This document shows, in pieces, positions 1 to 64,000 of a stretch of DNA of 64,000 nt (positions within the stretch are counted from its first letter, which is position 1; each line of letters opens with the position of its first letter). The stretch comes from Bradyrhizobium stylosanthis (lineage in GTDB: Bacteria; Pseudomonadota; Alphaproteobacteria; Rhizobiales; Xanthobacteraceae). Where the stretch lies: contig NZ_LVEM01000001.1 of the NCBI RefSeq assembly GCF_001641335.1, positions 780,580 to 844,579 of the forward strand, read 5' to 3'. Under the pieces are notes generated by a model, which was not told where the DNA came from, did no database searches, and saw only the letters and a program-made list of their open reading frames with translations. The translations under genes and the position numbers were made by a program.

Positions 1-344
1 AAGTAACACGCGCGCTGCTGCTGCTGGCCGTCATCGCCGTTGCCGCGCCGGCGCTCGGGCGCGACGACGGCCGTTACGCCAATTCGCCGCTCAAGTCGTG
101 GTTCGAGAGTTTGCACAGCGAATTTGGACAGTGCTGTACCAATGCCGACGGATACATCGTCTCCGATCCGGATTGGGACACCGATGGCGTGAATTATCGC
201 GTTCGCATCGACGAAGAATGGGTGAACGTTCCTGCCGGCGCCGTGATCAAGCAGCCCAATCGTGCGGGGTTGACGATGGTGTGGAAACATTACCTCGACG
301 GTCATCCCAAAGTCCGGTGTTTCATGCCGGGTAACATGGGCTGA
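1..344 (+). CDS. Small exported hypothetical protein, 5' end cut by the window
   Basis: The open frame enters from the left edge (reading from base 3) and stops at a TGA at 342-344, leaving 113 visible residues. The visible start, VTRALLLLAVIAVAAPALG, looks like the hydrophobic core of a signal peptide, so a periplasmic location is likely. The mature part has a CC pair (QCCTN) and one further Cys near the C-terminus (VRCFMPG), plus a compact Trp/Asp-rich middle (DPDWDTDGVNYRVRI). I recognise this as a small conserved exported-protein type common in Bradyrhizobium, with no known function. The true start codon probably lies just outside the window. Confidence 0.75.
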   Translation, partial: VTRALLLLAVIAVAAPALGRDDGRYANSPLKSWFESLHSEFGQCCTNADGYIVSDPDWDTDGVNYRVRIDEEWVNVPAGAVIKQPNRAGLTMVWKHYLDGHPKVRCFMPGNMG

Positions 345-392
345 GGCATGCCTCGCCAATGCGAGAGATCGCGCGCTCGCAGCGACGGCTGG

Positions 393-947
393 TCAGCTGT
401 GGCGGCCTGCGATCCTCGCCAATCGCCGGCCGAGATATTCGGCCGTGACGAGGTCGCTCTCAGGCAAGGCGCCGTCGATCAGGTGCGTTGCGAGTCCAAG
501 CTGGCTGCCCAGCCGATTGCGGCCGGCCGGATCCTCCCCGCCCGGAATATCCAGTCCGCACCAGAGCATGCCGTGCTGGGTAGCCAGAATGGAAAAATAG
601 GTCAGCGTGTGCAGTTGATCGCCGTTGGCGCATGCGCCCGTCGTGAAGCCGCCCGCGATCTTGTCGGCCCATCGCTGCTGGCTCCATCGGTCACTTGAAG
701 CGTCGGCGAAGGCTTTGAATTGCGCGGTTGGGCCGCCCATGTAGGTCGGGCTGCCAAATGCCACTGCGCCGGCGCGGTCGATCGTCTCAAGCAACCGCTC
801 ATTCCGGAAACGGCCCGACACGATGTCGTCGCCGGCGATGCGGCAAAGACCGATCTCCGCCATTCCGGTGGCCCCGCGCGCTATTGCATGTGCCAGCTGT
901 TCGGTGGTGCCGGAGATCGAAAAATAGACGATGGCGAGCAGGGGCAT
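393..947 (-). CDS. Flavodoxin-like NAD(P)H:quinone oxidoreductase (WrbA-type)
   Basis: The product is 184 residues. The N-terminus has the flavodoxin phosphate loop for FMN (YFSISGTTEQLAHAI, residues 8-22). A second flavin-contact segment, GSPTYMGGPTAQFKAF at residues 65-80, matches the GTPTRFG..AAQ motif of WrbA. Family members are soluble FMN proteins that reduce quinones by two electrons or act as general flavodoxin-fold reductases. The length is close to the usual ~190-200 residues. It is a single gene read leftward; the upstream side holds only repeats and no clear ribosome binding site. The exact substrate cannot be told from sequence. Confidence 0.85.
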   Translation of the reverse strand: MPLLAIVYFSISGTTEQLAHAIARGATGMAEIGLCRIAGDDIVSGRFRNERLLETIDRAGAVAFGSPTYMGGPTAQFKAFADASSDRWSQQRWADKIAGGFTTGACANGDQLHTLTYFSILATQHGMLWCGLDIPGGEDPAGRNRLGSQLGLATHLIDGALPESDLVTAEYLGRRLARIAGRHS

Positions 948-1045
948 GTTGGCGCCGCTTTGGGATGCCTAGCCATCTTTGATGCTGTCGAGCTTTTGCA
1001 CAAGTCCTGCAACGAGGCTGTCATGGGGCCCGGGGCTCTATGAAT

Positions 1046-1185
1046 TCCGTCATCCTGAGGCGCGAGTGGCGCGATGCAAGGCATCGCGCCGGGAGCCTCG
1101 AAGGATGAACGGCCGGGATGCAGCCGCGTGGAGAAGGCTGGGCCGTCGCCCTTCGAGGCTCGCCGAAGAGGCGAGCACCTCCAGC
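1046..1185. repeat. REP-like palindromic intergenic repeat (CATCCTGAGG type)
   Basis: CATCCTGAGG at 1051-1060 is answered by CCTCGAAGGATG at 1096-1107. Between them lies a perfect 10-bp inverted repeat, GGCGCGATGC (1068-1077) and GCATCGCGCC (1081-1090), with a 3-base loop. A second, looser half (CCTTCGAGGCTCG) follows near 1150. This matches a family of non-coding palindromes scattered between genes in Bradyrhizobium. No gene is evident between 948 and 1356, which this element and the next largely fill. Confidence 0.7.
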
Positions 1186-1248
1186 GACAATGGCTTCGCC
1201 ATTGCGCGGGGGTGACGGTGAGGGATTGGGGCGCGGTGCTCCAAGTTC

Positions 1249-1334
1249 GTCATTGCGAGCGGAGCGAAGCAATCCAGAGTGTCCCCGTGGAGGCAGTCTG
1301 GATTGCTTCGTCGCAAGCGCTCCTCGCAATGATG
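1249..1334. repeat. CGTCATTGCGAG-type palindromic intergenic repeat
   Basis: The ends CGTCATTGCGAG (1249-1260) and CTCGCAATGATG (1323-1334) are inverted copies. Inside, GCGAAGCAATCCAGA and TCTGGATTGCTTCG form a long second inverted pair. A related copy lies at 14600-14722 in this window. This family is a widespread non-coding repeat in Bradyrhizobium and Rhodopseudomonas and probably folds into a long hairpin in RNA. Confidence 0.8.
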
Positions 1335-1356
1335 GCGTGGTGGCAGTCCTGCTCCG

Positions 1357-1824
1357 TCACGCCGACCGCCGGCGCGGGGCCGGTCTTGGCTTCACCATCG
1401 CATCCGCGGGGCTGAGCAGGCGGCCGTCCTCGGCGCGCATTTCGAGTTTCTTCACCGGGCGGCCTTTCTCGCGATCGACCAGGACGGTCGCGATCTGCTC
1501 GGGGTGGTCGTCGAACTCCTCGCTCCATTGCCGGAGCGCAACCAGGATCGGGAAGGTGCCGCGCCCCTTCGGTGTCAGCACATATTCCTGATAGGCGCTG
1601 CCGTCGGAGGCGGGGGCGGTTTCCAGGATGCCATGGTCCACGAGGGAGTGCAGACGGGCTGACAGGATGTTCTTGGCCATGCCGAGCTTGCTCTGAAACT
1701 CGCCGAAGCGGCGCAGGCCGAACAGCGCCTCGCGGATGATCAGCAGCGACCACCAGTCGCCGAGTGCGTCCAGCGAGCGCGCGACCGGGCAGGAGTCCCC
1801 CTCAAAGCTCGTTCGTTTCACCAT
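1357..1824 (-). CDS. HxlR-family winged-helix transcriptional regulator
   Basis: The product is 155 residues. It has the hallmarks of HxlR regulators: an N-terminal cysteine before the first helix (CPVARSLDALGDWW, Cys12), a winged-helix core and the wing motif YVLTPKGRGTFPIL. HxlR proteins bind DNA as dimers and often respond to quinones, aldehydes or oxidants through a conserved Cys, repressing an adjacent oxidoreductase gene. This gene is divergent from the SDR gene at 1947, with two palindromes between them, which fits that arrangement. The C-terminal ~35 residues are basic and Pro/Arg rich, an extension beyond the usual domain. Confidence 0.9.
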   Translation of the reverse strand: MVKRTSFEGDSCPVARSLDALGDWWSLLIIREALFGLRRFGEFQSKLGMAKNILSARLHSLVDHGILETAPASDGSAYQEYVLTPKGRGTFPILVALRQWSEEFDDHPEQIATVLVDREKGRPVKKLEMRAEDGRLLSPADAMVKPRPAPRRRSA

Positions 1825-1902
1825 TGTTCCAGGTCCTTTCGCGTTCGCACGGTCCGGCCGCCGATCACGCGCTCGTGTGGTTGCATCATAAAACCAAATG
1901 CC

Positions 1903-1932
1903 CTAGATGGCAATCTAGTTTCATAATGAAAC
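1903..1932. promoter_or_regulatory. Candidate HxlR operator: two adjacent palindromes
   Basis: CTAGAT-GGCA-ATCTAG (1903-1918) and GTTTCAT-A-ATGAAAC (1918-1932) are two perfect inverted repeats that share one base. They lie in the 122-bp gap between the divergent HxlR and SDR genes, 14 bases before the preferred SDR start at 1947. The position suits an operator controlling both genes. Assignment to this HxlR protein is inference from location and symmetry. Confidence 0.55.
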
Positions 1933-1946
1933 CACTGGAGGCGAGC

Positions 1947-2720
1947 ATGAGACTTCAAGGCAAGACGGCACTGATTACGGGCGGCAACAGCGGCATCGGG
2001 TTTGCGACGGCAAAGCTGTTCGTGGCCGAGGGCGCGAAGGTAGTGATCACCGGACGCAACAAGGAGACGCTGGCGGCGGCCGCCAAGGAGCTCGGCCCGA
2101 ACGCGCTCGCGCTGGCGGCCGATGCGACCGACATCGCCGCGACGGAAGCCGCGATCAAGCAGGGTGCCGAGAAATTCGGCAAGTACGACATCGTGTTCGC
2201 CAATGCCGGCATCCCCGGCGGAACGCCGCTCGGCTCGGCGACGCTGGATGTGTTCGAGAAGGTCATCAGCACGAACCTCACCGGCGTGTTCTTCACGGTG
2301 CAATCCGCGCTGCCCTATCTCAACGACAACGCCTCGATCATCCTCAACGGGTCGGTGATCTCCGTGCTCGGCATTCCCGGCTATTCGGCCTATGGCGCGG
2401 CGAAAGCCGGCGTGCGAGCGATGGCGCGGATCATGGCTTCGGAACTGTCGCCGCGCGGCATTCGCGTGAACGTGGTCGCGCCGGGCGCGATCCGCACGCC
2501 GATCTGGGGCGCCGCGATCGCAACGCCGGAGGCCGAGAAAGAGTTCGAGAAGCGCATCGCGCTGTCGACGCCGCTCGGCCGCATTGGTGAACCAGATCAC
2601 ATCTCGAAGACGGTGCTGTTCCTCGCCTCGGATGACTCCGCGCATGTGCAGGGCCAGGAGATCTTCGTCGACGGCGGCGCGGTGGCATCGCCGAGCGGCG
2701 CGCCGATCTATCGCGGCTGA
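1947..2720 (+). CDS. Short-chain dehydrogenase/reductase (SDR)
   Basis: The product is 257 residues from the ATG at 1947, chosen because GGAGGCG lies just upstream and the protein then starts in the usual SDR way (MRLQGKTALITGG). An in-frame ATG at 1926 is less likely because it falls inside a palindrome. Classical SDR features are present: TGGNSGIG for cofactor (11-18), NAG (86-88), Ser136 and the YxxxK pair Tyr149/Lys153. Residue Arg37 (TGRNK) suggests NADPH preference. The C-terminus (VDGGAVAS) is typical. The substrate is unknown; it is probably regulated by the divergent HxlR gene. Confidence 0.92.
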   Translation: MRLQGKTALITGGNSGIGFATAKLFVAEGAKVVITGRNKETLAAAAKELGPNALALAADATDIAATEAAIKQGAEKFGKYDIVFANAGIPGGTPLGSATLDVFEKVISTNLTGVFFTVQSALPYLNDNASIILNGSVISVLGIPGYSAYGAAKAGVRAMARIMASELSPRGIRVNVVAPGAIRTPIWGAAIATPEAEKEFEKRIALSTPLGRIGEPDHISKTVLFLASDDSAHVQGQEIFVDGGAVASPSGAPIYRG

Positions 2721-2897
2721 TCAAATAAGCTGCAAATTGAATCGGTCGGCGCGATCAACTCGGTTGCGCCGGCCGGTTCCCTCGCGTTGCGCGACCTATT
2801 TTCTAAACCTTTGCGTGAGGTGTTGAACCTTCGCTTGTGCTGCAAAGACATTTTTACGGGCAGAGGGTCACAAGACTCATTTTCAAAGGAGCCCGTG

Positions 2898-3080
2898 ATG
2901 CCGAAGGCAGCTCGCATTTTTTCGTCGATTTCAGCACCGCGTATTTTCACCGAACGTTCCGCCATTCCCGCCAAGCGCTCCGACACGTCCGAATTCATCG
3001 GCGTGGCTCTGTTCTCCGGTATCGGCCTGTTCATTTCGCTCGTGGCCGTCATCCTCGGTATTCAGGGCGCCTGGTTCTAG
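2898..3080 (+). CDS. Small single-span membrane protein (60 aa)
   Basis: The gene begins with an ATG at 2898 preceded by a good ribosome binding site (AAAGGAGC at 2885-2892) and encodes 60 residues. The N-terminal half is basic and Ser/Ala rich; residues ~34-56 (IGVALFSGIGLFISLVAVIL) form one clear transmembrane segment ending in GAWF. It stands alone between the SDR and azoreductase genes. I do not recognise a family with known function, but the ribosome binding site and clean membrane segment make it a credible gene. Confidence 0.7.
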   Translation: MPKAARIFSSISAPRIFTERSAIPAKRSDTSEFIGVALFSGIGLFISLVAVILGIQGAWF

Positions 3081-3138
3081 CTTCGTCGATCTGTCAGCCG
3101 CCGCCGGAGTCCGGCAGCGGCTGGTGTCGGTGTGAATC

Positions 3139-3747
3139 TTACGCAGCGCGCAGGCTGGTGGCCGCCTGAAGCGCGCTTGCGATCGACTTCTCGCGATGCT
3201 CCGGCCCGACCTGGATGCCGTCGGCGATGATGAATTCGGGATTGGTGATGCCCATGAAACCGAATACGCCGCGCAAGTACGTTTCGAGGTGCTCAAGCGC
3301 CGCCGCCGGCGAACCCGCGCCGTAATATCCGCCGCGCGAGATCGCCACGATCACACGCTTGCCGCCGGCAAGACCCTGCGGCCCGTTCGCCCCGTAGCTG
3401 AACGTCTTGCCCGCCACCAGGACGCGGTCGATCCAGGCCTTGAGCTGGCTGGGAATGGTAAAATTGTACATGGGCGCGCCGATCACGACGACGTCCGCGG
3501 CGAGGAACTCGTCGAGGGCAGCGGCGCTGGCAGCAAGGTCGGGGCCGAGTTCGGCCGGCGCGGGGGCGCCTTGCGCAACGGCCAGGTGCGATCCGGAGAG
3601 ATGGGCAAGCGGGGTCTGGGTCAGGTCGCGATAGGTCACGGCGAGCGAGGGCGTCGCCTGCCGGAGCCGGTCGACGATGGCGGCGGAGACCTGCCGGCTG
3701 ACGGAGTGGGGGCCGAGGACGCTGGAGTCGATATGGAGGAGTTTCAT
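3139..3747 (-). CDS. azoR: FMN-dependent NADH-azoreductase (AzoR)
   Basis: The product is 202 residues, standard for AzoR. The N-terminus [18 protein letters not shown] carries the FMN phosphate-binding SxxxxxSVSR pattern. [16 protein letters not shown] and SRGGYYG are the conserved flavin and dimer-interface motifs. The enzyme reduces azo compounds and quinones by two-electron transfer from NADH in the cytoplasm. It is divergent from an HxlR gene at 3831 with an 83-bp gap, a pairing that usually means quinone- or azo-responsive control. Confidence 0.93.
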
Positions 3748-3830
3748 TTGGGGTCACCCTGGTATAGGTTTGTAACCAGCGCTAGATGAGTGACTATCGA
3801 AATCCCCGCAAGAACGCACTTTTTTGAGCC

Positions 3831-4241
3831 ATGGGCACATCTTTGGAACCAGCACACACCGATTTACCCGCACCGCGACTGCCTGATCCGGACCATTCCG
3901 ACTGCCGCGGCGTGGCCTCGGTCCTGTCGCGCGTCGGCGACAAATGGAGCGTGTTCGTCATCATGAATCTGAGCGACGGGCCCAAGCGCTTCAATGAGCT
4001 GAAGCGGATGATCAACGGCATCTCGCAGCGGATGCTGACATTGACGCTGCGCGGCCTCGAGCGCGACGGCCTCGTCACGCGCACGATTTTCCCGACGATT
4101 CCACCGCGCGTGGATTACGAGCTGACCGATCTCGGCCGCGGGCTGCAACAGCCGGTGAAGGCGCTTGGACAGTGGGCCATGGACCATCTGGCGCAGATCG
4201 AGGCGGCGCGGACGCGCTTCGACGCGCGCAACGAGCTCTAG
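3831..4241 (+). CDS. HxlR-family transcriptional regulator, paired with azoR
   Basis: The product is 136 residues with the HxlR fold: a conserved Cys ([17 protein letters not shown]), the recognition-helix region [19 protein letters not shown] and a beta-wing ([12 protein letters not shown]). The motif [10 protein letters not shown] matches the family signature [KR]W. It lies head-to-head with azoR, so control of azoR is likely but inferred. Its stop codon overlaps the end of dprA on the other strand. Confidence 0.9.
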
Positions 4242-5380
4242 ATCAGCGACACCAGTCCGCCGCCGTGGCGCTCGAGCCGGCCGGCGAGCTCAAGCTCCAG
4301 CAGCACGGTCCGCACGATCGCGGGCGAGGCGCCGGACATCCGCACGAGATCGTCGATCGTCACGGGGGCAGGGCCGAGCAGGCCGGTGATCTGGTCGCGG
4401 TCGTGGCCTTGCGGATCGCTCTCGAACGGCTCGCTGTCGGGCTCGCTCATGGGATGCATCAGCGGCCGCTCCATGATCGGCTGGACCGCGTTGACGATGT
4501 CGGCGGCTTCGGTGACGAGCGTTGCACCCTGCTTGATCAAATCGTTGGTGCCGGCGGCGCGCGGATCGAGCGGCGAGCCCGGAACTGCGAATACCTCGCG
4601 GCCCTGTTCGGCCGCCATGCGCGCGGTGATCAGCGAGCCCGAGCGGTGCGCGGCCTCCACCACGACCACGCCGAGCGAGGCGCCTGAGATCAGCCGGTTG
4701 CGGCGAGGGAAGTCGCGGGCGCGCGGCTCGTGGCCGAGCGGCATCTCGGAGATCGCCGCGCCGGCGTGATCGAGGATCGCCGCGAGCAGATCGCCATGCT
4801 CGGGCGGATAGATGCAGTCATGGCCGCCGGCGAGCACCGCGATCGTGCCGCTCTCGACGCTGGTGCGATGCGCCGCCTGGTCGACGCCGCGGGCGAGCCC
4901 CGAGATGATGACAAAGCCGGCTTCGCCGAGCTCACGCGCGAGCTGGCCGGCGAACTTCAAGCCGGCGCCGGAGGCATTGCGAGATCCCACGATCGCGATC
5001 ATCGGCCGCATCAGGGTCTTGGTGTCGCCGCGCACCGCGAGCAGCGGCGGCGCATCGTCGAGCGTTGCGAGCCGCGCCGGATAGCCGTCCTCGCCGGGCG
5101 CGAGCCAGGAGATGCCGAACTTGCGGCTCGCGGCGAGCTCGGCCTTGGCCTCGTCCGCACTGCAGATGCGCCCCGACCGCTGCGCACCGCCGCGGCGGGC
5201 GAGATCCGGCAGCCGCTCCAGCGCCGCGCGCGGGCTGCCGAAATGATCGACCAGCGAACGGAACGTGCGCGGGCCCACATTGTCGGAGCGGATCAGCCGC
5301 AGGCGGTCGATCCGCTCAGCCTCGGTCAGCTCAACGCTTGGGTTGATGGCGTCCACGGCGTCTCCTTGTGAGCGCAGCAT
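4238..5380 (-). CDS. dprA: DNA-processing protein DprA (natural transformation)
   Basis: The product is 380 residues from the ATG at 5380; an in-frame frame extends to 5467 but lacks a family-like sequence. The N-terminal region resembles the helix-hairpin part of DprA ([15 protein letters not shown]). The Rossmann-like core has [37 protein letters not shown] and [10 protein letters not shown], all diagnostic. A C-terminal winged helix ([13 protein letters not shown]...) completes the usual architecture. DprA protects incoming single-stranded DNA and loads RecA. In many alphaproteobacteria dprA sits between plsY and topA; here neither neighbour touches it. Confidence 0.95.
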
Positions 5381-5479
5381 GGAACAACCTGAGGGCGTAG
5401 GGAAGGGGTGGACCGCCACCCGGGACGGCGTTTTCCGGGCGTGCTGATTCAGGGCGACACCCTCCACTCACTCTGTTGC

Positions 5480-5641
5480 ATGGCAGACGATGCCTGTTCG
5501 GCCCTCGACCGGTCGTCGGAAGCATACGAGAATGCCAACGAGCTCAGAAACCGGCTTTGGTCGTACCTCAATCACGACAAGGCCGTCCTGGATGAGCACA
5601 GCCTGCCTTTGCCGTTCAGCGGCCGAGGCACCTTGACCTAG
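5480..5641 (+). CDS. Possible small hypothetical protein upstream of the amidase gene
   Basis: A 53-residue frame from the ATG at 5480 (MADDACSALDRSSEAYENAN...) ends 8 bases before the amidase start. It has a plausible helical acidic/Asn-rich composition and fills a gap otherwise without a gene. There is no convincing ribosome binding site, and I recognise no family. It could equally be leader sequence of the amidase mRNA. Confidence 0.3.
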   Translation: MADDACSALDRSSEAYENANELRNRLWSYLNHDKAVLDEHSLPLPFSGRGTLT

Positions 5642-5649
5642 GAAGACCC

Positions 5650-6894
5650 ATGATCTCACTCGCCGACCTCCAGCGCCGCATCGAAGCCGGCGAGCTTTCG
5701 CCTGACGCCGCCATCGCCCAGTCGCACGCGGCGATCGAGGCCAGGGAGAAGGACGTCCGCGCCTTCGTCCGTCACGACAAGGCCGCCAAGGCGCAAAGCT
5801 CCGGCCCGCTGCGCGGCATCGCGGTCGGGATCAAGGACATCATCGACACCGCCAACATGCCGACCGAGATGGGCTCGGAGATCTATCGCGGCTGGCAGCC
5901 GCGCTCGGACGCGCCTGTGGTGATGATGCTGAAGCGGGCGGGGGCGACCATCATCGGCAAGACCACCACGACCGCGTTTGCCTCGCGCGATCCGACGCCG
6001 ACGCTCAATCCGCACAATCTCGGTCACACGCCGGGCGGCTCGTCCTCGGGCTCGGCGGCAGCCGTCGGCGCCGGCATGATCCCGCTGGCGCTGGGCACCC
6101 AGACCGGCGGCTCGGTGATCCGGCCGGCGGCGTATTGCGGCGCTGCCGCGATCAAGCCGTCGTTCCGGATGCTGCCGACGGTCGGCGTGAAGTGCTATTC
6201 GTGGGCGCTCGACACGGTCGGTCTGTTCGGATCGCGCGCGGAAGATCTCGCGCGTGGTCTGTTGGGAATAACCGGCCGTACCGAATTCGCCGGCATCGCT
6301 CCGGCCAAGGCGCCGCGCATCGGCGTGGTCCGGCAGGAATTCGCCGGCGCCGTCGAGCCGGCGGCGGAAGAGGGGCTGCAAGCTGCGATTAGGGCGGCCG
6401 AACGTGCCGGCGCCAGCGTGCAGACGATCGCCGCGCCGGAATCGTTGGCGGAAGCCTGGCGCATCCACCCGATCATCCAGGATTTCGAGGCGCACCGCGC
6501 GCTCGCCTGGGAGTTTGACCAACATCACGACGAGATCGCACCGATGCTGCGCGCCAGCCTCGATGCGACGGTCGGGCTGACGCCGAAAGACTACGACGAG
6601 GCCCGCCGCATCGCGCGTCGCGGCCGCCGCGAGCTCGGTGAACTGTTCGAGAATTTCGACGTGCTGCTGACCTATTCGGCGCCGGGCACGCCGCCGGCCA
6701 AGGAGCTCGCCTCGACCGGTGACCCCCGTTACAACCGGGTCTGGACGCTGATGGGCAACCCTTGCGTCAACGTGCCGGTGCTGAAATCCAACGGACTGCC
6801 GATCGGCGTTCAGGTGATCGCGCGCTTCGGCAATGATCCGGTGGCGTTGTCGTCGGCGTGGTTCCTGGAGAACGCGCTGGCGAAATCAGGCTAG
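5650..6894 (+). CDS. Amidase-signature family amidase
   Basis: The product is 414 residues. The amidase-signature catalytic set is complete: Lys62 (GIKDIID), the Ser-rich GGSSSGSAAAVG segment (Ser131-133) and Ser155 in QTGGSVIRPA. Such enzymes hydrolyse carboxamides by a Ser-cisSer-Lys triad. The protein is shorter than GatA and lacks its tRNA-linked features; a dedicated GatA is encoded at 21301. A GGAAG sequence lies before the ATG at 5650. The gene ends 9 bases inside the opposite patatin gene. The natural substrate is unknown. Confidence 0.9.
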   Translation: MISLADLQRRIEAGELSPDAAIAQSHAAIEAREKDVRAFVRHDKAAKAQSSGPLRGIAVGIKDIIDTANMPTEMGSEIYRGWQPRSDAPVVMMLKRAGATIIGKTTTTAFASRDPTPTLNPHNLGHTPGGSSSGSAAAVGAGMIPLALGTQTGGSVIRPAAYCGAAAIKPSFRMLPTVGVKCYSWALDTVGLFGSRAEDLARGLLGITGRTEFAGIAPAKAPRIGVVRQEFAGAVEPAAEEGLQAAIRAAERAGASVQTIAAPESLAEAWRIHPIIQDFEAHRALAWEFDQHHDEIAPMLRASLDATVGLTPKDYDEARRIARRGRRELGELFENFDVLLTYSAPGTPPAKELASTGDPRYNRVWTLMGNPCVNVPVLKSNGLPIGVQVIARFGNDPVALSSAWFLENALAKSG

Positions 6895-8076
6895 CGCCGC
6901 TTCGGCGGCGGGCAGCGCGTGTCGGGCGTCCGCGCCTGATGCGCCTTGCCCGAGCCAGCGCTCGGCGGCTTCGCGACCGCTCCGGTGCAGCGCGCGGATG
7001 AAGCCGCGGCCGAGATCGGTGGACGAGCGCTGCGCGAGCCCGTCGACGGAATCTTCGGCTGAGATCGTGGAGAGCCGCAGCGACGGCGCGGCCTGCGACT
7101 TCGCCCATGCGATTGCGGCAAGCTCGGCATTGAGCGCGGCGTTGGCGGCGATCTGGTCGAGCCGGCGGTCGATCGCCGCGAGCGTGATCGGCACGTAGCT
7201 GTCGCGGGACGGCGTGACCTGGACCAGCAGGAGGTCGGCGGTTGCAGATTCCTGCACCAGCTTCACCAGCGGCGGGTTGCCGCCGAAGCCGCCGTCCCAA
7301 TAGGCCTCACCGTCGATCTCGACGGCACAGTGAACCAGCGGCGGGCAGGTCGAGGCCAGCGCGACATCGGCGGTGATGGCCTCGTTGCGGAAGATCTGCT
7401 GCTGGCCGTCGCGGATCCGCGTCGCCGCGATCAGCAGCTTCGGGCAGCGCGGATCGCGCAGAGCGGAAAAGTCGATGTCGCGCGACAGTGCCTGCCGCAG
7501 CGGATCGAGATCGAATGGATCGAACTGGCCGGAGCGCAGCGTCGGGCCGAACGCGACCGAGCTTCCCGCCGGAGAAAATCCGCCGACCAGCATCAACGAA
7601 CGGAACGACGCCTCGTGCATCAGGCGGACCCAGAACCGGTTCAGCCGGCCGCGGGCCGCCTCACGGCCGCCCTCGGCAAGACCGCAGGCGAGCAGCAGCG
7701 CGTTGATCGCGCCGGCGCTCGCGCCGCTGATCGCGTCGATCTCGATGTCGGGCTGTTCCAGCAACCGCTCCAGCACGCCCCAGGTGAAGGCGGCAAAGGT
7801 GCCGCCGCCCTGGAGGGCCAGCGAAAGCTTTTTCGGCGGCCATGATCTTGATGGCTGCCTGATCCCAACGGGTGGGGCGACGGCCTCGACTTCGACGCGG
7901 CGCGGCGGTGGCGCGACGGCGATGGGCGCTGGGGGAGAGACGGGCGCAGGCTCTATCGCGGGAGGCGGCGAGGGAGCGCCGGACCAGATGTCCGTTGCCG
8001 AGAGCAGCTGGCTTGCCGCGGTGCGTGCCGCACCTTGCGAACCAGCATCGATATGCGCGTCCATCTTCTCGCTCAT
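6886..8076 (-). CDS. Patatin-like phospholipase / acylhydrolase
   Basis: The product is 396 residues from the ATG at 8076; a TTG at 8085 is possible. After a ~75-residue Pro/Ala-rich N-terminal stretch come the patatin motifs: the oxyanion glycine loop GGGTF (90-94), the nucleophile elbow GASAG with Ser120, and the DGG motif with Asp261. The Ser-Asp dyad is therefore intact and lipid acyl hydrolysis is likely. The disordered N-terminus is unusual in length and could tether the protein. It lies between dprA and plsY and is transcribed with the same polarity as both. Confidence 0.9.
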   Translation of the reverse strand: MSEKMDAHIDAGSQGAARTAASQLLSATDIWSGAPSPPPAIEPAPVSPPAPIAVAPPPRRVEVEAVAPPVGIRQPSRSWPPKKLSLALQGGGTFAAFTWGVLERLLEQPDIEIDAISGASAGAINALLLACGLAEGGREAARGRLNRFWVRLMHEASFRSLMLVGGFSPAGSSVAFGPTLRSGQFDPFDLDPLRQALSRDIDFSALRDPRCPKLLIAATRIRDGQQQIFRNEAITADVALASTCPPLVHCAVEIDGEAYWDGGFGGNPPLVKLVQESATADLLLVQVTPSRDSYVPITLAAIDRRLDQIAANAALNAELAAIAWAKSQAAPSLRLSTISAEDSVDGLAQRSSTDLGRGFIRALHRSGREAAERWLGQGASGADARHALPAAEAALA

Positions 8077-8276
8077 TCTGAGCAACCGCGTAACGCCATT
8101 TCCACTGTCAGGATGACAGGCGTGGAACCCGTTCGCTACAGCCTGCCGTGAGTCGGAAGAGAGTTGCGAACAGGATTTGGCATATAATGCGGAGATGGTG
8201 CGGCGGTATCCGTACTTTTTCCGGCTTCAGATTTTGGCTGACGCGAACCGCTATCCGCCTCACTCGAGAACGCGAC

Positions 8277-8873
8277 TTAAGCCTTCTCGCCGATCCGGCT
8301 CTCCTTGCCCGATTGCAGGCGCTTGATGTTCTCGCGATGCGCGTAGAACAGCAGCAGCGTCAGCACCGCGAACAGTGCCGACAGCGCGAGGTGGCCGAAC
8401 CACCACAGGAACATCGGCGTGATGAACGACGCCACCAGCGCGGAAAGCGAGGAGTAGCGGGTGGTGAAGGCGGTGGCCAGCCAGAGCACGCAGAACACCA
8501 CCGCGGCCGGCCAAAACAGTCCGAGCAGGATGCCGATATAGACCGCGACGCCCTTGCCGCCTTTGAACTTGAGCCAGACCGGGAAGAGATGGCCGAGGAA
8601 CGCGCCGAGCCCCGCCACCATCGCGGCATTGGGGCCGGCGATGTAGCCGCAGATCACCACGGCGGCAGTGCCCTTGAGCGCGTCGAGCAGCAGGGTGCCC
8701 GCGGCAAGGCTCTTGCGTCCGGTGCGCAGCACATTGGTGGCGCCGATGCTGCCGGAGCCGATCGAGCGGATGTCCTGCGTGCCGGCAAGCTTCGTCAGGA
8801 TCAGCCCGAACGGAATCGAGCCGAAGAGGTAGCCGATGGCGAGCGCCACCGGCAGGAAGGCTTCAAGCCCCAT
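8277..8873 (-). CDS. plsY: Glycerol-3-phosphate acyltransferase PlsY
   Basis: The product is 198 residues from the ATG at 8873, which has AAGG about 10 bases upstream and gives the usual family length; an ATG at 8909 would add 12 residues. PlsY is an integral inner-membrane enzyme that acylates glycerol-3-phosphate from acyl-phosphate, the first step of phospholipid synthesis. Family motifs are visible: GSIPFG, the glycine-rich [13 protein letters not shown] and the FKGGKGVAV segment, among several hydrophobic spans. It follows the pyrC-like gene by about 50 bases on the same strand, so co-transcription with pyrB is likely. Confidence 0.95.
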
Positions 8874-8920
8874 GGCTGCACCTTGATGCTGAACTGCGAC
8901 GCCACGCATGATCCCGCGCT

Positions 8921-10228
8921 TCAGACATGTTCATAGACCGTCCGTCCGCCGACAATGGTGCGCACCACGCGGCCTGTAAAGCGGGCCTCGTCGAACGGGG
9001 TGTTCTTGCAGGGCGATTTGAGGTCGGCCGGATCGACCACCCAGGGCGTATCGGGGTCGATCACGATCACGTCCGCCGGGCTGCCCACGCGCAGGGTTCC
9101 ACCGGGCAGGCCCAGCAGCTCGGCCGGCCGGGTCGACATCGCCCGGATCAGCGTCTTCAGCTCCAGCTCGCCATTGTGCACCAGCCGCAGGCCGGCGGGC
9201 AGCATGGTCTCGAGCCCCACGGCGCCGGGCGCCGCTTCCGCGAACGGCAGGCGCTTGACCTCGACGTCCTGCGGATTGTGATCGGACATGATGACGTCGA
9301 GGAGGCCGGAAGCGACGGCGGCGACCAGCGCGCGGCGGTCGTCCTCGGTGCGCAGCGGCGGCGACAGTTTCAGGAAGGTCCGGTAGGGGCCGATGTCGTT
9401 CTCGTTCAGCGCAAGGTGGTTGATCGAGACCGAGGCGCTGACGGCGAGCCCGGAATCGCGGGCGCGCTTGAGCACGTCGAGCGAGTCGACGCAGGACAGC
9501 GATGCCGCGTGATAGCGGCCGCCGGTCAGCGCGACGAGGCGCATGTCGCGCTCCAGCATCACGGCTTCCGCCGCGTTCGGGATGCCCATCAGGCCGAGCC
9601 GCGTTGCGAACTCGCCCTCGTTCATCACGCCTTCGCCGACCAGATGCGGGTCCTCGGTGTAGTGCACGATCAGCGCGTCGAAATCGCGGGCGTAGGTCAA
9701 GGCCCGGCGCATCACCTGGGCGTTGGTGACGCTTTTGTCGCCGTCGCTGAAGGCGACCGCGCCGGCGGCCTTCAGCAGGCCGAACTCGGTCATCTCCTCG
9801 CCGCGCATGCCCTTGGTGAGAGCGGCCATCGGCTGGATGTTGACGATCGCGGTGTCGCGGGCCCGGCGCATCACGAAGTCCACGGTCGCCGAATTGTCGA
9901 CGACGGGCAGGGTGTCGGGCTGGCAGATGATGGTGGTGATGCCGCCGGTCGCAGCCGCCTGGCTCGCTGACGCAAAGGTCTCGCGATGGCTGTAGCCGGG
10001 CTCGCCGACGAAGGCGCGCATGTCGATCAGGCCGGGCGCGACGATCTTGCCGGCGCAGTTGACGACGTCGGTGCCCTCGGGGACGCCGGCCGCGCCGATG
10101 CCGCGGCGGGTCTCGCGGATGGTGCCGTCGGCAATCAGGACGTCGCCGACGCCGTCGAAATCCCTGGAGGGATCGATGACGCGGGCGTTGGCAAGCAGGA
10201 TCGGGCGGCGATCGGTCAACATGGGCAT
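8921..10228 (-). CDS. Dihydroorotase-like protein lacking the metal-binding HxH (PyrC-like, probably non-catalytic)
   Basis: The product is 435 residues starting at an ATG that overlaps the pyrB stop (TGATG), so the two are translationally coupled. The overall amidohydrolase fold is clear, but the HxH that binds the catalytic metals in class I dihydroorotases (usual text DxHVHLREPG) reads [10 protein letters not shown] here, giving Arg71 and Phe73 in place of both histidines; the substrate arginine is Gly. The late DHAPH motif reads SDHNPQ. This is the pattern of the inactive PyrC homologues that assemble with PyrB, for example in Pseudomonas. A catalytic dihydroorotase should exist elsewhere in the genome. 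Confidence 0.88.
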
Positions 10229-11175
10229 CACGCGTTCGGCAGGTTACGGGCGAGCGCTTCCAGCACCGCCATGCGGACGGCGACGCCCATCTCCACCTGC
10301 TCGCGGATCAGGGACTGTGCGCCGTCGGCGACCGCCGTGTCGATCTCGACGCCGCGGTTCATCGGGCCGGGGTGCATCACGAGGGCGTCCGGCTTGGCGT
10401 AGCCGAGCTTCTTCTGGTCGAGCCCGAAATAGTTGAAGTACTCGGAGGTCGACGGCACGAAGGAGCCGTTCATGCGCTCGCGCTGCAGCCGCAGCATCAT
10501 GACGATGTCGGCGCCGTTGAGGCCCTCGCGCATGTCGCGCGCGACCTCGACGCCCATCCGCTCGATGCCGGGCGGCAGCAGCGTGGAGGGGCCGACGACG
10601 CGGACGCGGGCGCCCATGGTGTTGAGGAGGATGATGTTGGAGCGGGCGACACGCGAATGCAGCACGTCGCCGCAGATCGCGACCACGAGGCCCTCGATGC
10701 GGCCCTTGTTGCGGCGGATGGTGAGGGCATCCAGCAGCGCCTGGGTCGGATGCTCGTGGGCGCCGTCGCCGGCATTGATCACGGAACCGTCAACCTTGCG
10801 GGCCAGCAGTTCCACCGCGCCGGAGGCGTGATGGCGCATCACCAGGATGTCCGGGTGCATGGCGTTGAGCGTCATCGCGGTGTCGATCAGCGTCTCGCCC
10901 TTCTTGATGGACGAGGACGCGACCGACATGTTCATGACGTCGGCGCCGAGCCGCTTTCCCGCGAGCTCGAACGAGGACTGGGTCCGGGTAGAGGCCTCGA
11001 AGAAGAGGTTCACCTGCGTCCGTCCACGCAGGACGGTGCGCTTCTTGTCAACCTGGCGGTTGAGCTCGACATATTCTTCGGACAGGTCGAGGAGGCCGGT
11101 GATGTCGGCCGCGGAAAGGCCCTCGATGCCCAGCAAATGCCGGTGGCCGAGGACGAAGGTCGATTTCGATGTCAT
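10228..11175 (-). CDS. pyrB: Aspartate carbamoyltransferase catalytic subunit
   Basis: The product is 315 residues from the ATG at 11175; an upstream in-frame start at 11214 adds an unlikely leader. It condenses carbamoyl phosphate with aspartate, the committed step of pyrimidine synthesis. The carbamoyl-phosphate motif STRT (62-65), HPTQ (142-145) and the late loop HPGPMNRG are intact. No regulatory pyrI follows. Instead it is coupled to the degenerate dihydroorotase-like gene, which suggests a PyrB/PyrC-like dodecamer. Confidence 0.96.
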
Positions 11176-11272
11176 TAAAGCGAGAGCTATAGGCGCGGAT
11201 GGCGGGGGGAGCAAGGGCCAATGCCGGGGTAGGGAGTTATCCCCTGATCTGTCTGGTCGGGCTCGTCCTCTC

Positions 11273-11365
11273 CGTCATGCCCGGGCTTGTCCCGGGCATC
11301 CACGTTCTTCTATCGCAATTGATGCAAAAAGAACGTGGATGGCCGGGATAAACCCGGCCATGACG
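11273..11365. repeat. CGTCATGCCCGGG-type palindromic intergenic repeat
   Basis: CGTCATG...CCCGGG at the left end mirrors CCCGGCCATGACG at the right end. An inner pair, CATCCACGTTCTT and AAGAACGTGGATG, forms a perfect 13-bp arm. The whole 93-bp unit would fold into one long hairpin. It fills most of the gap between pyrB and the dipeptidase gene and ends 14 bases before the latter's ATG, so it may lie in that gene's leader. Confidence 0.75.
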
Positions 11366-11379
11366 ATGCGGGGCCACCT

Positions 11380-12129
11380 ATGAAAATAATGGCGACAGCT
11401 CTTCTGGCCGCAATGACGATCAGCGCCGCCCACGCCCAATCGCTCCCCGGCGGCTTCGTCTATCTCCGCGACATCGATCCCGGCATCATCCAGGACATCC
11501 GCTACGCGACCTCGAACAATTTCGTCGGCCGTCCGCTCGCCGGCTACGGTGCCGGGGAATGCGTGGTGAAGCGCGAGGTCGGGCTGCGGCTGAAGGCGGT
11601 TCAGGCGGAGCTGGCGGCGCAGAACCTGTCGCTGAAGATGTTCGACTGTTACCGGCCGGCGCGGGCCTCGCTCGACATGGTGAAGTGGTCGCAGAACGGC
11701 CACGAGACCGCCGCCGAACGGCGTTACAATCCGAAGATCCCGAAGACCGAGCTGTTTCGTCTCGGTTACATCGCGAGCCGTTCGCAGCATTCCACCGGTG
11801 CGGCGCTCGACCTCACGCTGGTCGATCTCAAGGCCGACAATTCCGGAAAATACGATCCGTCGAAAACCTATGCCGATTGCACGGCGCCGGTCGAGACGCG
11901 TGCTCCGGAAGGCAGCGTCGACATGGGGACCGGTTATGATTGCACCGACACCAAGGGCCATACCGCGGCACCGTCGATCGGTGCGGAGCAGCGCGCCTGG
12001 CGCAAGCGGCTTGTGGCTGCGATGGCGAGGCAAGGCTTTGTGAACTATTCGAAGGAGTGGTGGCATTTTTCCCTGCCGGGGGCAGGCGGGGAGGCCTATG
12101 ATTTCCCTATTCAGCCGCGGCGGAACTGA
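11380..12129 (+). CDS. Periplasmic D-alanyl-D-alanine dipeptidase (VanX/DdpX type, M15D)
   Basis: The product is 249 residues with a signal peptide (MKIMATALLAAMTISAAHAQ). The zinc site of M15D peptidases is complete: SQHSTGAALD with His137 and Asp144, and EWWH with Glu226 and His229; Arg92 lies in DCYRPARA. These enzymes split D-Ala-D-Ala. Outside vancomycin-resistance operons they are used to recycle D-Ala from cell-wall turnover. No vanA/vanH-like partner is nearby, so recycling is the better guess. The start at 11380 directly follows an intergenic repeat. Confidence 0.9.
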   Translation: MKIMATALLAAMTISAAHAQSLPGGFVYLRDIDPGIIQDIRYATSNNFVGRPLAGYGAGECVVKREVGLRLKAVQAELAAQNLSLKMFDCYRPARASLDMVKWSQNGHETAAERRYNPKIPKTELFRLGYIASRSQHSTGAALDLTLVDLKADNSGKYDPSKTYADCTAPVETRAPEGSVDMGTGYDCTDTKGHTAAPSIGAEQRAWRKRLVAAMARQGFVNYSKEWWHFSLPGAGGEAYDFPIQPRRN

Positions 12130-12150
12130 TTCCGCGCCGAGGACGAGAAG

Positions 12151-13794
12151 ATGACCCAGCCCACATTTGCGACCCACGAGGTCTTCAACCAGTCGCCGCC
12201 GTTCGAAGACGTCGATCTGTTCGCGGTCGACCGTCCCCTGGTCGCGGCGGTGAAGGCCAATGGCGGCGCGGCGGCGGAGCGGGAGCTGTCGGAGTTCGGC
12301 AGGCATTGGGGCTCGGCCGCGATGGCCGATCGCGGGCGCGTGGCCAACGAGAACACGCCGAAGCTGCGGACCTTCGACGCAAAAGGCAATCGGCGCGACC
12401 AGGTCGAGTTTCACCCCTCGTATCACGAGCTGATGGCGCACAGCGCACGTGCCGGCGTGCACAATTCGACCTGGACGATGGAAGGCAAGCCCGCAGGCGA
12501 TGCCGCCGAAGTCATTCGCGCGGCAAAGTTCTACATGGCCTCGCAAGTGGAGACCGGCCATCTCTGCCCGATCACGATGACGCGCGCCTCGGTCGCGGCG
12601 CTCGCGACTGAGCCGGATCTTTTGGCGCGCGTGATGCCGGTGCTGTCGACGAAGAGCTACGATCCCGCCTTTGCGCCGTGGTGGGAGAAGCGCGGCATGA
12701 CGCTCGGCATGGGCATGACCGAGAAGCAGGGCGGCACCGATGTGCGCGCCAACATGACGCGCGCGGTGCGCGACGGCGATGCCTATCGCATCACCGGACA
12801 CAAATGGTTCATGTCGGCGCCGATGTGCGATGCGTTCCTGGTGCTGGCGCAGGCCGAGAGCGGGCTGACCTGTTTCTTCATGCCGCGCTTTGCGCCGGAT
12901 GGTTCGGTCAATGCGATCCAGTTCCAGCGGTTGAAGGACAAGCTCGGCAACCGCTCCAATGCATCTTCCGAGGTCGAATTCACGGGCGCCTATGCACAGG
13001 CGGTCGGCGAAGAGGGCAAGGGCATCCGCACCATCATCCAGATGGTGCAGCTGACGCGGCAGGATTGCGCGATCGCTTCCGTCGGCTTGATGCGCTCGGG
13101 GCTCGCACATGCGCTGCATCACGCCCGTCACCGCAGCGTGTTCCAGAAGCATCTGGCCGATCAGCCGCTGATGCAGGCGGTGCTCTCGGACATGGCGCTG
13201 CACGTGGAAGCGAGCACGGCCCTGGTGATGCGGCTCTGCCGTGCCTTCGATCGCACGCCGCATGATGCCGCGGAGGCCGCTTACATGCGGCTGCTCACGC
13301 CTGCGATCAAATACTGGACCTGCAAGAGCGCGCCGGCATTCCTTTACGAGGCGATGGAGTGCCTCGGCGGTAACGGCTATGTCGAGGACGGCATTTTGGC
13401 GCGCCACTACCGGGAGTCGCCGGTGAACGCGATCTGGGAAGGGTCCGGCAACGTGATGTGCCTCGACGTGCTGCGCGCATTGTCGCGTGAGCCGGAGGCG
13501 GCAATGGCCGTGCTGCAATCCCTTGTCGCCGAGACCAAGGGCCTGCCCGGAGCGGGCGAGGCGGCGGCGTTCATCGGCAGGACGTTTCGGCGCGCCGATG
13601 GCGAACGCGTCGCGCGCCTCGCGGTCGAGAAGCTGGCGCTGCTGGCCGCGGCCGCTGCGCTCAATGGCGTGTCGCCGCGCCAGGCCGAGCTGTTTGCCGC
13701 CACGCGCCTCGCAACGAACCACGCCAGCATGTATGGCGCGGTCGAGCTGGAGAGCGGCGACGTGCGCGCGTTGCTCGAGCGGGCGCTGCCGTGA
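12151..13794 (+). CDS. aidB: AidB-type acyl-CoA dehydrogenase family protein
   Basis: The product is 547 residues, the size of E. coli AidB and longer than ordinary acyl-CoA dehydrogenases (~380). The N-terminus FNQSPPFEDVDLFAVDR and the segment MGMTEKQGGTDVRAN are characteristic, as is LGGNGYVEDGILARHYRE near residue 410. AidB binds FAD and DNA and is induced by alkylating agents in enterobacteria; it also has weak isovaleryl-CoA dehydrogenase activity. It lies 21 bases after the dipeptidase gene with GAGGACGAG before the ATG. A role in DNA protection here is inferred from family only. Confidence 0.9.
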   Translation: MTQPTFATHEVFNQSPPFEDVDLFAVDRPLVAAVKANGGAAAERELSEFGRHWGSAAMADRGRVANENTPKLRTFDAKGNRRDQVEFHPSYHELMAHSARAGVHNSTWTMEGKPAGDAAEVIRAAKFYMASQVETGHLCPITMTRASVAALATEPDLLARVMPVLSTKSYDPAFAPWWEKRGMTLGMGMTEKQGGTDVRANMTRAVRDGDAYRITGHKWFMSAPMCDAFLVLAQAESGLTCFFMPRFAPDGSVNAIQFQRLKDKLGNRSNASSEVEFTGAYAQAVGEEGKGIRTIIQMVQLTRQDCAIASVGLMRSGLAHALHHARHRSVFQKHLADQPLMQAVLSDMALHVEASTALVMRLCRAFDRTPHDAAEAAYMRLLTPAIKYWTCKSAPAFLYEAMECLGGNGYVEDGILARHYRESPVNAIWEGSGNVMCLDVLRALSREPEAAMAVLQSLVAETKGLPGAGEAAAFIGRTFRRADGERVARLAVEKLALLAAAAALNGVSPRQAELFAATRLATNHASMYGAVELESGDVRALLERALP

Positions 13795-13817
13795 GCCTTC
13801 CCAAGGAAAGCCTCCTG

Positions 13818-14582
13818 ATGGACTCCCTCAATCCCGATCATCCGCCGCTCGTCATGACGCCCGCGCCGCCGCGTGTCTGGAAGTTCTGGGGCACGGCGCT
13901 GTGGGGCCTCTTCATCTTCGCCGCGATGTTCGTCGGGCAGATCGGTGCCATCGTTCTGCTGGTGGTGATGCGGGGTCTTCCCGCAAACCTCAGCTCGGTC
14001 GAACTCGTCGGTCACGAACCCCAGGCATTGGGGCTGTCGGTGATCATGGGGTTGCCAACGACGCTGGCCGCGGTGTGGCTCGCCATCCGCATCAAGAAGG
14101 CGTCCTTCGTCGACTACCTCACGCTCTATTGGCCCTCGTGGAAGCAGCTGCTGTTCGGCGCGGTCGGCCTCGTCCTGATCGTGCTGGCCTGGGAGGTGGC
14201 ATCGCGATCGCTCGGCCGCGAGGCAACGCCGGGCTTCATGACCGACCTGTTGAAATCCGGCCGCGACAAGGGCGCCGCGCTCCTGCTGCTGGTCGCCTTC
14301 AGCGTGGCCGCGCCGATGTCGGAAGAAGTTCTGGCGCGCGGATTCCTGTTCCGCGGCTGGTCGGCGAGCTTCCTGCGCGTACCGGGCGCGATCCTGCTGT
14401 CGTCGCTGGTGTGGACGGTGGTCCACCTGCAATACGACCTATACTTCCTCGCCGAAGTCTTCACCATCGGGCTGTGGTTCGGCTACATGCGCTACCGCGC
14501 CAATTCGCTGTGGCTCACGATCATCCTGCACGCGCTGAACAACATGACGGCCGTGGTGCTGACGATGTGGCTGGGAGGTTAG
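13818..14582 (+). CDS. CPBP-family intramembrane glutamic protease
   Basis: The product is 254 residues from the ATG at 13818, which has AAGGAAAG eight bases upstream; a GTG at 13791 would overlap the aidB stop. It is a multi-span membrane protein. CPBP (Abi/Rce1-like) motifs are present: EEVLARGFLFRG (EExxxR), HLQYD and the late ILHALNN. Family members cleave prenylated or other membrane proteins; many bacterial substrates are unknown. It is tightly linked to aidB, but no functional link is obvious. Confidence 0.88.
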   Translation: MDSLNPDHPPLVMTPAPPRVWKFWGTALWGLFIFAAMFVGQIGAIVLLVVMRGLPANLSSVELVGHEPQALGLSVIMGLPTTLAAVWLAIRIKKASFVDYLTLYWPSWKQLLFGAVGLVLIVLAWEVASRSLGREATPGFMTDLLKSGRDKGAALLLLVAFSVAAPMSEEVLARGFLFRGWSASFLRVPGAILLSSLVWTVVHLQYDLYFLAEVFTIGLWFGYMRYRANSLWLTIILHALNNMTAVVLTMWLGG

Positions 14583-14599
14583 CCGGTTGCCGCACACTC

Positions 14600-14722
14600 C
14601 GTCATTGCGAGCCAACGGGGTCCGCGCGAAGCGCGGCCCGATGACAGGCCCCGCGAAGCAATCCAGAATCCCACCGCGACGACAGTCTGGATTGCTTCGT
14701 CGCAAGGGCTTCTCGCAATGAC
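14600..14722. repeat. CGTCATTGCGAG-type palindromic repeat, long variant
   Basis: This is the same family as 1249-1334: GTCATTGCGAG at the left, CTCGCAATGAC at the right, and inner arms GCGAAGCAATCCAGA and TCTGGATTGCTTCG. This copy carries an extra ~45 bases in the left arm (from CCAACGGGG to GGCCCCGCG) with its own small hairpin CGCGCGAAGCGCG. It lies between the converging CPBP and AEC genes and may act as a transcription end point. Confidence 0.8.
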
Positions 14723-14727
14723 GAGGT

Positions 14728-15651
14728 CTAGGCAACCAGCGCGATCGCGATCGGCATGGTGATCGCCGCCAGAATGGTCTGCAGCGTGATGATCTGTGCC
14801 AGCAGCGGCGCGTCGCCGCCCATCTGGCGGGCCAGCACGTAGGCGCTGGGCGAGGTCGGCACCGCCGCGCAGATGGCGACGATCGCAAGGCTGTTGCCGG
14901 ACAGTCCGAACCAGGCGGCAAGAACCAGCGCGAGCACGGGCATCAGGACCAGCTTGAATGCCACGCCGATGGCTGCGCTCACGCTCGGGCGGAACAGGCC
15001 CTTGAGTTGCAGGCCGGCGCCGGTGACGAGCAGGCCGATGGCGAGCGATGAGCGGCCGAGCGCGTCCGCCACCTCGTGCCAGATCCTCGGCAGCGGCAGA
15101 TGGACGACGTTGATCACGAGCCCGATGACGCAGGCCCAGATCAGGGGATTGCGGATCACCGTCATGACGATGGCGCGCACCGACTGCTTTTCGGGCGAGG
15201 CATAGTGCGCGAGCACGGCGACGCTGAATACGTTCACCAGCGGGATGATCGCGACCATCGCGACCGACGCCAGCGCCAGCCCGACATCGCCGTACAGATT
15301 GGCCGAGACCGACAGCGCCACATAGGTCTGCCAGCGCGTCGCGCCCTGGAAGATCGAGGTGAAGGCAGGGCCGTCGATGTCGAGCCGCGACAGGGCCGGG
15401 CGGAGCGCGAGGCAGAGCAGGGACATTGCCAGCGCCGACAGCAGCAGCGCGCCGCCGACCCCGGCGACCGGCACTTTCGTCAGGTCCGCCTTCACCAGGG
15501 TCTGGATCAGCAGCATCGGGAACAGCACGAAATAGGTCAGCCGCTCCAGCCCGTGCCACTGCGTGTCCAGCCGCATCAGGCTGTGCCGGAGCACCACGCC
15601 GAGCACGATGAGGATGAAGACCGGCAGCAGCGCCGCGATCACGACGAGCAT
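14728..15651 (-). CDS. AEC-family (auxin efflux carrier-like) transporter
   Basis: The product is 307 residues with about ten hydrophobic spans, typical of bacterial AEC permeases. The central crossover region (LVTGAGLQLKGLF, LVLMPVLALVLAAW) and the N-terminal PVFILIVLGVVLRH motif match the family. AEC proteins export small organic acids or amino-acid-like anions such as malonate or malate; the substrate here cannot be read from sequence. It follows ruvX by only 4 bases on the same strand and may be co-transcribed. Confidence 0.88.
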   Translation of the reverse strand: MLVVIAALLPVFILIVLGVVLRHSLMRLDTQWHGLERLTYFVLFPMLLIQTLVKADLTKVPVAGVGGALLLSALAMSLLCLALRPALSRLDIDGPAFTSIFQGATRWQTYVALSVSANLYGDVGLALASVAMVAIIPLVNVFSVAVLAHYASPEKQSVRAIVMTVIRNPLIWACVIGLVINVVHLPLPRIWHEVADALGRSSLAIGLLVTGAGLQLKGLFRPSVSAAIGVAFKLVLMPVLALVLAAWFGLSGNSLAIVAICAAVPTSPSAYVLARQMGGDAPLLAQIITLQTILAAITMPIAIALVA

Positions 15652-15655
15652 GGGG

Positions 15656-16135
15656 TCAGCCGGTGCGCAAGTTTGCGAGGCGGTCGAGTGCCCCTTGCAG
15701 GATGAAGATCGCGGCGTGCTCGTCGATCACCTCGGCGCGCTTGGCGCGGCTGACATCCATGCCGATCAGCTCGCGCTCGACGGCCGCGGTCGAGAGGCGC
15801 TCGTCCCAGAGGCCGATCGGAAGCGCGGTCAGGCCGGCGAGATTGCGGGCAAAGGCGCGGGTGGATTGCGCGCGCGGGCCCTCGCTGCCGTCCATGTTGA
15901 TGGGCAGGCCGAGCACGAAGCCGGCTGCCTTGCGCTCGGCCGCGATCGCGAGCAGCCGGGCGGCGTCGTGCTTGAACTGCTTGCGCTGGATGGTCTCGAC
16001 GCCGGTCGCCAGCCGGCGGTCCGGGTCGGACACGGCAACACCGATGGTCTTGGTGCCCAAGTCGAGCCCGACCAGCGCACCGCGCTGGGGCCAGTGGGTT
16101 GCAGCATCGACGAGAGGCAGGATAAGAGCCGGCAT
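15656..16135 (-). CDS. ruvX: Putative pre-16S rRNA nuclease / Holliday junction resolvase RuvX (YqgF)
   Basis: The product is 159 residues from the ATG at 16135; the frame is open further upstream, but that sequence is Arg/Pro noise. The RNase-H-like fold shows its metal aspartates: [14 protein letters not shown] (Asp25), [17 protein letters not shown] and the late [10 protein letters not shown]. YqgF proteins mature the 5' end of 16S rRNA in E. coli and were earlier proposed as resolvases. It lies head-to-head with a small membrane-protein gene. Confidence 0.94.
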
Positions 16136-16182
16136 GGATCTAGCGCATATCACGCGTCGCGCTGCGGAGTGAACCCTCGGCG

Positions 16183-16401
16183 ATGGACACACTGACACTA
16201 TTCGGCCTGTTTGCCGTGACGGCGATGCTGGTCTGCTATGCCCTGGAGGACCGCAGCCACTGGTTCGTGCTGCTGTTCGCGGCCTCGTGCGCGCTCGGGT
16301 CGGCCTACGGCTTCCTGCAGGGCGCCTGGCCGTTCGGCGTCGTCGAGGCGATCTGGGCCGTGGTTGCATTGCGGCGGTGGCATCTCAGGCCGCAGGGATA
16401 G
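16183..16401 (+). CDS. Small membrane protein of unknown function (72 aa)
   Basis: The 72 residues from the ATG at 16183 contain two or three hydrophobic segments ([47 protein letters not shown]). This two-to-three-span layout with a conserved-looking EDRSHWF loop resembles small inner-membrane proteins common in rhizobia. It is divergent from ruvX with a 47-bp gap. I do not know its function. Confidence 0.75.
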
Positions 16402-16460
16402 TGGGCGAGGGGCCTGCCGCGCAGGCTGGAGGCGCCTCGCCCGGGTCCTGAGATCGCGGA

Positions 16461-16500
16461 TCGAGATCAGCGGATCGCGATCGAGATCAGCGGATCGCGA
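16461..16500. repeat. Perfect 20-bp tandem duplication over the end of the cyclase gene
   Basis: The unit tcgagatcagcggatcgcga occurs twice back to back (16461-16480 and 16481-16500). The right copy contains the TGA stop and last codons of the cyclase gene on the minus strand (stop at 16487-16489); the left copy is outside the gene. It looks like a recent slippage or duplication event that did not change the protein. Confidence 0.9.
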
Positions 16501-17422
16501 TCGGGTTGATCATCGCCTGCACGCCGCCGGTCCAGCGCGGCTGCCCGAGCACGAACAGGAACTCATAGCCCTTGTCCTTCGCGAGCGCGGCGGTGTCCAT
16601 GTTCTCGAGGATGTAGGTCCCGTTCATCGCGAGCAGGATCTGGTGCACCTCGAACACGTTCTTGGACTCGAACGGCAGCACCTCGAGCGCCCAGGTGTCA
16701 GCGCCGACAGCGACGACGCCCTTGCCGGTGAGGTACTTCGCGCCCTCGACGCCGAGACCGGGCTCGCCGGCCGAGTAGCGCTTGTCGTCCTTGCCGATCA
16801 GGCTGAGCCAGCCGGTGTGGAAGATGACGACGTCGCCCTGGCGGATCTCGACGTTCTGCGCCTTGGCGGCTTCCTCGATCTCCTTGACGTTGAAGGCGGT
16901 GCCTTCCTTGACGATGTCGGTCTTGAAATAGGCGGCCATGTCGAGCAGCACGCCGCGAGTGACCATCGGCGGTACCTTCTCGATGCCGAGTTTCTTCAGC
17001 CCGTTCGGGTCGGCGAAGTCGGCGAGCTTGTTGCCGTTGTAATAGACGTGCTCGACGCCGAGATGGCCGAGACCGTCGAGCTGGCTGCCGATGCCGACCC
17101 AAGTGTCGAGGATGTCGTCGTTATAGGTGGCCTTGTTGGGGCCGAGACCGGGGATGCCGGCTTGTCCGGGCTGCACGATGGTGAGCTTGAACTGGCGCGG
17201 CGGATAAGCGGGCGTCTGCGGTGTGACGGGAATGCCGAGAGCGTAGGTCTTGCCGGTCTTCACCAGGGAGGTGGCCTTCACCACGAGCTCCGGTGTTATG
17301 TAGTTGGCGGCGCCGATCTCGTCGTTCGGGCCCCATTTCGATTTGGTCCAGTCCTGAGCGCTTGCAGTTCCTGACATCGCCGACAACGCGGCGACGCAGC
17401 ACAACACGAGCGTATTGCGCAT
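16487..17422 (-). CDS. Exported cyclase-family (kynurenine-formamidase-like) metal hydrolase
   Basis: The product is 311 residues with a clear signal peptide (MRNTLVLCCVAALSAMSGTASA). The core belongs to the cyclase superfamily, which includes kynurenine formamidase. The usual HxGTHxDxPxH motif reads GIGSQLDGLGH, so two of three histidines are replaced while Asp and the last His remain; this is a recognisable subgroup rather than a sequencing error, since the frame is intact. Secretion is unusual for a kynurenine enzyme. Substrate unknown. A 20-bp tandem repeat spans its stop. Confidence 0.85.
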   Translation of the reverse strand: MRNTLVLCCVAALSAMSGTASAQDWTKSKWGPNDEIGAANYITPELVVKATSLVKTGKTYALGIPVTPQTPAYPPRQFKLTIVQPGQAGIPGLGPNKATYNDDILDTWVGIGSQLDGLGHLGVEHVYYNGNKLADFADPNGLKKLGIEKVPPMVTRGVLLDMAAYFKTDIVKEGTAFNVKEIEEAAKAQNVEIRQGDVVIFHTGWLSLIGKDDKRYSAGEPGLGVEGAKYLTGKGVVAVGADTWALEVLPFESKNVFEVHQILLAMNGTYILENMDTAALAKDKGYEFLFVLGQPRWTGGVQAMINPIAIR

Positions 17423-17642
17423 CGATAGTCCTCCCGATGTTTTTTTGCCGATGTTTTGGCTTCGTTGTGGTTTCGCGCTGGCCAGTCGCTCATCCTAACG
17501 TAGAACGATCGCGTGCTTCAAAACTTTTCGACGCGCGATGATGCGACCGCTGAACGCAGCATCGGCCGCGCGCAACGCAAATGGATTCGAGTACGACAGA
17601 TTTGTGACAGTGAATTTCGCCGCGTGGAACGTTCGCTTTGCG

Positions 17643-18533
17643 TCAGGCCGCGATGACGTCGTCGTCCTTTTTCAGGCAGGCGACGAAGCCTTGAAGCGCG
17701 CTGTATTGATGTCCCGCGCTGCGCTGAATGAAGAGCGTCTCGGCACGCGCGTGCGAGGCGCCGAGCGCGTGCACCGACACGCTGCCGCTCATCGCGCTGC
17801 GTTCGACCACCGCGCGTGGCAACAGCGTCACGCCCATGTCGGCGGCGACGCAGCCGATCATGCCGTCGAGCGTGCCGAGCTCGAAGCGTGCGGCCGACGG
17901 CCAGCCGAATTCGACGAAGATCTGTTCGAGCCGTTGGCGATAGGTGCAGCCGATGCGGAACACCAAGGCGGTCGGGCCGGATTCCGGCGTGCCGGCGCGC
18001 AGCTCGGCGAGCGAGCTCCAGCGCCGCGCGCTGACGAGCACCATCTCTTCGCGGAAGGCGTTCGTCGCGGTGAGATCGGCATGTGCGATAGGACCTGCGA
18101 CGAAGGCGCCGTCGAGCGTGCCGTCGAGCACGCTTGCGACGAGGTCGGCCGTGGTCGCGGTGCGCAGGGAGAGGCGCACGGCCGGGAAGCGGCGGTGGAA
18201 ATCAGCCAGCAGCGGCGGCAACCGCACGGCCGCGGTGGTCTCCATCGAGCCGATCGCCAGCGGGCCCTTCGGCTCGCCATCGTCGCGTGCGGCGAGCACG
18301 GCCTCGCGCGACAACGCGGCCATGCGCTGCGCGTAAGGCAAGAGACGCTTACCGGCGCCGGTCAGCGTCATGCCGCGGCTGTGACGCTCGAACAGCGGGG
18401 TGCCGATCTCGGCCTCCAGCGCCTTCACGCGCTGGGTGACGTTCGATTGCACCGTGTTGAGCTCTTCGGCGGCGCGGGTAATGCCGCCGGTGCGGGCGAC
18501 TGCGGCGAAGGTCTGGATGTCGCTGAGTTCCAT
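17643..18533 (-). CDS. LysR-family transcriptional regulator
   Basis: The product is 296 residues from the ATG at 18533. The N-terminal winged helix is typical (MELSDIQTFAAVARTGGITRAAEELN..VQSNVTQRVKALEAEIG), followed by the periplasmic-binding-like effector domain. It is divergent from the nitronate monooxygenase gene at 18631 with a 97-bp gap, the classic arrangement for a LysR activator and its target. The effector could be a nitroalkane or its product, which is inference only. Confidence 0.92.
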   Translation of the reverse strand: MELSDIQTFAAVARTGGITRAAEELNTVQSNVTQRVKALEAEIGTPLFERHSRGMTLTGAGKRLLPYAQRMAALSREAVLAARDDGEPKGPLAIGSMETTAAVRLPPLLADFHRRFPAVRLSLRTATTADLVASVLDGTLDGAFVAGPIAHADLTATNAFREEMVLVSARRWSSLAELRAGTPESGPTALVFRIGCTYRQRLEQIFVEFGWPSAARFELGTLDGMIGCVAADMGVTLLPRAVVERSAMSGSVSVHALGASHARAETLFIQRSAGHQYSALQGFVACLKKDDDVIAA

Positions 18534-18630
18534 GGTGTCGTTTCGCTTTTGAGATGGCAGCGTTCGCAACAATTCATTTTTCGAGAATGCTAGTCGCGCC
18601 TAGTCTCGCTGTCCAGATCAGGGAGGGACC

Positions 18631-19611
18631 ATGCCGCTTGCGACATCGCTGACCACGCTGCTCGGGATCAGGCATCCCATCCTGCTGGCGCCCATGGACG
18701 TCATCGCCGGCAGCCGTCTGGTCGCAGCGGTGAGCCGCGCCGGCGGCTTCGGCATCCTCGGTGGCGGCTATGGCGAGCGGGCGTGGCTGGAGCAGGAGAC
18801 AGCCAAGCTCGCGGGCCTCTCCGCGCCATTCGGCATCGGCTTCATCACGTGGAGCCTGGCCAGGCGGCCCGAGCTGCTCGACGTTGCGCTCGCCGCAAAG
18901 CCATCCGCGATCATGTTGTCGTTCGGCGATCCCGCGCCGTTCGCTGCGAAGATCAGGTCGGCGGGCGCCCGCCTGATCTGCCAGGTGCAGGACGAGCTCA
19001 TGGCGCGGCAGGCGCTCGATGCCGGCGCCGATGTCCTGATCGCGCAGGGGACGGAGGCAGGCGGTCACGGCGCCTCGCGCACCACCGTCGATCTCGTGCC
19101 GGCGGTCGTCGATCTCGCCGCGGGCCGCGTGCCAGTCGTCGCGGCCGGCGGCATCGCGGACGGGCGCGGGCTCGCCGCGATGATGATGCTCGGCGCAAGT
19201 GGCGTGCTGCTCGGCACGCGCTTCTATGCCAGCCAGGAGGCCGACGGCGCGGAGGAGGCCAAGCGGCGCATCTGCGCGGCGAACAGCGGCTCGACCGTGC
19301 GCGGCATCATCTTCGATCTCTCCCGCAACAATGTCTGGCCGGCGCCGTTCACGGGACGATGCCTGGTCAACGACCATGCCCGACGCTGGATCGGCCGCGA
19401 GGTCGAGCTGATGCAGAATGTTGCCGCAGTCGCCGCGGACTATGCCGCCGCAAAGACCGCCGGCAATTTCGACGTGGCCGCGGTGATTGCCGGCGAGGCA
19501 GTCGGACTGATCCATGATATTCCACCGGCGGCGGAGATCGTCGAGCGGATTGCGATTGAGGCGGAGCAGCTTCTGGCTGGACGGAGAAACTCCACCGCGT
19601 CAGCCGCCTGA
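18631..19611 (+). CDS. Nitronate monooxygenase family FMN protein (first of two)
   Basis: The product is 326 residues forming the TIM-barrel of the 2-nitropropane dioxygenase/nitronate monooxygenase family. FMN-binding motifs are present: PILLAPMDVIAG, AQGTEAGGHGA and [28 protein letters not shown]. Such enzymes oxidise toxic nitronates; relatives act as enoyl-ACP reductase (FabK) or oxidise other acids. It faces the LysR gene and is followed 20 bases later by a paralogue, so the pair is probably one operon. Confidence 0.88.
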   Translation: MPLATSLTTLLGIRHPILLAPMDVIAGSRLVAAVSRAGGFGILGGGYGERAWLEQETAKLAGLSAPFGIGFITWSLARRPELLDVALAAKPSAIMLSFGDPAPFAAKIRSAGARLICQVQDELMARQALDAGADVLIAQGTEAGGHGASRTTVDLVPAVVDLAAGRVPVVAAGGIADGRGLAAMMMLGASGVLLGTRFYASQEADGAEEAKRRICAANSGSTVRGIIFDLSRNNVWPAPFTGRCLVNDHARRWIGREVELMQNVAAVAADYAAAKTAGNFDVAAVIAGEAVGLIHDIPPAAEIVERIAIEAEQLLAGRRNSTASAA

Positions 19612-19631
19612 GCACAAGAGAGAGAACAACC

Positions 19632-21073
<1,442 letters not shown>

Positions 21074-21091
21074 CTTTTAGGACGTGGTCCG

Positions 21092-21304
21092 ATGTGTCTG
21101 CTTTGCGACGATGAGAAGGCCTATCAGGCCTACATGAATTACCTCGACAAGATGGAGCGGCAGGGCAAGGCCGCCGATCCCAATGTCGCCGTCAATGCCG
21201 TGCTCGACGAGCTCGAGGCCGCCGCGAATGCGGCCGCCAAAAAAGACGACCCGGCCAACGACAAGACCCTGTCTCCCTTCTTCTGCAGCCCGATCAATAA
21301 ATGA
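21092..21304 (+). CDS. Small conserved-looking protein between gatC and gatA
   Basis: The 70 residues begin [20 protein letters not shown] and end with CSPINK. The N-terminal CxxC (Cys2, Cys5) with a single further Cys near the end could bind metal. The rest is a charged helix rich in Ala/Lys/Asp. The gene starts 18 bases after gatC and its stop overlaps the gatA start (ATGA at 21301), so it is translationally coupled to gatA. I know of no function; its position suggests a role with, or riding on expression of, the amidotransferase. Confidence 0.75.
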
Positions 21305-22776
21305 CCGATTTGACATCGCTGACGCTGGCCGAGGCCCGCAAGGGTCTCGCCGACAAGACTTTCACGTCGCTCGAGCTGACCGATGCGCATCTGAGCGCGA
21401 TCGAGAAAGCGCGCGTGCTCAATGCTTTCGTGATGGAGACGCCCGACCAGGCGCGCGCCATGGCGCGCGAGGCGGACGCGAAGATCGGGAAAGGTGACGC
21501 GGGCCCGCTCGCCGGCATCCCGCTCGGCATCAAGGACCTGTTCGCGACCAAGGGCGTGCGCACCACGGCGTGCTCGAAGATCCTCGGCAATTTCGTGCCG
21601 ACCTACGAGTCCACCGTGACCTCGCAGCTCTGGCGCGACGGCGCGGTGATGCTGGGCAAGCTCAACAATGACGAGTTCGCGATGGGCTCGGCCAACGAGA
21701 CCTCGTGCTTCGGTCCCGTCGGCAATCCCTGGCGGCGCGAGGGAAGCAACACGACGCTGGTGCCGGGCGGCTCGTCCGGCGGCTCGGCCTCGGCCGTGGC
21801 TGCGCTGCTCTGCATGGGTGCGACCGCGACCGACACCGGCGGCTCGATCCGCCAGCCGGCGGCGTTCACCGCGACCGTCGGCATCAAGCCGACCTACGGC
21901 CGCTGCTCGCGCTGGGGCATCGTCGCCTTTGCGTCCTCGCTCGACCAGGCCGGCCCGATCGCGCGCAGCGTGCGCGACAGCGCGATGCTGCTGCGCTCGA
22001 TGGCCGGTCACGATCCCAAGGACACGACGTCGGTCGATATCGCCGTGCCGGATTACGAGGCTGCGATCGGCAAGTCCGTGAAGGGCATGAAGATCGGCAT
22101 CCCCAAGGAGTATCGTCTCGACGGCATGCCGGCCGAGATCGAGAAACTTTGGACTGAGGGTGCGGCCTGGCTGAAGGCGGCCGGCGCCGAGCTCGTCGAA
22201 GTGTCGCTGCCGCACACGAAGTATGCGCTGCCGGCCTATTACATCGTGGCGCCGGCGGAGGCGTCCTCCAATCTGGCGCGCTATGACGGTGTGCGCTACG
22301 GCCTGCGCGAGCAGGGCAAGAACATCATCGAGCTCTACGAGAACACCCGCGCCGAAGGGTTTGGCGCGGAGGTGCGCCGCCGCGTCATGATCGGCACCTA
22401 TGTGCTCTCCGCCGGCTATTACGATGCCTATTATCTGCGCGCCCAGAAGGTGCGCACGTTGATCAAGAAGGACTTTGAAGATTGCTTCGCCAAGGGGGTC
22501 GACGCGATCCTGACGCCGGCGACGCCGTCGGCGGCCTTCGGCATCGGCGAGAAGGGCGGCGCCGACCCGGTCGAGATGTACCTCAACGACATCTTCACGG
22601 TGACCGTGAACATGGCGGGCCTGCCCGGCATCGCCGTGCCCGCCGGCAAGGACGCGCAGGGCCTGCCGCTCGGCCTGCAACTGATTGGCCGCCCGTTCGA
22701 GGAGGAGACGCTGTTCTCGCTCGGCGAGGTGATCGAGCAGGCGGCCGGCCGCTTCACGCCCGCGAGGTGGTGGTGA
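21301..22776 (+). CDS. gatA: Asp-tRNA(Asn)/Glu-tRNA(Gln) amidotransferase subunit A
   Basis: The product is 491 residues, typical for GatA. The amidase-signature triad is visible: Lys78 (GIKDLF), the Ser158-Ser159 segment in [12 protein letters not shown], and Ser182 in [10 protein letters not shown]. It releases ammonia from glutamine and passes it to GatB for transamidation of misacylated Glu-tRNA(Gln) or Asp-tRNA(Asn). Its start overlaps the preceding small gene and its stop overlaps the next one. Confidence 0.97.
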
Positions 22777-23069
22777 ATGTCGCGGGCTTCATCGCGAGCC
22801 TCGACGGCGCGGCGCCAGCGCCGGAGCTGAACGCGCCGCTCGCCGGTCTTTGGTGGGCTGCCAAGGGCGACTGGGACCAGGCGCACAAGCTCGTCCAGGA
22901 CGACCAGGGGCGCGACTCCGCCTGGGTGCACGCCTATCTGCACCGCGTCGAAGGCGATCTCGGCAACGCCGGCTACTGGTACCGCCAGGCGGGCAAGCCC
23001 GCGGCAAAGGATTCATTGGAAGCGGAGTGGGAGCGGATCGCTGCCACGCTGCTCGGGAGCACAACATGA
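22773..23069 (+). CDS. Small protein of unknown function between gatA and gatB
   Basis: The 98 residues begin at a GTG that overlaps the gatA stop and end in an ATGA overlap with gatB. Alternative GTG starts lie three and six bases earlier. The sequence has several Trp residues and a repeat-like pattern ([41 protein letters not shown]) that resembles a single TPR/Sel1-like helical hairpin pair. Strict coupling on both sides and good coding bias make it a real gene. Function unknown. Confidence 0.75.
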
Positions 23070-24544
23070 GCACGGCCACGCACAAGCTTCTCAGGGGCGC
23101 CACGGGTGACTGGGAGATGGTCATCGGCATGGAGATCCATGCCCAGGTGACGTCGAACTCAAAGCTGTTCTCGGGCGCCTCCACCACGTTCGGCGGCGAG
23201 CCGAACAGCCACGTGTCGCTGGTGGACGCCGCGATGCCGGGCATGCTGCCTGTGATCAACGAGGAATGCGTCAGGCAAGCTGTCCGGACCGGGCTCGGTC
23301 TCAACGCTCAGATCAATCTGCGCTCGGTGTTTGACCGCAAGAACTATTTCTATCCGGACTCGCCGCAGGGCTACCAGATCAGCCAGTACAAGTCGCCGAT
23401 CGTCGGCGAGGGCGAAGTCGTCGTCGAGCTGGACGGTGGCAGGACGGCCACCATCGGCATCGAGCGGCTGCATCTGGAGCAGGATGCCGGCAAGTTGCTG
23501 CACGACCAGTCGCCGTCGATGTCCTTTGTCGATCTCAACCGCTGCGGCGTGGCGCTGATGGAGATCGTCTCCAAGCCCGACATCCGCGACGCCGAGCAGG
23601 CCAAGGCCTATGTGACCAAGCTGCGCTCGATCCTGCGCTATCTCGGCACCTGCGACGGCGACATGGAGAAGGGAAACTTGCGCGCCGACGTCAACGTCTC
23701 CGTGCGCAAGCCGGGAGCGCCGCTCGGCACCCGCTGCGAGATCAAGAACATGAACTCGATCACCTTCATTGGCCAGGCGATCGAGTTCGAGGCGCGCCGG
23801 CAGATCGAGATCCTCGAGGAAGGCGGCGCCATCGACCAGGAAACGCGGCTCTATGACCCCAACAAGGGCGAGACGCGCTCGATGCGGTCGAAGGAAGAGG
23901 CGCACGACTATCGCTACTTCCCCGACCCCGACCTGTTGCCGCTGGAGTTCAGCCAGGCGTTCGTCGACGAACTGAAGGCCGAGCTGCCCGAGCTGCCGGA
24001 CCAGAAGAAGACGCGCTTCGTCGCCGATTTCGGCCTGTCGGCCTATGATGCGAGCGTGCTGGTCGCCGAGCGCGAGAGCGCACTGTTCTACGAGACGGTG
24101 CTCGACAAGCTCGCCAACCGCGCGCGCGACGGCAAGATGGCGGCGAACTGGGTGATCAACGAGCTGTTCGGCCGTCTCAACAAGGAAGGCCGGGATATTA
24201 CGGACTCTCCGGTCAACGCCGAACAGCTCGCGGCGATCGTCGATCTGATCGGCGAGGGCACGATCTCGGGCAAGATCGCCAAGGATCTGTTCGAGATCGT
24301 CTGGCAGGAAGGTGGCGACCCGCGCGCGCTGGTCGAAAGCCGCGGCATGAAGCAGGTCACCGACCTCTCGGCGATCGAGAAGGTGGTCGACGACATCATC
24401 GCGGCCAATCCGGACAAGGCCGCGCAGGTCAAGGACAAGCCGCAGTCGCTCGGCTGGTTCGTCGGCCAGGTGATGAAGGCGTCCGGCGGCAAAGCCAATC
24501 CGCAGAGCGTCAACGACCTGCTCAAGTCCAAGCTCGGCGTCTAG
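23066..24544 (+). CDS. gatB: Asp-tRNA(Asn)/Glu-tRNA(Gln) amidotransferase subunit B
   Basis: The product is 492 residues from the ATG at 23066. The kinase-like catalytic cradle has [21 protein letters not shown]-like [15 protein letters not shown] and the metal region; the C-terminal tail (from about residue 380) is the helical YqeY-like domain that binds tRNA. It activates and amidates the misacylated tRNA. It closes the operon, which is followed by a strong hairpin. Confidence 0.97.
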
Positions 24545-24560
24545 CCTCACGCGTTCGAAC

Positions 24561-24587
24561 GAGGTGACGGACACGCTCCGTCACCTC
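24561..24587 (+). terminator. Hairpin terminator after gatB
   Basis: GAGGTGACGGA (24561-24571) and TCCGTCACCTC (24577-24587) form a perfect 11-bp stem with a 5-base loop, 16 bases after the gatB stop. The run after it (GCTTGGTGTTTG) is only weakly T-rich, so termination may be partial or aided by Rho. Confidence 0.7.
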
Positions 24588-25109
24588 GCTTGGTGTTTGC
24601 GATGCGACGCTCGCGCGTCATCGACGGCGAAGATCATCCCGTTCAAGCGCGATGCGGCGGCCGAATCGCAGCCCGCGCGATTCGCGCAAAACGGCGACTT
24701 GCACACGCTCCGACGAGCGCTTCCGCCGTTAAGCATGAAAATAATTTCGTTGCCAAAATTCGCGACTCAGAGTCCGCGACTCGCCTCCGCGGCGCCGTCG
24801 CGCGCCGTGCAGCGTTCGTCGACGCACTGATCGCACGCGATGTATGCGCACAGAATAATACTTGCTGCATAGTGTTTTTCTGCAATCGCTGCGCTTGCCG
24901 ATGTCGCTGTTGCGAGAAGCATTCGCAATCGCGGACGCGTGTCTCCGCGTGTCGGCAAATCAAGCGCGGCTGGCGCACGCGCGCTGCGTCGTCAACACTT
25001 CCTTAAGTCAGAAGATGTTTTTTTCGTCGTGTTGGTGTATTCGGGGTGAGTGCATTCGATCCCCGAATGCGCGCAGCGATTAAAGCCATCTCACACATCG
25101 GAGGGCAAC
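24588..25109. other. Intergenic region with no convincing gene (gatB to the Lys-rich gene)
   Basis: About 520 bases. Short frames exist but none has a ribosome binding site and recognisable protein. From about 24730 the composition falls below the local GC level, with AT-rich stretches such as AAAATAATTTCG and GAAGATGTTTTTTTCG, consistent with promoter and leader sequence for the lysine-rich gene at 25110. I see no tRNA, repeat family or clear regulator box. Confidence 0.5.
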
Positions 25110-25202
25110 ATGGCCAAGAAAGCGAAGAAGGCGAAGAAGGCGAAGAGCGCAGTGAAGAAGACTGCGAAGAAGACCCGCAAGGTCGCGAAGAAGAAGAAGT
25201 AA
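25110..25202 (+). CDS. Very small lysine-rich, histone H1-like protein (30 aa)
   Basis: An ATG at 25110 behind a strong ribosome binding site (GGAGGG) starts a 30-residue frame made of Ala-Lys-Lys repeats: MAKKAKKAKKAKSAVKK, then TAKKTRKVAKKKK. Over half of the residues are Lys or Arg. It resembles the C-terminal tails of bacterial histone H1-like and AlgP-like proteins, so it may bind nucleic acid. The size is below the limits of most gene finders. It is isolated, with long empty regions on both sides, implying its own promoter. Function is inferred from composition only. Confidence 0.65.
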   Translation: MAKKAKKAKKAKSAVKKTAKKTRKVAKKKK

Positions 25203-26063
25203 CTTCGCTTCTGAAGTTGCCGGCCCCTAGCAGCCGGCACGTCATCAGCGCCTCCCAGAGGTTCTGATCGACGATAGAGGGTGTCGGCGAGACATCAGGT
25301 CAACGGTCGGGTCGTTCTCTTTTACGGCCCGGCAGAAGAAACAAAGTTTTCTTCGTTCGGTGCGGTTCTCTTTCCAAAGGGCTCCGCAATTTCACAAGCG
25401 GCCTTCGGGCCAACGTGAAATCTGGTCCTGACGTGTTCGCCGACGCCCTCGTTCTCCCTGAGGCCGGGGTATTGCCGGCATTCCCTTTCCCGACATTGCT
25501 GATCTGACCGCGACGTCGCCGCGCTGCCCTGAGGCAGGCAGGCCACGGCGCCAGTGGCGTTGTGTGCGCCATCTCTTCATGCGCGGTGCCGTCGCCGGGC
25601 TACGAGCGGCGGTCCTGCACGCCGAGACGGCCGTGGTCGAGCCGATCGGCCGCGGTGCGCCGGATTCCCCGTGGGCGCGGGGACTGGCGGGGGCAGGGTG
25701 CGGTCACGACGGCGCCGCTCCCACAAATTGCAGCCGCAGGACGCCCACCACCGCGCGCGATGGTTATCGATGTCCCAAAATCCAGCGGTAAACAGAATCT
25801 GACGAATCGCAAAAGTGCCTGCAAATCAGGGACTTTTTGAATTCCGCGCGCGGGTGCCGCGCGCTCGCGTTTACGTCTGCTTCATCGCGATACTTAAACT
25901 GCCATTCAAATTTGCCCGCCATCATTACCTCCAACAACAAGCCGGCAAACGGCGTTGGGGAAGAGTTGAACGGCGCAGGATCCCAGAAAGGGATTTTGCA
26001 AATCACAGTTGGACGGGAGCCGCGCTCGGGGGACGAGGCGGCATAAGAAAAAGGGGATGCGTT
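25203..26063. other. 861-bp region without a convincing gene
   Basis: Directly after the Lys-rich gene are two small inverted repeats, AACTTC-GAAGTT (25201-25218) and GCCGGC-GCCGGC (25219-25238), which may end its transcript. The rest holds several overlapping frames of 70-90 codons on both strands, all Arg/Pro/Ala-rich with no start signals, so I do not call them. The last ~60 bases, with GAAAAAGGGGA, serve the gene at 26064. A non-coding RNA is possible but no known family is recognisable. Confidence 0.45.
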
Positions 26064-26330
26064 ATGTTTCAGGGTACTTTCGATCTCGATACGGCCACTC
26101 CGATCGATGCGAGCGCGCTGTCGGACGTGCTGTTCGAGCGCGGGATCTATTGGGCGAGCGGCCGCTCCGGCCTCGTCGATCTCGTCGCCGCGCATAAATG
26201 GTTCAACCTCGCTGCCCTGAAGGGCCGCAAGGACGCCGTGGCGCTGCGCCAGGAAGTTGCCGGCCAGATGTCGGATGCCGAGATCTCGGTCGCGCAGCGC
26301 GAGGCCAGGGCCTGGGTGTCCGCTCACTAA
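26064..26330 (+). CDS. Small Sel1-repeat-like protein (88 aa)
   Basis: The 88 residues start at 26064 with an AAAAAGGGG ribosome binding site upstream. The middle, LVAAHKWFNLAALKGRKDAVALR, matches the helix pair of a Sel1-type TPR (AxxWxxxAAxxG). The rest is predicted helical. Sel1 repeats mediate protein contacts. Single-repeat small proteins of this type occur in Bradyrhizobium, but I know of no assigned role. It stands alone. Confidence 0.75.
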   Translation: MFQGTFDLDTATPIDASALSDVLFERGIYWASGRSGLVDLVAAHKWFNLAALKGRKDAVALRQEVAGQMSDAEISVAQREARAWVSAH

Positions 26331-26527
26331 GAGCCGTCTCCGTTCCGATGGAACCGGAGCAGGGCTTCCGGTTCCCATGTGACGCGCTTTCCACGCGCCA
26401 GCCGATATCGCCTTCGCTCGAAGCGGCTTTGAACTGAGAATCCGGTTCGCCCCCGTGTTTTCACGGGCGGCCTTGGTTGCGCTGAATCAAATCTTTCGTC
26501 GTGCCGTCGCTTAACAACCGGCGCGGT

Positions 26528-26737
26528 ATGAGCACCCACGACATCAATGAACAATGGCTGCCGATTCAGATCGCGCCCGACGACTGCGTTCTGGAACTCG
26601 GACGGCCCTACAAGACGGGCATCGTGCCCTGGACCTTTCCGGCCCGGCGCACGTCCGGTGTCTGGTTCAACGTCTGGGCCGACGAGCCGGTGCTGATCTC
26701 ACCCTCGCATTGGCGGATCTGGCGCTCCGGCGGCTAG
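26528..26737 (+). CDS. Small hypothetical cytoplasmic protein (69 aa)
   Basis: The 69 residues begin MSTHDINEQWLPIQIAPDD. The sequence is rich in Trp and Pro (PWTFPARRTSGVWFNVWAD, SHWRIW) and looks like a compact beta domain. It lies between the Sel1-like gene and the tRNA and reads with normal codon use for the region. I recognise no characterised family. Confidence 0.65.
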   Translation: MSTHDINEQWLPIQIAPDDCVLELGRPYKTGIVPWTFPARRTSGVWFNVWADEPVLISPSHWRIWRSGG

Positions 26738-26850
26738 GTGAGGGCACGCATATATAAGGTGAGCGGGGAATCGGGCTGAGCCCAACCGTGTGGCTGCGGC
26801 CAAGCGTCGTCTTCAGGTGAAAGAACGGCAGACCCTGATTCTGCTGCTGG

Positions 26851-26943
26851 TGGCGGAGAGGGAGGGATTCGAACCCTCGATACAGCTTGAGACCGTATGA
26901 CGCTTTAGCAAAGCGTTGCCTTCAGCCACTCGGCCACCTCTCC
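26851..26943 (-). tRNA. tRNA-Ser (anticodon GCU)
   Basis: Read on the minus strand, the 93-base gene starts GGAGAGGTGGCCGAGTGG and ends with CCTCTCC, the discriminator G and an encoded CCA. The 7-bp acceptor stem pairs perfectly. The anticodon stem ACGCT/AGCGT holds the loop TTGCTAA, giving anticodon GCT for AGC/AGU codons. The long variable arm expected of class II tRNA-Ser is present, as is the T-loop GGTTCGAATCC. Confidence 0.96.
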
Positions 26944-27435
26944 GGTGCGAGCCTTATGCCTCTAATTGCTTGGGCCGGTCAATTTGTAAGCGCGTGTTTG
27001 CGCTCGAATATTCCCATCGATTTTCCGAACAGACCCGGTTTGCTTCCCGGACGAGAACCGTTACGTCGCAAGAACGGACGCGGGGCTCGAACGTCGCGCA
27101 TGTGCAATGAGACTGCTCGTTGCGGGTGAGTTTCTCTCGTTCTGGCGTAAGTGGCTGGATTTGCTGTAGAATCAATCAATCTCGTGGAGGGGGTCATCGA
27201 GGGAGCGAAACCCCTCCGTCTCGGCGATCGTTACCTTAATGTATTGATTTTGCGTGTTTTTATTTCCGAATGCCTGTGTCGCAGGTGGGATGAGCTGCCT
27301 CTAGACTGTATCGGCTCAGACAGCCGGCCGATCTGGTAACGGTGCTCTCGGCGGGACCGGGCGACGCGAGCGGCCGAACCGGATGGGCCTTCGCAGGACC
27401 AGTTGCTAAGGTCAACGAGTTGGATTGAGGGAGGA
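26944..27435. other. AT-richer intergenic region between tRNA-Ser and the TPR glycosyltransferase gene
   Basis: Roughly 490 bases with no supportable gene. Near 27185-27217 a stem is possible between GGAGGGGG and CCCCTCC. An AT-rich block (27235-27270) includes TTAATGTATTGATTTTGCGTG and may hold the promoter of the downstream gene. No copy of the tRNA 3' end was seen that would mark an attachment site. Confidence 0.4.
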
Positions 27436-30054
27436 ATGGGCTTGGCGAATGAGTTGCAGGCCAAATTTCGGCGTGCTGTCGAGGCCTTTCAGGCCAGGGA
27501 CCTGCCGAAAGCGGAAAAAATCCTCGAGCAGATCAGGAGAGCCTCCCCGAACATCTTCGACGTCGCCCACTTCCTCGGCGTGATCAAGCTGATGCAGGGC
27601 CGATTTTCGGAGGCCGAGACTCATCTCAAGGCGGCGGTCGCCCTGAACGGCAGCAGCGACGAAGCGCTCAGCAATTACGGATACGCACTCAAGAGCCTCA
27701 ACCGGCCCCACGAGGCGCTGACGTATTTCACGCGCGCCTTGGCGGTCAATCCGCGCAATCCTCTCTCGTACCACAACAGAGGCACGATCCTCGCCGAATC
27801 CTCGCGAAACTATTCGGAGGCGATCGAACAGTTCGACAAGGCGGCATTCTACAATCCGAACTTTGCCGAAGCCTATTCGAGCAAGGGCAATTGCCTCGAA
27901 AAGCTCGCCCGCTTTGAGGACGCTCTGGTAGCCTACGACAAGGCGCTTTCGATCAGGTCCGACCTGGAGCCTGCATGGCTCGGTCGGGGGAATGCGCTCC
28001 GGAATCTCAAGCGCTACGATGATGCGCTTGCCACCTACGTCAAGGCGCTGTCGATCAACTCCGGTTTCGCGCAGGCATGGGTCGGCCGCGGCGATGTTTT
28101 CGCCGATCTCGAACGGCATGACGAAGCGCTGGCCGCGTATGACAAGGCGCTGTCGATCAAGCCCGATCTCGAGGGCGCATGGGCTGCCAAGGGCCATGTC
28201 TTCTGGCGCCTGAAGCGCTACGACGAAGCGTCGGCCGGCTATGACAAGGCGCTCTTGATCAAGCCGGACCTGGAGAATGCGTGGCTTGGTCGGGGCAATG
28301 TGTCGTTTGACCTGAAGCACTATGACGATGCGTCAGCTGCGTTCGACCGGGCGCTGTCGATCCGGCCTGATCTGGCAGAAGCCTGGCTCGGCCGTGGCAA
28401 CGTTCTCAATGAATTCAAGCGCCATGACGATGCGCTCGCCGCATTCGGCCGGGCACTCTCGATCAAGCCCGATCTCGCTGAAGCCTGGCTCGGTCGAGGT
28501 AATGTCGCGTGGGCTCTCAAGCGCTATGAGGAAGCTCTGGCCGCCTTTGACCGGGCGCTCTCGCTCAAGCCTCGCCTCGTGGGGGCATGGATCGGTCGGG
28601 GCAACGTCTTCACGGAGCTCAAGCGCCATGACGAGGCATTTGCTGCCTTTGACAAGGCGGTGTCCATCGAGCCGGATCTGGAGGGCATTGAGGGGCTGCG
28701 CCTTCTTGCAAAGATGAACTTGTGCAATTGGGACAATCTGGAGGACGAGATCGGTCATTTGACGGCGGCGATACGAGCCGGGAAGGCGAACAGTTCGCCG
28801 TTTGCGCTGCTGTCGTTGACCGACACTCCCAATGATCATTTGTTGTGTGCCAGAGCGTGGGCGCGCGCAAAGCTCCCGCAATTGTCCAAGCCGAGCTCAA
28901 GAGGTGAGATCCGCAGGAACGACAGGATTAGGATCGGATATGTTTCCCCCGATTTGGGCCAGCATCCGGTCGGGTACCTCATCGCCGGCGTCTTCGAGAA
29001 CCACGACACTGATCGTTTCGAGACCTACGCCTTTTCGCTAGGCCCGGACGACAACAGCGATCTGCGCAGGAGGCTTGAACGGCCGTTTCATCGCTTCGTC
29101 GATTGTCACCACAAGGTCGACAGTGAAATCCTGAGGGCCATCGACGATGCTCAGATCGATATTCTCGTCGATCTTGCGGGCCATACGCACAATGCCAGGT
29201 TGTCGCTGTTCGCGGCCCGTCCCGCGCCGATCGCCGTCAATTATCTCGGCTTTGCCGGAACATTGGGGAGCAGCGCGCTCGCCGACTACATCGTTGCCGA
29301 TCACGTCGCGCTGCCGGACCAAATCAGCCAATGCTTCGAAGAGAAGATCGTTCGCTTGCCCGGCAGCTTCATGCCGCGCGGTGACAACGATAAGACGATC
29401 GGCGAGGTGCTCCCCAACCGGGCTGATCACGATCTGCCGCAGGATTGGACGGTGTTTTGTTGCTTCAACAACGCCTACAAGCTTAATCCGGCTGTCTTCC
29501 GCTGCTGGATGAATATTCTGACGCGCGTGGACCAGTCGGTGTTGTGGCTGTCCGACGTCGGCGAGATCGCCAAATCCAACCTGCGAAAGCAGGCGTCGGG
29601 CTTGCGCGTCGACCCGGATCGCCTGGTCTTTGCAAAGCGCGTTCCGTCCTCGGCCGAGCACCTGGCGCGGCATCGCCTTGCCGACCTTTTCCTGGACGTG
29701 CTGCCATACAACGCACATACGACGGCGAGCGATGCGCTGTGGGCCGGTCTGCCGGTCGTGACGCAGATTGGAGATAGTTTCGCCGGCCGCGTTGCGGCGA
29801 GCCTGCTTGACGCCGTCGGCTTGCCTGAATTGATCACGCGAACCCGCGACGACTATGAAGCCCTTGCGGTCGAGCTCGCACTGGACAGGCCGAAGCTTCA
29901 GGGAATTCGCCAGAAGCTGTGGGACAACCGCTCAGCGACGTCATTGTTCGATGTCGCGCGCTATACGAGGCACCTGGAAGCTGCCTACGAGACCATGCAT
30001 CAAAAGCATCTGGCCGGATTGCCGCCGGATCACATCGACGTTCGGCCGCTCTGA
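27436..30054 (+). CDS. TPR-repeat protein with O-GlcNAc-transferase-like (SPINDLY) glycosyltransferase domain
   Basis: The product is 872 residues from the ATG at 27436. That ATG is only 1-2 bases from GGAGG, so the TTG at 27442 (giving MANELQAKF...) has better spacing and may be the real start. Residues ~1-420 are about 12 tetratricopeptide repeats; seven of them are exact 34-residue units. From about residue 500 comes a GT41-type domain: RIRIGYVSPDLGQHPVGYLI, HTHNARLSLFA, VNYLGFAGTLGS, VFCCFNNAYKL and DVLPYNAHTTASDALW. Such proteins add sugars to Ser/Thr of proteins. The target is unknown. Confidence 0.9.
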   Translation: MGLANELQAKFRRAVEAFQARDLPKAEKILEQIRRASPNIFDVAHFLGVIKLMQGRFSEAETHLKAAVALNGSSDEALSNYGYALKSLNRPHEALTYFTRALAVNPRNPLSYHNRGTILAESSRNYSEAIEQFDKAAFYNPNFAEAYSSKGNCLEKLARFEDALVAYDKALSIRSDLEPAWLGRGNALRNLKRYDDALATYVKALSINSGFAQAWVGRGDVFADLERHDEALAAYDKALSIKPDLEGAWAAKGHVFWRLKRYDEASAGYDKALLIKPDLENAWLGRGNVSFDLKHYDDASAAFDRALSIRPDLAEAWLGRGNVLNEFKRHDDALAAFGRALSIKPDLAEAWLGRGNVAWALKRYEEALAAFDRALSLKPRLVGAWIGRGNVFTELKRHDEAFAAFDKAVSIEPDLEGIEGLRLLAKMNLCNWDNLEDEIGHLTAAIRAGKANSSPFALLSLTDTPNDHLLCARAWARAKLPQLSKPSSRGEIRRNDRIRIGYVSPDLGQHPVGYLIAGVFENHDTDRFETYAFSLGPDDNSDLRRRLERPFHRFVDCHHKVDSEILRAIDDAQIDILVDLAGHTHNARLSLFAARPAPIAVNYLGFAGTLGSSALADYIVADHVALPDQISQCFEEKIVRLPGSFMPRGDNDKTIGEVLPNRADHDLPQDWTVFCCFNNAYKLNPAVFRCWMNILTRVDQSVLWLSDVGEIAKSNLRKQASGLRVDPDRLVFAKRVPSSAEHLARHRLADLFLDVLPYNAHTTASDALWAGLPVVTQIGDSFAGRVAASLLDAVGLPELITRTRDDYEALAVELALDRPKLQGIRQKLWDNRSATSLFDVARYTRHLEAAYETMHQKHLAGLPPDHIDVRPL
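27967..28680 (+). repeat. Seven in-frame 102-bp TPR-coding repeats
   Basis: Inside the glycosyltransferase gene, seven consecutive units of exactly 102 bases encode 34-residue TPRs, each beginning with a variant of EAWLGRGNV and ending xALSIKPDL. The units are similar at DNA level without insertions or deletions, so unequal crossing-over could change their number. Confidence 0.85.
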
Positions 30055-30867
30055 TCGGGCAGGTCCATGACGTGCGTCTGCCTTGTTCGGGCAGGCGAAC
30101 GGCAAGGCCGGCCGCGTATGCGGCCATCTCCTTATATGTCATGCGAGCGGCGAGGCTGCTCGATCCTGGAACGAGACAACCGAACCGGGCGAGGGGATAT
30201 CGCGGCAGGCCGGGATGTCTTTGGTATCCGTGATTCCTGGGTTCCACCGTAGAGGCTCTGCCTCCGCCCGGCGGCAGCCCGGCCCGGTCGATTGTCCAGC
30301 CGGCACCGCGGTCTCTCTCCAGGCCCCGTCAGGCCGGATGCCCCGTCGCGTGACGCCCCGGCGCGATCCGCGATCGCCGGATTCTCCTTTGATCAGCCGA
30401 TTCCCGGTCGTCGATTGCACCGCCAGGTGCGGGCCGATTCCACGATTCGAGGGCGTCAAATGCGTAACTCCGCGACCGACGGCGCGCGGCGCCTCAAGTG
30501 AGGAAATTCAAGGGCAAATGGAACCGCACCGAAAACAACAGTAAAAACAATATGTTGTGGACGCGTTCCGATCACATCTGCGTGTTATTTGTGCAACACC
30601 CATTGGAAAACGCGCTTCATAGGCCGGGTTCGGAGCGTTCTGTTGTTGTGTGTGCAAGGACGTTCGGTAATTGTGACTGAGCGACGGAGGGGGGCATCCC
30701 GAGGTCGTCCCGTTTTAGGTGGTTCGCTTAAGTCCCTCGCGTTCAGCGGGTGTGTCCGAAGGCGCGAAGCGACTAAGCGGTGAGTTAAGGGACAAGGGAA
30801 CCAACCTTAGGGTGTATCACCCAGCGGATCCGGAACCTTCCCTATAGAGCAAACTTGGAGGTTTAAC
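30055..30867. other. 813-bp non-coding region and leader upstream of the porin gene
   Basis: No supportable gene. The first half is GC-rich; from about 30500 the composition becomes AT-richer (ACAGTAAAAACAATATG). The last ~170 bases before the porin ATG contain inverted segments (GTCCCT near 30733 with AGGGAC near 30787, and GGGAACC with GGAACCTTCCC), suggesting a structured mRNA leader. GGAGG at 30857-30861 is the porin ribosome binding site. Long leaders are common for outer-membrane protein genes controlled by small RNAs. Confidence 0.45.
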
Positions 30868-32475
30868 ATGAAGTTGGTTAAGAGCCTTTTGCTCGGTTCA
30901 GCGGCGGGTCTGATCGCCGTTGGCGGAGCGCAGGCAGCCGATCTCCCCGTGAAGGCCAAGGCGGTCGAATACGTGAAGATCTGCTCCCTGTACGGTGCCG
31001 GATTCTACTACATCCCGGGCACTGACACGTGCATCAAGCTGGGCGGTTATCTGCGCGCCGAAGTCGCGCTGGGCACCAACTCGGACTTCACTCTGAACCA
31101 GAACGTTTCGACGCAGGGCGCCAACGGTGCGCGCAACCGTCTGACGAACTACTACACGATGCGCGCTCGTGAAGATCTCAACATCGACACGCGCACCGCA
31201 ACCGAGTACGGCGTCGTCCGTACCTTCTTCGACGGCGTGTTCTCCTGGACCACCGGCAACTACGTCGGCACCGGTTCGGCCACCGGCACTACCGCCTACA
31301 GCGGCGCGCTGGCGACTGCCACGACTCCTGGCGCGACCACCACGTCGCTCTTTGGCTCGGGCGGCGGCTCGGTGAACGGCACCGACGGCAACACCTCGGC
31401 CGGTTCGCTCGGCGTGTACTACGCCTTCATCCAGTTCGCCGGCTTCACGATGGGTAAGGCCGTGTCGCAGTTCGACGCGCCCTGGACCAACTATCCCGGC
31501 AACAACTTCGACGGTCTCGTCGGCGGCAGCGGCACGGTCACTGGTATCAACCAGTTCACCTACACCGCTGACTTCGGTCAGGGCGTGACGGCGGCCTTCT
31601 CGGCGGAAGATCCGACCTCATACATGCAGGCCGGCAATCTCAACATGTCCGGTGCGACCGCGTCGAGCGTCCTCGGTGCTTCCTATGGTTCCAACGCCAT
31701 CGGCGGTTCGCGTTCGCCGAACCTCGTCGGTATGGTGCGTGTCGACCAGGCCTGGGGCCTCTTCCAGGCGTCGGTTGCGGCCAAGGATAACCACGTTGCT
31801 TACTATGGCTCGACCGAGCTGACCGGCCACCCCGATGACAAGTGGGGTTGGGCAGTTCAGCTCGCTTTGTCGATCAAGAACATCCCGACTGGTGCGGGTG
31901 ACGTGATCAACATTTCGGGCGTCTACACCGACGGCGCGACCCGCTACAACTTCCAGAACCTGGCGGGCAGCACCTACGTGATGTTCGGCAGCTCGGGCAC
32001 GGCCTACCAGAGCATCGGCTACGCTTCGGCTCCGGACACGGTGTTCATCACGGGCAGCTCGCAGGAGACGGTCAAGACCTGGGGCTTCCGCGGTGCTTAC
32101 ACCCATAACTGGGATCCCTACTGGAACACCGCGATCTACGGTGCCTACGCTCAGGCTCAGTTCGGCACGCTCGCCAAGACCACGCTCTGCGGCGCCGGTG
32201 GCGCTGGCGGCGGCGTGATCGGTGCTGGCTTTGCTGGCGTGACCTCGTGCAACCCGGACTTCGCGATCGGCCAGGTGGGTATCATCACCCGCTGGACCCC
32301 GGTCAAGAACCTGACGTTCTCGGCTGACCTCGCCTGGACCCACCTCGACCAGAAGTATGCTGGTACGGTGACCCCGGCCGCTCTGGTCCCGGTTCCGGCC
32401 AAGCCGGTCGCGACCTACGAGCTCAAGGATCAGGACTCGGTCGTTCTGCTCCTCCGCGCTCAGCGTAACTGGTAA
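30868..32475 (+). CDS. Major outer-membrane porin (alphaproteobacterial Omp2b-like family)
   Basis: The product is 535 residues with a signal peptide [20 protein letters not shown] cleaved near AQAAD. The mature start, [20 protein letters not shown] and [18 protein letters not shown], with a disulphide-forming Cys pair, is diagnostic for the rhizobial/Brucella porin family. Alternating aromatic beta-strands run to the C-terminal aromatic (AQRNW). The middle has a long Gly/Thr/Ser-rich loop near residues 130-180, probably surface-exposed. Codon use is strongly biased, as expected for an abundant protein. A strong terminator follows. Confidence 0.94.
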
Positions 32476-32500
32476 GTTTGGTCTAACGACCTGACAGAGA

Positions 32501-32534
32501 GCCCCGGCGGGAAACCGCCGGGGCTTTTCTTTTG
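32501..32534 (+). terminator. Strong intrinsic terminator after the porin gene
   Basis: GCCCCGGCGG (32501-32510) pairs perfectly with CCGCCGGGGC (32515-32524) around a GAAA tetraloop, followed by TTTTCTTTT. This is a textbook Rho-independent terminator, 25 bases after the stop codon. Confidence 0.95.
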
Positions 32535-33046
32535 AGCGGTCGCTCGCAGCCAGGGGAAGAGGTGGTCGTCAGGGCGGCAAGTCCGCAAGGCCCGCAAGGA
32601 CGGCATTCGATGCCGGCTCTTGATGCGAAAGAGGCCGCCAACGCCGCGGCTTCCCGAGATTCCCGAGCGAAGCCGGCGTTATCTCGGATCGAGGAGCCCT
32701 CGACGCTGGCCAAGCCTCGCTCCATCCTGCTGCTCCGGCATTCGTAGAAGGTCTTTAGGCCGAGAACCTTTCGGCAGTCCTGGACCGCGGCACCGGACAA
32801 GGGCATCCGACCCATGGACCACTATTGGGGCCGTTGCTGGTTTGGGCCGCGACCTTGATCGGGGCAGCGCTCAACGGCGCGATCGAGACGGCGCCAAGAA
32901 CAAGCGCGGACATGCCAACGTCGTCATGGCTCTCCTCGTCGCGTTGCTTGGGACGGCAGACCTCCATCCTGGAGACGGTGCAGGGGTTTACTCAATCCAG
33001 ACCGTCTGGCGCGTGAGGGCCGTGCGTTGGCCCGCCAGGAGAGTGG
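32535..33046. other. 512-bp gap between the porin and lytic transglycosylase genes, perhaps with one small gene
   Basis: No gene is certain. On the minus strand, 32755-32913 encodes 52 residues starting MSALVLGAVSIAPLSAAP, which looks like a signal peptide followed by a short Pro/Cys-containing tail (WVGCPCPVPRSR); the frame opens back to 32967. Without a ribosome binding site or a known family I leave it as a possibility. Other frames here are shadows. Confidence 0.35.
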
Positions 33047-35545
33047 CTACTCGACGCTGCCGGCGCCGCGGCGCAGATCGGCCTCGATCTGCAGGCGCGT
33101 GCCGCCGCCGAAACGGGCGCGGTAGACCTGCAGGTTCTCCATGATCCGCTGCACGTAATTGCGCGTCTCGGAGAACGGGATCAGCTCGACCCAGTCGACC
33201 GCATCGACCTTCGCGTCGCGCGGATCGCCGTAGCGGTCGACCCATTTCTTCACGCTGCCGCGGCCGGCATTGTAGGCGGCAAACGTCATGATGTAGGAGC
33301 CGCGATAGTCCTCGAGCAGCCCGCCGAGCTCGGCCGAGCCGAGCGTGGCGTTGTAGACCGAATCGTTCTTGAGCCGTCCGAGGTCATAGGTCGCGCCGTG
33401 GCGCTTGCAGACATAGCGGGCGGCGTCCGGCGTCACCTGCATCAGGCCGTAGGCCTGCGCCGGTGAGACCACCGACGGGTTGAAGGCGCTCTCCTGCCGC
33501 GCGATGGCGTAGACGATGCTGCGTTCGACCTCGGGGCCGATCGGCGTGAACTGCGGAATGCCGTTGACCGGGTAGGCGTAGAAGTCGAACGGCAGGCCGC
33601 GGTTGAGCGCGGCCTTGCCGAGCAGCAGCATGCCGCGTGCGTCGCTGTAGCGCTGGGTGACCTCGCCGAGGCCCGCGAGCGCTTCGGGATCGCCGTTCTC
33701 GCCCATGTCGGCGAGCATCGGTATCGCCATCTCGCGCTCGTCGAGCTCGTAGAGCAGCTGCGCGGCGCGGACGATCTCGAGGCGCTCGGCGCCGCGGCCG
33801 CGCGGCTGGCTGTTCAGCTCGATCTGCGGCAGGCCTAGTTTTGCGCGCGCGAGCTGGCCGTAATAGCTGGTGGACTGCTCGGCGGCGCGGGCATAGGCGT
33901 TGCGCGCCTCCTGCTGGCGGCCGGCGGCTTCCGCGGCGCGGCCCTGCCAGTAGCCGGCGCGCGCCAGCGTGGTCGGGTTGACGCTGCCGACGCCGATACG
34001 GGCGAAATGCTGGGCGGCGGTGGCGGGATCGTTGAGGAAGCGCAGCGCGATCCACCCCGCGGTGAATTCCTGCTCGGTCTTGTAGATGTCGCGCGAGGGC
34101 AGGGCCGCATCGCGCGCGATCAGATAGGCGCTGCGGAACTCCTCGGTGTCGATCATCTTGCGCGCCAGGAGGCGCCGCTCGATCCACCATTCGTCGAGAT
34201 TGTAGAGCCGGTTCGGATCCTTCGGCGCCGCCAGCATCAGCTGGGCGGCCTCGGCAAACTTCTCCTCGCGGCGCAGCAGCTGGATCTTGCTGAAGATGAA
34301 GCCGGGATCGTTGTGCAGCTCGCGCGGCACCGCATCGAGCAGGGCGCGCGCGTTGGGGGCCTTCTTGACGGCGGCGATGCGGGCCTTGGCCAACGCGATG
34401 TAGCCGGCGCCGAGGCGCTTTGCGGCGCGCAGCGCGGCCTCGTTCTCGCTGCCGTAGAGCAGGGTATCCATCCGCGCCTTCTGGTCGCCCGCCGTCAGCA
34501 GGGCGCCGAACTGGTCGAGCGCGTTGTTCTCGGTGTCCTCCGACATCGGATCGCTGCGCCAGGCCTCGCGCACCAGTCGCTCGGCATTGGCGCGGTCGCC
34601 GCGCGCCAGCATCGCCCTGGCGAGCGTGAAGCGGCCCTTGGCGGAGATCGGGGATTCATTCTCGAACCAGGACCAGGCGACCGACTCGTCGCGCCTGTCG
34701 TCCCACATCGCGGCCTCGAGCCGGCGGCGCAGGAAGGTCTGCGACGGCCAGCTCGGATTGGCCGAGAGGAAGGCGCGGTAGCGCTCGACGGTCGCGCCGT
34801 TGTCCTCGCTGCGCAGGATGATCCACTCCGCAAGCTTCCGCGCGACGGGATCGGAGATGGAGGCGGCGTAGTTGCTGGCGTCGCCCGCCTTGCGCTTGCG
34901 CACGAGCTCGATGACGTTCTCCAGCGTGTCCTTGTCGGCCTGCGACGTCGACGAGGTCGCAGCGACCGCGGCCGGCGTGACCGGCTTGCGCGGCGCGGCG
35001 TGCTGGCGGGTCGCGGGCGCAAGCACGGGCGCCGCAATCGGTTTGGCCGGGGCCGGGGCGGTCGGTTTGACGGTGGCCGTCACGGCCGGGGCGGGCGCCG
35101 GCTTGGAGGAGAAGCCGCTTGCCGCCGGATGCGGCTTTGCCGCAGCGGCCGCTGCGGCGGGCTTGGGCTTATCCTTGGTGGTGTCCTTGCCGGCGCTCTT
35201 TGCGGCATCCTGGGCCGGCTTCTTCGCGGCGTCCTTGGCCGGGGCGGCGGCCGCACCCTTAGCCGTATTCTTGGCCGCGCCGGCCTTCGCCGCGTCCTTG
35301 CCGGTTCCCTTGTCCTTGCCAGCGTCCTTTGCCGATCCCTTGGCAGGTCCTTTCGCGCCGTCCTTTGCCGCTGGCTTCGCGGTCTCCTTGGACCCTTCGG
35401 CGGCCGTCTCGTTGGACTTGGCCAAGGCGGCGCAGCCGACCGACAGCCCTGCCGCCAGGCTCACGACCAGACCTAGGGATCTCCATGCGGCGCGCGGGAA
35501 GCAGGTCACGGCGTTTCGTCGCCCCGAATCAGTCAAGTGGCTCAA
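33047..35545 (-). CDS. Soluble-lytic-transglycosylase-type murein hydrolase (Slt) with long Lys/Ala-rich N-terminus
   Basis: The product is 832 residues. A hydrophobic export segment ([19 protein letters not shown], ~23-42) is followed by about 90 residues of Lys/Ala/Pro low complexity, an unusual linker. Residues ~200-640 form the superhelical Slt U/L domain. The C-terminal SLT domain has the catalytic Glu in [11 protein letters not shown] (near residue 682), [14 protein letters not shown] and [15 protein letters not shown]. The enzyme cleaves peptidoglycan to 1,6-anhydro products. Upstream in-frame starts are close together, so the first ~12 residues are uncertain. It is divergent from dapA. 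Confidence 0.92.
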
Positions 35546-35750
35546 GACCTATCTGTACAGGATCTCTCGGTATTCGATTGAATATGCGGACAAAATACCA
35601 ACAGCCGCTTACTTTCGGCGGGTTTGCACCACCACCGCGGCAAAATCGCGGCCTAAACAGTGCGTCACGCGGCAGCGGCCCTTTTACCAGCGGGACAGAC
35701 CCGATATGTATGGGGCTTGCTCTCAAGATTGCCGCGTACGGAGGAAGTCC

Positions 35751-36641
35751 ATGGCAGCCAAGACGAAATTCCGGGGATCGTTCACCGCCTTGGTCACGCC
35801 GTTCAAGAACGGCTCGCTGGACGAGGCGGCGTTCCGCTCCCTGGTCAACTGGCAGATCTCAGAGGGCACCAACGGCCTGGTCCCGGTCGGCACGACCGGC
35901 GAGAGCCCGACGCTCAGCCATGACGAGCACAAGAAGGTCGTCGAATGGTGCATCGAGGAGGCCAAGGGCCGCGTTCCCGTGGTCGCCGGCGCCGGCTCCA
36001 ATTCGACCAAGGAAGCGATCGAGCTTGCCCAGCACGCCGAGAAGGCGGGCGCCAATGCCGTGCTGGTGGTGACGCCCTACTACAACAAGCCGACCCAGGA
36101 AGGCATGTACCAGCACTTCAAGGCGATCAACGATGCGATCGGGATTCCGATCATCATCTACAACATCCCGCCGCGCTCGGTGATCGACATGTCGGTCGAC
36201 ACCATGAAGCGGCTGTGGGAGCTGAAGAACATCGCCGGCGTCAAGGACGCCACCGCAAGCATGGTTCGCGTTTCGCAGCAGCGTGCTGCGATGGGCGAGG
36301 ACTTCAACCAGCTCTCCGGCGAGGATGCGACCATCCTCGGCTACATGGCCCATGGCGGTCATGGCTGCATCTCGGTGACCTCGAACGTCGCGCCGCGGCT
36401 GTGCTCGGAGTTCCAGGCGGCCTGGGCCAAGGGCGACACCAAGGCGGCGCTCGCGATCCACGACAAGCTGATGCCGCTGCACAACAACCTGTTCATCGAA
36501 AGCAACCCGGCGCCGATCAAGTACGCGATGTCCCTGATCGGCAAGCTCGACGAGACGCTGCGGCTGCCGATGGTTCCGGTCTCCGAGCCGACGCGCGTTG
36601 CGGTGCGCAGCGCCATGGTGCACGCGGGACTGATCAACTGA
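35751..36641 (+). CDS. dapA: 4-hydroxy-tetrahydrodipicolinate synthase
   Basis: The product is 296 residues from the ATG at 35751, which follows GGAGGAAG; the frame is open far upstream but that part is antisense to slt. DapA condenses pyruvate and aspartate semialdehyde in lysine/diaminopimelate synthesis. The triad and Schiff-base residues are in place: Thr48/Thr49 in VGTTGESPT, Tyr137 in IIYNIPPR and Lys165 in GVKDATA. The segment [12 protein letters not shown] is also canonical. mscL follows 27 bases later. Confidence 0.97.
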
Positions 36642-36668
36642 TGAAATAGCAATCGGGGGGAGCCGTTC

Positions 36669-37109
36669 ATGAGCGTCGACGAAAAGGGCAGGAAGATGCT
36701 CACGGAGTTCCGCGAGTTCGCCATGAAGGGCAATGTCGTCGACCTCGCGGTCGGCGTCATCATCGGCGCGGCCTTCGGCGCCATCGTCACGTCGCTGGTC
36801 GGCGACGTCATCATGCCGATCATAGGTGCTGCGACCGGCGGTCTCGACTTCTCGAACTACTACATTCCGTTGTCGAAGGCGGTGACCGCCACCAATCTGG
36901 CGGATGCGAAAAAGCAAGGCGCGGTCCTCGCTTACGGTAGCTTCCTCACGCTGACGATCAACTTCATCATCGTCGCCTTCGTGCTGTTCCTGGTGATCCG
37001 CGCCATGAACACGCTGAAGCGGAAGGAAGAGACCAAGCCCGCCGAGCCGGCGAAGCCGTCGGCGGAAGTCGTACTGCTGACGGAGATCCGCGATCTCCTC
37101 AAGAAGTGA
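36669..37109 (+). CDS. mscL: Large-conductance mechanosensitive channel
   Basis: The product is 146 residues. The N-terminal amphipathic helix and TM1 ([20 protein letters not shown], then [18 protein letters not shown]) are highly conserved; TM2 is [20 protein letters not shown], followed by the charged C-terminal bundle. The periplasmic loop is slightly longer than in E. coli (136 residues). MscL opens under membrane tension to release solutes on osmotic downshock. It lies after dapA, probably on the same transcript. Confidence 0.97.
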
Positions 37110-37168
37110 CGCGCGCCCTTCGTCCAAACTGTTAGCTTACGCGCGTATGTCGATCAGGTTTGTAGGTC

Positions 37169-37642
37169 ATGGCCGATAAGAACGAACGTCCGATCAAGGT
37201 CATGGCGGAAAATCGCAAGGCCCGCTTCAACTATGCGATCGAGGACACGATCGAGGCGGGCATTGCACTGACCGGCACCGAGGTGAAGTCGATCCGCAAC
37301 GGCAAGAGCACGATCGCCGAATCCTATGCCGACTCCAAGGACGGCGAGATCTGGCTGATCAACGCCACCATCCCGGAATATCTCCAGGGCAACCGCTTCA
37401 ATCACGAGCCGAAGCGGCCGCGAAAGCTGCTGCTGCATCGCCGCCAGATCAACAAGCTGATGGGCGCGGTCGATCGCGAGGGCATGACGCTGATCCCGCT
37501 CAAGCTCTACTTCAACGAGCGTGGTCGCGCCAAATTGCAGCTCGCGGTTGCGAAGGGCAAGAAGCTGCACGACAAGCGCGAGAGCGAGAAGAAGCGCGAC
37601 TGGAGCCGGGAGAAGGGCCGGCTGCTGCGGGCGAGGGGATAG
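37169..37642 (+). CDS. smpB: SsrA-binding protein (trans-translation)
   Basis: The product is 157 residues. SmpB signatures are complete: [23 protein letters not shown] by position 10-32, [17 protein letters not shown], and the basic C-terminal tail [18 protein letters not shown]. SmpB binds tmRNA and brings it to stalled ribosomes. The tmRNA gene is not in this window. A peroxiredoxin gene follows after 4 bases. Confidence 0.97.
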
Positions 37643-37646
37643 TGCG

Positions 37647-38228
37647 ATGAACCAGCGCAACCTGCTCGAGGTCGACTGGAGCCAGATCCCGGCGCCCGCC
37701 GATGACGGCGGTGCCGCGCATCTGACCGGCATGACGTTGCCGCCGATCGGCCTGCTCGCGACCGACGACAGGTCGGTGACGCTGTCGGCACTTCCAGGCC
37801 GGACCGTGGTGTTCGCCTATCCGCGGACAGGTGAGCCGGGCAAGATCGCGCTGGTCGATGATTGGGACATGATTCCGGGCGCACGCGGGTGCACGCCGCA
37901 GACTTGCGCGTTCCGCGATCTGTTTGCCGAGCTGAAGGCTGCCGGTGCCGCCCATGTGTTCGGCCTTTCGACTCAGAGCAATGAATACCAGACCGAGATG
38001 GCCTCGCGCCTGCACCTGCCATTCCCCGTGCTCTCGGACGAGAAGCTGGCGCTGACGCGCGCGTTGAACTTGCCGACCATGGAGGTCGCGGGCCTGACGC
38101 TGATCAAGCGCCTCGCGCTCGTCATCGACGACGCCAGGATCACGCATGTGTTCTATCCGGTGTTCCCGCCCGACCGGAACGCCGGCGACGTCTTGGACTG
38201 GCTGAAGGCCAATCCGGCCAAATCCTGA
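37647..38228 (+). CDS. Peroxiredoxin (AhpC/TSA-like, BCP/PrxQ type)
   Basis: The product is 193 residues. The thioredoxin-like fold has the active-site segment GARGCTPQTCAFRDLF, with a peroxidatic Cys and a second Cys five residues later as in PrxQ/BCP. The usual PxxxT/SxxC motif reads GCTPQTC, a variant found in several rhizobial proteins. It probably reduces hydroperoxides at the expense of thioredoxin. It starts 4 bases after smpB and is likely co-transcribed. Confidence 0.85.
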   Translation: MNQRNLLEVDWSQIPAPADDGGAAHLTGMTLPPIGLLATDDRSVTLSALPGRTVVFAYPRTGEPGKIALVDDWDMIPGARGCTPQTCAFRDLFAELKAAGAAHVFGLSTQSNEYQTEMASRLHLPFPVLSDEKLALTRALNLPTMEVAGLTLIKRLALVIDDARITHVFYPVFPPDRNAGDVLDWLKANPAKS

Positions 38229-38273
38229 ACCGAGAAGTCCTGATCCAGGCCAAAGCCTGATCCGAGGCAAGGC

Positions 38274-38948
38274 CTAGTCGAGGTCGGCCCTGATCTTCGC
38301 GAACACGCTGCGGAACATGTCGGTGGTCAGCACGCCGGTGTTCGTGTTGTAGCGCGAGCAATGATAGCTGTCGTACAGCTTGAAGGCGCCGGCCTGATGC
38401 ACCGCCCCGTGGCCGAAGGGGGCCTGCGAGGCCTTCAGCTTCAGCGGCTTGAGCACGCTATCGTGCGCAATCCGCCCCAGCGCCACGATCGCGCGCAGCT
38501 TCGGCATGGTCTCGAGATTCGCGACGAGGAACTGGCGGCAGGTGTTGATCTCGACCGGAAGCGGCTTGTTTTGCGGCGGAACGCAATGCACGGCATTGGC
38601 GATTCGGCAGTCCACGAGCTTCATCCCGTCATCGGGCCGCGCCTGATAGGTCCCCTTGGCGAAGCCGTATTCGAGCAGCGTCGCGTAGAGCAGGTCGCCG
38701 GCATAGTCGCCGGTGAAGGGGCGCCCGGTGCGGTTGGCGCCCTGCATCCCCGGCGCAAGGCCCACGATCAGCAGACGCGCCGTGATGTCGCCGAAGGGCG
38801 GGACGGGGGCATTGTGCCACAACGGCTCCCGCGCGCGGTTCGCCTCGCGAAAGGCGACCAGGCGCGGACAGAGCGGACAATCGCGGTCGGGGACGAGGGT
38901 GGGGGGCTGGCGGCTTGACCGGACCGCCTCACTCCTCGAAGTCGTCAT
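38274..38948 (-). CDS. Uracil-DNA glycosylase, family 5 (UDGb) with Fe-S cysteines
   Basis: The product is 224 residues from the ATG at 38948. Motif A, GLAPGMQGANRTGRPFTGD (63-81), identifies the UDGb family, which removes uracil and some deaminated purines. N-terminal CPLC (Cys24, Cys27) and later cysteines fit a 4Fe-4S cluster. Motif B reads SYHCSRYNTNTG, with Cys where Pro is usual. The start lies inside the end of the NYN-domain gene (20-base overlap), so the two are translationally linked. Confidence 0.92.
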   Translation of the reverse strand: MTTSRSEAVRSSRQPPTLVPDRDCPLCPRLVAFREANRAREPLWHNAPVPPFGDITARLLIVGLAPGMQGANRTGRPFTGDYAGDLLYATLLEYGFAKGTYQARPDDGMKLVDCRIANAVHCVPPQNKPLPVEINTCRQFLVANLETMPKLRAIVALGRIAHDSVLKPLKLKASQAPFGHGAVHQAGAFKLYDSYHCSRYNTNTGVLTTDMFRSVFAKIRADLD

Positions 38949-39576
38949 CGCCCCTCGGCGCCATGGTGGTCGCGCGCTGGAGGAACTGCGGGGCGTGATG
39001 GCGTCCCTCGCCACGCTCGCCGCGGTCGCGCGGGGCGGGACGTTCGGACGGGTCGCGGCCGAGCTTGGACTGCAGCTCGACGAGATCGGTGAAGACGTCG
39101 GCCTGGCGGCGCAGCTCGTCGGCGATCATCGGCGGCTGGCTGGCGATGGTGGAGACCACGGTCACCCGGACGCCGCGGCGCTGGACGGCCTCGACCAGGG
39201 AGCGGAAGTCGCCGTCACCCGAGAACAGCACCATCTGGTCGATGTGCTCGGCGAGCTCCATGGCGTCCACCGCGAGCTCGATGTCCATGTTGCCTTTGAC
39301 CTTGCGGCGGCCGGAGGCGTCGATGAATTCCTTGGTCGCCTTGGTGACGACGGTGTAGCCGTTGTAGTCGAGCCAGTCGATCAGCGGACGGATCGAGGAG
39401 TATTCCTGATCCTCGATGATGGCGGTGTAGTAGAACGCCCGGAGCAGCGTCCCGCGGCTCTGAAACTCCTTCAGCAAGCGCTTGTAGTCGATGTCGAAGC
39501 CCAGAGTTTTCGCCGTCGCGTAGAGATTGGCCCCGTCGATGAAGAGCGCGATCTTGTTGGTAGGAGAAGGTGACAT
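38929..39576 (-). CDS. NYN-domain (LabA/DUF88-like) PIN-fold protein
   Basis: The product is 215 residues. The PIN-like nuclease core has its acidic residues in IALFIDGANLYATAKTL, KGNMDIELAVDAME and VLFSGDGDFRSLVEAV. NYN proteins are putative RNases. The last ~50 residues are Arg/Pro/Gly-rich and probably disordered. It overlaps the downstream uracil-DNA glycosylase gene by 20 bases, and it is divergent from rpoZ. Confidence 0.92.
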   Translation of the reverse strand: MSPSPTNKIALFIDGANLYATAKTLGFDIDYKRLLKEFQSRGTLLRAFYYTAIIEDQEYSSIRPLIDWLDYNGYTVVTKATKEFIDASGRRKVKGNMDIELAVDAMELAEHIDQMVLFSGDGDFRSLVEAVQRRGVRVTVVSTIASQPPMIADELRRQADVFTDLVELQSKLGRDPSERPAPRDRGERGEGRHHAPQFLQRATTMAPRGDDDFEE

Positions 39577-39903
39577 TCAGTTTGCTCGCGTAGTGTGTCG
39601 TGATTGATCGTTTATTGTTGGCGCGGCGGCCCCCAGCCGCGCAGTCCCATAGCGCCTAAACCCGTCGAAACCGCAAATCCGGAGAAGTCGGGGCAATCAA
39701 GGTATAGTTATGGCGGACTCTCATACACCCGGCGCCGCCCTCGATGGCAGCCCGGGAAATCACCCATCCCAGCCCCAATGTGGGGGTATCAGAGCCATTT
39801 GGCGAGGCCAAATCACAAATTGGCCTTGCGAAATCGCCCTGTCCCCTATAACTACCCCCAATCATCCACATATTTCGTCCCACCCACAACGGAGCGACAG
39901 TCT
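39577..39903. other. 327-bp divergent intergenic region upstream of rpoZ
   Basis: No gene is supportable. It must hold promoters for the NYN gene (leftward) and rpoZ (rightward). A candidate -10, TATAAC at 39847-39852, with a CTTGCG-like -35 about 15 bases before it, lies 50 bases upstream of rpoZ; the spacing is short, so it is only a guess. Direct palindromic operators are not obvious. Confidence 0.4.
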
Positions 39904-40296
39904 ATGGCTCGCGTCACCGTAGAAGATTGTATCGACAAGGTCGACAACCGGTTTGACCTGGTCCTGCTGGCCGCCCACCGCGCCCGCATGATTTCGTCAG
40001 GTTCACAACTAACGGTTGACCGCGATAACGACAAGAACCCTGTTGTGTCTTTGCGCGAAATTGCCGACACGACCATCTCGCCGGAGGACCTCCGCGAGGA
40101 GCTGGTGCACTCGCTCCAGAAGTTCGTCGAGGTCGACGAGCCCGAGCCCGATACGGTGCCGCTGATCGGTTCCGCCGGCGCCAGCGTCGATGCGGACGAT
40201 ACCGAAGTTGCTGTCGAGCGCATGACCGAAGAGGAGCTCCTGAAGGGCCTGGAAGGCCTCGCTCCGCCGGAGGAGCAGCCCGAGGAAGACGAGTAA
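39904..40296 (+). CDS. rpoZ: RNA polymerase omega subunit
   Basis: The product is 130 residues from the ATG at 39904. The conserved core [29 protein letters not shown] and [16 protein letters not shown] is unmistakable. The C-terminal ~60 residues are acidic (ending EEQPEEDE), an alphaproteobacterial feature. Omega chaperones beta-prime and forms a ppGpp site; here it directly precedes the ppGpp synthetase gene, as is common. A strong terminator separates them. Confidence 0.97.
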
Positions 40297-40335
40297 ATCG
40301 TCCCGTCGCAATCATCGACTTCTTGTGATCTTATC

Positions 40336-40369
40336 AAAGGCCCGAACCGTTGTTCGGGCCTTTGCTTTT
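40336..40369 (+). terminator. Strong intrinsic terminator after rpoZ
   Basis: AAAGGCCCGAAC (40336-40347) and GTTCGGGCCTTT (40352-40363) form a perfect 12-bp stem with a CGTT loop, followed by GCTTTTG. It implies that rsh has its own promoter in the 40370-40505 interval. Confidence 0.93.
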
Positions 40370-40505
40370 GTTGGCGTTTTCGTGGTTACCATAGTGTTGT
40401 CGATGGGCGCTGCGAACCTGTCACCGAATTGAACTGACGCACGCGCGATCGGGGCTAAGATGTATACAACGGGCCGCCTCGTGGTCCGTTTGAAGGCAGG
40501 ACGGA

Positions 40506-42791
40506 ATGGTATATCGGCGCCGGAGATCCACGCAGATGCAGGCCGCAACCGAATCGGTTGCCGTGGTCCCGACTGCGCAGGTCGCGCGCCCCGCAAAGCC
40601 GCGCGCGCGCATGATGCGTCAATATGACCTCGTCGAGCGCGTCAGGTCCTACAATCCCAACACCAACGAAGACCTGCTGAACCGCGCCTATGTCTACGCC
40701 ATGAAGGCGCACGGCTCGCAGACGCGTGCCTCGGGCGATCCGTATTTTTCGCACCCGCTCGAAGTGGCGGCGATTCTCACCGACCTGAAGCTCGACGACG
40801 CCACCATCGTGGCCGCGCTGCTGCACGACACGATCGAGGACACCGAGGCGACGCGGGCCGAGATCGACCAGATCTTCGGACCCGAGATCGGAGCGCTGGT
40901 CGAGGGCCTGACCAAGCTGAAGCGGCTGGAGCTGGTGTCGCGCGAGGCCAAGCAGGCCGAGAACCTGCGCAAATTGTTGCTGGCGATTGCCGACGATGTC
41001 CGCGTGCTGCTGGTCAAGCTCGCCGACCGCCTGCACAACATGCGCACGCTGGAATTCGTGCCGACGGAATCACGCAGGCGCATCGCCGAGGAGACGCTCG
41101 ACATCTACGCGCCGCTGGCCGGGCGCATGGGCATGCAGGAAATGCGCGAGGAGCTGGAGGATCTGTCCTTCCGCACCCTCGATCCCGAGGCCTATTCGGT
41201 GGTGATGCAGCGGCTCGATGCGCTCGCCGAGCGCAACCGCAACCTGATCGGCGAGATCGAGGACCAGCTCTCCAACAATCTGCGTCACCGGGGTCTGGGC
41301 GCGCGGGTCTATGGCCGCCGCAAGAAGCCGTTCTCGATCTGGACCAAGATGGAGCGCAAGTCGGTCGGCTTCGAGCAATTGTCGGACATTTTCGGCTTTC
41401 GCCTCGTCGTCAACGACATCGAGGCCTGCTATCGCGCGCTCGGCATCGTCCACACCACCTGGCCTGTCGTGCCCGGCCGCTTCAAGGACTACATCTCGAC
41501 GCCGAAGCAGAACGACTACCGCTCGATCCACACCACGGTGATCGGCCCGGGCAACCAGCGCGTCGAGCTGCAGATCCGCACCGAAGCGATGGACCAGATC
41601 GCCGAGCGCGGCATTGCCGCGCACGTCTTCTACAAGGAGGGTGTGGGCTCCCCGACCGAATTCCTCAAGCGCGAATCCAACGCGTTCGCCTGGCTGCGCC
41701 ACACCGTCGGCATCCTCTCCGAGAGCGCCAATCCCGAGGAGTTCCTCGAGCACACCAAGCTCGAGCTGTTCCACGACCAGGTGTTCTGCTTCACGCCGAA
41801 GGGCAAGCTCATCGCGCTGCCGCGCCATGCCAATGTGATCGACTTCGCCTATGCCGTGCATACCGACGTCGGCAACAGCGCCGTCGGCTGCAAGATCAAC
41901 GGCAAGTTCTCGCCGCTGTCCTCGGAGCTGCAGAACGGCGACGAGGTCGAGGTGCTGACGTCGGAGGCGCAATCGGCGCCGCCGTCGGCCTGGGAAACGC
42001 TGGCGGTGACCGGCAAGGCGCGCGCCGCGATCCGCCGCGCCACGCGCACCGCCGTGCGCGACCAGTATGTCGGCCTCGGCCGGCGCATCGTCGAACGCCT
42101 GTTCGAGCGCGCCAAGATCGAATACGCCGACGACAAGCTCAAGGGCGCGCTGCCGCGGCTGGCCCGCACCTCGATCGAGGACGTCATGGCGGCCGTGGGG
42201 CGCGGCGAGATCAAGGCCTCCCACGTCGCGCGCGCGATGTATCCGGATTACAAGGAGGAGCGGGTCGCCCGTTACGGCATCAAGAAGGGCCTCGCCGCCA
42301 AGATCAAGGAGAAGTCGTCCGAGCCGCCGCGCAGCCCGGTCGCGATCCCGATCCGCGGTATCAATTCCGACCTGCCGGTGAAGTTCGCGCCGAACGGCGG
42401 CGCGGTGCCCGGCGACCGCATCGTCGGCATCGTCACGCCGGGCGAGGGCATCACCATCTACCCGATCCAGGCGCCCGCCCTGAAGGATTTCGAGGAGGAG
42501 CCGGAGCGCTGGCTGGACGTGCGCTGGGACATCGAGGACACCGCGCCGCAGCGTTTCCCGGCCCGCATCAGGGTCGAGAACGTCAACGAGCCCGGCGCGC
42601 TGGCGCAGATCGCGACCGTGATCGCCGAGCACGACGGCAACATCGACAACATCAGCATGCAGCGCCGCTCGCCCGATTTCACGGAGACGACGATCGATCT
42701 CGAAGTCTACGATCTGAAGCACCTGAGCGCGATCCTCGCCCAGTTGCGCGCGAAGGCGGTCGTTGCCCGCGTCGAACGTGTTAATGGATAG
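40506..42791 (+). CDS. rsh: Bifunctional (p)ppGpp synthetase/hydrolase (Rel/Spo homologue)
   Basis: The product is 761 residues; ATGs at 40536 and 40608 are alternatives that would trim a poorly conserved leader. The HD hydrolase domain (YFSHPLEVAAIL, LLHDTIEDT, LADRLHNMRTL) and synthetase domain (RRKKPFSIWTKM, YISTPKQNDYRSIHTTV, ELQIRT) are both intact, so the enzyme should make and degrade the alarmone. A TGS domain (ANVIDFAYAVHTDVGNSAVG) and a C-terminal ACT domain (VNEPGALAQIATVIAEHDGN) follow. It is the sole long Rel/Spo type expected in this group. Confidence 0.97.
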   Translation: MVYRRRRSTQMQAATESVAVVPTAQVARPAKPRARMMRQYDLVERVRSYNPNTNEDLLNRAYVYAMKAHGSQTRASGDPYFSHPLEVAAILTDLKLDDATIVAALLHDTIEDTEATRAEIDQIFGPEIGALVEGLTKLKRLELVSREAKQAENLRKLLLAIADDVRVLLVKLADRLHNMRTLEFVPTESRRRIAEETLDIYAPLAGRMGMQEMREELEDLSFRTLDPEAYSVVMQRLDALAERNRNLIGEIEDQLSNNLRHRGLGARVYGRRKKPFSIWTKMERKSVGFEQLSDIFGFRLVVNDIEACYRALGIVHTTWPVVPGRFKDYISTPKQNDYRSIHTTVIGPGNQRVELQIRTEAMDQIAERGIAAHVFYKEGVGSPTEFLKRESNAFAWLRHTVGILSESANPEEFLEHTKLELFHDQVFCFTPKGKLIALPRHANVIDFAYAVHTDVGNSAVGCKINGKFSPLSSELQNGDEVEVLTSEAQSAPPSAWETLAVTGKARAAIRRATRTAVRDQYVGLGRRIVERLFERAKIEYADDKLKGALPRLARTSIEDVMAAVGRGEIKASHVARAMYPDYKEERVARYGIKKGLAAKIKEKSSEPPRSPVAIPIRGINSDLPVKFAPNGGAVPGDRIVGIVTPGEGITIYPIQAPALKDFEEEPERWLDVRWDIEDTAPQRFPARIRVENVNEPGALAQIATVIAEHDGNIDNISMQRRSPDFTETTIDLEVYDLKHLSAILAQLRAKAVVARVERVNG

Positions 42792-42836
42792 GCGCTGATT
42801 GCACGCGTCCGTCCCTCCGATTTCGTGAGTCCTGAA

Positions 42837-43589
42837 ATGCCCGCATCTCCGCTCCGCCTCGGCGTCAATATCGATCACGTCGCAACCGTGCGTAACGCGC
42901 GCGGCGGCCGCCATCCCGATCCGGTGCGCGCCGCGCTGCTGGCCATCGAGGCCGGCGCCGACGGCATCACCGCTCACTTGCGCGAGGACCGCCGGCATAT
43001 CCGCGACGAAGACATGGCGCGGCTGAAGGCGGAAATCTCCAAGCCGCTGAATTTCGAGATGGCGGCGACCGACGACATGATGCGAATCTCGCTCGCCACC
43101 AGGCCGCACGCGGTCTGCCTGGTGCCGGAGCGCCGCCAGGAGGTGACGACCGAAGGCGGCCTCGACGTGGTCGGCCAGCACAACGCGCTCGCGCCCTACA
43201 TCGCGCGGCTGAGCGAGGCCGGCATCCGCGTCTCGCTGTTCATCGCCGCCGACCCCGCGCAGATCGAGATGGCGGCCCGGCTGCGCGCGCCCGTGATCGA
43301 GATCCACACCGGCGCCTGGTGCGACGCCGTCACCGACGGCCATACCGAAAAGGCCGAGTCCGAATGGGCGCGGATCGTTGCGGGCGTGAAACTAGCCAAG
43401 AACGCCGGGCTCGAGGTCCACGCCGGCCACGGGCTCGACTACGCCACCGCGGAGAAGATCGCCGGCCTGCCGGAGATCATGGAGCTCAACATCGGCTACT
43501 ACATGATCGGTGAGGCACTGTTCGTGGGTCTTGCCGAGACGGTGCGCAAGATGCGCGCGGCGATGGACCGTGGCCGGAGCCGGGCATGA
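42837..43589 (+). CDS. pdxJ: Pyridoxine 5'-phosphate synthase
   Basis: The product is 250 residues from the ATG at 42837; a GTG at 42825 is possible. PdxJ joins deoxyxylulose 5-phosphate and 3-amino-2-oxopropyl phosphate in the last step of vitamin B6 synthesis. Motifs [46 protein letters not shown] and AGHGLDY are present. Its stop overlaps acpS (ATGA), a coupling seen in many proteobacteria. Confidence 0.97.
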
Positions 43590-44005
43590 TCATCGGCATC
43601 GGCTCCGACCTGATCGACATTACCCGCGTGGCCAAGGTGATCGAGCGCCATGGCGAGCGTTTCCTCGACCGCATCTTCACTGCGGCCGAGCGGGCCAAGG
43701 CGGAGCGCCGCGCCAAGAACGAGAAGATGGTGGTGGCGACCTATGCCAAGCGCTTTGCCGCCAAGGAGGCCTGTTCCAAGGCCCTCGGCACCGGCATCCG
43801 TCTCGGCGTCTGGTGGCGCGACATGGGGGTGGTCAACCTGCCGGGGGGGCGGCCGACCATGCAGCTGACCGGCGGGGCGCTGGCCCGGCTCCAGACCCTG
43901 ACCCCGGCGGGATTCGAGGCCCGGATCGACCTGTCGATCACCGATGACTGGCCGCTGGCCCAGGCCTTCGTCATCATTTCCGCCGTTCCGCTGCCGAAGT
44001 CCTGA
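43586..44005 (+). CDS. acpS: Holo-[acyl-carrier-protein] synthase
   Basis: The product is 139 residues. It transfers 4'-phosphopantetheine from CoA to acyl carrier protein. The metal and catalytic motif [12 protein letters not shown] at the N-terminus and the [16 protein letters not shown] helix are canonical. It overlaps pdxJ by four bases. Confidence 0.96.
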
Positions 44006-44253
44006 CCGTTCGGCGGGCGTTTTATAAATCTCTTTAAAAATCAATGTCTTGGGCAGTTTTGATGCGATCCTTGATTGCGTGGCCCCCGACAACCGTCTAA
44101 AAGTCCGCCGACGCAAATCAGGCTGGGCGAATTCGGCTTTACGCCGGAATTGGCCCTCATTATCAGAATCAGGACAATCTCCTTGCGCCGCGAGCGATGG
44201 GCTGTTCGCGGGAGGAGGGCGCTCTGTGACCGCCGGCCGGAATTGAGAGAGCA

Positions 44254-45018
44254 ATGAGCGTGACTTCGGGAACGAAAACTGAAAGCGGCGTCGGCGAAAC
44301 GATCCGGGTCGTCATCCACGCCCTCCTGATCGCGCTGGTGATCCGCACGTTCCTGTTCCAGCCATTCAACATCCCGTCCGGCTCGATGAAGGCGACGCTG
44401 CTGGTCGGCGACTATCTGTTCGTCTCGAAATATTCCTACGGCTATAGCCACTATTCGATCCCGTTCTCGCCGCCGCTGTTCTCGGGGCGGATCTGGGGCT
44501 CGGACCCGAACCGCGGCGACATCGTCGTATTCCGCCTGCCCAAGGACGATTCCACCGACTACATCAAGCGCGTGATCGGCCTTCCCGGCGACCGCATCCA
44601 GATGCGGGACGGGCTGCTCTACATCAACGACACGCCGGTCGAGCGGCAGCGCATGAGCGAGTATGTCGGCGAGGATCCCTGCGGCGCCGAAAGCGGTGCG
44701 ATCTCCCGGGTGAAACGCTGGAAGGAGACGCTGCCGAACGGCGTGTCCTACGAGACGCTGGACTGCGCCGACAACGGCTACATGGACAACACCAACGTCT
44801 ACACCGTGCCGGCCGGCCATTTCTTCATGATGGGCGACAATCGCGACAACTCCACCGACAGCCGCTTCCTCGGCCAGGTCGGCTATGTGCCGCAGGAGAA
44901 CCTGATCGGCCGCGCCCAGATGATCTTCTTCTCGATCGCCGAAGGCGAGCATGCCTGGATGTTCTGGCGCTGGCCGTGGGCCGTGCGCTGGAATCGCTTC
45001 TTCAAAATCGTCCGATGA
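44254..45018 (+). CDS. lepB: Signal peptidase I
   Basis: The product is 254 residues. One N-terminal membrane segment (IHALLIALVIRTFLF) leads to the catalytic Ser44 in NIPSGSMKATLL. The general-base Lys105 lies in DYIKRVIGLPGD, and MMGDNRDNSTDSR is the third conserved box. The enzyme removes signal peptides at the outer face of the inner membrane. The AT-rich 248-bp gap before it (TTATAAATCTCTTTAAAAATCA) probably contains the promoter for lepB-rnc-era. Confidence 0.97.
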   Translation: MSVTSGTKTESGVGETIRVVIHALLIALVIRTFLFQPFNIPSGSMKATLLVGDYLFVSKYSYGYSHYSIPFSPPLFSGRIWGSDPNRGDIVVFRLPKDDSTDYIKRVIGLPGDRIQMRDGLLYINDTPVERQRMSEYVGEDPCGAESGAISRVKRWKETLPNGVSYETLDCADNGYMDNTNVYTVPAGHFFMMGDNRDNSTDSRFLGQVGYVPQENLIGRAQMIFFSIAEGEHAWMFWRWPWAVRWNRFFKIVR

Positions 45019-45896
45019 AAGACGAAGCCAAGGACATCACGACCCAACCGATCGACGCGCAAGCCGTCTCTGACGGCGAAGCTGCCGCCAACACGCTTGC
45101 GACCAAGGTTTCTGAAGGCAAGGCTTCGGAGGGCAAGACGGCTGAAGCCAAAACGCCCGCGAAGAAGAAGCGGGCACGCAGCAGCAAGGCCAAGAGCTCG
45201 GACGCGAACGCGGCGCTCGAGGCGCGCATCGGGCACGCCTTCACTGATCCGAACCTGCTGATGCAGGCGATCACGCACGTCTCGGCGTTGAAGTCCGGGC
45301 GCAAGCGCGGCGACAGCTATCAGCGACTGGAATTCCTCGGCGACCACGTGCTCGGTCTCGTCGTCTCCGACATGCTCTACCATGCCTTCCCGAACGCCGA
45401 CGAAGGCGAGCTGTCCAAGCGTCTCGCCGAGCTCGTGCGCAAGGAGAGCTGCGCGGACGTGGCCAAGTCGCTCGGCCTGCTCGACGACATCAAGCTCGGC
45501 TCGGTCGGCTCCAGCGCCGATGCCCGCCTGCGCAAATCCATCCTCGGCGACATCTGCGAGGCCGTGATCGGCGCCATCTTCCTCGATGGCGGCCATGCCG
45601 CGGCATCCGAGTTCGTCAAGCGCAACTGGACCGAGCGCATGCACAAGCCGCGGCGTCCGTTGCGCGATCCCAAGACCGTGCTGCAGGAATGGGCGCAGGG
45701 GAAGGGGCTGCCGACCCCGGTCTACCGCGAGGTCGAGCGCACCGGCCCGCATCACGATCCGCAATTCCGCGTCGCCGTCGACCTGCCGGGACTGGCGCCG
45801 GCCGAAGGCATCGGCGGCAGCAAACGCGCAGCAGAGAAAGTAGCAGCTTCGGTGATGATCGAACGTGAAGGTGTTGGCGGCAGCAATGACGGCTGA
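45015..45896 (+). CDS. rnc: Ribonuclease III
   Basis: The product is 293 residues from the ATG at 45015, coupled to lepB by an ATGA overlap. The first ~65 residues are a Lys/Ala/Glu-rich extension absent from E. coli RNase III (226 residues). The catalytic domain has QRLEFLGDHVLGLVVSD (usual text ERLEFLGDRVLGL) and the second acidic cluster GDICEAVIGAIFLDGG. A C-terminal double-stranded-RNA-binding domain (TVLQEWAQGKGLPTPVYREV) follows. Its end overlaps era by 11 bases. Confidence 0.96.
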   Translation: MKDEAKDITTQPIDAQAVSDGEAAANTLATKVSEGKASEGKTAEAKTPAKKKRARSSKAKSSDANAALEARIGHAFTDPNLLMQAITHVSALKSGRKRGDSYQRLEFLGDHVLGLVVSDMLYHAFPNADEGELSKRLAELVRKESCADVAKSLGLLDDIKLGSVGSSADARLRKSILGDICEAVIGAIFLDGGHAAASEFVKRNWTERMHKPRRPLRDPKTVLQEWAQGKGLPTPVYREVERTGPHHDPQFRVAVDLPGLAPAEGIGGSKRAAEKVAASVMIEREGVGGSNDG

Positions 45897-46812
45897 AGCG
45901 AGCGGCGAAGCGCCCACCGCGACGCGCTGCGGTTTCGTCGCGCTGATCGGCGCGCCCAATGTCGGCAAGTCCACGCTGGTCAATGCGCTGGTCGGGGCCA
46001 AGGTCACGATCGTCTCGCGCAAGGTGCAGACCACGCGCGCGCTGATCCGCGGCATCGTCATCGAGAACAACGCGCAGATCATCCTGGTCGACACGCCCGG
46101 CATCTTCTTGCCCAAGCGCCGGCTCGACCGCGCCATGGTCTCGACCGCCTGGAGCGGGGCGCATGACGCCGACCTCGTCTGCGTGCTGCTCGATGCCAAG
46201 ACCGGGATCGACGAGGAGGCCGAGGCGATCCTCGCCAAGGCAGCCAGCGTCAATCACGAGAAGATCCTGGTCATCAACAAGGTCGACCTTGTCCAACGCG
46301 AGAAGCTGCTGGCGCTGGCGCAAGCCGCCAACGAGCGCATGAAGTTCGCGAAGACCTTCATGATCGCGGCGATCTCGGGCGACGGCGTCGACGATATCCG
46401 CACGACGCTGGCCGAGATGGTGCCGCCGGGCCCGTATCTCTATCCCGAAGACCAGATGTCGGACGCGCCGATGCGGCAGCTCGCCGCCGAAATCACGCGC
46501 GAGAAGATCTATCAGAAGCTGCACCAGGAATTGCCCTACCAGTCCACGGTCGAGACCGACAAATGGGAGGAGCGCAAGGACAAGTCGGTGCGGATCGAGC
46601 AGACGATCTTCGTCGAGCGCGAAAGCCAGCGCAAGATCGTGCTCGGCAAGGGCGGCGCCACGATCAAATCGATCGGCGCGGACTCGCGCAAGGAGCTGAT
46701 GCAGATCCTGGACGTGCCGGTGCATCTGTTCCTGTTCGTCAAGGTGCGCGAGAACTGGGGTGACGATCCCGATCGCTATCGCGAGATGGGCCTGGACTTC
46801 CCCAAAGAATAA
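45886..46812 (+). CDS. era: GTPase Era (16S rRNA/30S assembly)
   Basis: The product is 308 residues from the ATG at 45886. GTPase motifs are in order: GAPNVGKST (22-30), VDTPGIF and INKVDL. The C-terminal KH domain has VEREPQ-like FVERESQRKIVLGKGGATIKSI. Era binds the 3' end of 16S rRNA and assists maturation. It completes the lepB-rnc-era unit. Confidence 0.97.
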   Translation: MTAEASGEAPTATRCGFVALIGAPNVGKSTLVNALVGAKVTIVSRKVQTTRALIRGIVIENNAQIILVDTPGIFLPKRRLDRAMVSTAWSGAHDADLVCVLLDAKTGIDEEAEAILAKAASVNHEKILVINKVDLVQREKLLALAQAANERMKFAKTFMIAAISGDGVDDIRTTLAEMVPPGPYLYPEDQMSDAPMRQLAAEITREKIYQKLHQELPYQSTVETDKWEERKDKSVRIEQTIFVERESQRKIVLGKGGATIKSIGADSRKELMQILDVPVHLFLFVKVRENWGDDPDRYREMGLDFPKE

Positions 46813-46833
46813 CGAAGAAAAGATCGATCACCG

Positions 46834-47214
46834 ATGAGCCTGCCCGCCAACGTCCAGCGCTTCGAAGCGTTGCTCTATGCATCGTTGATGCTGGATGCCG
46901 TGTCGGTCGCGGTGCAGGACCGCACGCCCAATGCCGAGATGACCGAGCAGATGATCATGACGGCGACGCTTCTCGCCGGCGGCATGATCCTGCTGCTGGT
47001 CTATTTCGTCTGGCTGGCCGCGCATTGGCGCAAGAACTGGCCGCGCTGGGTGCTGGCGGCGGCGCTGGTGCTGTCAGTGATCTCGCTCGGCCAGATCATC
47101 GGCGAGAAGGGCATGGAGCTCGACAGCGCCATCGAGATCGTCTCCTGCGTGCTGACGACGATGGGCCTGTATTTCTCCTTCAGCGGCGACGCCCAGGGCT
47201 GGTTCAACGCGTAG
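46834..47214 (+). CDS. Hypothetical inner-membrane protein (126 aa)
   Basis: The 126 residues follow era by 21 bases. Three hydrophobic segments are visible (MIMTATLLAGGMILLLVYFV, WVLAAALVLSVISLGQII and LTTMGLYFSF). The N-terminal LPANVQRFEALLYASLMLDAV is typical of a small rhizobial membrane-protein family of unknown function. It may be co-transcribed with era. Confidence 0.75.
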   Translation: MSLPANVQRFEALLYASLMLDAVSVAVQDRTPNAEMTEQMIMTATLLAGGMILLLVYFVWLAAHWRKNWPRWVLAAALVLSVISLGQIIGEKGMELDSAIEIVSCVLTTMGLYFSFSGDAQGWFNA

Positions 47215-47229
47215 CGTCTCGCGCGGTGC

Positions 47230-47325
47230 CGTAGGGTGGGCAAAGGCGCGCCCTTGCGCGCCGTGCCCACCATAATCGCGTCGTAGTCAAAATTCGTGGG
47301 CACGCTTCGGTTTGCCCACCCTACG
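47230..47325. repeat. CGTAGGGTGGGCA-type palindromic intergenic repeat
   Basis: CGTAGGGTGGGCAAA (47230-47244) and TTTGCCCACCCTACG (47311-47325) are perfect 15-base inverted copies. Between them GGCGCGCCCTTGCGCGCC and GTGCCCAC/GTGGGCAC add further hairpins. This is another dispersed intergenic element of Bradyrhizobium-type genomes. It separates two converging membrane-protein genes. Confidence 0.85.
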
Positions 47326-47336
47326 ATTTTTGCGAC

Positions 47337-47642
47337 CTACGATCGGTACGCGTGGACGATAATCGCCGCGCTCACGATGACGGCCCAGATCACGAAGCCC
47401 ACGATCACCCCGAGCGCCGGTGACAGGATCACCCGGCCCTCGCCCTTCCGCGTGATCTGCAAGAGGCCTGTCCAGCCGATCCGTCTCAAGGTTTCCGGGA
47501 ATTCGACGGTGATCCTGCCGAACGTGGCGACAAATAGCAGCGCGAGTGCAGTGAAATAGAGAACGGTCGGCAGTGCCGCCCAGACGACCCAGAACACCAG
47601 TTCGAGAACGACCGCGATCAGGTCGAAAATGATGCTGGCCAT
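47337..47642 (-). CDS. Hypothetical inner-membrane protein (101 aa)
   Basis: The 101 residues have hydrophobic segments at both ends (IIFDLIAVVLELVFWVVWAA, TVLYFTALALLFVATF and ALGVIVGFVIWAVIVSAAII) around a short basic loop. No characterised family is recognised. It starts 58 bases from the divergent recO start. Confidence 0.65.
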   Translation of the reverse strand: MASIIFDLIAVVLELVFWVVWAALPTVLYFTALALLFVATFGRITVEFPETLRRIGWTGLLQITRKGEGRVILSPALGVIVGFVIWAVIVSAAIIVHAYRS

Positions 47643-47700
47643 CGTGATCCCGGGCGTGTCCGAACTTCTGCATCAAGGCATATCGCGTTATACTTAACAT

Positions 47701-48453
47701 ATGGAATGGACCGACGAAGGCATCGTGCTGGGCGTGCGGCGGCATGGCGAATCCAGCGCCATCGTCGAGCTGCTGACACGCGCGCATGGCCGGCATCTCG
47801 GCCTCGTCCGCGGTGGTGCGAGCTCGCGGCTGCGGCCGCTGCTGCAGCCGGGCAACAGCGTCAGCGCGGTGTGGCGGGCGCGGCTCGACGAGCATCTCGG
47901 CACCTATGCGATCGAGGGCCTGAAGCTGCGCGCGGCGACGCTGCTCGGGTCGTCCCATGGCGTCTACGGCGTGACCCATCTGGCCTCGATCGCGCGGCTG
48001 CTGCCGGAGCGCGACCCGCACGAGGAGATCTTCGCGCTGCTCGAACATTCGCTCGACGATTTCGACGACATCGGCAGCGCGGCCGTGCATCTGATCCATT
48101 TCGAGCTGGCGATGCTCGCCGAGCTTGGCTTCGGACTGGCCCTGGAGAACTGCGCGGTCACCGGCGAGACCACGGATCTGATCTACGTCTCGCCGAAGTC
48201 GGGCGGCGCGGTGTCGCGCGGCGCGGGCGAGCCGTGGCGCGACCGGCTGCTGCGGCTGCCGCCGTTCCTGCGCCATGGCGAAGCCGCCAGCGAACTCACC
48301 GAGCAGGACCTCCAGGACGGCTTCCGGCTGACCGGCCTGTTCCTGCTGCGCCATGTGCTCGAGCCGCGCGGGCAGGCCCATTCGGACGCGCGGGCCGGCT
48401 TCATCAATGCCCTCATGCGGCAGCAGGCGAGGGCGGCTCTCCCCTCGCCATGA
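47701..48453 (+). CDS. recO: DNA repair protein RecO
   Basis: The product is 250 residues. The N-terminal OB-fold ([35 protein letters not shown]) and the helical domain with [23 protein letters not shown] match RecO. RecO works with RecR to load RecA onto SSB-coated DNA. In many relatives parC lies close downstream; here the next core gene, parC, is 13.6 kb away. Confidence 0.96.
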
Positions 48454-48556
48454 GCTGATCGCGTCTCTGCCTTGCCCCTCGGCATGGGGTTCCCCCGGAA
48501 CGAAATCGGGCCGATCGCGTTCGCTCCCTCAGGGTTCCACAACGGGGACAGCCTAA

Positions 48557-48835
48557 ATGTTGATCAGAGGATTTGCCTTGTCCGCGGCGCTGGTTGCGCT
48601 TGCGCCTGAAGCAACGGCCGGAGAGCCGCAACCGGGCGTGTTTCGACGCGCCTCCTGCACCGTCGTGCGGTACTATGTGGCCAAATATTCCGCTGCGGCC
48701 GCAGAGACATGGGCGCGGTCCCATGGTGCGACGGAGGCCGAGATCGAGGCCGCCCGCCGCTGCGTGGCCAATGCGCCGGCCACCGCGCAGCCCAAAACCC
48801 AGCAGACTGTGACAGCGGGCTGGGCCGGGCAATAG
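48557..48835 (+). CDS. Small exported hypothetical protein (92 aa)
   Basis: The 92 residues start with a signal peptide (MLIRGFALSAALVALAPEATA). The mature part contains two Cys (ASCTVVRYYVAKYSAAAAE, RRCVANAP) that could form a disulphide, and a helix AAETWARSHGATEAEIEAAR. It resembles small secreted proteins with this Cys pattern in rhizobia. Function unknown. It has its own gap on both sides. Confidence 0.7.
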   Translation: MLIRGFALSAALVALAPEATAGEPQPGVFRRASCTVVRYYVAKYSAAAAETWARSHGATEAEIEAARRCVANAPATAQPKTQQTVTAGWAGQ

Positions 48836-49013
48836 ACCGTTTCTGCATTTGATGACAATTCAGCGATCGCCGGCGCGCCCATGGCGCGGCGGCGCGATGA
48901 TTTGATCACGCAATAGCCCGCACGCTGCGCAGCGCGCGGGACGTGTTCGCTCGCCTGTGTGCGTAGATTTGCGCACCATATCGGCCCGATCAGATTCCGC
49001 GCATCTTTGACCG

Positions 49014-49027
49014 TTGACCTAAATCAA
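49014..49027. promoter_or_regulatory. FixK/FNR-type box upstream of the DUF3141-pta-ackA-fabI operon
   Basis: TTGACCTAAATCAA matches TTGA-N6-TCAA exactly. Its right end is 53 bases before the DUF3141 start. If it works as a class II activator site centred at -41.5, transcription would begin about 19 bases before the ATG. The family consensus is established knowledge; its use here is inferred from fit, placement and recurrence. Confidence 0.75.
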
Positions 49028-49080
49028 CACCCGCATGTCCGGCCCTCGTTGAATGGCCGTGCGCGACGGCGAGGTCGAAC

Positions 49081-51303
49081 ATGGCGATGGAAAATCTGAA
49101 ACTGCCCGATGGTCCGTTGTCGGGCCTTGTCGCATCCGCCGTCGAATATCTGGTCGATGCCGGACAGCGCAGCGTCCTGTTCCTCGACATCATGCGCCAG
49201 CGCGGCGACCAGTATCGCGAGCACGTCACGCAGACGGCGCCGCATGTGCTGCAATATGCTGCCGAATTGATCACCGACGGCCGCACGCTGGACGAGCCGG
49301 TCAATTATGCGCTGGTGCGCATCATTCCCCCCAAGGATGTCGAGATCGATATGAGCCGGCGGCCGTTCGTCGTGGTCGATCCGCGTGCCGGCCACGGTCC
49401 GGGCATCGGCGGCTTCAAGGCCGACAGCGAGATCGGCGTCGCGATGAAGGCGGGACATCCCTGCTATTTCATCGGCTTCCTGCCCGAGCCGGTGCCGGGC
49501 CAGACCATCGAGCGCATCGCGCGCGCCGAAGCGACATTCATCGAGACTGTTATCAGCCGCCACCCCGATGCCGACGGCAAGCCCTGCGTGATCGGCAACT
49601 GCCAGGCGGGCTGGGCCGTCATGATCCTGGCATCGCTGCGGCCGGAGCTGTTCGGTCCGCTGATCATCGCCGGCGCGCCGCTCGCCTATTGGGCCGGCGT
49701 GCACGGCAAATATCCGATGCGCTATTCCGGCGGACTGCTGGGCGGAAGCTGGCTGACGGCACTGACCAGCGATCTCGGCGCCGGTAAGTTCGACGGCGCC
49801 TGGCTGGTGCAGAACTTCGAGAACCAGAACCCGTCGAACACGCTCTGGACCAAGCAGTACAACGTCTATTCCAAGGTCGATACCGAGGCGGAGCGCTATC
49901 TCGACTTCGAGCGCTGGTGGGGCGGGCACGTCAACCTCAATGCCGAGGAGATCCAGTTCATCGTCGATGAACTGTTCATCGGCAACAATCTCGCCGCCGG
50001 GCGCATCGAGATGTCGGATGGACAGAAGGTCGACCTGCGCAACATCCGTTCGCCGATCGTGGTGTTCTGCTCCAAGGGCGACAACGTCACCCCGCCGCAG
50101 CAGGCGCTGGACTGGATCCTGGAATGCTATTCCGACGTCGATGAGATCAGGGCTTACGGCCAGACCATCGTCTATACCGTTCACGAGAACATCGGCCATC
50201 TCGGCATCTTCGTCTCCGGCGGCGTGGCGAAGAAGGAGCATGCGGAATTCTCCAGCAACATCGATCTGATCGACGTGCTGCCGCCGGGGCTCTACGAGGC
50301 CACGTTCGAGGCTCGCGGCGACAAGACGATCAACGCCGATCTCGCGGAAGGCCATTGGGTGATGCGCTGCGAGGCCCGCACCCTGGACGATATCCGCGCC
50401 ATGGGCGGCAATTCGCCGGAGGACGAGCGCCGCTTCGCAGCCGCCAAGCGCATCTCCGAGCTCAACCTCGCGGCCTATCAGAAATTCGTGCAGCCCTGGG
50501 TCAAGAAGATGGTGACGCCGCAAATGGCGGACTTCGCCCGCAACATGCATCCGCTGCGGCTGCAATATGAGGCCTTCAGCAGCAAGAATCCCTGGATGTC
50601 CAGCGTCAAATCGGCCGCCGACCGGGTCGAGGACAACCGCAGGCCGGTTTCGAAGGACAATCCGTTCCTGGCGTTCCAGGAGCAGATGTCCAAGCAGATC
50701 GTTCATGCGCTCGATAGCTGGCGCGACGCGCAGGAGGCGCTGAGCGAAACCATGTTCCTCAATCTCTACGGCTCGCCGGTGCTCCAGGCCGCCGTCGGCG
50801 TCGATCCGGAGTCTGTGCCCTCGCGCCGCCGCGAGATGTCGGACGAGCATCGCGCCATGCTCGAGAAGCGGATCGCCGAATTGAAGTCGCGTATCGGCGA
50901 GGGCGGCCTCCGCGAGGCGGCGCTGCGGGCGCTGCTTTATGTCGGCTCGGCGCGCGGCATGGTGGACGAGCGCAGCATCGAGGCGCTGCGCCAGGTCCGG
51001 CGCGACCAGGCCGGCGCCCGGATGACGCTGTCCGAATTCAAGATGCTGGTGCGGGAGCAGTTCTTCATGCTGCTGCTGGATCGGGAGCGCGCCCTGGCCG
51101 CCATTCCGGGCCTGTTGCCCGACGACATGAACAAGCGGCGCGCGGCCTTCGCCGCGATGCGCGAGGTGCTGTCGGCGAGCGAGGACATCACCGGCGAGCG
51201 CGCCAATCGCTTGCGGCGCGTTGCCGTGCTGTTTGGCCTGGACGGAGAGGGCGAGGTGACCTCCAACGTTGCCCCTTTCGACCCTCAGGCAAGAGCATCG
51301 TAG
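49081..51303 (+). CDS. DUF3141 protein, PHA-synthase-like alpha/beta-hydrolase fold
   Basis: The product is 740 residues. Residues ~70-420 form an alpha/beta-hydrolase fold resembling poly(3-hydroxyalkanoate) synthases: FVVVDPRAGHGPGIGGFK, the nucleophile elbow IGNCQAGWAV with Cys174 (PhaC has GxCxGG), SPIVVFCSKGDNVTPPQQAL and VHENIGHLGIF. The C-terminal ~300 residues are helical and specific to DUF3141. A Cys nucleophile suggests acyl transfer rather than plain hydrolysis. It is first in a tight operon with pta, ackA and fabI, downstream of a FixK/FNR box. The activity has not been established to my knowledge. Confidence 0.85.
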   Translation: MAMENLKLPDGPLSGLVASAVEYLVDAGQRSVLFLDIMRQRGDQYREHVTQTAPHVLQYAAELITDGRTLDEPVNYALVRIIPPKDVEIDMSRRPFVVVDPRAGHGPGIGGFKADSEIGVAMKAGHPCYFIGFLPEPVPGQTIERIARAEATFIETVISRHPDADGKPCVIGNCQAGWAVMILASLRPELFGPLIIAGAPLAYWAGVHGKYPMRYSGGLLGGSWLTALTSDLGAGKFDGAWLVQNFENQNPSNTLWTKQYNVYSKVDTEAERYLDFERWWGGHVNLNAEEIQFIVDELFIGNNLAAGRIEMSDGQKVDLRNIRSPIVVFCSKGDNVTPPQQALDWILECYSDVDEIRAYGQTIVYTVHENIGHLGIFVSGGVAKKEHAEFSSNIDLIDVLPPGLYEATFEARGDKTINADLAEGHWVMRCEARTLDDIRAMGGNSPEDERRFAAAKRISELNLAAYQKFVQPWVKKMVTPQMADFARNMHPLRLQYEAFSSKNPWMSSVKSAADRVEDNRRPVSKDNPFLAFQEQMSKQIVHALDSWRDAQEALSETMFLNLYGSPVLQAAVGVDPESVPSRRREMSDEHRAMLEKRIAELKSRIGEGGLREAALRALLYVGSARGMVDERSIEALRQVRRDQAGARMTLSEFKMLVREQFFMLLLDRERALAAIPGLLPDDMNKRRAAFAAMREVLSASEDITGERANRLRRVAVLFGLDGEGEVTSNVAPFDPQARAS

Positions 51304-51332
51304 CGCGGATTGGCGGAGACGGGAGTAACATC

Positions 51333-52292
51333 ATGTCGGCCGATACGACGCACGAGACCGGCAGCAAGTACGACCGGTTGATCGCGGCGGCCAGGGCCGC
51401 TCCCCCGACGCCGACCGTCGTCGTGCATCCCTGCGACGAGACGTCCCTGCGCGGGACCGTCGACAGCGCGAGTGCCGGCATCATCCGGCCAATCCTCGTC
51501 GGGCCGGAGCGGAGGATCAGGGACACGGCCGCAAAGTTCGATCTCGACATCTCCGGCTTTGAGATCGTTGACGCCGCGCATAGCGACGATGCCGCAGCCA
51601 AAGGCGTCGAGCTGATCCATGCCGCCAAGGGCGAGCTGCTGATGAAGGGCAGCCTGCACACCGACGAATTGATGCGTGCCGTCACCGCCAAGGTCGGCGG
51701 CCTGCGCACCGACCGGCGCATCAGCCATGTCTTCGTCATGGACGTGCCGGCCTATACCGACACCATCTTCGTCACGGATGCCGCGATCAACATCTTCCCT
51801 GATCTCGACGCCAAGCGCGACATCATCCAGAACGCGATCGATCTCTATAACCAGGCCGGCTTCGGCCGGACGCCGCGGGTTGCGATCCTGTCGGCGGTCG
51901 AGACCGTGACGTCGAAAATCCCCTCGACGATCGAGGCCGCGGCTCTCTGCAAAATGGCCGATCGCGGCCAGATCACCGGTGGCCTGCTCGATGGTCCGCT
52001 GGCGTTCGACAATGCAATCGACCCGGAAGCCGCACGGATCAAGGGCATCGTATCCGAGGTCGCCGGTCGGGCGCAGATCCTCGTTGTCCCGGACCTGGAG
52101 TCCGGCAACATGCTGGCCAAGAACCTCGCTTATTTCGCCAAGGCGGATGGCGCCGGCATCGTGCTCGGTGCGCGGGTGCCCGTCGTCCTGACGTCGCGCG
52201 CGGATTCGCCGCGTGCACGGATGGCCTCCTGCGCGGTCGCGGCGCTGTATGCGCACGCCCGGCGCCAGAAGGCGCCGACAGTGGCCGCGTGA
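51333..52292 (+). CDS. Phosphate acetyl-/butyryltransferase (short Pta/Ptb type)
   Basis: The product is 319 residues, the length of the catalytic domain alone (no DRTGG regulatory part). Motifs include [53 protein letters not shown] and [15 protein letters not shown]. It exchanges CoA and phosphate on an acyl group (acetyl or butyryl). The short form and the residue pattern are closer to phosphotransbutyrylase-like enzymes. It is followed after 5 bases by acetate kinase. Confidence 0.92.
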
Positions 52293-52297
52293 TCGCC

Positions 52298-53512
52298 ATG
52301 GAGACGATCCTCGTCGTCAACGCAGGCTCCTCCAGCGTCAAGTTTCAGGTCTATGCGATCGAGGGTGAGGGCACCCTTCGCCGGCACATCAAGGGACAGA
52401 TCGACGGCATCGGCAGCCGGCCGCGGCTGCGGGCAAGCGGCGCAGGCGGTGATGCGCTGGCCGATCGCGCCTATCCGATCGAGACCGTGCCTGACGTTCC
52501 GGCGGCGATGGCCGTTGCCGGCGCCTGGCTGCGCGACGAGCTGCGCGTCACGCCGATCGCGGTCGGGCACCGGGTCGTGCACGGGGGACCGGACTACGCA
52601 AAGCCGGTGCTGATCGATCATGGCGTGGTGTCGCGTCTCGAACGTTTCGTATCCCTGGCGCCGCTGCATCAGCCGCACAATCTCGCGCCGATCCGCTCGT
52701 TGCTTACGAATTTCCCGGCGCTGCCGCAGGTCGCGTGCTTCGACACGGCCTTCCATCGCACCCATGACGCCGTCGCGGACCACTACGCCATTCCGCATCA
52801 GCTCCATGCCGAGGGCGTCAGGCGTTACGGATTTCACGGGCTGTCCTACGAATACATCGCCCGGACTTTGCCGAGCGTGGCGCCCGACATCGCCAAGGGG
52901 CGCGTGATCGTCGCCCATCTCGGCAGCGGCGCCTCGATGTGCGCATTGAAGGACGGCCGCAGCGTCGAAAGCACGATGGGCTTCACGGCGCTCGACGGCC
53001 TGCCGATGGGAACGCGTCCCGGACAGATCGACCCCGGTGTGGTGCTCTACCTCATCTCCGAGAAGGGCATGCCGGCCGCAAAGGTGCAGGACTTTCTCTA
53101 CCGCGAATGCGGGCTGAAGGGCCTCTCGGGCATCAGCAACGATATGCGCGAGCTGGAAGCGAGCACCGACCCGCACGCGCGGCTCGCGATCGATTGTTTC
53201 GTTTACCGCATCGGCCTCAATGCCGGCATGCTGGCCGCCGCCCTGCAGGGGCTGGACGCCTTCGTGTTCACGGCCGGCATCGGCGAGAACTCGTCCTCGA
53301 TCCGCGCGCGCGTCGCCAGCCGGCTCGAATGGCTCGGCGCCGTGCTCGATGCCGGCGAGAACGCCCGCCATGCGCGGCTGATCTCGGAGGCTGGCAGCCG
53401 TATCCCCGTCTACGTCATCCCGACCGACGAGGAACTGATGATCGCGCAGCACACGCTGTCGCTGCTGATGAATGGCCAATCGCACAACACACGATCTGAG
53501 AGGGTGTCATGA
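52298..53512 (+). CDS. ackA: Acetate kinase
   Basis: The product is 404 residues from the ATG at 52298; a GTG at 52289 overlapping the pta stop is an alternative. ASKHA-fold motifs are present: [26 protein letters not shown], the Arg-containing [29 protein letters not shown], and [11 protein letters not shown]. It converts acetyl phosphate and ADP to acetate and ATP. With Pta it gives substrate-level ATP when oxygen is short. The stop overlaps fabI by four bases. Confidence 0.95.
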
Positions 53513-54297
53513 TCCCCGTATTCCCCGACAGCAAGGTGGCCCTCAAGGGCAAGAAGGGCCTGATCGTCGGCATCGCCAACGACCAGTCGATCGCTTGGGG
53601 TTGCGCGCGGGCGTTTCGCGCGCTCGGCGCCGATCTCGCCGTCACCTATCTGAACGATCGCGCCAAGAAACACGTCGAGCCGCTCGCCAAGGCGCTGGAG
53701 GCGCCGATCTTCATGCCGCTCGACGTCATGGTCGAGGGCCAGACAGAGGCGGTGTTCGAGCGTATCGCATCCGAGTGGGGGCAGCTCGACTTCCTGCTCC
53801 ATTCGATCGCCTTCTCGCCCAAGGAGGCCCTGCACGGACGCGTCGTCGACGTCGGCCGCGACGGCTTCCTCAAGACCATGGATGTTTCGTGCTGGTCGTT
53901 CATGCGCATGGCGCATCTTGCCGAGCCGCTGATGAAGAACGGCGGCACGTTGTTCACCATGACCTATTACGGCAGCCAGATGGTGGTCGAGAACTACAAC
54001 GTGATGGGCGTCGCCAAGGCCGCGCTTGAGGCCTCGGTTCGCTACATCGCTGCGGAGCTCGGTCCGAAGGGCATTCGCGTCCACGCGATCTCGCCGGGAC
54101 CGCTGGCGACCCGGGCCGCATCCGGCATTCCGGAGTTCGACGAGCTCATGGACAAGGCGCAATCGAAGGCGCCGGCGCGCAGCCTGGTCAGCATCGACGA
54201 TGTCGGCAATGCCACCGCGTTCCTCGCGCTCGACGGCGCCAAGCTGATTACCGGTGGCGTGCTCTACATCGACGGCGGCTACCACGTCATCGATTGA
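53509..54297 (+). CDS. fabI: Enoyl-[acyl-carrier-protein] reductase (NADH) FabI
   Basis: The product is 262 residues. FabI features are clear: the split nucleotide motif [13 protein letters not shown], the serine SIAFSP, and the YxxxxxxK pair in [13 protein letters not shown]. It reduces trans-2-enoyl thioesters with NADH. Placement in an acetate-kinase operon rather than with fatty-acid genes suggests a dedicated copy that may serve as an electron sink; at least one housekeeping fabI would be expected elsewhere. It is the last gene of the operon. Confidence 0.94.
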
Positions 54298-54478
54298 TCG
54301 CGCGGGGGCGTCCGCTGTCGCGGCCGGCGGGCTCGGAGCGAAGTGCTGATCGTGGCATCATGCCGGTGTTTTGCCCGACGGAACAATAGCTTTTTGGGGC
54401 TGCAGATTCGCTGATCGAAAAGCGTAACGATTCCAACCCGCCGCTACTGTGCATGGGGTTGTTTTCGAACTTTTTTGG

Positions 54479-54937
54479 TCAGCGGTAGTGCAGGGCGATC
54501 AGTTCGGCGACGCAGGCGGGCTTCTTGGCCCCCTCGATCTCGATCACGAGATGGTAGTTCACGCGCAGGCCGTCGGGCGGCACGTCTTCGGCTTCCGCAA
54601 CGCTGACGCGGCCGCGCAACTTTGAGCCCGCCGGCACCGGCGCGAGATATCTGATCCGGTCGGCGCCGTAGTTCAGCGTGTTGCGGAGCCCCTTCAAGCC
54701 GATCACCGAGCGGATGAACAGCGGGGCGAGCGCGAGCGACAGCAGGCCATGGGCGATGGTCTTGCCGCCGGGCATCTCCCTGGCTGCGCGCTCCTGGTCG
54801 ACATGGATCCACTGCTCGTCGCAGGTCGCTTCCGCGAACTGGTTGATGCGGTCCTGCGACACCTCGACCCAGTCGCTCACGCCGATCTCGGTGCCGACCG
54901 CGGATTTGATCTCGCTGAAATCGCTGAATATGCGCAT
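54479..54937 (-). CDS. MaoC-like (R)-enoyl-CoA hydratase
   Basis: The product is 152 residues from the ATG at 54937. The hot-dog fold carries the hydratase-2 Asp and His in CDEQWIHVDQERA (Asp40, His45) and TIAHGLLSLAL. Such enzymes hydrate crotonyl-CoA-type substrates to (R)-3-hydroxyacyl-CoA, the monomer form of PHA. It lies 11 bases after the CoA-transferase beta gene and converges on fabI. Confidence 0.9.
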   Translation of the reverse strand: MRIFSDFSEIKSAVGTEIGVSDWVEVSQDRINQFAEATCDEQWIHVDQERAAREMPGGKTIAHGLLSLALAPLFIRSVIGLKGLRNTLNYGADRIRYLAPVPAGSKLRGRVSVAEAEDVPPDGLRVNYHLVIEIEGAKKPACVAELIALHYR

Positions 54938-54948
54938 GATCCCCCTCG

Positions 54949-55599
54949 TCAGATTTGCATCTCCGGGACGGTGTCGGGAACGGTCAGTTCCGCTTCCGTC
55001 ACCGCCAACACCTCGCCGATGCTGATACCGGGCGCCGTCTCCAGCAGCGTCGCCTTGCCGCCGGGAAAGCCGATCACGGCCATGTCGGTCACCACGAGAT
55101 TGACCGGCCGCGCCGACGTCAACGGCAGGGAGCATTTGGCGACGATCTTCGACTTGCCCTTCGCGGCATGCTGCATGGCGACGATCACGCGCTTGGCGCC
55201 GCTGACGAGGTCCATTGCACCGCCCATGCCCGGAACCATCTTGCCCGGGATCATCCAGTTGGCGAGCAGGCCATGCGCGTCGACCTGGAGGCCGCCGAGC
55301 ACGGTGATGTCGACATGGCCGCCGCGGATCAGGCCGAACGACATCGCGCTGTCGAAGGTCGCTGCGCCCGGCAGCGCGCTGATCGGCCGGCCGCCGGCGT
55401 CGGTGAGCGTCGGGTGTGCCATGCCTTGCTCGGGAATCGGTCCGGTGCCGATCAGGCCGTTCTCCGACTGGAAGAACACTTTCAGATCCGCCGGAACGTA
55501 GTTCGCCACCAGCGTGGGAATGCCGATGCCGAGATTGACGAGGTTGCCGCTCTTCAATTCCTTGGCGACGCGCCGCGCGATGATGATCTGCGGATCCAT
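54949..55599 (-). CDS. atoA: 3-oxoacid/acetate CoA-transferase beta subunit (AtoA-like)
   Basis: The product is 216 residues. The family glutamate that becomes the enzyme-CoA thioester is in SENGLIGTGPIP. The glycine-rich GGHVDITVLGGLQVD and GKMVPGMGGAMDLVSGAKRV are canonical. With the alpha subunit it moves CoA between acids such as acetoacetate, acetate or butyrate. It follows the alpha gene by three bases. Confidence 0.92.
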   Translation of the reverse strand: MDPQIIIARRVAKELKSGNLVNLGIGIPTLVANYVPADLKVFFQSENGLIGTGPIPEQGMAHPTLTDAGGRPISALPGAATFDSAMSFGLIRGGHVDITVLGGLQVDAHGLLANWMIPGKMVPGMGGAMDLVSGAKRVIVAMQHAAKGKSKIVAKCSLPLTSARPVNLVVTDMAVIGFPGGKATLLETAPGISIGEVLAVTEAELTVPDTVPEMQI

Positions 55600-55602
55600 A
55601 TG

Positions 55603-56250
55603 TCACCCGTTCGTAATGAGGTAATCGACGAGGGGTGCCGGCGTCATGACGTGGTCGGGCGCGATGACGCCCACCGGCACGATGTTCTCGACCGTCACGA
55701 TCACCGTGTCCGCCGCCATCGCCATGATCGGGTTGAAGTTGCGTGCCGTCAGCGCATAGGCGAGGTTGCCGAGATAGTCGGCGAGGAAGGCGTGGACCAG
55801 CGCGTATTGTGCCCGCAACGCCGTCTCCAGCAGAAATGATTGGCCGTCGACCTCGATCTGGCGTTTGCCTTCCGCGACGAGGGTGCCGACGCCTGTCGGA
55901 GTCAGCACGCCGCCGAGTCCGCATCCGCCGGCCCGGATGCGTTCGACGAAGGTGCCTTGCGGCACGAGATCGACGGCGATCTGGTTCCCCAGCATCTGCT
56001 GCTGCGCCTTCGGATTGAGGCCGATATGCGTCGCCGTGAGCTTCGCGACCAGCGCCGCATCGAACAGCTTGCCGACGCCTCTGCCAGGTATGGCGGCGTC
56101 ATTGCAGATCAGGGACAGGCCGGACTTGTTCTGCCGGACGAGCTCGTCGAGCAGGCGCTCCGGCGTCCCGACTCCCATGAAACCGCCGACCATGACGCTG
56201 GCGCCGGCCGGGATCATCGCAACGGCTTCTTCGACGGAAACGGCCTTCAT
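55603..56250 (-). CDS. atoD: 3-oxoacid/acetate CoA-transferase alpha subunit (AtoD-like)
   Basis: The product is 215 residues. The N-terminal VMVGGFMGVGTPERLLDELV is the CoA-transferase 1 signature, followed by GGCGLGGVLTPTGVGTLV. It starts the atoD-atoA-maoC unit and lies 65 bases downstream of a FixK/FNR box. The AtoD/AtoA versus ScoA/ScoB assignment is by overall pattern, so the physiological acid is uncertain. Confidence 0.9.
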   Translation of the reverse strand: MKAVSVEEAVAMIPAGASVMVGGFMGVGTPERLLDELVRQNKSGLSLICNDAAIPGRGVGKLFDAALVAKLTATHIGLNPKAQQQMLGNQIAVDLVPQGTFVERIRAGGCGLGGVLTPTGVGTLVAEGKRQIEVDGQSFLLETALRAQYALVHAFLADYLGNLAYALTARNFNPIMAMAADTVIVTVENIVPVGVIAPDHVMTPAPLVDYLITNG

Positions 56251-56315
56251 GCAGGGACCTCCGCGGCGGGCAGACAGATGCTGGATCGATGTTGCGGGCG
56301 GGAGGTCTCGCAGTC

Positions 56316-56329
56316 TTGATCTGCGTCAA
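56316..56329. promoter_or_regulatory. FixK/FNR-type box upstream of atoDA-maoC
   Basis: TTGATCTGCGTCAA is a perfect TTGA-N6-TCAA site; with flanks it reads CTTGA...TCAAG, an even longer dyad. It lies 65 bases upstream of atoD and immediately after the stop of the 198-residue gene. The sequence is very close to classical FixK2 sites in Bradyrhizobium. Confidence 0.8.
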
Positions 56330-56338
56330 GGCCTCGGT

Positions 56339-56935
56339 TCATTCGCGCTGGACGATCCCGATGCTTTCCAGGGTCTCGTTCCAGAGCCGGCGCACTTCGG
56401 CATGCCGCCGCTCGAGCGCCGCGCTGACGGCATCCCGGAAAGGAAGCAGGTCGGGTCCCTTCAGAAACAGGATCTGTGCCTGCAACAGCCGGCTGCTCTC
56501 GAACTCGATGCGGCGCAGGGCCATGACGAAAGGATCGTTCTGGCTCGCTTCCGTCGGCAGCAGGGCGGCCGGCCGTATCCCCGCGTGAATCGCATGCGCA
56601 AGGGTCGCAAGGTGAATGGCCTGCGCGCGGGCGGGATCGGCGATGTCCTCGACCGGAGCGGGAAGCCAGGCCATCTCCCAGGACGCGACCATGTGGGTTA
56701 GCGCGAAATCCGGAACCCATGCGGTCGCGCGCGCGAGCAGCGAGACGATCTCGCTCTCGCGATAGAACTGGGCGTTCAACTCGACCTGCCAGGCCGCATC
56801 GAATTTCGCGGGCAGGGCGACGGCGAATTGCCGTGCCAGCGCACCATGGGCCGAGACCAGGAACGCGGCGACCCGCGTCTGCTGGCGCGGCTGCACGCGA
56901 CCGTCGGTCTCCAGCGGTCCAAGGAATGCGTTCAT
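56339..56935 (-). CDS. Protein of unknown function (198 aa) in the acyl/PHA cluster
   Basis: The 198 residues show no motif I recognise. The sequence is Ala/Leu-rich and mostly helical, with no signal peptide or membrane segment; it has Trp-containing stretches (HMVASWEMAWLPAP) and a charged C-terminal helix (ALERRHAEVRRLWNETLESI). The start overlaps the stop of the alpha/beta-hydrolase gene upstream (ATGA), so the two are coupled. A helical granule-associated or regulatory partner is conceivable but unproven. Confidence 0.7.
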   Translation of the reverse strand: MNAFLGPLETDGRVQPRQQTRVAAFLVSAHGALARQFAVALPAKFDAAWQVELNAQFYRESEIVSLLARATAWVPDFALTHMVASWEMAWLPAPVEDIADPARAQAIHLATLAHAIHAGIRPAALLPTEASQNDPFVMALRRIEFESSRLLQAQILFLKGPDLLPFRDAVSAALERRHAEVRRLWNETLESIGIVQRE

Positions 56936-57861
56936 GTCGTCGCCGTCCTCCGCACGGGGATCGCGCGCAGATGGTCGTAGCCCGCGGGAAATGGCGAATA
57001 GTCTCCGCCGGCATCGTCCGGCGCGATCAAGACTTGCTTGTTGCCCTTCCAGCGTCCAGCCATGACGTCTTCGGCGAAGCGGGCCAGGAGGTCAGCGGTG
57101 AGCGCGGCCTTCTCGAGCGTGAAGGCGTGGTAGGCCTTCGGGATGATCACGAGCGCGCTGTCGGGAATCTCCACACGCAGCGTTTCGTGCAGCGCGCGCG
57201 GCGTGAGGAAGTCGAACTCGCCGTTCAGGATCATGGTTGGGACGGTGATCGAGGAGAGCAGTGGCGTCAGCGGCTTGAAGTCGAGGAAGGACTCCATGAG
57301 GTTCTGCAGAGCGTAGACGTCGTTCACCAGCCATCCCTGCCGTTTCACGCTATCGAGCTTGTCCAGCAGCGGCTTCAGCCACTGGTCCGACAGGTTCATC
57401 GGCAGCAGCAGATCCTGGAGATAGCCGGTGCCGCCCAGGATGAGACCGGTACGCAGGGCGTTGCCGATCAGCAGGAGTTGCGGCGAAAGCTCTGCAAAGC
57501 AGCTCATCGGCACGAGCCCGGACAGCCGCGCGCCGTGCTCGATGGCATAGCGCAGCGCGATCAGGCCGCCGAAGCTGATGCCGCTGAGGAACACCGGACC
57601 ATCGCCGAGCTCACCGATCAGGCGATGCAGCACGGCGGTATGGTCGTCCTGATCGATGAACAAAGCGGGCTTGTCGGAAATGCCCTGGCCGAGCAGGTCG
57701 AAGGTCGCGACCCGAAAGTGCCGTGTGGTCAGCGCGTCGCGATAGCTGCCCCAGAGCTCGGAATATTGCGTAAGGCCGTTCACCAGGACATAGGTCGGCG
57801 CACCCGGCGGCCCGTCTAGCTCATAGCGGATACGATACGAGCCGTGACTGAGGAAGGGCAT
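56932..57861 (-). CDS. Alpha/beta-hydrolase
   Basis: The product is 309 residues from the ATG at 57861. The fold is canonical: VLVNGLTQYSELW (oxyanion loop), FDLLGQGISDKP, nucleophile elbow SGISFGGL with Ser96, an acidic strand ILNGEFDFLTP and the late His in PKAYHAFTLEK. It could be an esterase, thioesterase or PHA-oligomer hydrolase; sequence does not decide. It starts the two-gene unit with the unknown 198-residue protein and shares a FixK/FNR box with the divergent operon. Confidence 0.85.
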   Translation of the reverse strand: MPFLSHGSYRIRYELDGPPGAPTYVLVNGLTQYSELWGSYRDALTTRHFRVATFDLLGQGISDKPALFIDQDDHTAVLHRLIGELGDGPVFLSGISFGGLIALRYAIEHGARLSGLVPMSCFAELSPQLLLIGNALRTGLILGGTGYLQDLLLPMNLSDQWLKPLLDKLDSVKRQGWLVNDVYALQNLMESFLDFKPLTPLLSSITVPTMILNGEFDFLTPRALHETLRVEIPDSALVIIPKAYHAFTLEKAALTADLLARFAEDVMAGRWKGNKQVLIAPDDAGGDYSPFPAGYDHLRAIPVRRTATT

Positions 57862-57919
57862 AGCGGTGACCGGCCAGATGATGATGGCCGCGATCCTCAA
57901 CGCCGGCGTGCGGATTCCA

Positions 57920-57933
57920 TTGAGTTAAATCAA
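57920..57933. promoter_or_regulatory. FixK/FNR-type box centred between two divergent operons
   Basis: TTGAGTTAAATCAA matches TTGA-N6-TCAA. Exactly 58 bases separate it from the leftward start at 57861 and 58 from the rightward start at 57992, so one dimer could activate both sides with the same geometry. Confidence 0.8.
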
Positions 57934-57991
57934 ACCTCCCTCGGACGCCGGACCTAGCGTTCGCGCAAAACATTGCCAGGAGGAGTCCGCC

Positions 57992-60499
57992 ATGACCGGG
58001 GCAAAGGCGCTTCAGCGCTGCTGCGTCACCTTGATTGTGTTGCTGGTCGGCACCGCGCTTGCTGTCGCGCAGCCGTTCACGCGCCGCTCGTCGCAAGTGC
58101 AACATGACGGGCTGAAGAAGACTTACGAGATCGCGAACTTTCGCCTCGGCGGTAAATACGATCTGGCCAACCCGTCGAAATGGGAAAATGGCGGCGAGGG
58201 CGGAGTAACGCTGGAATCGCTGGGCGCCGGCAAGCTGCGTACGGCCTACATCGCAATCGGAAACCCACGCCGCAACGCGAGCGGCGAGATCACCAACGCG
58301 GTCGTGATCAACTCCTATTACTCCGGCGACTCCACCGACATGTACGAGCAGTGGGTCAAGGGCGCCGCTCTGTCAGGCGGCGTTCCCATCATCGGACCGG
58401 GACGGCCGATCGACACCGACCGCTACTATGTCGTCATGGTCGATCCGCTCGGGACATGGGGCGCGAGCAAGCCGTCCGACGGTCTCGGCATCAAGTTTCC
58501 GCAGTACAGTTACTATGACATGGTACAGGCGAATTACCGCCTGCTGCGCGACGAGCTGAAGGTCGCGCGCGTTGCGCTGGTCACGGGCGTCTCGATGGGC
58601 GGCACCCAGACCTATGTCTGGGGCGTGATGCATCCGGAATATGTCAGCGCCTTGATGCCGATCGGCGGCACCACGCAATCCGACGGCGATGACCCCGTCG
58701 GCAACTGGACCTTCCAGATGATGACGGCGGCGATCCAGGCCGATCCGGTCTGGCAGTCTACCAATGGCGATTACTACAAGCTGCCCAAGGAAAAGCATCC
58801 GGTGCCGGGCGTTGCGTTCGGCTGGTCGATTCTCGGAATGACCGGGTACGACTTCGCCTTCCGCACCAGCCAGAACTGGGGCGCCGTGCAGCCCGAAATC
58901 TTCTACTGGGATCCGCCGAACGAGAAGGCGGGATTGAACGTCGTCAACCGCGCCAAGCTCTACGACGCGGTCGACCTCGTCTGGCGCAACAGGGTCGGCG
59001 AGACTCACAACGTCAATCCCTATCTCGGCCGCATCCAGGCGCGCACGCTGGTGATGCACATCACCAACGATCTCTGGCTCAACTTCAAGCTGGCCCAGAA
59101 AGCGGTCGACCGGGTCCCCGGCGCCGATCTGATTGCTCAGGAAAGCCCGGTCGCCCATTACGGCGTGTTCCCGATCATCAACCAGCGCAAGAACGATCCG
59201 AAGTTCGTCGCCTTCATGGACGATGTTGCGAGCCTCGATCGCGCGCAGAAGTTCGTCGACAAGAACTACCGCGTCCCGGGCGTCGCCGAGACCATCGATC
59301 CCAAGAAATCCTTCTGGAAGGATTTCGTGACCTATCCCTATCCGGTCAAGTTCGCCAATGCCAAGGACAAGAGCGGCAACGCCTGGCAGATCGGCTACAT
59401 GGATGAATACAACGGCACCGACCGGGATCCGAAGGTGCTGGTCATCATCCATGGCAAGGGCGCGTTCGGCGGCCATTACGGCAACATCATGCAATACGCC
59501 CTGCGCAGCGGGTTGCGCGTGATCGTGCCCGACCTGCCGCACTACGGCATGTCCGGGCCCGGCAATCTCGACAAGAGCCCGGCGCGCACCATGCAGGACA
59601 TGCGCGAGGTCATCTACGACCTCGTCGTCAACCAACTCGACGTCAAGAAGGCCTATTACCTCGGCCATTCGCTCGGTGGCCAGTTCGTGACGGGCTATGC
59701 GCTGACCTGGCCGGATGCGGTGCAGGGGCTCGCGCTCGAGGCACCGTCGGGCCTCGAGGAATATCCGCGCGAAATCACCATCGCCAAGGACAAGAAGGCG
59801 AAGCTGTTCGACCCGGCCTTCGACCACGATTTCGACAAGTGGAAAGCCGTGTGGGACCAGACCGGCATCCTCGCGGCCGAGATGGGGCGTTCGGAGCAGA
59901 ACATCCGCGACTTCTTCTATTTCAAGAAGCGCGATCCCGACACCGGAGCGGTGTCGGCGGCCAAGAGTGGCTATTTCTTCAGCGACAGCGAATATGCCCG
60001 CTTCCATACCGAGCAGCGCGTCGGGCTGACCAAGGGCAACCCGAAGGAGCTCGAGCAATGGTGCAACGTCTTCATCTACGACATCCACACGATCGGCGCC
60101 GAGGTTCAGCAGGACGATCCGAAGAACCTCTATGAGCGGGTCACCCAGATCAAGGCGCCGATCTTCCTGGCCTTCGGCGACAAGGAGCCCTTCATCCCGA
60201 CGCCCGCCTTCAACGGGCTGACCGATCTCGGACGCGACGTCATCTCGCCGTTCATGACGCGGATGACGAATGCCGGCAACCGGCCGATCCTGAAGATCTA
60301 CCCCGACACCGGACACTTCATCCACACCGACAATCCCGTCGAATATTCGGTCGACGTCGTGGACTTCGTCATCAAAGGCGGTGTCGACACGTCATCGCCG
60401 GCCGGTATCGACCGCATGATCAAGGGCGCCGTCGTCTCGGCGTTGCCGGTGGCTCCGAGTCCTCCCGGTGCCGCGCCCACGGCCGGCCTGAACAAATAG
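57992..60499 (+). CDS. Exported protein with two tandem alpha/beta-hydrolase domains (835 aa)
   Basis: A signal peptide (VTLIVLLVGTALAVAQP) is followed by two hydrolase domains in one chain. Domain 1 (~35-420) resembles homoserine O-acetyltransferase (MetX)-like proteins, with TGVSMGGTQTYVW and Ser201. Domain 2 (~455-800) has VLVIIHGKGAFGGHYGN, DLPHYGMSGPG, LGHSLGGQF with Ser560 and YPDTGHFIHTDNP near residue 774. Both nucleophile elbows are intact. Each half alone would be a complete enzyme; the fusion suggests sequential hydrolysis of an ester or polymer in the periplasm. Role unknown. Confidence 0.85.
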   Translation: MTGAKALQRCCVTLIVLLVGTALAVAQPFTRRSSQVQHDGLKKTYEIANFRLGGKYDLANPSKWENGGEGGVTLESLGAGKLRTAYIAIGNPRRNASGEITNAVVINSYYSGDSTDMYEQWVKGAALSGGVPIIGPGRPIDTDRYYVVMVDPLGTWGASKPSDGLGIKFPQYSYYDMVQANYRLLRDELKVARVALVTGVSMGGTQTYVWGVMHPEYVSALMPIGGTTQSDGDDPVGNWTFQMMTAAIQADPVWQSTNGDYYKLPKEKHPVPGVAFGWSILGMTGYDFAFRTSQNWGAVQPEIFYWDPPNEKAGLNVVNRAKLYDAVDLVWRNRVGETHNVNPYLGRIQARTLVMHITNDLWLNFKLAQKAVDRVPGADLIAQESPVAHYGVFPIINQRKNDPKFVAFMDDVASLDRAQKFVDKNYRVPGVAETIDPKKSFWKDFVTYPYPVKFANAKDKSGNAWQIGYMDEYNGTDRDPKVLVIIHGKGAFGGHYGNIMQYALRSGLRVIVPDLPHYGMSGPGNLDKSPARTMQDMREVIYDLVVNQLDVKKAYYLGHSLGGQFVTGYALTWPDAVQGLALEAPSGLEEYPREITIAKDKKAKLFDPAFDHDFDKWKAVWDQTGILAAEMGRSEQNIRDFFYFKKRDPDTGAVSAAKSGYFFSDSEYARFHTEQRVGLTKGNPKELEQWCNVFIYDIHTIGAEVQQDDPKNLYERVTQIKAPIFLAFGDKEPFIPTPAFNGLTDLGRDVISPFMTRMTNAGNRPILKIYPDTGHFIHTDNPVEYSVDVVDFVIKGGVDTSSPAGIDRMIKGAVVSALPVAPSPPGAAPTAGLNK

Positions 60500-60507
60500 G
60501 GCCGCCC

Positions 60508-61404
60508 ATGCGGACGGTGCCAGGAGTTGCTACCGGAATTGCGCCGAGGGTGCAGGCGGGAGAAGTCAAGCTCGGCTGGCGGGAGTGGGGACGCGGCGAC
60601 GTGGCCGTCGTCTTCATCCACGGCAATCTCGCCAGCAAGGACTGGATCGAGCTCGCTGCGCCGTTGTTTCCAACGGGCCTTCGCGTCGTCGCGATCGACT
60701 GGCGCGGATGCGGCGACAGCGACCGGCCGAAGCCGGCCGCCGATTATTCCAACTATTCGATGCAGCAACATGCCGAGGACATGCTGGCTGCGCTCGCTAC
60801 GCTCGACATCGGCTATTGCCATCTGGCGACACACTCGACCGGCGGCATCATCGCCGCGCGGATGTTGCTGATGCAGCCGCAGCGCTTCGGCCGCGTCTTC
60901 GCGCTCGACCCGGTGACGCCGCTCGGCATGGCGTTCAATGCCGACCAAATCGGCCTGTTCCGCGAGATGATGGAGAGCAAGGAGCTGACCCGGAAGATCA
61001 TGGCGACGGCGGCCTCGTCCTTGTTTGAGCCCGAGAGCATGGCGCCGCATGCGGTCCCACGCTTCCGCGAGGGGCTGGCCGAGATCCAGGCGCTGTTCGA
61101 CCGCATCATCGACCAGACCTTTGGCGTCTCGGAAGGCATCTGGATCGGCACCCCAGTCAATCTCACGCGGGAGAGGGAAAGCCGCGAGCTCGAGCGCCGC
61201 ATGCCGGAGCTGCGGCATCCGCATCTCGTGGTGTGGGGCGAATGGGACGGCTGGATTCCGCCGGCCGACCTTCGCACCATGGCCGAGGCGATGCCGGATT
61301 GCCGCCTCGTGGTCGTGCCTGGCATCGGGCACTCGATGAACCTGGAAAGGCCCGCGCTCTATGCCGGATATTTCGGGGCCTGGTTCGGAGGACTTCCCGC
61401 GTAA
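60508..61404 (+). CDS. Alpha/beta-hydrolase
   Basis: The product is 298 residues. VVFIHGNLASKDW, DWRGCGDSDRP, the nucleophile elbow ATHSTGG with Ser110 (first Gly replaced by Thr), WGEWDGWIP and the His in GIGHSMNLE complete the triad. It lies 8 bases after the double-domain gene and 27 bases before the phasin gene. The family includes haloalkane dehalogenase-like and esterase enzymes; the context suggests an intracellular PHA-oligomer or acyl-ester hydrolase. Confidence 0.85.
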   Translation: MRTVPGVATGIAPRVQAGEVKLGWREWGRGDVAVVFIHGNLASKDWIELAAPLFPTGLRVVAIDWRGCGDSDRPKPAADYSNYSMQQHAEDMLAALATLDIGYCHLATHSTGGIIAARMLLMQPQRFGRVFALDPVTPLGMAFNADQIGLFREMMESKELTRKIMATAASSLFEPESMAPHAVPRFREGLAEIQALFDRIIDQTFGVSEGIWIGTPVNLTRERESRELERRMPELRHPHLVVWGEWDGWIPPADLRTMAEAMPDCRLVVVPGIGHSMNLERPALYAGYFGAWFGGLPA

Positions 61405-61431
61405 CGCAATCCCTGAAAGGAGAGGAACGTC

Positions 61432-61782
61432 ATGGCAGAGATCAACGCGTCCGCCGAAGGCGTCCGCAACGCACTGACCGAGGCGCTCGGTCGCCTGCGC
61501 AAGGCCAATGCAGATTATTTCGAGCTGTTGGAGAAGAGCCTTGGCTCGTCGCCATTACCGATCGCGAACCAGGCCAAGGAGGTCTGCAGCTTCATGCAGC
61601 GCAACACCACCGCGACGTTCGATCTCGGCGAGAAGCTGATCCACGCCAACAACGTGCAGGATGCGCTCAAGCTGCAATCCGATTTCTTCCAGGACCAGAT
61701 GCGCTCGCTGACCGATCAGGCCAGGACCATGGGCGAGTCCGCGATGAAGGCGGCAGGCGGCTTGTTCAGTCCGAAGAGCTGA
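61432..61782 (+). CDS. Phasin-family protein (granule-associated)
   Basis: The 116 residues are helical and amphipathic: ANADYFELLEKSLG, QRNTTATFDLGEKLI and LQSDFFQDQMRSLTDQARTMG, the last matching the phasin motif xxQSxFxxxQxxxLxxQA. Phasins coat polyhydroxyalkanoate granules. Strong AAAGGAGAGG lies upstream. It ends the hydrolase-hydrolase-phasin unit and is the main reason to link this cluster to polymer storage. Confidence 0.88.
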   Translation: MAEINASAEGVRNALTEALGRLRKANADYFELLEKSLGSSPLPIANQAKEVCSFMQRNTTATFDLGEKLIHANNVQDALKLQSDFFQDQMRSLTDQARTMGESAMKAAGGLFSPKS

Positions 61783-62113
61783 CACGGCCGGCGACGACAG
61801 CGCCAGCCGTCCGCGTCCAAGTCATCCCATTGCCGGTCGTCCGGGCGGAGGCCGCCCGATCGCCGGCCGGCCCGGCCGTCCGGGCTATCCCGGCTATGGG
61901 GGCGTTATCGGGGCCCGCGGGTGAAGCCACTTGCAGCGCAAATTCCTCGCAATTGTGGATAACTTCCGGGCACGGCCTCGGGAGAGCAGGGGCGCATGTC
62001 CATGCTGAGCCTGCTATACATCCGCCCGAATCGCGCCCCAGCCGGGGGCTATTGGGAACCATCTTGGGCCGCCGCCGGATTGCCGGCGGCAAGTGTCTGA
62101 AAGTAAAGGCTTT
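61783..62113. other. 331-bp gap between the phasin gene and parC
   Basis: No gene is supportable. The region is GC-rich; a hairpin, GCCGCCGG with CCGGCGGC near 62071-62090, lies 24 bases before the parC ATG. The segment 61840-61920 has short GGCCGTCCGGGCTATCCC-like repetitions. No FixK/FNR box is present, consistent with parC not belonging to the regulon. Confidence 0.5.
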
Positions 62114-64000
62114 ATGGGCAAGCGAATTGTGCCGCCGGAAGAGCCGGCCGAAATCCACGAGGTGCGGCTGCAGGAGGCGCTGGAAGAGCGCTATCTCGCC
62201 TATGCGCTCTCGACCATCATGCACCGCGCGCTGCCGGACGCCCGCGACGGCCTGAAGCCGGTGCACCGGCGCATCCTCTACGGCATGCGCCTGCTCCGGC
62301 TCGATCCCGGCACCGCCTTCAAGAAGTCCGCGAAAATCGTCGGCGACGTGATGGGCTCGTTCCATCCGCACGGCGACCAGGCGATCTACGACGCCATGGT
62401 GCGCCTCGCGCAGGATTTCTCCTCGCGCTATCCGCTGGTCGACGGCCAGGGCAATTTCGGCAACATCGACGGCGATAACCCTGCGGCCTACCGCTACACC
62501 GAAGCGCGCATGACCGACGTCGCGCGGCTGCTGCTCGAAGGCATCGACGAGGACGGCGTCGAATTCCGCGCCAATTACGACGGCCAGTCGAAAGAGCCGG
62601 TCGTGCTGCCCGGCGGCTTCCCGAACCTGCTCGCCAACGGCGCGCAGGGCATCGCGGTCGGCATGGCGACCTCGATCCCGCCGCACAACGCCGCCGAGCT
62701 CTGCGACGCCGCACTGCATCTGATCGAGAAGCCCGACGCGAAGTCCAAGGCGCTGATGAAGTGGGTCAAGGGGCCCGATTTCCCGACCGGCGGCATCTGC
62801 GTCGATTCCAAGCAGGCCATCGCTGAGGCCTACACGACCGGCCGTGGCTCGTTCCGCGTCCGCGCCAGGTGGGAGCAGGAAGAGGGCGCGCGCGGCACCT
62901 GGGTCGTCGTCGTCACCGAGATTCCCTTCCTGGTGCAGAAGTCGCGCCTGATCGAGAAGATCGCCGAGCTGCAGGACCAGAAGAAGCTGCCGCTGGTCGG
63001 CGACATCAGGGACGAGTCGGCCGAGGACGTCCGCATCGTCATCGAGCCGAAGTCGAAGAACGTCGATCCCGCGCTGATGATGGAATCGCTGTTCCGCCTG
63101 ACCGAACTCGAAAACAAGATTCCGCTGAACCTGAACGTGCTGATCAAGGGGCGCATCCCCAAGGTGGTGGGGCTCGCGGAGTGCCTGCGCGAATGGCTCG
63201 ACCATCTGCGCGACGTGCTGATCCGCCGCAGCAACTACCGCAAGGGGCAGATCGAGCACCGCCTGGAAGTTCTCGGCGGCTTCCTGATCGCCTATCTGAA
63301 CATCGACAAGGTGATCAAGATCATCCGCACCGAGGATGAGCCGAAGCCGGCGTTGATGAAGGAGTTCAAGCTCACCGAGGTGCAGGCCGAAGCCATCCTC
63401 AACATGCGCCTGCGCTCCTTGCGCAAGCTCGAGGAGATGGAGATCCGCACCGAGGACAAGAACCTCCGTGCCGAGCTCAAGGGCATCAACGCGGTGCTCG
63501 CCTCGGAAGCCGAGCAGTGGAAGAAGGTCGGCGAGCAGGTCGGCAAGGTCCGCGACATGTTCGGACCGAAGACGCCGCTCGGCAAGCGCCGCACCACCTT
63601 CGCCGACGCGCCCGAGCACGATCTCGCCGCGATCGAGGAGGCCTTCGTCGAGCGCGAGCCGGTGACGGTCGTCGTCTCCGACAAGGGCTGGATCCGCACC
63701 ATGAAGGGCCATGTCGAGGATCTCTCGGGCCTTGCCTTCAAGCAGGACGACAAGCTCGGTATCGCGTTCTTCGCGGAGACGACCTCGAAGCTGCTGCTGT
63801 TCGCCACCAACGGAAAGTTCTTCTCGATCGACGTGGCGAAACTTCCGGGCGGCCGCGGCCATGGCGAGCCGATCCGCCAGTTCATCGATCTCGAGCCGGA
63901 GGCCGCGCCGGTCACGCTGTTCGTCAACAAGGGCGGGCGCAAATTCCTGGTCGCGAGCCACGAGGGCCAGGGTTTTGTAGTCAACGAGGACGATTGCGTC
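62114..64000 (+). CDS. parC: DNA topoisomerase IV subunit A, 3' end outside the window
   Basis: 629 codons are visible from the ATG at 62114; the frame is open at the window end, so the last part is missing. The breakage-reunion domain is complete: [39 protein letters not shown], and the catalytic Tyr128 in AYRYTEARM. The beta-pinwheel domain begins near residue 500. ParC decatenates chromosomes with ParE. The quinolone-determining position equal to E. coli Ser80 is Gln89 here and Glu84 is Asp93. [18 protein letters not shown] rather than the GyrA text, and recO upstream, support ParC over GyrA. Confidence 0.95.

Follow-up and report, generated by a model that had tools for sequence, protein, structure and literature searches.

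FNR-type control has already been published for an operon annotated phbCfabI: in R. sphaeroides, FnrL binds (ChIP) at RSP1257-4, with the site TTGAGcaagATCAA and regulation given as '+' (PMC2908626), and the kind of control considered here is thus known. According to the same source, the motifs of FixK, FNR and DNR are virtually identical, and in the group that contains Bradyrhizobium the FNR regulon is reduced and the FixK regulon well conserved (PMC2908626). The sequence of a box therefore cannot separate the FixK, FNR and DNR types. In a phaR mutant of B. diazoefficiens, levels of blr3456 (operon blr3456-3459), pta, ackA and the phasin gene phaP6 are increased, and the operon is strongly de-repressed (PMC10888616), so that a further regulator also matters.

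The window analyzed here (the whole stretch of DNA, 64,000 nucleotides) contains a 14-bp TTGA-N6-TCAA palindrome before every one of four apparent transcription units (Table 1). The host, Bradyrhizobium stylosanthis, is a soil bacterium and kin of the soybean root-nodule bacteria. On the basis of the conservation of the promoter boxes, the spacing of a conserved hexamer behind them, the FixK2 encoded in the genome and the boxes found at a detached pta, the polymer and acetate genes of the cluster probably form a low-oxygen regulon that is activated by FixK2.

Boxes and genes of the cluster

All three promoter boxes of the original prediction (at 49014, 56316 and 57920) are present, and the distances to the start codons that it gave (53, 65 and 58/58 bp) are exact from the coordinates. 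Its statement that three perfect boxes define a regulon holds for the promoters and is a slight overreach, as a fourth perfect match lies in coding DNA. Given this coding position, and a homologous place that is perfect in 7 of 45 loci, the box within abh2 is probably non-functional. Between the convergent genes (54298-54478) no TTGA-N6-TCAA site is found, even when one mismatch is allowed.

Table 1. Boxes, putative -10 hexamers and genes of the cluster (positions in the window)
Feature	Position	Strand	Remarks
FixK/FNR box TTGACCTAAATCAA before DUF3141	49014..49027	+	53 bp to ATG
Putative -10 TTGAAT, DUF3141	49050..49055	+	22 bp after box; within one mismatch in 47/79 loci, gap 21-23
DUF3141 protein, PhaC-like alpha/beta-hydrolase fold (predicted)	49081..51303	+	Pfam PF11339, 975 bits
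pta, phosphate acetyltransferase (PTA/PTB family)	51333..52292	+	NF008852, 516 bits (cut-off 413)
ackA, acetate/propionate-family kinase	52289..53512	+	TIGR00016, 343 bits (cut-off 293)
fabI-type enoyl reductase	53509..54297	+	NF005717, 447 bits (cut-off 337)
MaoC-like enoyl-CoA hydratase	54479..54937	-	PF01575; bounds from gene caller
scoB, 3-oxoacid CoA-transferase subunit B	54949..55599	-	TIGR02428
scoA, CoA-transferase subunit A	55603..56250	-	TIGR02429
Putative -10 CAACAT, scoA	56289..56294	-	21 bp after box; 46/63 loci
FixK/FNR box before scoA	56316..56329	-	65 bp to ATG
198-aa all-helical protein, no family match	56339..56935	-	confident structure model
abhA, alpha/beta hydrolase	56932..57861	-	PF00561
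Putative -10 GAGGAT, abhA	57893..57898	-	21 bp after box; 33/40 loci
Single FixK/FNR box common to divergent abhA and abh2	57920..57933	.	58 bp to either ATG
Putative -10 TAGCGT, abh2	57955..57960	+	21 bp after box; 35/38 loci
abh2, 835-aa protein, two alpha/beta-hydrolase regions	57992..60499	+	profile searches
Fourth perfect TTGA-N6-TCAA match, within abh2	58934..58947	.	pattern scan
abhC, alpha/beta hydrolase	60508..61404	+	PF00561
Phasin	61432..61782	+	PF09361, 45 bits (cut-off 24.9)

The DUF3141 protein scores below both curated models of PHA synthase (PhaC) that were compared (25 bits where the cut-off is 365, and 22 bits where it is 623). In a comparison of its modelled fold with the PDB, the seven best matches are to PhaC structures (Z 23.2-24.4, rmsd 3.1-4.2, 299-313 aligned), followed by a lipase (Z 21.3), and Foldseek likewise ranks PhaC first; the protein is thus predicted to have the fold of the PhaC catalytic domain. 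Cys174, Asp334 and His373 are invariant in 27 aligned sequences. The alignment with the PhaC profile spans the Asp region only, and it is our assumption that Cys174 and His373 correspond to the PhaC Cys-Asp-His triad. The 198-aa protein has no match in Pfam or NCBIfam, and its top Foldseek match, a ferritin-like enzyme (E 0.026, TM ~0.5), is not decisive for a function. Phosphate butyryltransferase and butyrate kinase were rejected as identities of Pta and AckA, as those models score below their cut-offs, although butyryl compounds may still be among the substrates of the two enzymes.

Conservation of the boxes and promoter layout

A scan by pattern match gave counts well above the controls in both window and genome. 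The window holds 4 TTGA-N6-TCAA sites against a shuffle mean of 0.25 (maximum 3; 0 of 100 shuffles reach 4), and the whole genome 158 against 31 for a reversed control pattern. Sites were classified as intergenic or coding on contig C1, which measures 2.45 Mb (28% of the genome). There, 27 of the 45 are intergenic compared to ~20% of the sampled DNA (binomial P ~4e-9), a 6-fold higher intergenic density; this background derives from 18 stretches of 20 kb with genes predicted by a codon-usage program of our own, in which starts and the edges of short stretches can be misplaced. At this already enriched intergenic density 0.047 sites are expected in the 845 bp that make up the cluster's three promoter gaps, and 3 are found (Poisson P ~2e-5). 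The conservation and position of the boxes bear the argument; their clustering is weak evidence, as three sites within 8.9 kb arise in 38% of cases when 45 sites are placed at random on C1.

The orthologous loci analyzed are the best 80 of 334, and hence the nearest relatives. Hits below 55% identity, alignments starting after residue 25 and loci with less than 150 bp upstream were left out of the promoter counts, which explains why n is below 80 for most genes. Among these loci, a perfect box precedes DUF3141 in 79/80, scoA in 65/65, abhA in 40/46 and abh2 in 38/43; the last two counts are not independent, since one box is common to both genes, and exactly one perfect box is present in 40 of 45 divergent abhA/abh2 pairs. 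In contrast, none of the 375 regions upstream of six operon-internal genes (ackA, fabI, maoC, scoB, the 198-aa gene and abhC) has a perfect box. The flanks of the DUF3141 box have diverged (mean pairwise identity 0.34; 57 of the 79 are representatives below 70% identity), and this divergence, with boxes at the heads of units and none internally, argues that the boxes are not due to chance. The region upstream of the phasin gene was scored in 3 loci, one of which has a box, at 181 bp. A separate set of 15 genomes overlaps the 80 loci (at least six contigs of equal length) and is not independent; the main counts are those of the 80 loci.

Where pta adjoins DUF3141 it has a box in 0 of 73 loci, and in all 4 loci where it is detached by ~6 kb it is preceded by two. 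Judged from these sequences, the detached pta-ackA-fabI, with boxes of its own, amounts to a natural experiment for the control of the unit, though the four loci are probably one clade and so one event. Outside the genus, 13 DUF3141 loci of 12 genomes were compared (12 long matches from other genomes and one further locus), and in 1 of them a perfect box lies no more than 200 bp upstream. This leaves FNR control of the module as a general trait of Alphaproteobacteria unsupported; 8 of these 13 keep pta, ackA and fabI within ~4 kb. A second DUF3141 paralogue (contig C16) is without a perfect box, and no match to other cluster genes was found in 19 kb.

All four promoters have their most strongly conserved hexamer 20-23 bp past the box, where the conservation profiles peak. 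Class II promoters would have ~22 bp between box and -10 (box centre near -41.5); the putative -10 hexamers, at 21-22 bp, agree with this spacing and fit the -10 consensus loosely. For the hexamers, comparing gaps with one another is a better control than shuffling, which destroys relatedness; two scoA boxes (at 139 and 140 bp) lay beyond the distances admitted in the layout and promoter-alignment analyses. Since the best conserved hexamer is at the spacing that class II activation predicts, the alignments suggest that the four promoters have a class II CRP/FNR layout. For the FixK2-controlled nosR, a transcript start has been reported 40.5 bp from the box axis, and a second one at 67.5 bp, where the authors saw no -35/-10 elements (PMC5582078), so that the -10 reading need not apply everywhere.

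Candidate regulators and alternative explanations

FixK2 is encoded in the genome (match to 4i2o, E 1e-141) and is ~94% identical to FixK2 of B. diazoefficiens (by an eye count of the alignment, 13 of 232 positions differ). The ccoN gene also has a perfect box, ~300 bp before the portion that was matched. Inspection by eye further points to several FixK-like proteins in the genome and to one that resembles FNR and carries a cysteine cluster at its N terminus. We consider it highly probable that the boxes are real CRP/FNR-type binding sites that activate four class II promoters, with FixK2 as the most likely regulator; both the acting CRP/FNR protein and transcription that follows oxygen are what we infer from the DNA. 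The reading as a low-oxygen regulon is supported by the genus-wide conservation of the boxes, the class II layout, FixK2, the ccoN box and the RSP1257-4 precedent, and low-oxygen control of the cluster genes is very likely.

The boxes could be used by another CRP/FNR protein, such as an Fe-S FnrN, a second FixK-like protein or one of the NO-sensing NnrR type, and the signal may then be anoxia or NO instead of FixLJ-sensed microoxia. The FNR-like and FixK-like proteins of the genome, the virtually identical motifs and the use of FnrL at the comparable R. sphaeroides operon are consistent with this, but the reduced FNR regulon and well-conserved FixK regulon in the group of Bradyrhizobium (PMC2908626) make it unlikely. 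Chance palindromes are hardly credible: three sites clustered within 8.9 kb are in themselves nothing unusual and one perfect box is intragenic, yet genus-wide conservation at unit heads only, in orthologous promoters with diverged flanks, already contradicts this explanation, which was rejected.

It is very unlikely that PhaR, through polymer sensing, is the main control of the cluster and that the boxes give little oxygen control. Although the blr3456 operon, pta, ackA and phaP6 rise in the phaR mutant (PMC10888616), the strong PhaR-type site TGCN3GCA is present in 2 of 80 DUF3141 loci (6.1 expected), whereas 79 of them have a perfect FixK box, and FixK-type and PhaR controls can act together. 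Before scoA, abhA and abh2 the site occurs in 6/64, 4/46 and 2/43 loci, against 5.3, 3.6 and 3.6 expected; this strong form (the published motif is looser) is therefore near or below expectation at all four promoters and was rejected as a conserved site. A 17-mer built by merging two PhaR motifs that overlap in the published blr3456 sequence (PMC10888616) was used to look for the USDA 110 promoter and matched none of the loci.

Proposed function and comparison with known systems

In the favored reading, a CRP/FNR-type regulator would bind the three boxes and activate four class II promoters. FixK2, which is present and whose action at the boxes we infer, would be made under low oxygen via FixLJ. 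The box at 49014 would drive DUF3141-pta-ackA-fabI, that at 56316 scoA-scoB-maoC, and the common box at 57920 both the unit of abhA and the 198-aa protein and the unit of abh2, abhC and phasin. Under low oxygen, polyhydroxybutyrate (PHB) might be mobilised or remodelled and acyl-CoA routed via hydratase, reductase, CoA transferase and Pta-AckA, a route that would gain ATP by acyl-phosphate and consume reductant.

Tentatively, and with doubts of our own, the cluster might be a two-input polymer-fermentation switch that opens a PHB route in response to the low-oxygen signal from FixK2 and a fuel signal from PhaR, a protein that would be released when granules are present. If so, the passage of PHB through MaoC, FabI, CoA transferase and Pta-AckA would provide ATP and reductant discharge without oxygen, in nodule bacteria as well as free-living relatives. 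The fate of stored PHB in bacteroids and microoxic bradyrhizobia is a standing question, and defined promoters and genes for testing it would be offered by the four polymer/acetate units, each with its conserved low-oxygen switch.

For the comparison with R. sphaeroides, we take RSP_1257 to be a DUF3141 protein and the middle two genes of RSP1257-4 to be pta and ackA. Similar to the first unit described here, RSP1257-4 spans four locus tags that include fabI and a PhaC-type gene, has a single perfect FNR box and is positively regulated; it differs in that the regulator is FnrL, not FixK2, and CoA-transferase and hydrolase units are unmentioned alongside it in the accessible part of the paper (PMC2908626). 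In some Rhizobiales, FnrN/FixK control has been predicted for the polymer synthase gene phbC, which likewise places a low-oxygen regulator before such a gene, though the accessible text names neither the present cluster nor its four units, and the gene may differ (PMC4999443). The R. palustris pioABC promoter serves other genes and has its box centred at -44.5, but its FixK box has been assigned to class II and a second box lies farther upstream (PMC3050613), an arrangement that resembles the two boxes before detached pta. In B. diazoefficiens, the cluster genes are not named as FixK2 targets in the main texts of two papers on low oxygen or FixK2 (PMC6515984, PMC9104804), nor are they mentioned in PMC7888657; the FixLJ-FixK2 regulon of this species nevertheless resembles the present locus in its box, TTGA/C-N6-T/GCAA (PMC9104804), in a similar distance between box and gene, and in FixK2 itself.

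Box sites and their density

A sequence scan and the start-codon coordinates bear out the position of the three promoter boxes (TTGA-N6-TCAA) and their distances to the start codons (53, 65 and 58/58 bp), although the original prediction had overlooked a further perfect match within abh2, at whose homologous place a perfect box occurs in 7/45 loci. Scanning with the consensus, rather than with a weight matrix, gave 4 matches in the window against 0.25 expected from shuffles, and 158 in the genome against 31 for the reversed pattern. On the 2.45-Mb contig C1 (28% of the genome) all 45 sites were classified: 27 are intergenic, of which 23 precede a called gene by no more than 200 bp, and the density is 0.056/kb in intergenic DNA vs 0.009/kb in coding DNA. 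A separate 360-kb background sample held 2 intergenic and 2 coding sites. At the C1 intergenic density, the cluster's three promoter gaps should contain 0.047 sites; three are found. The convergent gap between fabI and maoC has no box even when one mismatch is allowed. Clustering alone is not significant, as random placement yields a like triple in 38% of 20,000 trials.

On C1, nine perfect boxes (eight called intergenic) occur within 24 kb (L144, L145), near genes for an Orn/Lys/Arg decarboxylase, PPK2, a CRP-type and a LuxR-type response regulator, and an aminotransferase-fold protein adjoining an Asp:Ala-exchanger-type permease. This region is an apparent second low-oxygen island, perhaps for decarboxylation/antiport energy metabolism.

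Features and their coordinates, with the most conserved hexamer downstream of each promoter box
Feature	Position	Hexamer	Loci with hexamer
DUF3141 promoter box	49014	TTGAAT	47/79
scoA promoter box	56316	CAACAT	46/63
abhA promoter (shared box)	57920	GAGGAT	33/40
abh2 promoter (shared box)	57920	TAGCGT	35/38
Perfect match within abh2	58934
Convergent gap fabI/maoC	54298-54478
198-aa protein gene	56339-56935
PhaC-type gene with two boxes (L255)	G000:C16:265557-267143
Nine-box region	G000:C1:1438121-1461836

Conservation at the heads of the units

The DUF3141 protein matches Bradyrhizobium contigs with up to 94% identity. A near full-length orthologue (at least 74% identity) was found in 15/41 genomes searched, the own genome included, and a perfect box lies upstream of it in 15/15. 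Among the best 80 of 334 DUF3141 loci, whose titles nearly all name Bradyrhizobium, a perfect box occurs within 200 bp upstream of DUF3141 in 79/80 loci, scoA in 65/65, abhA in 40/46 and abh2 in 38/43. Within the same distance of the operon-internal genes no box was found (ackA 0/76, fabI 0/76, maoC 0/64, scoB 0/68, the 198-aa gene 0/46, abhC 0/45), and the reversed control pattern was present in one upstream region among all those scored. At the sole DUF3141 locus lacking a perfect box, a candidate with one mismatch is found 58 bp before the gene, and the same applies to 5/6 such abhA loci, at 58-59 bp; all six candidates match the looser published FixK2 consensus TTGA/C-N6-T/GCAA. The middle six bases of the box have a mean consensus frequency of 0.80-0.87 and the more variable flanks 0.49-0.63, the half-sites being constant here through selection of perfect boxes. 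Mean pairwise identity over 90 bp around the DUF3141 box is 0.34, with 57/79 representatives below 70%.

The boxes also accompany rearranged genes. Directly after DUF3141, pta has a box in 0/73 loci; about 6 kb away it has two of its own in 4/4 (L056, L057 and L058 among them), which by title belong to B. lablabi (two), B. jicamae and Bradyrhizobium sp. LMTR 3 and probably represent one clade. In locus L049 the sco operon is placed elsewhere in the cluster and retains its box. A distant alphaproteobacterial DUF3141 operon (L178) has two perfect boxes close upstream.

Promoter layout and the candidate regulator

In all four promoters 20-23 bp separate the box from the most conserved downstream hexamer (the 20-22 and 21-23 windows score equally), and the conservation profile over gaps 0-32 also peaks there; shuffles reached at most 11, 12, 7 and 8, and the abhA promoter has a further peak immediately after the box (32/40). 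Such a spacing would follow from the established class II geometry, with the box centred at about -41.5 and the hexamer as the -10 element. Published promoters agree in part: in nosR, the starts are 40.5 and 67.5 bp away from the axis of the box and no -35/-10 elements are recognisable (PMC5582078), and the pioABC box at -44.5 is termed class II (PMC3050613). The divergent abhA and abh2 share one box with near-equal arms in 40/45 loci; a single dimer may therefore act in both directions, though probably not simultaneously.

FixK2 is encoded in the genome (phmmer to PDB 4i2o, E 1.3e-141, all 232 residues), with a cysteine at the place of a serine in the crystallised protein. Immediately upstream is an ORF that by eye resembles a FixJ-type response regulator; further FixK-like proteins, and an FNR-like protein bearing an N-terminal cysteine cluster, were likewise recognised by eye in the genome. 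As positive controls, perfect boxes are present upstream of ccoN, ~300 bp from its matched part, and upstream of a PhaC-type gene, ~310 and ~370 bp from its matched part; the latter gene is perhaps the counterpart of the FixK2 target phaC2.

Gene functions and regulatory reading

The cluster encodes DUF3141, Pta, AckA, FabI, MaoC, CoA-transferase subunits, hydrolases and a phasin; a polymer-to-acid route is proposed for it. DUF3141 falls well short of the cut-offs of the PhaC models, but PHA synthases are the best matches to its predicted fold (mean pLDDT 81.5; Z 23-24, next row 21.3), and an alignment of 27 sequences shows no variation at Cys174, Asp334 or His373. In R. sphaeroides, polymerase activity rose from 0.7 to 3.4 U/g on over-expression of RSP_1257 as phaC2 (PMC6390342). 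Pta matches the C-terminal part of an NCBI fused "enoyl-CoA hydratase/phosphate acetyltransferase" family and MaoC, weakly and below cut-off, its N-terminal part, which suggests that hydratase and Pta may work together. The 198-aa protein conserved in the hydrolase unit has no Pfam/NCBIfam match; its confident all-helical model weakly resembles ferritin-like proteins.

In B. diazoefficiens, the first gene of the predicted operon blr3456-3459, blr3456, increases 7.2-fold at 0.5% oxygen when phaR is mutated; pta corresponds to blr3457, ackA to blr3458 and the phasin phaP6 to blr3464 (PMC10888616). From gene order and names, we infer that this is the same cluster. The absence of "blr34" from the main text of PMC6515984, and of blr345/blr346 from that of PMC9104804, counts against FixK2 control, and the part of the literature searched, main texts only, yielded no publication showing such control of this Bradyrhizobium cluster; speculatively, PhaR repression could mask induction in the wild type. 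FixK2 is the most likely protein to act at the cluster boxes, with low oxygen as the probable signal and activation, rather than repression, as the probable outcome. The four units are a well-supported addition to a known type of regulon. Control of phbC by FnrN/FixK has been predicted in some Rhizobiales (PMC4999443), and in R. sphaeroides, where MppG also represses RSP_1257-4 (PMC4263372), FnrL binds before RSP1257-4 (annotated phbCfabI) and regulates it positively (PMC2908626).
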